Shown here one piece after another: positions 1 through 36,323 of a stretch of DNA of 36,323 bases (position 1 is the stretch's first letter; each line of letters begins with the position of its first letter). The stretch lies in contig JADFRC010000004.1 of the NCBI GenBank assembly GCA_022561455.1, positions 1 through 36,323 on the forward strand. Reading direction: 5' to 3'. Below the pieces are notes generated by a model, which was given only the letters and a program-made list of their open reading frames with translations, did no database searches and was not told the DNA's origin. The stretch comes from Chloroflexota bacterium. Its GTDB lineage: Bacteria; Chloroflexota; Dehalococcoidia; Lucifugimonadales; Australimonadaceae. A program made the translations under genes and the position numbers.

Positions 1-2
1 CG

Positions 3-638
3 GTGGGGTACCGCCTCGCGCCGGAGGCGAAGTTCCCGCTGCCGCTCGACGACTGCTACGCGGCGACCGTCTGGACCGTCGGGAACGCGGCGGCGCTCGG
101 CACCGACCCGGGGGCGGTCGCGGTCGGCGGCGCGAGCGCGGGCGGGAACCTCGCGGCGGCCGTGACGCTGATGGCCCGCGAGCGCGGCGGCCCGGCACTC
201 GCGCACCAGCTGCTTGTGTACCCGGTGGTCGAGAACGACGATTCGAGCCAGTCGTTCCAAGACTACGGCGGGGGCCGCGACAACGGCGAAGGCTACGGGC
301 TCGACCGATCGACGATGCGCTGGTACTGGGACCACTACGTGCGCGGCGAGGCGGATGCCTCGAACCCGCTGGCGGCGCCGCTGCTTGCCCATGACCTGTC
401 CGGCCTGCCCCCCGCGCTCATCATCACGGCTGAGTACGACCCGCTGCGCGACGGCGGCGAGGCGTACGCCGACCGGCTGCGCCAAGCCGGCGTCCAGGCG
501 GCGTGCTCGCGGTACGACGGCATGATCCACGGCTTCTTCAGCGCCGGATCGCCCGTCGACCGGACGTGGGATGCGATCGCCGAGGCGGCGGCGGCGCTGC
601 GAGCTGCGTTCGCGGCCAGCGCCGGCCCGGCGAGCTAG
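3..638 (+). CDS. alpha/beta hydrolase fold-3 esterase/lipase (HSL-like), 5' truncated by window edge
   Basis: GYRLAPE motif, GGASAGGNLAA nucleophile elbow, EYDPLRD and MIHGF motifs. Confidence 0.9.
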   Translation: MGYRLAPEAKFPLPLDDCYAATVWTVGNAAALGTDPGAVAVGGASAGGNLAAAVTLMARERGGPALAHQLLVYPVVENDDSSQSFQDYGGGRDNGEGYGLDRSTMRWYWDHYVRGEADASNPLAAPLLAHDLSGLPPALIITAEYDPLRDGGEAYADRLRQAGVQAACSRYDGMIHGFFSAGSPVDRTWDAIAEAAAALRAAFAASAGPAS

Positions 639-1944
639 GGCCATCGCACCACCGGCCGCTTCGATCCCGCGTATCTGGCCGCTCCGCCAAACGTTCTACG
701 GCTGGGCGATCGTCGGTGCGTCGTTCTTCGCGGTCTTCGGCGAGGTGCCGGCGTTCGGGCCGATCCTCGGTGTCTTCGTCGAGCCCATCGAACGCGAGCT
801 CGGTTGGTCGCGTACGACCATCGCCACGGCGTTCATGATCGGCAGCGCGGCGGGGGCGCTGGCCTCGGTCGTGGTGGGCCGGCTGGTGGACCGCTACGGA
901 CCGCGCGTCGTCGTGGCCGTGGGAGGGCTGCTGATAGCGGGTGCGCTCCTCGGGCTCTCGACGGTGCGGGAGCCATGGCAGTTCTGGGCGTACTTCGGGA
1001 TCGCGCGCGGGTCCGCGATCGCCGGCGTCGAGCTGGGGACGTCGGTCGCCATCGCCAAGTGGTTCGTGCGCAAGCGTGGGCGGGCGCTCGGGCTCAAGTC
1101 CGTTGGCCAGCGCTTGGGGCAGGCGGTGATGCCCATGGGCATCTTCGCGGTGATGACCGCAGCCGACTGGCGGGCGGCGTACGTCGTGCTCGCCGTGTTG
1201 GCCGCGGTGTTCATCGTGCTGCCCTCCGCCGTCCTTTTGCGCCGCCAGCCCGAGGACCACGGCCTGCTGCCCGACGGCGCGGAGCGAGGGCCGCAGCGAG
1301 CGGTGGCCGGGGACCCGGTCGATCCCTCCGGCGAGGTGTCGTGGACGCTGGCGGAGGCCAAACGCACCCGGACATTCTGGCTGATAGCGGTATTCCTTTC
1401 GCTCACGCCGTTCGTGCAGGGGGCGGTGAACCTGCACATGGTGGTGAACTTCCACGACAAGGGTCTTGCGCCCGCCTTGGCGGTGAGCATCGCGGCGATC
1501 TTTGCGGCGACCTCGGCGATATCGATCCTGCCGATCGGCTTCCTGCTTGAGCGCGTCCACGTCCGGTACGCGGGGATGGTGCAGGCAGTCCTGGTCCTCG
1601 CCTCCATGCTCATCCTCTTGGTCGCGGATACGTACCCCACCGCCGTGGCCTTCGCGGTGGTCTTCGGGATCGGCGCCGGCATGCGCAACCTCGTCGAGGT
1701 CATGCTTCTCGCCAACTACTTCGGCAGAGAGTCGCTCGGCGCCATCAAGGGCTTCACGGCCCCCCTGCGGGCCATCAGTCCGATCGGTCCGGTGCTCGCC
1801 GGATTCCTCCGGGACACCACCGGGAGCTACACCGCGGCGTTCGTCATCTTCGCCGGTGTCGCGGTGGCCATGTTCGTGCTGATGGTGTTCGCGACCCAGC
1901 CCACGCGCGCGCAGTCCTTGACCGAGCGCGGCGTGCCCGCCTGA
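571..1944 (+). CDS. MFS transporter (start uncertain; overlaps upstream gene)
   Basis: multiple hydrophobic TM segments, GRLVDRYGPR loop, typical MFS N-terminus QTFYGWAIVGASFF. Confidence 0.85.
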   Translation: MRSPRRRRRCELRSRPAPARRARAIAPPAASIPRIWPLRQTFYGWAIVGASFFAVFGEVPAFGPILGVFVEPIERELGWSRTTIATAFMIGSAAGALASVVVGRLVDRYGPRVVVAVGGLLIAGALLGLSTVREPWQFWAYFGIARGSAIAGVELGTSVAIAKWFVRKRGRALGLKSVGQRLGQAVMPMGIFAVMTAADWRAAYVVLAVLAAVFIVLPSAVLLRRQPEDHGLLPDGAERGPQRAVAGDPVDPSGEVSWTLAEAKRTRTFWLIAVFLSLTPFVQGAVNLHMVVNFHDKGLAPALAVSIAAIFAATSAISILPIGFLLERVHVRYAGMVQAVLVLASMLILLVADTYPTAVAFAVVFGIGAGMRNLVEVMLLANYFGRESLGAIKGFTAPLRAISPIGPVLAGFLRDTTGSYTAAFVIFAGVAVAMFVLMVFATQPTRAQSLTERGVPA

Positions 1945-2011
1945 GACCAGGGCGGAGCAGCCCTGGGGGCCGTGGACGTGGCTGCCGCCAAGGGCGGTCC
2001 CCTCGCCTCTG

Positions 2012-2017
2012 TATAAT
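2012..2017 (+). promoter_or_regulatory. TATAAT -10 element about 8 nt before ATG at 2025; possible leaderless transcript
   Basis: exact TATAAT; no Shine-Dalgarno before ATG 2025. Confidence 0.4.
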
Positions 2018-2534
2018 GCCCGCCATGCACTGGACGGACGCCATCGTGGAGGGGTTGAGGACGCACGAGGTCTGGACCGTGCCGTACGTGCCGGACGCGG
2101 CCGGATGGCAGGTCGTGAGCAAGCTCGAGGCCGACCCAGCGTTCACGACCGTCCCCTCGACGCGCGAGGAGGAGGCGGTCGGCATCGCCTCGGGCGTCTA
2201 CGCCGCCGGGGGGCGCGCGGCCGTGTTCATGCAGAGCAGCGGCTTCGGCAACACGATCAACGCACTGGCCCAGCTCTGCATCGTCAACCGCATCTCCGTG
2301 CCGCTGTTCATCGGCATGCGCGGGGGGCTCGGCGAGTTCAACGCCGCGCAGATACCGCCCGCCCAGGCCGTCGTGCCCATCCTCGACACGCTCGGCATCC
2401 CGCACTACGCGCCGGAGCGGGAGGAGGATGTGCCGAACGTCGTCGACGGCGCGCTCCGGCTGTGCTACGCGGGCCGCGCGCCCGTGGCCGTGCTGCTGTA
2501 TTCGTCGCTCGTGGGGGCGAAGCGTGCGACGTGA
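2016..2534 (+). CDS. TPP-dependent decarboxylase, alpha/N-terminal subunit (sulfopyruvate/phosphonopyruvate decarboxylase-like); start may be 2025
   Basis: PSTREEEAVGIASGVYAAGGRAAVFMQSSGFGN typical of TPP Pyr domain. Confidence 0.8.
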   Translation: MPAMHWTDAIVEGLRTHEVWTVPYVPDAAGWQVVSKLEADPAFTTVPSTREEEAVGIASGVYAAGGRAAVFMQSSGFGNTINALAQLCIVNRISVPLFIGMRGGLGEFNAAQIPPAQAVVPILDTLGIPHYAPEREEDVPNVVDGALRLCYAGRAPVAVLLYSSLVGAKRAT

Positions 2535-3081
2535 GGAGGGCGTCCGGGCGCTCCTCGACCGCGTGACGGACGAGCCCATCATCGCGAACCTGGGGCCGGC
2601 GACGGCGGACCTGTTCGCGGCGGGAGACCGGGACGCGAACCTCTACTCCTTCGGTGGCATGGGGCTCGTCTCCTCGATCGGGCTCGGCGTCGCCATGACG
2701 GCGCCTGAGCGCAAGGTGTACGTGACCGACGGCGACGGCTCGCTGCTGATGAACCTCGGCTCGCTGGCGACGATCGCGCGGATGCGGCCGCCGAATCTCG
2801 TGCTCATCGTGTGGGACAACCACCAGTGGGCGGAGACGGGCGGGCAGCCGACGCACACGGCGACCGGCACGGACCTGGCCGGCATCGCAAGCGCGGCCGG
2901 CATCCCGCGCGTCGCCGCTGTCTCGACGCTGGAGGCGTTCGAGGAGGCGCTGGATCAGGCAGCGCACGAGGACGGGCCGTGGTGCATCGTGGCGGACGTC
3001 GAGGAGCGCGGGCGGCCGGCGCGGCCCATCTTGGACATCGAGGCGAACCTGCTGCGGTTCAGGCGAACGTTCGAGGCGTAG
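2524..3081 (+). CDS. TPP-dependent decarboxylase, beta/C-terminal subunit (GTG start, 11 nt overlap with alpha)
   Basis: GDGSLLMNLGSLATI...NLVLIVWDNHQW TPP-binding motif (GDGS..N). Confidence 0.8.
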   Translation: MRREEGVRALLDRVTDEPIIANLGPATADLFAAGDRDANLYSFGGMGLVSSIGLGVAMTAPERKVYVTDGDGSLLMNLGSLATIARMRPPNLVLIVWDNHQWAETGGQPTHTATGTDLAGIASAAGIPRVAAVSTLEAFEEALDQAAHEDGPWCIVADVEERGRPARPILDIEANLLRFRRTFEA

Positions 3082-3119
3082 CGCCGGGGCCGGGGCTTTG
3101 CCTCAAGACCTCGGCTCGC

Positions 3120-3233
3120 TGCCGTGGCGTCCGGGTCGATGATCCGGTACCGGTTCTTGGCCTCCAGGCCGGTGAAGACCTGGAGCGGCTCGACCTGCTG
3201 CTGCACGGTGACGCTGGGATACGACTCGAGCAT
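3120..3233 (-). pseudogene. N-terminal remnant resembling phospholipid-scramblase-related protein
   Basis: minus-strand peptide MLESYPSVTVQQQVEPLQVFTGLEAKNRYRIIDPDA preceded by GAGGAG SD; similarity ends after DPDA. Confidence 0.4.
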
Positions 3234-3251
3234 GGGCGACCTCCTCAACCG

Positions 3252-3301
3252 GTAGGGGCGCCATTTATGGCGCCCGAGGGCGCGATGAATCGCGCCCCTA
3301 C
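3252..3301. repeat. 50-bp dumbbell palindromic repeat, copy A
   Basis: GTAGGGGCGCCATTTATGGCGCCCGAGGGCGCGATGAATCGCGCCCCTAC; terminal IR plus two hairpins; 48/50 identical to copy at 11344. Confidence 0.9.
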
Positions 3302-3343
3302 ACCTCGCCACAGATGGGGTGACGGTTCATCCCGACCGGCGCC

Positions 3344-4774
3344 CTAGCCGTCGAAGCTCAGGAAGAACTCGTACGGGTGCGGACGGAGGCGCAGCGCGTC
3401 GACCTCCGTCTCGCGCTTGAAGGAGACGTACGTCTCGATGAGGTCGGGGGTGAAGACGTTGCCCTTGGTCAGGAAGTCGTTGTCGGCCTCCAGCGCCTTG
3501 AGCGACTCGTCGAGGCTGCCGGGGACCTGCCGGAGCTTCGCGAGCTCCTCCTCCGGCATCGAGTAGAGGTCCTGGTCGACGGGCGCGCCCGGGTCGGTCT
3601 TGTTCGCGATGCCGTCGAGCCCGGCCATGAGCATGGCGGCGAAGGCCAGGTAGGGGTTCGCCGTCGGGTCGGGCGGGCGGAACTCCACGCGCTTGGCCTT
3701 CGGGTCGGGGAAGTACATGGGGATCCGCGCCGCGGCGCTGCGGTTGCGCGCCGAGAGCGCCAGGATCGTCGGGGCCTCGAAGCCAGGGACGAGCCGCTTG
3801 TAGGAGTTGGACGTGGGCGCGACGAAGGCCATCAGCGCCGGGGCGTGGGCCAGCAGGCCGCCGACGTAGTGCAGGCCAAGCTCGCTGAACCCCGCGTAGC
3901 CGTCGCCGGCAAAGAGCGGGACGCCGCCCTTCCACAGGCTCTGGTGGACGTGCATGCCGGTGCCGTTGTCGCCAAACAGCGGCTTGGGCATGAACGTGGC
4001 GACCTTGCCATAGCGCCTGGCCACGTTCTTGAGGACGTACTTGTAGGCCATGACGTTGTCGGCCATCTTGAGCAGCCCGTCGAAGCGCATGTCGATCTCG
4101 CCCTGGCCGGCGGTCGCGACCTCGTGGTGGTGCTTCTCGACGATGATGCCGTAGCGCGCCATCTCCCGGACGCACTCGTTGCGGAAATCGGTGAAGGTAT
4201 CGACGGGAGGCACGGGGAAGTAGCCCTCCTTGTGCCGCGGCTTCATGCCGAGGTTCGGGCCCCCCTCGTCGAGCGTGAAGCTCTCGCCCGAGCGCCAGAT
4301 GCCCTCTTCCGAGTCGACCTCGTAGAAGCCGGTGTTGGCCGTCTGGCCGAAGCGGACGGAGTCGAAGACGAAGAACTCGAGCTCCGGCCCCCAGTAGGAG
4401 ACGTCGCCGATGCCGGAGTCCTTGAGGTGCTGCTCGGCCTTCTGGGCGACGTAGCGCGGGTCGCGCGGGTAGGCCTCGCCGGTCATCGGGTCGCGGACGT
4501 CAGCGACGATGCTCGCGGTGCGGTGCATGAACGGGTCCACGACCACCGTGGCGGGGTCTGGGATCAGGAGCATGTCCGACTCGTTGATGACCTGGAAGCC
4601 GCGGATGCTCGAGCCGTCGAAGCCGGTGCCTCGCGTGAAGAGGGCGTCGTCGACCTCGCCGATGGGCAGGGTCACGTGCTGCCACGTGCCGGGCACGTCG
4701 ATGAACTTGATGTCCAGCTCGTCGCAGTCGTTGTCCTTCATCAGCTTGAGGACGGGGTCTGCTTCCTTGGCCAT
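3344..4774 (-). CDS. glnA: type I glutamine synthetase
   Basis: GFDGSSIRGFQ, KPLFGDNGTGMHVHQSL, RNRSAAARIP motifs; full length 476 aa. Confidence 0.97.
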   Translation of the reverse strand: MAKEADPVLKLMKDNDCDELDIKFIDVPGTWQHVTLPIGEVDDALFTRGTGFDGSSIRGFQVINESDMLLIPDPATVVVDPFMHRTASIVADVRDPMTGEAYPRDPRYVAQKAEQHLKDSGIGDVSYWGPELEFFVFDSVRFGQTANTGFYEVDSEEGIWRSGESFTLDEGGPNLGMKPRHKEGYFPVPPVDTFTDFRNECVREMARYGIIVEKHHHEVATAGQGEIDMRFDGLLKMADNVMAYKYVLKNVARRYGKVATFMPKPLFGDNGTGMHVHQSLWKGGVPLFAGDGYAGFSELGLHYVGGLLAHAPALMAFVAPTSNSYKRLVPGFEAPTILALSARNRSAAARIPMYFPDPKAKRVEFRPPDPTANPYLAFAAMLMAGLDGIANKTDPGAPVDQDLYSMPEEELAKLRQVPGSLDESLKALEADNDFLTKGNVFTPDLIETYVSFKRETEVDALRLRPHPYEFFLSFDG

Positions 4775-4823
4775 GTCGTCGGCTCCTCCTAAGTGGGATG
4801 GGGGGGTGGGGGGGCTCGGGCCC

Positions 4824-5456
4824 CTAAGGCGCCTTCTCGGTAATCTCGATCGTCGTGAGCGCGTCGCCGTTGGCCAGGCTCAGCACCACGTCCATGCCCT
4901 CGGTCACCTGGCCGAAGACGGAGTGCTTGCCATCGAGGTGCGGCGTCGGCACGTGGGTGATGAAGAACTGGCTGCCGTTGGTATCCACGCCGGAGTTCGC
5001 CATGGACAGGATGCCCGGCTTGTCGTGGCGCAGGCTCGGGTCGAACTCATCGGCGAATTTGTAACCCGGGTCGCCGCGCCCGGTGCCGGTCGGGTCGCCG
5101 CCCTGGGCCATGAAGTCTGCGATCACCCGGTGGAACGTGATGTTGTCGTAGAACCCATCGCGGGCGAGGAATACGAAGTTGTTGACGGTGTTCGGCACCT
5201 GCTTGGCGAACAGCTCGACGACGATGTCGCCCTTGGCCGTCTTGAAGGTGGCCGTGTAGGAGGCATCGGGGTCGATGGTGAGCGGCGGGGGCGCATTGTA
5301 TTGGGTCAACTTATTCGTTCCTGTGGTGGTCGCTGGTGTGGGTGTCGCTCCTGTGATGGTCGCTGGCGTGGGTGTCGGGACTGGGCCGCCGCCGCATGCA
5401 GCGGCGGCCAGCGCGAGGCCCGTGAGCACGAGAAGAAGGTTGAGGCGTATCCACAT
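4824..5456 (-). CDS. cyclophilin-type peptidyl-prolyl cis-trans isomerase, lipoprotein
   Basis: LAAAACGG lipobox; [62 protein letters not shown]. Confidence 0.95.
5321..5380. repeat. two tandem 30-bp units in the PPIase Thr/Pro linker
   Basis: ctgtggtggtcgctggtgtgggtgtcgctc / ctgtgatggtcgctggcgtgggtgtcggga. Confidence 0.8.
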
Positions 5457-5607
5457 CGAGAGAGCCCGCGGTGCGCTGGCGAGTCAGCGCCGGCCAGCGC
5501 CGCAGGCAGAGGGTACGGGATTGCGCACGGGGCGACAACGCCCTGGAGGGGGGTTAGTGAAAAACGTAACGAAATCGTAACGTGAGCGTGGGAGGCCGAG
5601 GGGAGCG

Positions 5608-5727
5608 CTAGCGCAGGTTCATGATCGGGTTGAGGCTCTGGGGGATAACCTTCTCGACGACGAGCGGCGTGCCCTGGACCGGGCCGATCTCAAGCGCGAA
5701 GGTGTTGTAGGCCGTGAGCAGGTCGGC
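5608..5727 (-). pseudogene. C-terminal remnant resembling archaellin/archaeal-type flagellin
   Basis: minus-strand LLTAYNTFALEIGPVQGTPLVVEKVIPQSLNPIMNLR-stop; no N-terminal signal/pilin domain upstream in frame. Confidence 0.4.
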
Positions 5728-5872
5728 GCTCGCGTCTCGGGAGCGGCCCGCTTCCCGCCGCTGCGCGTCCCTGGACACGCCGAGCGGCCGTTTGCTAGAG
5801 TTGGGCCTCCCGCGCCGCTCCGGTAAGGATGCGCACGCGCGGCTACTTTTGCGTAGGCAGGGGAAACGGTGC

Positions 5873-6490
5873 ATGGCCCAAGAGCCGAAGGTGATCCTGT
5901 TGGGCGGGTCACCGGGGACCGGTAAGACGACGCTGGGGAACCTGCTCGTGCGCGAGCTTGGGCTGGACCACCACCTCAGCACCGGGTTCATACGCGCGAG
6001 CGTGCGGCCCCTCCTTCCCGAGCCGGAGCAGCGGCTGCTGGGCATGCACGCCTTCGACGTGGGGGAGGCCCTGCCCGAGCTGGCCGACGACGGGACCAGC
6101 CGCGTCTTCCAGGGCGTCTTGCACCAGGCGAGGATGCTCAAGCCTTCCATCGAGTCCTGCATACGCCGCGCGGTGCGGGAGGGGATGGGGCTCGTGATCG
6201 AAGGGAGCCACATGATCCCCGGGGTGCTGGACCCCGCGGAGATCGGAGCCACGCTCCTGTGCGTGCTCGACGTGACCGACCGGGAAGCGCTGCACTCCCG
6301 CGCGCTGAGCACAGCCCACGTGCACCGGAGGCTTGACGAAGCGCAGCTGGCGCGCCTCCTCCAGCTCCAAGAGGACCTGGTGAACCGCGCGCACGCGCTC
6401 GGCGTGCCGGTCGTCATGAACGACCGCCTTCCGGACGCTCTGGAGCAGCTCATCGGACTCGCGACGGGGCGGGAGCGGCTCGCGTCCTGA
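5873..6490 (+). CDS. P-loop kinase, 2-phosphoglycerate kinase-like
   Basis: LLGGSPGTGKTTLGNLLV Walker A; GLVIEGSHMIPG motif. Confidence 0.75.
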   Translation: MAQEPKVILLGGSPGTGKTTLGNLLVRELGLDHHLSTGFIRASVRPLLPEPEQRLLGMHAFDVGEALPELADDGTSRVFQGVLHQARMLKPSIESCIRRAVREGMGLVIEGSHMIPGVLDPAEIGATLLCVLDVTDREALHSRALSTAHVHRRLDEAQLARLLQLQEDLVNRAHALGVPVVMNDRLPDALEQLIGLATGRERLAS

Positions 6491-6519
6491 GACGGACTTT
6501 CCTTACCGTAGCGCCGGTG

Positions 6520-6650
6520 CCCCACAACCGTTTCGACCATCCCCCCGTCCCCCTTCCTCGCCAGGAAGGGGGCGATGAAGCCAAGGACGGGGGACACCCC
6601 CGTGCCCCCGGCAAAGGGGCCTTACCCCTCTGCACTCCCCGTCTGGAGCA
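6520..6650. repeat. GC-rich structured interspersed repeat, copy 1 (degenerate extension to about 6775)
   Basis: near-identical to 29268-29395; perfect stem CCCCCTTCCT-CGCC-AGGAAGGGGG at 6549-6572. Confidence 0.85.
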
Positions 6651-6852
6651 TGAAACAACCGTTGGGGCAAGGCCCCTGGCGAGGAACGGGATGATAGAGT
6701 CAAGCGCGGTGGCCTCCCCGTGCTCTGCGGCAAAGGGCGTCGCCTCTGAGCGCTCCCCATCCGGTGCACGATCCGGTGCACGAAGATGTTTCTGAGGCAA
6801 GGTACCTGAGATCGAACCGCCGTCCTCTGCCCCACGGCAGTGGCCTGGCCTC

Positions 6853-8475
6853 ATGGAGAAGTGCATGCACGATGTGCTCGTCGTCGGTGGTGGGATAGCC
6901 GGGCTCCGGGCGGCGCTGGCGGCGAGCAGCCGCGGGGCCGAAGTCGCCATCGCATCGAGGTCGCACCCGACGCGCAGCTACTCCGTCGCCATCCAAGATG
7001 GGCTCAACGCGGCGCTGCTCCCGGGGGATGCGTGGGAGGCGCACGCCGCTGACACGAGCGCGTGGGGCGATGGCCTCTGCGTCCCCGAAGTGGTTGAGGC
7101 CGTGTGCCGGTCGGCGCCGGAGCTCGTGAGGGAGCTCGACCAGCTCGGCGTCCCGTTCAATCGTAGCGGGGGGCGGAACGGCACCGCGCTGGCGTGCCTC
7201 AAGCTCCGCGGCGCGCGCACCGCCCGCGCCGCCTACGTCGACGACATGGCGGGCCTCGTCCTCACACAGACCCTCTACGAGCAGGCGGTCCGCGCCGGGA
7301 TCACGTTCTACGAGGAGTGGACCGCCACCTCGCTCGCCGTCGGGGACGGCGCCTGCACGGGCGTCGTCGCGCTGGAGCAGGCCACCGGCGAGCTCCAGCT
7401 GCTCGGGGCCAAGGCCGTGGTGCTCGCCACGGGGGGTCCCCGGCGTCTGTACGAGCCGAGCACCGCCTCGCTGCACTGCACCGGCGACGGCATCGCGATG
7501 GCGTATCGCGCGGGAGCGCCGCTCGTGGACATGGAGTTCGTCCAGTACCACCCGGCCGTGCTCAAGGGCCAGCGCATGGCCATCACCGAGATCGCCTGGG
7601 CCCACGGCGCTGCCTTGGCGACCGCCGGCGGGACCGGCGTCGGGGAGGACGACCCGGGACCGGGCGCCTTCCTCCGGGCCATCGGGCAGGCAGCCGTGGC
7701 GAACGGCGGGCACGTGGAGCTGAGCGGCACGTGGGACGCCGATCAGGCGAAGGGCCTCTTCTACAACACCTCGTACCGGGTCAAGCAGCTCACCGGTCTG
7801 GACATGGCGAAGGAACCGCTGCCGGTCCGTCCGGCGATGCACCGCCTGCTGGGTGGGGTCGCCGTCGACGCCGGGGGCGCCACGTCGATCGAGGGGCTCT
7901 ATGCGGCCGGGGAGTGCGCGGGGACGGGGTTCCACGGCGCAGCCGGGCTGGACGGCAACTTCCTGCTGAGCGCCGTCTCCTCGGGCAGGGCGGCGGGGCT
8001 GGCGGCGGCGGACCATGCCTCGTCCACCAAGGAGCCCGATGCGGCCGGCGGGGCCCTCGACCGGGACCGCACGCGGGTGGCAGAGGCGCTCAGGCGTCCG
8101 GGTGGCGAGCCGCTGGCCGCCATGCGCCGGGAGCTGGGCGGGCTGATGCACGCTCACGTCGGCATGGTGCGGGAAGCCGTCGGGCTCCAAGAGGCGGCGC
8201 AGCGCATCGCCGAGATGAAAGAGACGCATGGGTCCCTGGGCGCTGGTTCTGAGGGCCGCGACTACAACTTCGGCCTCGCCCACTACCTCGACCTGGGGTC
8301 TTTGCTGGACGTGGCCGAGGCGGTCGTCGCCAGCGCGCATGCCCGCGAGGAGAGCCGAGGCGTACACTTCCGGAGCGACCACGCCGCGCGGGACGACGCC
8401 CGTTGGAGCGTGCATCAGCTGGTGAGCGCCTCGGAGGCGGGGCCGGTGCTGCGCGAGAGCCCGCCCGGTGCCTGA
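6853..8475 (+). CDS. SdhA/FrdA/TfrA-superfamily flavoprotein (divergent; substrate uncertain)
   Basis: VLVVGGGIAGLRAAL Rossmann motif, MEFVQYHP, GLYAAGECAG..HGA..LDGN. Confidence 0.85.
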   Translation: MEKCMHDVLVVGGGIAGLRAALAASSRGAEVAIASRSHPTRSYSVAIQDGLNAALLPGDAWEAHAADTSAWGDGLCVPEVVEAVCRSAPELVRELDQLGVPFNRSGGRNGTALACLKLRGARTARAAYVDDMAGLVLTQTLYEQAVRAGITFYEEWTATSLAVGDGACTGVVALEQATGELQLLGAKAVVLATGGPRRLYEPSTASLHCTGDGIAMAYRAGAPLVDMEFVQYHPAVLKGQRMAITEIAWAHGAALATAGGTGVGEDDPGPGAFLRAIGQAAVANGGHVELSGTWDADQAKGLFYNTSYRVKQLTGLDMAKEPLPVRPAMHRLLGGVAVDAGGATSIEGLYAAGECAGTGFHGAAGLDGNFLLSAVSSGRAAGLAAADHASSTKEPDAAGGALDRDRTRVAEALRRPGGEPLAAMRRELGGLMHAHVGMVREAVGLQEAAQRIAEMKETHGSLGAGSEGRDYNFGLAHYLDLGSLLDVAEAVVASAHAREESRGVHFRSDHAARDDARWSVHQLVSASEAGPVLRESPPGA

Positions 8476-8526
8476 GCGGCCCACTGTGCCTGAGCGGCAT
8501 TGGGACCCGGTGGAAAGGAGACGTCC

Positions 8527-9483
8527 GTGGAACTGACCCTGAACGTACGGCGCGGCGGCACCCGGCGGAGCGCTGACGACTCCCACCAGGCCTATCACGT
8601 GGACGTGGAGCCGGAGACGAGCGTCTTCGAGGCGCTGGTCAAGGTGCGCGAAGAGCAGGACGGGACGCTCGCCTTCCGCGGCAACTGCGGGGTGGGCTTC
8701 TGCGGGGACTGCACGATGCTGGTGAACGGCAGGCAGGAGGTAGTGTGCCTGATGCCGGTGGGGAAGGCCCAGAAGGACGACGAGATCAAGATCGACCCCA
8801 TCCCCTACGCACCCACGGTCAAAGACGTCATGTACGACGCCAAGCGGTTCATCTGGGACAAGGTGAACTCCTTCAGCCCGGGTGTGGTCTTCAACGGCGT
8901 GGAGCAAGTGACGGAGGAAGAGCTGAGCCCCGTGCGCCGGGCCATGCGCTGCACGATGTGCGGCATCTGCGACCAGGGCTGCACGGTCATCGACGTCAAC
9001 TTGGACTTCAAGGGACCGGCGGCGCTGAACAAGGTTTTCCGCTACGTGTTCGACCCCCGCGACGGGCGCGCCAAGGAGCGCGTCGTCGAGGCGGGCGAGA
9101 CCAACGGCGTCTGGGACTGCGTGCATTGCTGGGAGGCCTCCGACCACTGCCCCTTCGACATCGACCCGACGCACCGCATCATGGAGCTCCGGGACCGGTC
9201 GGTACGCCTCGGGGTGAAGTCGGGCACCGGCAACCGCCAGGCGGCGCGCCACTACAACGCCTTCGAGCGCTCCGTGGAGCACCACGGCTGGCTCGACGAG
9301 CGCAACGTGGCCATCCAGTCCTACGGCGGGCTCATCAGGGGCGGGCTCAAGATGATGCCCACCGGGCTCGCCGCACTCCGTCGAGGCAAGGCGAACCTGC
9401 TGCCGCACCGCAAGCGCCCCGGGGCGAGCGCGATCAAGGCGCTGTTCGCGCGCTACCGCGAGGTCACTCGGACCGAGCGATGA
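8527..9483 (+). CDS. SdhB/TfrB-like iron-sulfur subunit with HdrC-like C-terminal region (GTG start)
   Basis: [13 protein letters not shown] [2Fe-2S]; [11 protein letters not shown] and [23 protein letters not shown]. Confidence 0.85.
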
Positions 9484-9514
9484 CCCAGGCCCAGCGATGA
9501 AAGGAGACCGTGCG

Positions 9515-10402
9515 ATGAACCGCTTCGCGTTCTATCCGGGGTGCGTATCCAAGGGATCGTGCCCCGAGCTGTACGAGTCGGTCGAGCAGGTCATGGACCT
9601 GCTCGACATCGAGGTCGAGGAGCTGACGGACGTCGGGTGCAGTGGCGCGGGCGTGCTCACCACCGAGGTCTCGGACCCGATCAACGCGCGCACGCTGGCC
9701 AAGGCGGAGCAGATGGGGCTTGCGCTGATGACGATCTGCAGCACATGCCAGGGCGTCATCGGGGCGGCGGCCCTGCGGCTGCAAGACCCGGAGTACCGCG
9801 CGTTCATCAACAAGGAGTACCTGGCGGCCGAAGGCCTCGAATACAAGGGCACGACGGAGGTGAAGCACTTCCTCTGGGTGCTCGTGGAGGACGTCGGGCT
9901 CGACGAGCTCAAGGCCCTCGTCCGCCGCCCGCTGGAAGGCATGGGATTCTCGCCCTTCTACGGCTGCTACCTGCGGCGGCCGGCGGACGTGGTCGGCCGG
10001 CGGGAGCGCAGGACGTACATCGAGAAGATCACCGAGGTCCTCGGTGGGACGGTCGTGAACATCAGCGGCAAGGGGAAGTGCTGCGGGTTCCCGAGCTTGA
10101 CCATCAACGAGCCCAACGCCTTGGCCATGACGGCCAAGCACACGGGCGAAGCCAAGGACAACGGTGCGGACGCCATGGTGACGCCCTGCCCGCTCTGCCA
10201 CCTGGAGCTGGACGGCGAGCAGACGCAGGCCGCAGCGGCGGCGCGGCGCACCATCGAGATGCCGATCCTCCACCTGCCACAGATGGTGGGGCTCGCGCTC
10301 GGCCTCGACCCCAAGGGGCTTGGCCTGGGACGTCACTTCGTCTCCACCGCCAAGATCGTCGCCCAGCTCGAGCCGGTCGAGGCCGCCGTCAGCGCGACGT
10401 AA
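9515..10402 (+). CDS. CCG-domain protein, HdrB/SdhE-like subunit
   Basis: YPGC..., [38 protein letters not shown]. Confidence 0.9.
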
Positions 10403-10411
10403 GAACGCCGC

Positions 10412-11347
10412 GTGCGGTTCGGTTTCCATACGCGGTCCCACGCTCCCTCGACGGGCAGCGCGGCGGACATCTACCCCGAGCTCCGTGAGCGGGCGCGCGC
10501 AGCCGAGTCGGCTGGGTTCGCCTACTTCTCGGTGAGCGACCACGTCGTCCCGTTCCCGGCCGCCCGAGCGCCGTCGGCGCCGATGCTCGACCCGTGGCTG
10601 GCGCTCGCAGCCGTCGCCACGGCGACCGAGCGCATCGGCCTGCTCACGCTCGTGAGCAACGTCACGCTGCACACGCCCGCGCAGCTAGCAAGCGCGGCCG
10701 CGACGCTCGATGTGATCAGCGGCGGGCGCATGCTGCTGGGCATCGGCTCCGGCGGCTACCGCGCCGAGTACGAGGCGCTCGGGCTCCCCTACCCGGACGC
10801 CGAGGCGCGCGCGGAGATGCTCGATGAGACCGCGGAGGCCGTGCGCCTGCTGTGGGAGCGGCCGACGACGACGTTCGACGGGCGCCACTTCACCCTGCGC
10901 GGCGCGGTGCTCGAGCCGAAGCCGCTGCACCGGCCACGGCTGCTCATCGGCGGCTCGGGCGCGCTGACGCTCAGGCGCGTCACGCGCCACGCCGATCTGG
11001 CGAACTTCGTGCTGCCGGGCCCCGGCCGGCTCGCCGCGCTCATCGAGGCCCTCGAACGCGAGTGCGCGGGCGCCGGGCGGGATCCGGCCGCGATCGAGGT
11101 CTCCGTGCTCGAACAGGCGGTGCTCGCGCCGACAAGCGAGGCGGCTCAGGCGAAGTGGGAGGCGCTGGGCTCGCCGGAGCGCGGGGGGCATCGGGGGCTC
11201 GTGGGATCGGCGGCGGACGTCATCGCACAGCTGCGCGCGTACGAGGCCGCGGGGCTCGCGACCGCGATGGTGTTCTTCCCGGACCGGGACGCGGAGTCGA
11301 TCGATCTGTTCGCGGAGCGGGTCATGCCGGGTTTCCTCAATGGGTAG
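10412..11347 (+). CDS. LLM-class (luciferase-like, probably F420-dependent) oxidoreductase, GTG start
   Basis: FSVSDHVVPFP, ERIGLLTLVSNVTLHTPAQLASAAATLDVISGGRMLLGIGSGG. Confidence 0.9.
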   Translation: MRFGFHTRSHAPSTGSAADIYPELRERARAAESAGFAYFSVSDHVVPFPAARAPSAPMLDPWLALAAVATATERIGLLTLVSNVTLHTPAQLASAAATLDVISGGRMLLGIGSGGYRAEYEALGLPYPDAEARAEMLDETAEAVRLLWERPTTTFDGRHFTLRGAVLEPKPLHRPRLLIGGSGALTLRRVTRHADLANFVLPGPGRLAALIEALERECAGAGRDPAAIEVSVLEQAVLAPTSEAAQAKWEALGSPERGGHRGLVGSAADVIAQLRAYEAAGLATAMVFFPDRDAESIDLFAERVMPGFLNG

Positions 11348-11393
11348 GGGCGCCATTCATGGCGCCCGAGGGCGCGATCAATCGCGCCCCTAC
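11344..11393. repeat. 50-bp dumbbell palindromic repeat, copy B
   Basis: GTAGGGGCGCCATTCATGGCGCCCGAGGGCGCGATCAATCGCGCCCCTAC; 2 mismatches to copy A. Confidence 0.92.
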
Positions 11394-12193
11394 CCGATGC
11401 GGTAGAACTCCTGGGCGGTCCCGGCGAGGAGCCGCTCGCGCTGGGCGCTCGTCATGGGCTCGGCCGCGGCGATCGCGGACTCCATCACCTGCGCGTAGGT
11501 CGCCACGTCGTCGTGGGCCGGCCAGTCCGACCCGAACATCATCCGCTCGTAGCCGAACAGCCGGACGACCTGCTCGACGAAGCCCCGGATGTGCGCGGCG
11601 TTCCACGGGCGCGCGTCCAGGCTCAGGAGGCCCGAAAGCTTCATCACCACGTTCTGGCGGGGTGCCAGGTTCAGCAGGTACACGCCCCAAGGCTCACGCC
11701 GGCCCCAGCCGATGGACGGGCCGCCCAGGTGAGCGACGGCGATGGACAGGCTGGGGAGGCGGCCCGCAAGCTCGCCCACCGACGGCAGGTTGCGGGGCTC
11801 CGCGAGCACGTCCAGCGACAGCCCTCGCTCGGCCACCATCCCGAGCCCCGCCAGCACGTCGTCGCGCACCAGCCAGCGGTTGTCCGCCTCGGCGGACGCC
11901 AGCACGCAGACGCCGCGCAGCTTGGGGCTCTCGCCGAGTGTGTCGAGCCGCCTCGCCAGCGACCGCGCGGTCACGTCGACCCACGGCACGACGGCCGCGA
12001 CGAAGCCGGTCTCGGCGGCAAGCGCCACCGCCCGGCCGGTCTGCTCATCGGACGCGAGGGGCTGGACGAGCACGGTGCTCACGACGCCATGCCAGGCGAG
12101 CAACGGCGCGAGGTCCGCGGGGAGCCGCCGGGCGGGGCTCTCCACGAACTGATGGTGGGCATCGACGATGGGCGCTGGCGGTGGTGTCGTCAC
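11390..12193 (-). CDS. amidohydrolase-family (amidohydrolase 2) metal-dependent hydrolase
   Basis: IVDAHHQFVES; SLSIAVAHLGGP; YERMMFGSDWPA. Confidence 0.9.
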   Translation of the reverse strand: MTTPPPAPIVDAHHQFVESPARRLPADLAPLLAWHGVVSTVLVQPLASDEQTGRAVALAAETGFVAAVVPWVDVTARSLARRLDTLGESPKLRGVCVLASAEADNRWLVRDDVLAGLGMVAERGLSLDVLAEPRNLPSVGELAGRLPSLSIAVAHLGGPSIGWGRREPWGVYLLNLAPRQNVVMKLSGLLSLDARPWNAAHIRGFVEQVVRLFGYERMMFGSDWPAHDDVATYAQVMESAIAAAEPMTSAQRERLLAGTAQEFYRIG

Positions 12194-12292
12194 ACTCGTT
12201 CTTCAAGCGGGGGGTTGCGTAGGGCAGCGGCATTATGCAACGGCCGGTGACGGCGGGCAACGGACGGCGAAAAACACGCAGGAAGGGCCCGT

Positions 12293-12321
12293 TTGCGTCG
12301 ACGATTACGTTCCGGTATCCT
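12293..12321 (+). promoter_or_regulatory. putative sigma70 promoter TTGCGT-N17-TATCCT for the downstream small ORF
   Basis: spacing of 17 nt, upstream of SD-led ORF at 12385. Confidence 0.4.
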
Positions 12322-12384
12322 CGCCGCTCATCCACCGGAAGTTCGGTAGATGGCTCGCTCTGACCGTTGCTCAGGAGGATCTTG

Positions 12385-12672
12385 ATGCCGACGTTCGCAC
12401 TCTTGACGATCCCACAAGCACAGGCGCGAAGTGCAACCGGAAAGCGCGCACAACTGCTTCAGGAATACATGGACTACCTCGGGCGGGTGCCGGCCGGCCA
12501 GGCCGGGCAGCTCCAAGCGGGTCCCGGCGAGACGACCAACGCGGTGCGCCGCCGCCTGGGAGCGGCCGCGAAAGCGACCGGCAAGAAGCTCGTCATGCGC
12601 CGGTCCAACGACACGGTCTTCTTCTGGGTGCAACCGGGCAACGGCAGACGCCGCCGCACACGCGGCTCCTGA
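12385..12672 (+). CDS. small basic protein of unknown function (95 aa)
   Basis: SD AGGAGG 8 nt upstream of ATG; well-formed ORF MPTFALLTIPQAQARSATGKRAQLLQEYMDYLGRVPAG...KKLVMRRSNDTVFFWVQPG. Confidence 0.65.
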   Translation: MPTFALLTIPQAQARSATGKRAQLLQEYMDYLGRVPAGQAGQLQAGPGETTNAVRRRLGAAAKATGKKLVMRRSNDTVFFWVQPGNGRRRRTRGS

Positions 12673-12771
12673 AGGGACCCTCTTCCACAGACGGACGAAG
12701 GTGTGCGCGAGCGGCTCGCGTGGGCTAAGCGCGCGCTGTCCGGTGGAGTGAAAACCCTGGGACTGGAGCGG

Positions 12772-13044
12772 TCAGATGTTGAGGATCTGGCGCGCTTCGT
12801 CGCCGATGCCTTCGTCCATGCAGTCGCGGTAGGTGGCGAAGATGCCACGGTCCACGAGCTTCTTCATGTATGGATCGCGGGCCGGCAGTGCATCGAACTG
12901 GCCGCGGACGCCGTCCAGACGACGGAGCCGCGCCAGGAAGTGCATCTGGATCGGCGAATAGGCCTTCGCCGTACGCGAGTCGGACACGCCTTGGCGCTGA
13001 TCGATCTCGGCAACCACCTCGTCCACACGCTGCAAGTGCCCCAT
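12772..13044 (-). CDS. small hypothetical protein (90 aa)
   Basis: GGGAGG SD before ATG; MGHLQRVDEVVAEIDQRQGV...ATYRDCMDEGIGDEARQILNI. Confidence 0.6.
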   Translation of the reverse strand: MGHLQRVDEVVAEIDQRQGVSDSRTAKAYSPIQMHFLARLRRLDGVRGQFDALPARDPYMKKLVDRGIFATYRDCMDEGIGDEARQILNI

Positions 13045-13204
13045 GTCGGTTCCTCCCACTGAGGAGACTCAAGGGCCGCCGCGCCGAGCGGCCCTGCACG
13101 ATATGGGGTCAACCTACCAGCCACCCGCCAGGAGCGCATGAGTGCCAGCCTTGCATCTTTTGGGGGATTTCACGTGGGTGCTGACGCCGTGCCCAGCCCC
13201 GACG

Positions 13205-14494
13205 CTAGGTCTGGCGGGCGATGCTGCTGACGGCCGCGGCAAGCTTGGCGGAGTCGTGCCGGCTGAGCAGCGAGGCGTCGATAACGTCGGCGCGCATGAT
13301 CACGCCGTCGAAGCCGTCGAACGGGTCGTCCGCGAGCAGCGGCTCCTGCTGGAACTCGGGCGCCAGGGACACGATGCGGCTGTTCACGAGGACGTGCGTG
13401 ACGGAAACGCCGCTGTGACGCTTGAAGACGCGCAGGTGGTCCCCGGCCGAGAGGCCGTCCGTCTCGCCGTGCTGGGTCGCGATGTTGCAGACGAAGATCT
13501 TGAGCGCTCGGGAGCGCTCAAGAGCCTCCGGTATCCCCGGGACCAAGAAGTTGGGCAGGATGCTCGTGTACAGGCTGCCAGGGCCGATGACGACGACGTC
13601 GGCGTCCTCGATCGCCCTGACCGCTTCCGAGTAGACGGCGCAGTCCGCCGGGTCGAGCCACAAATCGACGATCGGCTCGCCCGCCTGCCCGATCGCCGTC
13701 TCGCCCTCGAGGACGCGCCCGCTGGCAGTCCTCGCGGCGAGCTTGAGGTCGGAGGCGATCGAGGACGGCATGACCTGTCCGCGGACGGCGAGCAGCTCGG
13801 CCGCCGCGCGCAGCGCTTCGTGGAAGCTGCCCCGCGTATGGGCAAGGCCAGCGAGGAGCAGGTTGCCGAGGCTATGCCCGCTCAAGGCGCTCGCCCCGGA
13901 CCCGAAGCGGTAGGAGAGCATCTCCTCCATCAGCGGCTCCGACTCGGACAGCGCGATCAGGCATTGGCGCGCGTCGCCCGGCGGGGGGATGCCGAGCTCC
14001 TCGCGCAGCCGCCCCGAGCTCCCGCCGTCGTCGGCGACCGTCACGATCGCCGTGATGTTCACGGTGTACTCCTTGACCCCGCGCAGGAGCGACGACAGGC
14101 CGGTCCCGCCGCCGATGGCGACGACCCGTGGCCCTCCCCTGCGCACGCGCTCGCTGGAGAGGTTCTCGATGATGCCGCCCTGCCGGTAGCGCGCGCCGAA
14201 CACGACCCTCCGGTAGAGCATGTAGGCGGAGAGGCCGGTGATGGCGAGTCCGGCGATCCCGAAGACCGCACCACGCTGCACACCGGTGAGGAACCCGCCG
14301 AACGTCAGCGTACGGCCCGCCTCGACGATGGTGTTCGTCAGCGAGACGGACACGGCGAAGGCGATGCCGAGCGCGACGAGCAGCACGCCGGCGACGCCCA
14401 CCGCGAGCCAGCGCTTGATGCCGATCCCGGGGTACAGGAACAGCCGGATGCGCCGGAAGGTCGGATTGCGGTCTGGAGGGCCGTTGGAGCTCAT
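13205..14494 (-). CDS. yvcK: YvcK/CofD-like gluconeogenesis factor with N-terminal TM segments
   Basis: VVAIGGGTGLSSLLRGVKEYTVNITAIVTVADDGGSSGRLREELGIPPPGDARQCLIAL; GPGSLYTSILPNFLVPGIPEAL. Confidence 0.95.
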   Translation of the reverse strand: MSSNGPPDRNPTFRRIRLFLYPGIGIKRWLAVGVAGVLLVALGIAFAVSVSLTNTIVEAGRTLTFGGFLTGVQRGAVFGIAGLAITGLSAYMLYRRVVFGARYRQGGIIENLSSERVRRGGPRVVAIGGGTGLSSLLRGVKEYTVNITAIVTVADDGGSSGRLREELGIPPPGDARQCLIALSESEPLMEEMLSYRFGSGASALSGHSLGNLLLAGLAHTRGSFHEALRAAAELLAVRGQVMPSSIASDLKLAARTASGRVLEGETAIGQAGEPIVDLWLDPADCAVYSEAVRAIEDADVVVIGPGSLYTSILPNFLVPGIPEALERSRALKIFVCNIATQHGETDGLSAGDHLRVFKRHSGVSVTHVLVNSRIVSLAPEFQQEPLLADDPFDGFDGVIMRADVIDASLLSRHDSAKLAAAVSSIARQT

Positions 14495-14627
14495 GGGTGG
14501 GGCTGGCGGCCAGGCGGCCGCGCAGGCCCGCAGCGTAACGTGGCAACGGCGAAATGTGAAGCGCCCGCGCTTGACAGCGGCGATGGAGCGCGGCAACGTT
14601 GACCCCGCCCGGAGGAGCGTCTTCTTG

Positions 14628-15311
14628 ATGGCCGACCCGCGCTTGGCGCGCCGCGACAACGTCCTGTGGCTCGGCGCCGCGCTGCTCACGCTGGCCGCGC
14701 TCGTCACCTTCCGGCTCGTCGTGATTGGGGACGCGTACGCGCAGAGCGGCCCCGCCTGGCCGACACCGCCACCGGGGCCCGCATTCGCTCTGCCGGCCCC
14801 CGACGCGATACGGGCCAACGTCCGGGTGCCCGCGACGGGCCCGGGCGGCGAGCTAGCCCTCGTGCGGCCGGACTGGCCGGGGGTCATACCCCTGATCCCG
14901 CCGGTCCCCAGCACCGACGTCATCTTCACCACGGGCACCGGCGGACCCGCCGTCACGCTGCGGATCGACGCAGGCACCTACGCCGAGGGCGTTCAGCTGC
15001 GCGCCACCCCGGCCAGCCCTCCCGCCGGCCTGAAGGGGGGCACGGCGCTGCTGGCGTTCGACCTCGAGGCGTTCGACCTCGACGCACGGCCGCTGACGAG
15101 CCTGCCTCAGCGCCCGATACGGCTGCAGGTCTCCGCGGAGGCTTTCACCGCCGCTGGCATCGCGGGCGAGCAGCTGCTGTTCGCGGTGGTGGAGGGCGAT
15201 GGCGTGCGGTGGCTCGTGACCTCGTTCGACGCGTCCCGGCAGCTCCTGACGACGCGGCTCGCCAGCCTCGGCACCATCGTCTTGGTCAACGCCGCCCCGT
15301 CAGCGCGCTAA
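14628..15311 (+). CDS. hypothetical exported/membrane-anchored protein
   Basis: N-terminal hydrophobic segment NVLWLGAALLTLAALVTFRLVVIG, Pro-rich linker, beta-rich remainder. Confidence 0.65.
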   Translation: MADPRLARRDNVLWLGAALLTLAALVTFRLVVIGDAYAQSGPAWPTPPPGPAFALPAPDAIRANVRVPATGPGGELALVRPDWPGVIPLIPPVPSTDVIFTTGTGGPAVTLRIDAGTYAEGVQLRATPASPPAGLKGGTALLAFDLEAFDLDARPLTSLPQRPIRLQVSAEAFTAAGIAGEQLLFAVVEGDGVRWLVTSFDASRQLLTTRLASLGTIVLVNAAPSAR

Positions 15312-16886
15312 GCGCTGGGTGGCCTTGAGCCGCAGGCCTCCGTCGTAGTCTCCGGGACGGTCGCCGGCGACGTACAGCCCGCTGGCCGTCACGCTACCCG
15401 GCGTGCCTTCCGCAAGCTCCCACGCGAACTGGACGTCGAACAGCCGGTTGTCGGCGGCATCGAAGGCCAGCGCCGCGAACTGCGCCAGGCCATCGACGTC
15501 CAAGGACACGACGCCCGGAACGATCTCCGCCCGGACCATCGGTCCGAGGACGATAACGGTCGCGGAGGCCATCTGCGGCTCTCCGTCAAACGCCGGTGCG
15601 ATGGCGCTGATCGCGCCCGGATACACACCAGGGGGTCCGACCGCCGAGACCCGGCCACGCGCGTCCACGGTCACGATGTCGTCGTCGAACCGCCATTCGA
15701 CGTCGCCGGTCGTCACGGCCACGCCGTCCGCGTCGAAGTAGAGGAGCGAGACCCTCGCGCGCGCTCCGTGCCCGAGGCGTATCACCTCCGGCACCACCTG
15801 AGCGTCACCGGGTACGCCGAGCGCCTGTGCGAGCGGCCGCTGCACGAGCACGTCGAGGTCGGCGCTCACGGCGCGGCCCTCGTACGCTCCTCCGAGCGTG
15901 GCGGTGGCCCGCACGGACGCCGGGTACTGTCCCGGCGTGTCTCCCAGGATGAGACGGTCGCGGTCCACCACGCCGACATCGGGGTCACGGACCTGCCACC
16001 GTACGTCGCCGAGCGGGACCGAGCGCCCCTGGAAGTCGAAGGCGAAGAGCACGAGCGGGAAGCGCTCACCCGGCCGGCCGACCACGACCGATGGGCCGAC
16101 CACGGCCCGGACCCCGCCCCGCGCCTCCTCCAGCGAGAGTATGCGTACGGAGGCGGTGCCGATGACGGGCGGCGCGGAGCCGGTCAGCCGCCGCGCCTGG
16201 ACCTGCACCACGTCCTCGTAGAAGCCCGGCGTGGACCCCGCCGTGAGGATCCCGTTCTGGTCGATCTCGCCGACGGCCGGGTCCGTGACCCGCCAGACGA
16301 GCGCCAGGTCCTGCACGAGTCCGCCGAAGTTCCCGAGGGCCCCCGGACGCATCGCAACGCGCTCGCCCGGCCGCACCGTTGCGGTGCTCGGAAAGATCGT
16401 GACCGAGACGATGGAGATGTCGATGAACCCGCTCGTCACGACCACCGACGCGACACCCGTCGCGACGAACTCGCCCGCGTCCGTCCGCTGGACCGCCGTG
16501 ACTTCGACGACGCCGGTGTAGACGCCGGGAACGCTCCCCGCGGTGAACAGGCCGCGGTCGCTCACCGTCCCGGCCAGGGGGTCCCGCATGCGCCATCGGA
16601 AGTCGACGTCGGCGAGGAACCGGCCCGCGGAGTCCTCGGCCACCGCCGTGAAAACGATGATGCCGCCCCGCGGGACCGCGAGCCCGTCCGGGACGGGCCG
16701 GACAGAGGCCACGCGCGAGACGGCGGAGGCGACGATATGGATGTCGGCCGAGGCCTCGACGGTGATGCGCTCGCCGGTGAACCGCTCGATCCCTCCGGGG
16801 GCGGAGCCGCCGCACGCCGCGGCGGCCGGTATCAGCCCCGCGAGCAGCGCGAGCGCGAGTCGGGGTCTATGGGAGAGGAGTATCAA
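15300..16886 (-). CDS. lipoprotein with about five bacterial Ig-like repeats (start uncertain, TTG 16886 proposed)
   Basis: ALALLAGLIPAAAAC lipobox; repeated G-x-(F/L/V/Y)-x-AG-x-x-PG-x-(Y/F) signatures. Confidence 0.75.
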   Translation of the reverse strand: MILLSHRPRLALALLAGLIPAAAACGGSAPGGIERFTGERITVEASADIHIVASAVSRVASVRPVPDGLAVPRGGIIVFTAVAEDSAGRFLADVDFRWRMRDPLAGTVSDRGLFTAGSVPGVYTGVVEVTAVQRTDAGEFVATGVASVVVTSGFIDISIVSVTIFPSTATVRPGERVAMRPGALGNFGGLVQDLALVWRVTDPAVGEIDQNGILTAGSTPGFYEDVVQVQARRLTGSAPPVIGTASVRILSLEEARGGVRAVVGPSVVVGRPGERFPLVLFAFDFQGRSVPLGDVRWQVRDPDVGVVDRDRLILGDTPGQYPASVRATATLGGAYEGRAVSADLDVLVQRPLAQALGVPGDAQVVPEVIRLGHGARARVSLLYFDADGVAVTTGDVEWRFDDDIVTVDARGRVSAVGPPGVYPGAISAIAPAFDGEPQMASATVIVLGPMVRAEIVPGVVSLDVDGLAQFAALAFDAADNRLFDVQFAWELAEGTPGSVTASGLYVAGDRPGDYDGGLRLKATQRLAR

Positions 16887-17169
16887 CGTCGTGTCGCCCC
16901 AGAGCGCACCGCGGCGCAGCGTGTCGCGGATGGCACGGCCCGGGCCGTTCCGAGCTGTCGTCCGACGCACCACGACGGCGACGCGCCGAAGGATAGCAAA
17001 CGGGCCGCCGTGCCGTAAACGCGGAGGCCAACGGGCACACGGAACCGCTCGATAGCGGCCTCACCGTACACTGGCCAGCACGCGCCGAGCATCGCACGAA
17101 TGGATGGGCGAACGGGTGAGCGAACTGGTAGGCTACGGAGTGCGATCCAGCACTTCGGAGGCGCGCCGC

Positions 17170-17634
17170 ATGCGTATCGCCCTCGGAACCGACCACGCGG
17201 GGTTCGAGCTGCGGGAGAAGGTCGCCCGCGTGCTGGCGGACCTCGGCCACGACGTCGAGGACGTGGGCGCGCACTCCTACGACCCAGACGACGACTATCC
17301 CGACTTCGCGCGCCTCGTGGCCGAGGCCGTGGCCACGGGTGCGGCTGAGCGCGGGGTGCTCGTCTGCGGCAGCGGAGTGGGCGCCAGCGTCGCGGCCAAC
17401 AAGGTCGTGGGCGTGCGCGCCGCCATGTGCCACGATACGTACTCCGCTCATCAGGGCGTCGAGCACGACGACATGAACGTGCTGTGCATAGGCGCGCGCG
17501 TGATCGGCGAGGAGCTCGCCCGGGAGGTCGTGACGTCGTTCCTGGGCGCGGCGTTCTCGGGCGAGGAGCGCCACGTGCGGCGGGTGGCGAAGATCAAGGC
17601 GATCGAGTCGGCTCAGGCCTTGGGCACGCCCTAG
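17170..17634 (+). CDS. rpiB: ribose-5-phosphate isomerase B
   Basis: MRIALGTDHAGFELREKV; CGSGVGASVAANKVVGVRAAMCHDTYSAHQGVEHDDMNVLCIGARVIG. Confidence 0.96.
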   Translation: MRIALGTDHAGFELREKVARVLADLGHDVEDVGAHSYDPDDDYPDFARLVAEAVATGAAERGVLVCGSGVGASVAANKVVGVRAAMCHDTYSAHQGVEHDDMNVLCIGARVIGEELAREVVTSFLGAAFSGEERHVRRVAKIKAIESAQALGTP

Positions 17635-17657
17635 GCCCCCAGCTTAGGAGGACAACC

Positions 17658-18779
17658 GTGGGCAAAAACACGGTCTCCCGCATCCAGGCGCTCGGGCAGT
17701 CGGTGTGGATCGACCACATCCGGAGGAGCATGCTCACGACCGGCGAGCTGGGTGCGCTCGTCCGCCAGGGCATCACCGGGCTGACGTCGAACCCCACCAT
17801 CTTCGAGAAGGCGATCTCCGGCAGCACCGACTACGACGAGGCCCTCGTGGAATTGAGCCGCGCCGGACGGCCACCCGCCCAGGTGTTCGAGGCCCTCGCC
17901 GTCAAGGACATCCAGGACGCGGCCGACATCCTCCGGGGCGTCTACGACCGCACGGACGGCGTGGACGGCTACGCCTCGATCGAGCTCCCGCCGCCGCTCG
18001 CCCACGACGCGCGTGCGACGGTGAGCGAGGGGCGGCGCCTGTTCGCGGACGTCGGCCGGCCCAACGTGCTCATCAAGGTGCCGGCGACCCCCGAGGGCGT
18101 CAAGGCGTTCCGCACGCTCATCGCCGAGGGGATCAACGTCAACGTGACGCTCATCTTCTCGCTCGAGGCCTACCGCGGCGTGATGGAGGCCTACTTGCGC
18201 GGCCTCGAGCAGCGCGCGGGCAAGGGCGGCGGCCTGCGGGTCGCGTCGGTCGCCTCCTTCTTCGTGAGCCGCGTCGACGCCGCGATCGACCCGCTGCTAC
18301 AGGCTCGGGCCAAAGGGGGAGACGCCGCGGCGCGAGACCTGCTGGGCATGGCGGCGGTCGCCAACGCGCGGGCGGCGTACGCGCTGTTCAAGACGGCGTT
18401 CGGCGGGGAGCGGTTCGCCAAGCTCCAGGCCAAGGGCGCGCGCGTCCAGCGGCCGCTATGGGCCAGCACGAGCACCAAGGACCCCACCTACCCCGACACG
18501 ATGTACGTCGACGGCCTCATCGGGCCCGACACGGTCAACACGATGCCACCCCAGACGCTGGACGCCGTCCTCGACCACGGCGCGGTGTCCCCCACGCTCG
18601 AAGGCACCGGGGCGAGCGCGAATCAGACCCTCGACGCGTTGGAGGCGGCGGGCGTCGACATGGCGGAGGTGACCGCCAAGCTGCTGCGCGACGGCGTCGC
18701 TTCGTTCGCGGCCTCCTACGACGCGGTGCTGGCGAGCGTGGAGGCGAAGTGCGGCGCGCTGGCCGAGGCGGCAACCTAG
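17658..18779 (+). CDS. tal: transaldolase (GTG start)
   Basis: QSVWIDHIRRSML, GITGLTSNPTIFEKAI, NVLIKVPATPEG, INVNVTLIFSLEAY. Confidence 0.96.
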   Translation: MGKNTVSRIQALGQSVWIDHIRRSMLTTGELGALVRQGITGLTSNPTIFEKAISGSTDYDEALVELSRAGRPPAQVFEALAVKDIQDAADILRGVYDRTDGVDGYASIELPPPLAHDARATVSEGRRLFADVGRPNVLIKVPATPEGVKAFRTLIAEGINVNVTLIFSLEAYRGVMEAYLRGLEQRAGKGGGLRVASVASFFVSRVDAAIDPLLQARAKGGDAAARDLLGMAAVANARAAYALFKTAFGGERFAKLQAKGARVQRPLWASTSTKDPTYPDTMYVDGLIGPDTVNTMPPQTLDAVLDHGAVSPTLEGTGASANQTLDALEAAGVDMAEVTAKLLRDGVASFAASYDAVLASVEAKCGALAEAAT

Positions 18780-18862
18780 GCCGCTGCCCACGTCCCCAGG
18801 CACAACCGACCGCAGCCCACTCGTTTTGCCCGATCGTATCGCCTGATCGCATTGGAGGTCCC

Positions 18863-19771
18863 ATGGACATCGGCATGATCGGCATGGGCCGCATGGGCGG
18901 CAGCATGGCCGAGCGGCTCCGCAAGGGCGGCCACCGCGTCGTCGGGTACGACCGCGACCCGGACACGCGCTCGGCGGCCGCCAGCCGCGACATCGACGTC
19001 GCGGATACGCTCGAGCACCTGGTGGAGATGCTCTCGAAGCCCCGCGCCGTCTGGGTGATGGTGCCGTCGGGCAACCCGACGGAGGCGACCATCTCGGCAC
19101 TCGCCGATGTGCTCGAAGAGGGCGACGTCGTGATCGACGGCGGTAACTCCAACTACAAGGACACCATGCGGCGCGCGGCGTCCCTCCAGGCGGCCGGCGT
19201 GCGGATGATCGACGCGGGCGTCAGCGGCGGCATCTGGGGGCTCGCCGAGGGCTACTGCCTGATGGTGGGCGGCGAGGACGACGCGATCGCGATGGTCGAG
19301 CCGCTCTTCTTGACGCTCGCGCCGTCGGCGGAGCTGGGGTACGCGCACGTGGGCCCCGTGGGCTCCGGCCACTTCGTGAAGATGGTCCACAACGGCATCG
19401 AGTACGGGCTCATGCAGGCGTACGCCGAGGGGTTCGAGCTGCTCAAGGCCAAGGAGCAGTTCGGGCTGGACGTCGCGCAGATCGCTGAGATCTGGCGCCA
19501 CGGCAGCGTGGTCCGCTCCTGGCTCCTCGACCTCACCGCCAAGGCGTTGGACGAGGACGCCGACCTCTCCGGGATCCAGCCGTGGGTCGAGGACTCCGGA
19601 GAGGGCCGCTGGACCGTGGAGGAGTCGATAGAGCTCGCGGTCCCACTTCCCGTGATCTCGATCGCCCTTCAGGCGCGCTTCCGGTCGCGTCAGGAGGCCG
19701 CGTTCGGTTTCAGGCTGCTTGCGGCGATGCGTCAGCAGTTCGGCGGGCATGCCGTCCGCCATACGACGTAG
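18863..19771 (+). CDS. gnd: 6-phosphogluconate dehydrogenase, short (GndA/YqeC-like) type
   Basis: MDIGMIGMGRMGGSMAERL; IDGGNSNYKD; GPVGSGHFVKMVHNGIEYGLMQAYAEG. Confidence 0.95.
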   Translation: MDIGMIGMGRMGGSMAERLRKGGHRVVGYDRDPDTRSAAASRDIDVADTLEHLVEMLSKPRAVWVMVPSGNPTEATISALADVLEEGDVVIDGGNSNYKDTMRRAASLQAAGVRMIDAGVSGGIWGLAEGYCLMVGGEDDAIAMVEPLFLTLAPSAELGYAHVGPVGSGHFVKMVHNGIEYGLMQAYAEGFELLKAKEQFGLDVAQIAEIWRHGSVVRSWLLDLTAKALDEDADLSGIQPWVEDSGEGRWTVEESIELAVPLPVISIALQARFRSRQEAAFGFRLLAAMRQQFGGHAVRHTT

Positions 19772-19773
19772 CC

Positions 19774-20508
19774 GTGGCGGACATCCGTACGTTCGACGCC
19801 CCCGATGAGCTGACGACCGCCGCCGCCGACCTGGTCTTGGACGCCGCGCGAGCGGCCGTCCGCGACCGGAAGCGCTTCACGTGGTGCCTCTCCGGCGGCA
19901 ACACACCCGCGATGCTCTACCGCAAGCTGGCGAGCGAGCCGTACGCCGCCAGCTTCCCCTGGGACCGTACCTACGTCTTCTGGGGCGACGAGCGGTGGGT
20001 GCCCGCCGACGACCCGGACAGCAACGCGCGGATGGCACGCGACGAGCTGCTGTCGCGCGTGCCACTGCCGCAGGACCACGTCCGGCCCATCGTCACGACG
20101 GGCATCGAGCCGGAGGCCTCAGCCGCAGCGGCCGAGCGGGCGGTCCGCACGCTGCTGGGCCCGGACCTGCGGCCCGACCTCGTCCTGCTGGGACTCGGCG
20201 AGGACGGCCACACCGCGTCGCTGTTCCCCGGCACGGCCGCGCTCGGCGAGCGGACTGCGCTCTACGCGGCGAACCGCGTGCCGCGGCTCGATACGTGGCG
20301 CATCACCGCGACGCTGCCGTTGCTGAACGCGGCGCGCCGCATCGCATTCCTCGTCACGGGCACCGCCAAGGCCCGGACGCTGCGCCAGGTGCTGTTCCCC
20401 GAGGCGGAGACGGTGGTGCTGCCCGCATCGATGGTGCGGCCGGCCAACGGCAAGCTGACGTGGCTGCTGGACCGCGAGGCCGCGTCGCTGCTGCCCCACG
20501 CGGGGTAG
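19774..20508 (+). CDS. pgl: 6-phosphogluconolactonase (GTG start)
   Basis: CLSGGNTPAMLYRKLA; VFWGDERWVPADDPDSNARMARDELL; LLGLGEDGHTASLFPG. Confidence 0.95.
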   Translation: MADIRTFDAPDELTTAAADLVLDAARAAVRDRKRFTWCLSGGNTPAMLYRKLASEPYAASFPWDRTYVFWGDERWVPADDPDSNARMARDELLSRVPLPQDHVRPIVTTGIEPEASAAAAERAVRTLLGPDLRPDLVLLGLGEDGHTASLFPGTAALGERTALYAANRVPRLDTWRITATLPLLNAARRIAFLVTGTAKARTLRQVLFPEAETVVLPASMVRPANGKLTWLLDREAASLLPHAG

Positions 20509-20543
20509 GAGCCGCCCCCAGGGCGCACGCCGTGCGCCCCTAC
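20505..20543. repeat. short relative of the GTAGGGGC dumbbell repeat (single hairpin)
   Basis: GTAGG...GGGCGCACGCCGTGCGCCCCTAC; also provides the pgl TAG stop. Confidence 0.55.
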
Positions 20544-20631
20544 GCAAAATCGCGGGTTCCTCGCGCGAGCCGGCCGTGCTAAGCTTGATTTGCCCGTTTA
20601 GCAGGCCGTGAACGGCGGGAGAGCGGATCGC

Positions 20632-22479
<1,848 letters not shown>

Positions 22480-22492
22480 CCGGATAGGAACC

Positions 22493-22705
22493 GTGGCTCA
22501 GGAAACCGCCCCAGCGAAGCTGCTGTACGACGTGCACACGCACGTGCTGTTCGACATCGACGACGGCGCGGCCAACGAGGGGATGGCGCTCGACATGCTC
22601 CGCCTCGCCTCGGAGCGCGGGGTCACGGGGGTCGTGCAGGACGAGCCGCTGTTGCCCGTCGAGCCTCGGCCCCGCCCCCGCTGGTGGCTCGGCCGCAGAG
22701 GCTAG
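22493..22705 (+). pseudogene. N-terminal remnant resembling CpsB/YwqE-type PHP-domain protein-tyrosine phosphatase
   Basis: LYDVHTHVLFDIDDGAANEGMALDMLRLASERGVTGVV then unrelated QDEPLLPVEPRPRPRWWLGRRG-stop. Confidence 0.55.
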
Positions 22706-24528
22706 GCGCCCCCGGCGGCCGAGGACGCGGCGGGCGATCCGAGGCGCTCGTAGATCGACAGGCCACTCCACGCCGCGCGGCGCTTGAAGAGGACGGGGTC
22801 CTGGGCGAGGGCGGTCTCGAACAGCGCCGGCGAGTCGGCGGGATGCCAGTGGTAGATCACCACGTAGTCGGTCTCCCGCTCCTCCATGATGTCGTAGAGC
22901 CGCAGACTGTTCACACGGCCGGACCATCCCATGTGGCGCACCTCGCGCACCGTCTGCCACCCCGGCGCGCCCTCGTCGTTCCAGCCGTCCATGATGGGAC
23001 GGCCCGACTTCTCGGGGACCCACCACGCATCCCAGTTCTGGAACCCGACGTTGAGGACACGAGCCCCCGGCGGCGTCTCCGTCCGGAGCCACTCCATGGC
23101 CAGCTCGACCTGGGGCAGCGGCGTGATGGGGGCCAGCGTCTTGCGCGCCTCGACGGCGTCTTGGACAGGGACGACGAGGACCGCGGCAGCCACGGCGCCG
23201 AAGACGACGGCCACCGCCGGGCGGGGCGGAGCCCGCCTGATGAGCGACCTCGCCAGTGCGAGGACGTCGGCAGCGGCACTCTCCAGGAACAGCGCGCCGA
23301 AGAAGGCCAGGAAGGGCGCCATGAACATGGTGAAGCGGGCGACGTCGAGGCCCGAGAACGGATAGTACCGGATGAGCGGCATGGCGGAATGCCCCATGGC
23401 AAAGAGCGTGAAGGTGATCAGCACGAGCGCCGCGCCGGTGGCCCGCGAGCGGGCGACGACGGCGTACAGCACGCCGCCCACGGCCAGCGGCACCTGCACG
23501 AGGCCGATGTACGACGGATAGAGCTCCCTGCCGATGAATGCGCGGTCCAACGCCCGCCGCCCCATCGCGCTCAGGTCGACGAGCCAGTTGCCCGCGACCT
23601 CGCGCTCGAAGCCGACCGCCGTGATGTGCACGACGAAGAACACGAGCCATACGCCGCCCGTGGCCAGCGCCGCGGCGGCGGCGTAGCCGAGCATCCGGAG
23701 CGTGCGGCGGCGGGGATTCGCGCCCGACGCGAGGTGGTAGAGCGCCCACGGCATCATCCCCAATCCGAACGCGAAGCCGGTCATGTGGTGCGCGAGCAGG
23801 CTGCCGGCGAGCAGCACGCCGCTCCACACCGCGGCACGCCGCTCCCCCGTCCGGATCGCGCGCTCCAACATGAAGAAGCCAGCGACCCCGAACGGAAGCG
23901 CGACCACGGTGGAGAACCATCCGAAGATGCCCAGCGAGACGAACATGGGGTACGACAGGAGGGAAAGGAAGCCCGCGAAGACGGCGGTCGACCGCCGCAG
24001 TCCGAACTCAAGCGCCAGGCCGTAGACCGATAGTCCCAACCCAACATAAGCCAAAAAGATGATGATCCGGAAGGAGATCTCGATCGGGATGGGCGAGAGC
24101 GCCGACAGCAGCCCAACGGCGCCGTAGGCGAGCGGCGGATACGCCTGGAGGTAGGGCCAGCCGCCGTACCAATACGGGTCGATCAGGACGGAATCGAGCT
24201 TCCCCGTGAGCGCGAGCTCGGTCACCCAGCCGAGGTGCAGGAACGTCGGCGAATCCACGCCGGGCGGGGTGCCCGGAGCGAACATCGGCCACATGAGCGC
24301 CGTGACCGCGACGACGTAGAGTCCGGCCGCAAGCCCGTGGTCCCGCCCCAGCGCGCGCACCGCGGGCCATCGCGCCAGGAACCAGCGCCGCGCGCCGCTC
24401 GGCCGTACGGCCTTGAGCGAGCGCCAGGAGGCATCGAGCCACGCTTGAAGAGCCAAGAGCGCCTGGCGGCGGGCTGGCGCGCGAAGCCGGGCGGGCGAGA
24501 GCCAGGCGTCGCGCGGGCCGTCAGGCAA
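22702..24528 (-). CDS. polytopic membrane protein, PMT/GT-C or '6-pyruvoyl-tetrahydropterin synthase-related' type (start uncertain)
   Basis: about ten hydrophobic segments; DSPTFLHLGWVTELALTGKL...WYGGWPYLQAYPPLAYG; AHHMTGFAFG. Confidence 0.7.
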   Translation of the reverse strand: MPDGPRDAWLSPARLRAPARRQALLALQAWLDASWRSLKAVRPSGARRWFLARWPAVRALGRDHGLAAGLYVVAVTALMWPMFAPGTPPGVDSPTFLHLGWVTELALTGKLDSVLIDPYWYGGWPYLQAYPPLAYGAVGLLSALSPIPIEISFRIIIFLAYVGLGLSVYGLALEFGLRRSTAVFAGFLSLLSYPMFVSLGIFGWFSTVVALPFGVAGFFMLERAIRTGERRAAVWSGVLLAGSLLAHHMTGFAFGLGMMPWALYHLASGANPRRRTLRMLGYAAAAALATGGVWLVFFVVHITAVGFEREVAGNWLVDLSAMGRRALDRAFIGRELYPSYIGLVQVPLAVGGVLYAVVARSRATGAALVLITFTLFAMGHSAMPLIRYYPFSGLDVARFTMFMAPFLAFFGALFLESAAADVLALARSLIRRAPPRPAVAVVFGAVAAAVLVVPVQDAVEARKTLAPITPLPQVELAMEWLRTETPPGARVLNVGFQNWDAWWVPEKSGRPIMDGWNDEGAPGWQTVREVRHMGWSGRVNSLRLYDIMEERETDYVVIYHWHPADSPALFETALAQDPVLFKRRAAWSGLSIYERLGSPAASSAAGGA

Positions 24529-25450
24529 CGGACGGTGGCTCGGGCGCGGCCTCCCCTCGGCGGCGGCGGCGGCGCGCCGCGGACCGCGACTCCCGGGCCG
24601 AGGTGTAGTCGTCCAGTGCGCCATGGATGTCAGCGGCGCGAGGACGCCTCCACCAGACCAGCGCGAGGACCGAGGCGACCACCAACAACGTGGAGACGAT
24701 CTGCGCCATCGGGACGTCGCCGATCCTCCAGTTGTCGGTCCTGAGGAACTCCAGGACGAAGCGCTCGGCCGGATACCAGATGAAGTACATGAGGAGCAGG
24801 TCGCCCACGCGGAGCCGGTGCGCGAGCCGGCGCGCCAGGTAGAGGATGACGGCGACGCCGAGCAGGCTCAGGAGCGACTCGTAGAGGAACAGCGGGTGGA
24901 AGTGCGTGTCGCTCAGATACTGGAACGGCCGGTTGGCGGCGTCGATCGGGATGCCCCACGGCAGGTCCGTCGGCGGGCCGAACAGCTCCTGGTTGAAGAA
25001 GTTGCCCCAGCGGCCGATCCCCTGGCCCAGCAGGAAGGCGGGGGCGCCGATATCGAACCAGCGGAGCACGTTCATCGGCTTGGCGCCCGGCTTGCCCGCC
25101 CGCGTGCCGCGGTTGACCCACCACACGTATGCGGCCAGCGCGAGTGCGGAGCCGGCGACGGCACCGAAGATGCCGATGCCGCCCTTCCAGATGAAGAAGA
25201 CCGTGACGGGATCGTGGACGTAGACCTCGTTCCACTTGTCTATGACGTGGTAGGTGCGCGCGCCGATCAGCCCGGCCACCGCCCCGAGGACGGCGATGTT
25301 GACGACGTGCTCGGGGTTCTCGCCCAGGCGTTTGGCCTCGCGCTGCGCCAGCACGATCCCCGCCAGCAGACCGCTCAGGATCATCACCGAATACCAACGC
25401 AGCTCGAGCGCTCCGATGGACAGGCCGTGCATGGTCAGCTCGAAGTTCAT
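24521..25450 (-). CDS. lgt: prolipoprotein diacylglyceryl transferase
   Basis: LRWYSVMILSGLLAG; GLIGARTYHVIDKW; QGIGRWGNFFNQELFG; HPLFLYESL. Confidence 0.96.
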   Translation of the reverse strand: MNFELTMHGLSIGALELRWYSVMILSGLLAGIVLAQREAKRLGENPEHVVNIAVLGAVAGLIGARTYHVIDKWNEVYVHDPVTVFFIWKGGIGIFGAVAGSALALAAYVWWVNRGTRAGKPGAKPMNVLRWFDIGAPAFLLGQGIGRWGNFFNQELFGPPTDLPWGIPIDAANRPFQYLSDTHFHPLFLYESLLSLLGVAVILYLARRLAHRLRVGDLLLMYFIWYPAERFVLEFLRTDNWRIGDVPMAQIVSTLLVVASVLALVWWRRPRAADIHGALDDYTSARESRSAARRRRRRGEAAPEPPSVA

Positions 25451-25502
25451 GGGACGGCCATTATACGGGGGTGGGAGCGCCGGGCCTACGTCTCCGGCAA
25501 CG

Positions 25503-25531
25503 AGAGCGGCCCGCCTGAAGCGGGCCGCTCT
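25503..25531. terminator. perfect 12-bp stem / 5-nt loop hairpin between lgt and the zinc-ribbon gene
   Basis: AGAGCGGCCCGC-CTGAA-GCGGGCCGCTCT. Confidence 0.7.
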
Positions 25532-25566
25532 TCAGCCGATGGACAGAAACTCCGCTCGGGCGTTCT

Positions 25567-25710
25567 TTAGGTGGTCTTCCCCAGCCGATACATGCGAGTG
25601 CCGCATACCGGACACTTCCCCTCCGTGGCGGGCCGGCCGTTCTTCATCCTGACTTCTCTCGCGTCCGCGATCATGCGTTCCTCTCGGCACTTCATGCAGT
25701 AGCCCTTCAC
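25567..25710 (-). CDS. small zinc-ribbon protein, DUF5679-like (47 aa, GTG start); not in supplied ORF track
   Basis: VKGYCMKCREERMIADAREVRMKNGRPATEGKCPVCGTRMYRLGKTT; CxxC...CxxC; AGGAGG SD upstream. Confidence 0.85.
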   Translation of the reverse strand: MKGYCMKCREERMIADAREVRMKNGRPATEGKCPVCGTRMYRLGKTT

Positions 25711-26037
25711 GGGGAGCCCTCCTCAGTGAGCGTTGGGGGTGCGGTTAGAGACCGGCGCCGTAGCTCGCATGCTAGAGAGTGCGGCCGGCGTGCGTCAATA
25801 GGAAAACAGCGGACTTGGCCGCGATCCGCGGACCCTTTCACCGGATACCGATGTCATGCTGCGCAAACCGGCACTGGGACCTTAAAAAGTTCTTGGATCC
25901 GTCCGAAAAACGGCAAGCCAGCAAACTGTTCGATGCCGACCGCCCCCCAGCACCCCAGATGACGGCCTTGCCCCCAGCGCAGGAGCGATCGGGTACCGGC
26001 GCGCGAGGTGGGTCTTCACTTCGACGTCCAGCGGGCT

Positions 26038-26066
26038 TTGACACCCATCGGGCGCGTCCCTATAGT
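26038..26066 (+). promoter_or_regulatory. near-consensus sigma70 promoter TTGACA-N17-TATAGT upstream of dcd
   Basis: perfect -35, 5/6 -10, optimal 17-nt spacer, 41 nt before GTG 26107. Confidence 0.8.
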
Positions 26067-26106
26067 CTCCCACAACTCCCCCTTCCACCGCGAGGTGACG
26101 CAGGCC

Positions 26107-26655
26107 GTGGGCGTTCTCTCCTCCCAGCAGATACGGGCCATGCTCGCACCTCCCCACCCGCTCGTCGCCGGCCTCATCGACCTCGACGAGCAGCTCCAGG
26201 CCAACGGCATCGACCTGACGCTGCGGGCCATCGGCACGTTCACGGGCGGCGGCCGCCTCGGCACCGGCGGCGACCGCGTGCTCCCCGAGACCGACGACTT
26301 GGATTTCGGCGCGGACGGGCTCGTGCGCCTCGCCCCCGGGCCGTACCTCGCGCGCCTGAACGAAATCGTCTCGCTGCCGCCCGGCGTGATGGCGATCGCC
26401 CGGCCCCGCTCAAGCCTGCTGCGCATGGGTGCGTCGGTGCACAACGCGGTGTGGGACGCGGGTTACTCCGGCCGCTCACAGGTGCTCATCGTCGTCCACA
26501 ACCCCGCCGGCATCGAGCTCGGCCGCGACGCGCGTATCGTGCAGATGGTGTTCCTGACGCTCGATGCCCCCACCGACGCGCCGTACGCGGGCGCCTACCA
26601 GTACGAAGCGATCGAGCAGCCAGGGCACGAAGCGCTCGAGCAGCCGGGGCCATGA
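26107..26655 (+). CDS. dcd: dCTP deaminase/dUTPase family (GTG start proposed; ORF track start 26008 rejected)
   Basis: VGVLSSQQIRAML; GIDLTLRAIGTF; IARPRSSLLRMGASVHNAVWDAGYSGRSQVLIVVHNP. Confidence 0.88.
   Translation: MGVLSSQQIRAMLAPPHPLVAGLIDLDEQLQANGIDLTLRAIGTFTGGGRLGTGGDRVLPETDDLDFGADGLVRLAPGPYLARLNEIVSLPPGVMAIARPRSSLLRMGASVHNAVWDAGYSGRSQVLIVVHNPAGIELGRDARIVQMVFLTLDAPTDAPYAGAYQYEAIEQPGHEALEQPGP
26603..26650. repeat. tandem 24-bp duplication at dcd C-terminus
   Basis: acgaagcgatcgagcagccagggc / acgaagcgctcgagcagccggggc. Confidence 0.85.
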
Positions 26656-27788
26656 CCACGAGCACGCGCAGCGCGCCGGACGTCGTCATCGCCGGCGCCG
26701 GCATCATCGGCTGCGCCACCGCGTACTTCCTCGCCGCGGAGCACGGGCTGCGGGTCGTGGTGATCGAGCGCGACGGCATCGCGAGCGGCGCATCGGGCGG
26801 CGCGGCGGGGGAGCTGGGCGCGGTCGGGCGGCACCGCTTCTCCGAGGCGTTCACGCGCTTCATCATGCGGGGCATCGAGCTCCATACGGAGCTGGCCCCT
26901 GCCCTGCGCGAGGAGTCCGGGGTCGACTACCTCCTGGGGGACATACCGCTGCTGCGCCCGGCCTTCGAGGAGTCCGAGGCCGCCGAGCTGCGCGAGCAGA
27001 TGCGCTGGCAGCATGGCCTCGGCATGGACGTGGAGTGGCTCGACGCGCAGGCCGTGCGGGGGCTGGGGACCTGGCTCACGCCGGATGCCTTGGGCGCCGC
27101 GCTCACCGTCGAGCGCCAGCTCGAGGCCTATCCGTTCGCCCTTGCGGTCGCCCAGGCGGCCGAGCACCACGGCGTCGAGATCCGCACCGGCGAGGTGACG
27201 GGCGTCCTCCGCTCAGGCGGCCGCGCCGTGGGCGTGCGGATCGGCAGCGAGGAGCTGGCCGCCGGCGCGGTGCTCGTCGCCACCGGGCCGTGGGCGGTCG
27301 ACGCTGGAGCATGGATGGGCGCTACGGTGCCGGTGAGCCCGCTCCGTGGACAGATCGTGCACCTGGCGCCGCCCGGAGGCATGCCCATGCCGCAGCACGC
27401 GATCTTCCACGAGACCGGCTACCTGCTGCCCAAGGCTGGCGGCGACCTGCTCGCGGGCACGACGCAAGAGCTCGCCGGATTCGACCGCCAACCGACGTCC
27501 GAGGCCCAAGACGGCATCATGGAGGCGGTCGTGCGGCTGGCGCCGGCGGTGATCGATGCGCCGATACGCGACCTGACCGCGTGTCTGCGCCCCTCCACGC
27601 CCGACGGACTGCCCATCATCGGCGCGGTGGAGGGCTGGCAGGACCTCTACATCTCCACCGGCCACGCCTTCAAGGGCGTCACGCTGGCGCTCGTCTCCGG
27701 GCGGTCGCTGGCGCAGCTCATGACGGGTGAGGCGCCGGACGTGGCGCTGGACGACTACTCGCCCGCGCGCTTCGCCGGCGCCGCCTAG
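26652..27788 (+). CDS. FAD-dependent oxidoreductase, DadA/glycine oxidase-like
   Basis: DVVIAGAGIIGCATAYFLAAEHGLRVVVIERDGIASGASGGAAG; RPSTPDGLPIIG; ATGA overlap with dcd stop. Confidence 0.9.
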   Translation: MTTSTRSAPDVVIAGAGIIGCATAYFLAAEHGLRVVVIERDGIASGASGGAAGELGAVGRHRFSEAFTRFIMRGIELHTELAPALREESGVDYLLGDIPLLRPAFEESEAAELREQMRWQHGLGMDVEWLDAQAVRGLGTWLTPDALGAALTVERQLEAYPFALAVAQAAEHHGVEIRTGEVTGVLRSGGRAVGVRIGSEELAAGAVLVATGPWAVDAGAWMGATVPVSPLRGQIVHLAPPGGMPMPQHAIFHETGYLLPKAGGDLLAGTTQELAGFDRQPTSEAQDGIMEAVVRLAPAVIDAPIRDLTACLRPSTPDGLPIIGAVEGWQDLYISTGHAFKGVTLALVSGRSLAQLMTGEAPDVALDDYSPARFAGAA

Positions 27789-27796
27789 GCCGCGCC

Positions 27797-29224
27797 GTGC
27801 CGCCCAACGACCTCACGCTCGCCACCGCATCGGAGCTCGCGGAGCTCGTCCGCGCGAAAAGCGTGTCGCCCGTGGAGGTCACCGCGCACTTCCTCGACCG
27901 CATCGCCGCCTACGACGGCGAGCTCAACGCCTTCATCACGGTGGCCGCCGAGGAGGCGATGACGCAGGCGCACCGCGCCGAGGAGGCGGTCATCGCGGGC
28001 GAGCCGCTGGGGGCGCTGCACGGCGTGCCCATCGGCATCAAGGACCTTGATGCGACCAAGGGACTCCGCACGACGTACGGCTCGATGCTCATGCGGGACT
28101 TCGTCCCCGACTACGACGAGATCGCGGTCGAGCGGATCCGCGCAGCGGGCGCCATCATCATCGGCAAGACGAACACGCCCGACTACGGATGGAAGGGGAC
28201 GACCGAGAACCTGCTCACGGAACCGTGCGCCAACCCCTGGGACACGACGCGGACCGCGGGCGGCTCGAGCGGCGGATCGGCATCCGCGGTCGCGGCGCAC
28301 CTCGTGCCCATCGCGAACGGGAGCGACGCCGGCGGCTCGATCCGCATCCCGTCCAGCTACTGCGGCGTCTACGGCATCAAGCCGACGTACGGACGCGTCC
28401 CGCGGCTCCTCCCGCCCGGCGCCTGGCGCCCGCTCTCGCAGGGCGGCCCGCTCGCCTCAAGCGTCCGCGACGCGGCCCTGCTGCTGTCCGTGCTCGCCGG
28501 CCCGGACCCCCGCGACCCCACGTCCATCCGCTCGGTGCCTCCGTCGTACGAAGACGCGCTGGGCGACCTCTCGCTCGGGGGGCTGCGGATCGCATGGAGC
28601 CCGGCGATGGACGACCAGCCGGTGGACCCGGAGGTCCGGGACGCCACGGCCGCAGCCGCACGCGCGTTCGAGGCGCTCGGCGCGGCGGTCGAGGAGGCGG
28701 CGCCGGACGTGACCACGAGCGATGCGGTCTGGATGTACGCGACGCTCTCTCTGACGGGCCTCGTCGCCCGTCTCGGCCCGACCATCGACGAGGGGAAGGC
28801 CGACATGATGCCCCCGCGGCTGCTCGAATGGGTGTCGGAGGCGATCACCTGGCCCGCGACCCGCCACGCCGAGGCGCTCGGCAAGCTGGAGTGGCACCGC
28901 CGGCGCTTCGACGACTTCTTCGAGTCCTACGACCTGCTGCTGCTGCCGACGATGGCGACGACGGCGTTCCCCATCGAGGGAAATCCGCGCTCGATCGACG
29001 GCCGCTCGGTGCACCCGAGCTGGGGGTTCACGCCCTTCTGCCACCACGCGAACCTGACCGGCCGGCCCGCGGCCAGCATCCCGTGCGGCTTCGACGCCGA
29101 CGGCCTGCCGATCGGGCTCCAGATCGTGGGGCAGCCCGGGGACGAGGTGAGCGTGCTGCGGGCGTCCGCCGCCTACGAGGCAGTGCACCCGTGGGCCGGG
29201 CGCCAGCCCGCCAAGTTCCCGTAG
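27797..29224 (+). CDS. amidase signature family (GatA-like amidase)
   Basis: GVPIGIKDLDAT Lys; TAGGSSGGSASAVAAHLVPIANGSDAGGSIRIPSSYCGVYGIKPTYGR. Confidence 0.95.
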   Translation: MPPNDLTLATASELAELVRAKSVSPVEVTAHFLDRIAAYDGELNAFITVAAEEAMTQAHRAEEAVIAGEPLGALHGVPIGIKDLDATKGLRTTYGSMLMRDFVPDYDEIAVERIRAAGAIIIGKTNTPDYGWKGTTENLLTEPCANPWDTTRTAGGSSGGSASAVAAHLVPIANGSDAGGSIRIPSSYCGVYGIKPTYGRVPRLLPPGAWRPLSQGGPLASSVRDAALLLSVLAGPDPRDPTSIRSVPPSYEDALGDLSLGGLRIAWSPAMDDQPVDPEVRDATAAAARAFEALGAAVEEAAPDVTTSDAVWMYATLSLTGLVARLGPTIDEGKADMMPPRLLEWVSEAITWPATRHAEALGKLEWHRRRFDDFFESYDLLLLPTMATTAFPIEGNPRSIDGRSVHPSWGFTPFCHHANLTGRPAASIPCGFDADGLPIGLQIVGQPGDEVSVLRASAAYEAVHPWAGRQPAKFP

Positions 29225-29267
29225 GAGCTTTCGCGCGGGACCTCGCACGTGAAGAGCGAAGTCGGCT

Positions 29268-29395
29268 CCCCACGACCCTTTCGACCATCCCCCCGTCCCC
29301 CTTCCTCGCCAGGAAGGGGGTGATGAAGCCGGGCACGGGGGACACCCCCGTGCCCCCGGCAGAGGGGCAGAGGCCCCTCTGCACACCCCGCCCTG
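29268..29395. repeat. GC-rich structured interspersed repeat, copy 2 (degenerate extension to about 29440)
   Basis: near-identical to 6520-6650; stems 29297-29320 and CAGAGGGGC-AGAG-GCCCCTCTG at 29360-29381. Confidence 0.85.
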
Positions 29396-29560
29396 TGCCC
29401 CGGCGAGGGGGACTCGCGCCGCTGCACGCCCCATCGGGAGTGCTTACCTCGGGTCCGGGGCTGATCCAGTGCGCGGGAAGGGGGTCGCGGCTATACCCCC
29501 CGAGCGCGGTGCTACACTGGGCCCGCAACGAGCGGCTTTTGTAGCGGAGGGAGGCTGGCT

Positions 29561-29920
29561 ATGCACCTGGACCACACCATCGTCCCTGCCAAGGACAAAG
29601 AGGCCTCGGCCCGGTTCTTCGCGCGCATCATGGGGCTGACGTACGAAGGGACGCACGGGCACTTCGCGCCGGTGCGCGTCGGCGATGGGCTGACGATGGA
29701 CTTCGACGACCGCGACACGTTCGAGTCCCACCACTACGCCTTCCACATCACGGACGCGGAGTTCGATTCGATCTTCGAGCGCGTGAAGGAAGAGGGGCTC
29801 ACGTACGGCAGCGGGCCCGGTTCCCACGAGAACATGGAGATCAACGAGCGCAGGGGTGGGCGCGGCTTCTACTTCGAGGACCCGAACGGCCACCTCTACG
29901 AGGTGCTGACGGTCTCCTAG
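29561..29920 (+). CDS. VOC (glyoxalase/bleomycin resistance) family protein
   Basis: MHLDHTIVPAKDKEASARFFARIMGL; GRGFYFEDPNGHLYEVLTVS; SD GGAGGGAGG. Confidence 0.92.
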   Translation: MHLDHTIVPAKDKEASARFFARIMGLTYEGTHGHFAPVRVGDGLTMDFDDRDTFESHHYAFHITDAEFDSIFERVKEEGLTYGSGPGSHENMEINERRGGRGFYFEDPNGHLYEVLTVS

Positions 29921-29926
29921 GCGCCG

Positions 29927-30901
29927 CTAGCGGTACTCCATGGGCCCCGCGAGCACCGGCAGCCCGGTCGGCGTCGGCTCGCCTCCCGCGGGCGCGATGT
30001 TGATGCTCACCCAGTTGACGTGGACGTCGCCCCCCGGAAAGTCCACGGGGACGAGCGCGTAGCCGCTGTGGTCGACGACGAAGACCGCGATGCTGAACGC
30101 CGTCTCGTCCGACTCCCAGACCCAAGCCTGGTAGGCCTGGGAGGATCCGAGCGGCCGCAGGAACAGCGTCATCAGGAGCTGCCCACCACCGTCCGGGTCG
30201 GCGATCAGCATGCCGCGGGCGGGCTTGGCGAAAGGCTCGGGCGTCGCCATCGCCCACATGCGCGTCAGCGACGTGCTCTCGTGCGCCACGAAGTAGGTGA
30301 GCTCCTGCTGGCTGACGAGCTTGGCCTCCATCTCGGCCGCCGTCCCCTGGAGCGTTGCCATCTCATCGATCTGGCCGTCGAGCCTGACCTGCGTCGCAGC
30401 AGCCGACGCGGTGAGCGTCGCCATCTCCGCGCGCTGGCCGTCGAGGCTGGCTTGGGTCGCCGCCGCGGAGACCGAGAGGCCCTCCATCTCGGCCTCGAGG
30501 TCGTTGACGCGGAACGACTGCGCCACGGCCAGCCCCCCGAGCCCGGCGAAGACGAGCACGGAAGCGGCGACGGCCGCCCACAGCCCGCGGAACGCCGGGC
30601 GCGGGCGCTCGCGGCGTCCTCGTTCGGTGGCGAGCCGGGCGGGGCCCTGGGCGCCCGCGGCGGCCATGATGCGGTCCCGGAGGTCGAGCGAAGGGAGCAG
30701 GACGACCTGGGACTCGGCCAGCTGCGCGAAGCCTTCCAGGTATCCGGCGAGCGCCGCGCGATAGCGTGGGCTATCGGCGAGCGCGCGTTCGACGAGCACG
30801 CGCTCGTCCGCATCGAGCGCGTTCAGCGCGTAGGCGGGGAGCAGCTCCTCGATCGAGTCTCCGGGCGAGTCTGTGGGCGGGTCTCCGGGTCGCTGGACCA
30901 T
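29927..30901 (-). CDS. anti-sigma factor, RskA-like, single TM with periplasmic coiled-coil
   Basis: ELLPAYALNALDADERVLVERAL; TM LWAAVAASVLVFAGLGGLAVA; RskA-like C-terminal domain. Confidence 0.88.
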   Translation of the reverse strand: MVQRPGDPPTDSPGDSIEELLPAYALNALDADERVLVERALADSPRYRAALAGYLEGFAQLAESQVVLLPSLDLRDRIMAAAGAQGPARLATERGRRERPRPAFRGLWAAVAASVLVFAGLGGLAVAQSFRVNDLEAEMEGLSVSAAATQASLDGQRAEMATLTASAAATQVRLDGQIDEMATLQGTAAEMEAKLVSQQELTYFVAHESTSLTRMWAMATPEPFAKPARGMLIADPDGGGQLLMTLFLRPLGSSQAYQAWVWESDETAFSIAVFVVDHSGYALVPVDFPGGDVHVNWVSINIAPAGGEPTPTGLPVLAGPMEYR

Positions 30902-31479
30902 CAGGCCTCCTCGCTGGCGGGTTGTGCCAGTATCCGCCGCAGCCGGATCAGGCCGAGACGCAGCCGCGTCTTCACCGTCCCCAGCGGGACATCCGTGCGC
31001 TCCGCTATCTCCCTCTGCGTCGCGCCTTGGAGGTACGCCATCATGACGGCCTCCCGCTGCTCTGGCGGGAGCAGCTTCAGCGCCTCGGCCGCGGCGCCGA
31101 ACATCACGGCGGACACCGCCTGGTCGGCGGTATCGCCCCGGGAGACGAGGCCGAGGCTCACGTCTTCGGGCGTCTTGTCCGCGCTCCGCAGGGAGGCCCG
31201 CCGCCGCCGCCTCAGCTCGTCCACGATCCGGTTGTGCGCGAGGTGGAGGAACCAGTGCCGGAACTCCCCCCGCGCTGGATCGAAGCGGTCCGCTCGCGTC
31301 CAGAGGGCCACGAAGACCTCTTGCGTCACGTCCTCAGCCGTGGCGTAGTCCCGCAGGATGCTGTAGGACATGCCGAAGACGGGCTTGCTGTACCGGCTGT
31401 ACAGCTCCTCCAGTGCCTCGGCGTCACCGCTAGACACGCGCGAGGTCAGGTCGGCGTCCGTCGGTGGGAAGGAGTCCAC
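30901..31479 (-). CDS. ECF RNA polymerase sigma factor (GTG start)
   Basis: DAEALEELYSRYSKPVFGMSYSILRDYATAEDVTQEVFVALWTRADRFDP; REAVMMAYLQGATQREIAERTDVPLGTVKTRLRLGLIRLR. Confidence 0.95.
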   Translation of the reverse strand: MDSFPPTDADLTSRVSSGDAEALEELYSRYSKPVFGMSYSILRDYATAEDVTQEVFVALWTRADRFDPARGEFRHWFLHLAHNRIVDELRRRRRASLRSADKTPEDVSLGLVSRGDTADQAVSAVMFGAAAEALKLLPPEQREAVMMAYLQGATQREIAERTDVPLGTVKTRLRLGLIRLRRILAQPASEEA

Positions 31480-31685
31480 AGGTGACCCTTTCGTGGCGGA
31501 CAGCGGGGCCGCACCCCTCACTTCGGATCTACGCGCGCGGCCCGGCTTCGGTTTGGGGTGCCCCTTTTTACCATGAGGCCGGTACGCCGTCCACCAGGCG
31601 GCCGGGCCCACGCTCCGGTTCGCCGCCACGACCCAAGGAGCGTAGTATCCGTGGCCGGAGGACGACGCCAGCGAGGAGGCACCCG

Positions 31686-32921
31686 ATGACGACGAAAAGC
31701 GGTCTCCAGCCCGATCCCGATCCCGCGTTCGCGGACTGGGCGCTACCCACCTTCTCGCTCGCGGAGCGGGAGCTGCGGTGGGGCCGGGTCCGCGAGCTGA
31801 TGCGGCGCGACGGCATCGACTGCATCGTTGGGCTCAACAGCACCGGGACGCACAACCGCAACCAGGCCGACGTCCGCTACCTAACGCAGATCGGGAACAA
31901 CTGCGATGAGGTCGCGGTCTGCTTCCCCATCGACGGGAAGGTCACGGCGATCACGAACCGCGGCGGCTACTGGGCCGCGGGCGACTGGATCGGCGAGACG
32001 ATGCGCTCGGGCCGCGCCTGGTCCCGCAGCCTGGCCGACTGCCTCAAGGAGGCAGGGATGGAGCGCGCGACCATCGGCGTCTCCGGTCTCACGCCCGGCC
32101 TCTACTCCGTGGTCCGCCAGCCCGACGGGTACGCCGGATACACCGCCGTCACGAACATGCGCCAAGCGCTGCCGAACGCGACGTTCGTGAGCGCCTCGGA
32201 CCTGATGGGCGAGGCGCGCTTCGTGAAGAGCGCCGAGGAGATCGAGGTCCTGCGCCACTCCACCGAGCTCGCGGAGCTTGCGTGGCGCGCGATGATCGAC
32301 ACGTCGCGGGTCGGGGTCTTCGAGCCTGAGATCATGGCGAATATGATCCAGGCCGAGATCGCGGCCGGGGGCAGCATGCCGCTGATGCTCGGCTGGTACT
32401 CCGGCCCGTTCGGTGCCGGGTACCACCGCATCGAGCAGCCGGTCCACCGCCGGATGCAGAGCGGGGACTTCCTGGCCGTGGAGATCGAGGGCCGCTGGGC
32501 CGGCTACGTGACGCAGATCGACCAGTCCATCACCTTCGGCGACGTGCCGAGCTGGGCCGCGGACGCCTATGCCGTCGCGGTCGAGTGCACGAACGACATC
32601 ATCGACGCGCTCAAGCCGGGCGCGACGTTCGGCGAGCTCCAGGCGGCGGCGCGGAAGGTCAACCGCCACGACGGCTACGAGGGAGCGATGACGCTCCACG
32701 GCCGCGGCCTCGGCGACGACGGCCCGCTCATCACGAACTCCTCGCAGCCGGCGGTCCAGGACATCCCTGTCCTCGAGGGCAACGTCTTCGTGGTCAAGCC
32801 GGGCATCCACTACAAGGGCCAGGGGGACGTCGGCCACGTGGGGGAGGCGGTCGTCGTGACGGCGACGGGTTCCGAGCGCCTCGGGGTGCGCGACTACGCC
32901 GCCTACGTGCACGTGGACTAG
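31686..32921 (+). CDS. M24 (pita-bread fold) family protein, Xaa-Pro peptidase/creatinase-like, degenerate metal site
   Basis: creatinase-type N-domain then EIEVLRHSTELAELAWRAMIDTSRVGVFEPEI...HGRGLGDDGPLI...VKPGIHY. Confidence 0.85.
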   Translation: MTTKSGLQPDPDPAFADWALPTFSLAERELRWGRVRELMRRDGIDCIVGLNSTGTHNRNQADVRYLTQIGNNCDEVAVCFPIDGKVTAITNRGGYWAAGDWIGETMRSGRAWSRSLADCLKEAGMERATIGVSGLTPGLYSVVRQPDGYAGYTAVTNMRQALPNATFVSASDLMGEARFVKSAEEIEVLRHSTELAELAWRAMIDTSRVGVFEPEIMANMIQAEIAAGGSMPLMLGWYSGPFGAGYHRIEQPVHRRMQSGDFLAVEIEGRWAGYVTQIDQSITFGDVPSWAADAYAVAVECTNDIIDALKPGATFGELQAAARKVNRHDGYEGAMTLHGRGLGDDGPLITNSSQPAVQDIPVLEGNVFVVKPGIHYKGQGDVGHVGEAVVVTATGSERLGVRDYAAYVHVD

Positions 32922-32939
32922 GCGGAGGTCCACGGCAGG

Positions 32940-34217
32940 ATGAGCGAGGAGCCGAAGGGAGAAGCCGAAAGCGAGGCGCCGGCCGCACCAGCGGCGAGCC
33001 TCTCGCGCGGAGGCTATCTCCAGCTGTTCCTGTCGCTCCACCTGCCGGCGGTCGCGATCGGCCTGGGCACCGGCATGGCCGCGCCGGTCCTGCCCGTGCT
33101 CGCCAAGTCCTTCGACGTCAGCGTCGGCGTAGCCTCGCTCGTTTTCGTGGCCACGATGGCCGGCGGGCTCTCGGCGAGCCTCCCAGCCGGTTATGCCATC
33201 GACCGCTTCGGACGCCGCAACGTCCTGCTGGCCGGACCCGTGATCGCCGCGGGCGCCGCCTTCTTGGTGGCGACGTCCGGCTCGTTCACCGAGCTGGTCG
33301 TCTACCGCTTCATCGGCGGCTGGGGACAGCAGATGTGGACGCTCAGCCGCCTGACGGTCATCGCCGACACGGGCTCCGACCGCTCGCGCGCGCGGCAGAT
33401 CACGAGCATGTTCGGCATCCAGCGCGTCGGCATGCTGTCGGGCCCGTTGGCGGGCGGGCTCCTTGCCGCCGTCTTTGGGCTGCGGGTGCCCTTCGTCGTC
33501 CAGGGCGTCGTCACCCTCCTCGCGGTGGTCCCCAGCTTCTTCGTCGTCCGCGAGACGGCGCCCGCGCGCCCCGCCGCGCGCGAGCGGGGCCACGATGCGG
33601 CGCCTGGGGAGCAGGAGGAGTACTCGTGGCGCTCGTTGCTGCGCCCGCCCATCCCCGCGCTGTTCAGCGCGCAGTACCTGGCGACGACGGCCCGCGGCGC
33701 GTCGCTCGGCGGCGGCGTCCTGTTCCTGTTCGCGGCCTACGCCTACAACAGCGGGCCCGCGGAGCTGGGGATCCTGAGCAGCGCGATGGCGGTCGTCGGC
33801 ATCCCCATCACGCTCATGGCGGGCTACTTGATGGACCGCTTCGGCCGGATGGTGACCATCGTGCCGGGGCAGGCGCTGATGGGGGCGGGCATGGTCTTCC
33901 TCGCGGTCGTCGCCATAGCCCCGCTCTCCTTCACAGGCTTCGTGATCGGCTTCGTCTGGGTCCACGTCGTCAACAGCTTGCTGTCCGGATCGATGCAGGT
34001 CCTGGGCTCCGACATCGCCCCCACCCACGCACGCGGGCGCTTCTTCGGCGCTGGGCGCATGGTGAGCCAGGCAGGCTTCATGTCCGCGCCGCTCAGCTTC
34101 GCGGTGCTGACCGGCGTCTCCGGGTTCGGCGCCGCGTTCTTCTTCCTCGCGGGCGCCGGTGGGGTATCCGCGCTGCTCCTGGCGTTCGTCGTCAAGGAGA
34201 CGCTCGCCAAGCGGTAG
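32940..34217 (+). CDS. MFS transporter
   Basis: LPVLAKSFDVSVGVASLVFVATMAGGLSASLPAGYAIDRFGRRNVL; GYLMDRFGRM. Confidence 0.92.
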   Translation: MSEEPKGEAESEAPAAPAASLSRGGYLQLFLSLHLPAVAIGLGTGMAAPVLPVLAKSFDVSVGVASLVFVATMAGGLSASLPAGYAIDRFGRRNVLLAGPVIAAGAAFLVATSGSFTELVVYRFIGGWGQQMWTLSRLTVIADTGSDRSRARQITSMFGIQRVGMLSGPLAGGLLAAVFGLRVPFVVQGVVTLLAVVPSFFVVRETAPARPAARERGHDAAPGEQEEYSWRSLLRPPIPALFSAQYLATTARGASLGGGVLFLFAAYAYNSGPAELGILSSAMAVVGIPITLMAGYLMDRFGRMVTIVPGQALMGAGMVFLAVVAIAPLSFTGFVIGFVWVHVVNSLLSGSMQVLGSDIAPTHARGRFFGAGRMVSQAGFMSAPLSFAVLTGVSGFGAAFFFLAGAGGVSALLLAFVVKETLAKR

Positions 34218-34301
34218 CGCGCCACCGAGCGTCGCGGTACCATCGCAAGGGCAGACAACCGGCCCTGACCGGCAGCCCACACGGGAGTAAGGAGCAGCAC
34301 G

Positions 34302-35300
34302 ATGGCGGAGATCGTCCTTGGCATCGCTTCGTCCCACGGCCCGCAGCTCCGGATACGGCCCGAGGCTTGGCGGGAGTACGGAGACCGCGGGCGCACGCTG
34401 GCGGAGCACTGGTACGCCGGCAAGACCTACACCTTCGAGGAGCTCGCGGAGCTGCGCGCCTCCGACCACTTCGAGCGCGAGTGCACCGACGAGAAGTTCC
34501 AGCGCCGCTTCGACGCCTGCCAGGCCGCGATCGCCCACCTCGGCGAGACGCTGCGCACGGCGGCGCCGGACGTCTGCATCATGATCGGCGACGACCAGCA
34601 CGAGGTCTTCTTCGACGAGAACATGCCGGTGTTCGCCATCTACAACGGCGAGACGGTCGACGACGCCCCGCCCTCCGGCCGAGGCCTGGGCGGTATGATC
34701 GATTCAGAGGTCGAGAACGCGCCCAAGGAGCGGATCTCGCACCCGACGGATGCCGTGCTCGCCGACCACCTCATCGGATCGCTCATCGAGGCCGGTTTCG
34801 ACGTCGCGCGCACCAGCCGCCTGCCGGATGGGCGGGACGGAGGCGTCATCGGCCATGCCTTCCACTACCTCTACCGGCGTCTGATGGGGAACCAGGTGAT
34901 CCCGCACGTCCCCATCATGGTGAACACCTACTATCCGCCCAACGTGCCCACCGCGCGGCGGAGCTACGCGCTCGGCCGGGAGCTGCGCCACGCCGTCGAG
35001 TCGTGGGACTCGGACGCCCGCGTGGCCATCATCGCCTCGGGCGGGCTCAGCCACACCGTCATCGAAGAAGACTTCGACGCCCGGGTGCTCGACGGGCTCA
35101 AGCACGACGACTTCGAGAAGCTCACCGGCTACCCGGACGTGCGCTTCCGCGGCGGCACGTCCGAGATCAAGAACTGGATCGCGCTCGGCGGCGCGATGAG
35201 CGGCGCGGGCCTTGACATGAGCGTGGTGGACTACGTGCCGTGCTACCGTACCGAGGCCGGCAACGGCTGCGCCATGGGCTTCGCCGAGTGGCTCGGCTAG
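34302..35300 (+). CDS. class III extradiol dioxygenase, LigB-like
   Basis: GIASSHGPQL, MIGDDQHEVFFDENMPVFAIYNGE, IIASGGLSHTVIEEDFD; SD AAGGAG. Confidence 0.88.
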   Translation: MAEIVLGIASSHGPQLRIRPEAWREYGDRGRTLAEHWYAGKTYTFEELAELRASDHFERECTDEKFQRRFDACQAAIAHLGETLRTAAPDVCIMIGDDQHEVFFDENMPVFAIYNGETVDDAPPSGRGLGGMIDSEVENAPKERISHPTDAVLADHLIGSLIEAGFDVARTSRLPDGRDGGVIGHAFHYLYRRLMGNQVIPHVPIMVNTYYPPNVPTARRSYALGRELRHAVESWDSDARVAIIASGGLSHTVIEEDFDARVLDGLKHDDFEKLTGYPDVRFRGGTSEIKNWIALGGAMSGAGLDMSVVDYVPCYRTEAGNGCAMGFAEWLG

Positions 35301-35344
35301 CAGACGGACTCCAGATATAGAACAGGGCAGGACAGGAGGCCCCC

Positions 35345-36323
35345 ATGCTGACGGAAGCGCAGACCGACCGGCTGACGAAGGTAGGGCCAGGCACGCCGAT
35401 GGGCGAGCTGATGCGGCGCTACTGGCAGCCCATCGCGGGCTACTCCGAGCTGTCCGCGAACCCGACCAAGGCCGTCCGCCTGCTCGGCGAGGACCTGGTG
35501 CTCTACAAGGACCGCTCGGGCACGCTCGGGCTCATCGAGGCCTCGTGCGCGCACCGGCGTGTGCACATGCTCTACGGCATCCCCGAGGACAATGGCCTGC
35601 GCTGTCCCTACCACGGCTGGCTCTACGACGAGAGCGGCCAGTGCCTGGAGATGCCGGCCGAGGCGCCGGAGAGCACCTTCCCGAGCCGCGTGCAGATCAA
35701 GGCCTACCCGGTCGAGGAGCTGGGCGGGCTCGTCTTCGCCTACCTCGGCCCGAAGCCCGTGCCGCTCGTGCCGCGCTGGGGGCCGTTCGTGAACGAGGGC
35801 GTCCGAGACATCGGCTGGGCGATCGTGGGGTGCAACTGGCTCCAGGTCCAGGAGAACTCGCTGGACCCGATGCACGGCGAGTTCCTCCACAACTACTTCG
35901 CCAACTACGTGCTGGAGCGCCAGGGTCTGCTCGAGGACCGCGGCGTTATCACGCACGGCAAGTCGTACAAGGCTGCGCCGGGGCTCAAGGACAACTGGCG
36001 CGGCGGGGCCACGATGCGGCACCACACCAAGGTCAGCTTCTCGAAGTTCGAGCACGGCATCCTCAAGCACCGGCTCTACGCAGACGAGACGGAGGAGAAC
36101 TCGCCGGGCTGGAACATCGGCCACCCCATCCTCATCCCGAACTACGAGCACGGCACGGGGGGCGGCGGCTTCCAGATCCGCGTGCCGATCGACGACACGC
36201 ATACCTACTACGTCTACTACAACATCCGGCCCGCCCACCCCGGCGAGGACGCGCACCAGAAGCCGGAGGACATCCCCGTCTACCGCACGCCCATGCCAGG
36301 CGTGGACGAGAACGGCATCCCGC
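35345..36323 (+). CDS. Rieske [2Fe-2S] aromatic ring-hydroxylating oxygenase alpha subunit, 3' truncated by window; not in ORF track
   Basis: CAHRRVHMLYGIPEDNGLRCPYHGWLYDESGQCLEMP Rieske; ENSLDPMHGEFLHNYF mononuclear Fe motif. Confidence 0.93.
   Translation, partial: MLTEAQTDRLTKVGPGTPMGELMRRYWQPIAGYSELSANPTKAVRLLGEDLVLYKDRSGTLGLIEASCAHRRVHMLYGIPEDNGLRCPYHGWLYDESGQCLEMPAEAPESTFPSRVQIKAYPVEELGGLVFAYLGPKPVPLVPRWGPFVNEGVRDIGWAIVGCNWLQVQENSLDPMHGEFLHNYFANYVLERQGLLEDRGVITHGKSYKAAPGLKDNWRGGATMRHHTKVSFSKFEHGILKHRLYADETEENSPGWNIGHPILIPNYEHGTGGGGFQIRVPIDDTHTYYVYYNIRPAHPGEDAHQKPEDIPVYRTPMPGVDENGIP

Follow-up and report, generated by a model that had tools for sequence, protein, structure and literature searches.

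The 50-bp palindromic element at positions 11344-11393 of the window (the whole stretch of 36,323 nucleotides that was analysed) consists of two GTAG-tagged REPs (repetitive extragenic palindromes) joined head to head, that is, a REP heterodimer or minimal BIME, and it is very probably a RAYT-spread repeat whose TAG has replaced the native stop codons of two convergent genes. The element is organized as GTAG-hairpin-GA-hairpin-CTAC and reads GTAGGGGCGCCATTCATGGCGCCC-GA-GGGCGCGATCAATCGCGCCCCTAC or, when the tags are set apart, GTAG-GGGCGCCATTCATGGCGCCC-GA-GGGCGCGATCAATCGCGCCC-CTAC. The left unit (11344-11367, plus strand) consists of the GTAG tag and the 20-nt hairpin GGGCGCCATTCATGGCGCCC, the right unit (11370-11393, minus strand) consists of the GTAG tag and the 20-nt hairpin GGGCGCGATTGATCGCGCCC in the minus-strand reading, and both hairpins are separated by the 2-bp spacer GA (11368-11369). 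On the left side is the gene of an LLM-class (F420-type) oxidoreductase (10412-11347, plus strand; PF00296, E 9.5e-51) and on the right side that of an amidohydrolase (11390-12193, minus strand, the ORF running from 12193 to 11390; PF04909, E 6.9e-32), and their last codons are AAT GGG TAG and ATC GGG TAG, respectively. The sequence-only reading had described a repeat which exactly fills the space between the two genes and whose termini supply both stop codons; the coordinates 11344-11393 are correct, and the ORF ends agree with a TAG stop at 11345-11347 (plus strand) within the left GTAG and one at 11390-11392 (minus strand) within the right GTAG.

The genome which carries the window (G000, 2.1 Mb in 196 contigs, 91% complete) contains 20 pairs of the pattern GTAGGGGCG-N5..35-CGCCCCTAC and 124 matches to the tagged hairpin, against 0 for the reversed pattern and 2 for the hairpin control, respectively. 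Within the window the pair pattern occurs twice (0 in 100 shuffles). The second pair, at 3252-3301, also lies between convergent genes, off both stops, at a distance of 170 bp past one of them and 42 bp short of the 3' terminus of its neighbour, and a single REP of the other subfamily (GTAGGGGCGCACGGCGTGCGCCC) is present at 20521-20543 on the minus strand. The hairpins of G000 are of two main types, CGATTCATCG and its relatives, to which most pairs belong, and CACGGCGTG, which is mostly single. The tetramer 5' of the hairpin is GTAG in 100 cases and most of the remaining ones belong to the inner heads of pairs, in a sample that was picked by GTAG-bearing units, and a consensus search 5' of the GTAG gave only a weak upstream preference, which one subfamily showed for AGG or for G at -2. 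The copies are dispersed and mostly extragenic, since just 1 of the 84 sampled REP sites lies within a gene. The features of GTAG-tagged REPs, namely GTAG directly 5' of a hairpin, dispersed copies, head-to-head dimers with GTAG outside and the provision of TAG stops, were all found in this family. In addition, REP units are repeated in tandem, along with about 75 bp of adjoining DNA, downstream of one pair (L014/L139, G000:C128, about 11601-11830), and relatives including G028, G043, G013 and G019 have GTAGGGGCG palindromes of their own with different stems, often perfect over 28-34 bp and in up to 55 copies per genome. The window also holds a dispersed intergenic repeat of 106 bp (6515-6620 and 29263-29368), unrelated to the REPs, the copies of which are 92% identical to each other and resemblances to which are seen in other contigs and in G002:C186.

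A gene like those of REP-associated tyrosine transposases (RAYT, TnpA-REP) is present in the same genome at 446-1123 of L084 (G000:C7). It was recognised by reading the ORF beside a REP and then with the NCBIfam model REP_Tyr_transpos (NF047646, E 1.9e-16), where its 60 bits are under the curated cut-off of 80; its product includes MPNHIHG. A search of G000 with Y1_Tnp (PF01797) and a PDB sequence search with the RAYT-like protein gave no match. A RAYT gene flanked by the same REPs, which is the arrangement that characterizes a REPtron, was found in G000:C7 and in G001:C84, the score being below the curated cut-off. The gene sits between glyS- and sbcD-like genes, is flanked by a REP at either end and contains a third REP within its frame, and this arrangement together with its REPs is conserved in the congener G001 (G001:C84, L155, about 1095-1782). 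In the congener G002 an unrelated small ORF occupies the same place, and no RAYT was found in the incomplete assembly of that genome though its repeats are many; G001 has the RAYT, and pairs are absent from it. Of 59 related genomes 13 have a RAYT-like hit, and the palindrome is found in 10 of these 13 but in 10 of the other 46 (P 0.0004). From these observations we infer that the RAYT-like enzyme mobilises these REPs. GTAG is required for TnpA-REP cleavage; it is part of the REP and is read by the transposase, which cleaves at an adjacent CT dinucleotide (PMC8266576).

The gene arrangement at the 3'-3' junction of the window is conserved among relatives. In G002 (proteins 90-93% identical) the locus carries a 27-bp single repeat, GTAGGGGCGCGATGAATCGCGCCCTAC, and both stops are unchanged. 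In G001 (proteins 79 and 74% identical) the repeat is absent and 12 bp lie between the stops, the amidohydrolase ending with TGA at the same codon position and the oxidoreductase being two codons longer. The repeat is also absent from the junctions of the family members G010 and G005, which are very short. The repeat at the window locus thus reads as a young insertion, probably acquired before G000 and G002 diverged from their common ancestor, in which it would have taken the place of both stops. Because the stops of G001 fall at the same codon or two codons later, the repeat would have taken over existing stops with no truncation of either gene. At other loci, which were named by sequence resemblance and not by family search, the stop of a repeat-less relative falls at the same codon (sbcD, glyS and rplS) or within a codon (purM), and for two short genes the repeat-less relative stops two to five codons earlier. 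By these comparisons, host proteins are hardly changed by a REP at the gene end. The term stop codon donor, used in the sequence-only reading, is therefore apt as far as the letters of the stop are concerned, which the repeat does supply, but the comparisons with G001 and at sbcD, glyS, rplS and purM indicate that generally no new gene end is made.

The same empty sites bear on a different and rather unlikely explanation, that insertion takes place next to a GTAG already present in the host, with native G-TAG stops as common targets and the stop itself being host sequence; insertion at a GTAG-type target had been suggested from the window as well. GTAG is indeed found at the same stop in the empty sites of sbcD (G001, GAG TAG GG) and glyS (G002, GTG TAG GATG), 7 of the 8 empty sites have a G just before the stop (P 0.002 versus the sampled background), and TAG is the main stop codon (88 of 152 genes). 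However, the complete GTAG is present in just 4 of the 8 empty sites, which is not significant (P 0.07), and it is absent at rplS, purM and the amidohydrolase, where the stops of the relatives are TAA, TGA and TGA, respectively. Moreover, both ends of a pair bear GTAG, so one of them must derive from the element, and biochemically cleavage occurs at CT, GTAG being a guide within the REP (PMC8266576).

The overlap with stop codons was counted in stretches of G000 covering 105 REP units, with gene ends called by a home-made model seeded with known genes. A same-strand gene end lies near the GTAG side of 57 of the 105 units, and in 10 of these 57 the stop falls exactly on the TAG of GTAG; of the others, 12 end 1-30 bp before the TAG, 33 end farther before it and 2 read through. 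The expectation at any single position is about 0.4 (Poisson P about 2e-11), and when the window pair is removed 8 stops are still on the TAG (P 1e-8). Close gene ends are present at the GTAG-less hairpin end too, without a spike. The same count over five related genomes places 6 of 56 gene ends on the TAG, and both cases in G002 are orthologous to sites in G000. A genome-wide count of this sort had been proposed together with the original observation and came out as enrichment, so REP tags do tend to coincide with stop codons across the genome. The termini of GTAG REPs are reported often to supply the TAG stop of flanking ORFs in a survey of these families (Di Nocera, De Gregorio and Rocco 2013, PMC3733652), and therefore the phenomenon as such is already known; the double-stop pair at 11344-11393 is a clean instance of it and the sole case of a stop at both ends among the sampled REP pairs.

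Just 2 of the 12 genes that enter a repeat read through it, against two thirds expected by frame alone (P 0.0005), so the TAG frame is favoured by selection or placement. Preferential insertion at stops could be the source of this frame bias as an alternative to selection. A reading in which insertion is aimed at stop codons (native G-TAG or a near-match), which leaves the gene unharmed, and in which pairs are afterwards inverted, shortened or changed in one hairpin without moving, is held to be quite improbable. Changes in place are observed: the window locus has a pair in G000 and a single repeat in G002, the reverse is seen at G000:C41 and G002:C220, and one hairpin differs between G000:C35:24072 and G002:C149. 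Most of the shrinkage would be explained if about 22 bp had been lost between GGGCGC direct repeats. The REP pair downstream of purM has opposite orientations in G000 (C180:2086-2135) and G002 (C83:2315-2364), as if it had been flipped in place.

It is decidedly unlikely that a randomly placed REP pair simply happens to touch both genes in frame, although no other sampled pair provides two stops, only three sampled pairs lie between convergent genes at all, and the other pair of the window (3252-3301) misses both stops. Such a coincidence is at odds with the single-end overlap, which is far above chance genome-wide even without the window pair, and with G002, which keeps both stops after the repeat shrank. 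Finally, a bidirectional terminator had also been suggested in the sequence-only reading. That the hairpin pair ends both convergent transcripts and was selected for that is very unlikely: the pair does lie between convergent genes, its fold is very stable on both strands (-35 and -39 kcal/mol, z below -6) and 25 of the 84 REP sites sampled have convergent neighbours, compared with 5 convergent cases among the 34 gene pairs of the window, but no T run follows the hairpin on either strand and no hairpin-plus-T-run site is found in 11000-11800, so that an intrinsic bidirectional terminator is unsupported, and in addition most pairs are flanked by codirectional or divergent genes and relatives manage without the repeat. 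A search of 10000-12500 with Rfam covariance models gave no match at the gathering score. In E. coli, a REP located no more than 15 nt from a stop reportedly decreases translation (cited in PMC12306157), and by analogy this could apply to the present pair too.

The replacement of native stops by the TAG of a RAYT-spread REP pair, which we prefer, would proceed as follows. A RAYT/TnpA-REP single-strand transposase, a relative of which G000 encodes with such a repeat on either side, would have spread the repeat, and GTAG would be kept invariant by transposase recognition, not by a role as stop codon, the stop function arising from the TAG contained in it. When a repeat lands at or just inside a gene end in the right frame, its TAG can take the place of the native stop at little cost, and therefore such insertions would survive. 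At the window locus, a native spacer of about 12 bp would have given way to the repeat, together with the two original stops. In RNA the hairpin starts immediately past each stop; a part in protecting the mRNA 3' end or in slowed termination is plausible.

The family resembles several known systems. GTAG REPs have been recorded from Chloroflexi among other phyla, and with the GTAG REP families and their head-to-head dimers as described in PMC3733652 the present repeats share the GTAG tag, the short GC-rich hairpin, the mostly intergenic location, the head-to-head heterodimers with short or longer spacers and the termini that often give TAG stops. As for differences, the hairpin sequence and the lineage of the window were not found in the part of the survey covered here, nor is a dimer whose two ends serve two convergent genes singled out there. 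As in the RAYT/TnpA-REP REPtrons (Nunvar 2010, PMC2817692; PMC8266576), a Y1-like transposase gene is enclosed by two REPs of the kind found elsewhere in the genome; the differences are that the flanking copies here are of the single CACGGCGTG subfamily and not of the paired one, that the transposase frame itself contains a further REP and that the match is below the NCBIfam cut-off. The BIMEs and REPs near stops in E. coli, as summarised in RepRanger (PMC12306157), are likewise inverted REPs 3' of genes, whereas here a minimal pair with a 2-bp spacer and GTAG outside directly abuts the stop. A mobile palindrome which spells the ends of host genes has so far been mainly a remark in a survey, and the present locus turns it into a countable case, with occupied and empty orthologous junctions, in which the gene ends are spelled without truncation. 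Established views are left unchanged by this, and the finding would be of use for the annotation of gene ends and for studies of the spread of REPs in this lineage.
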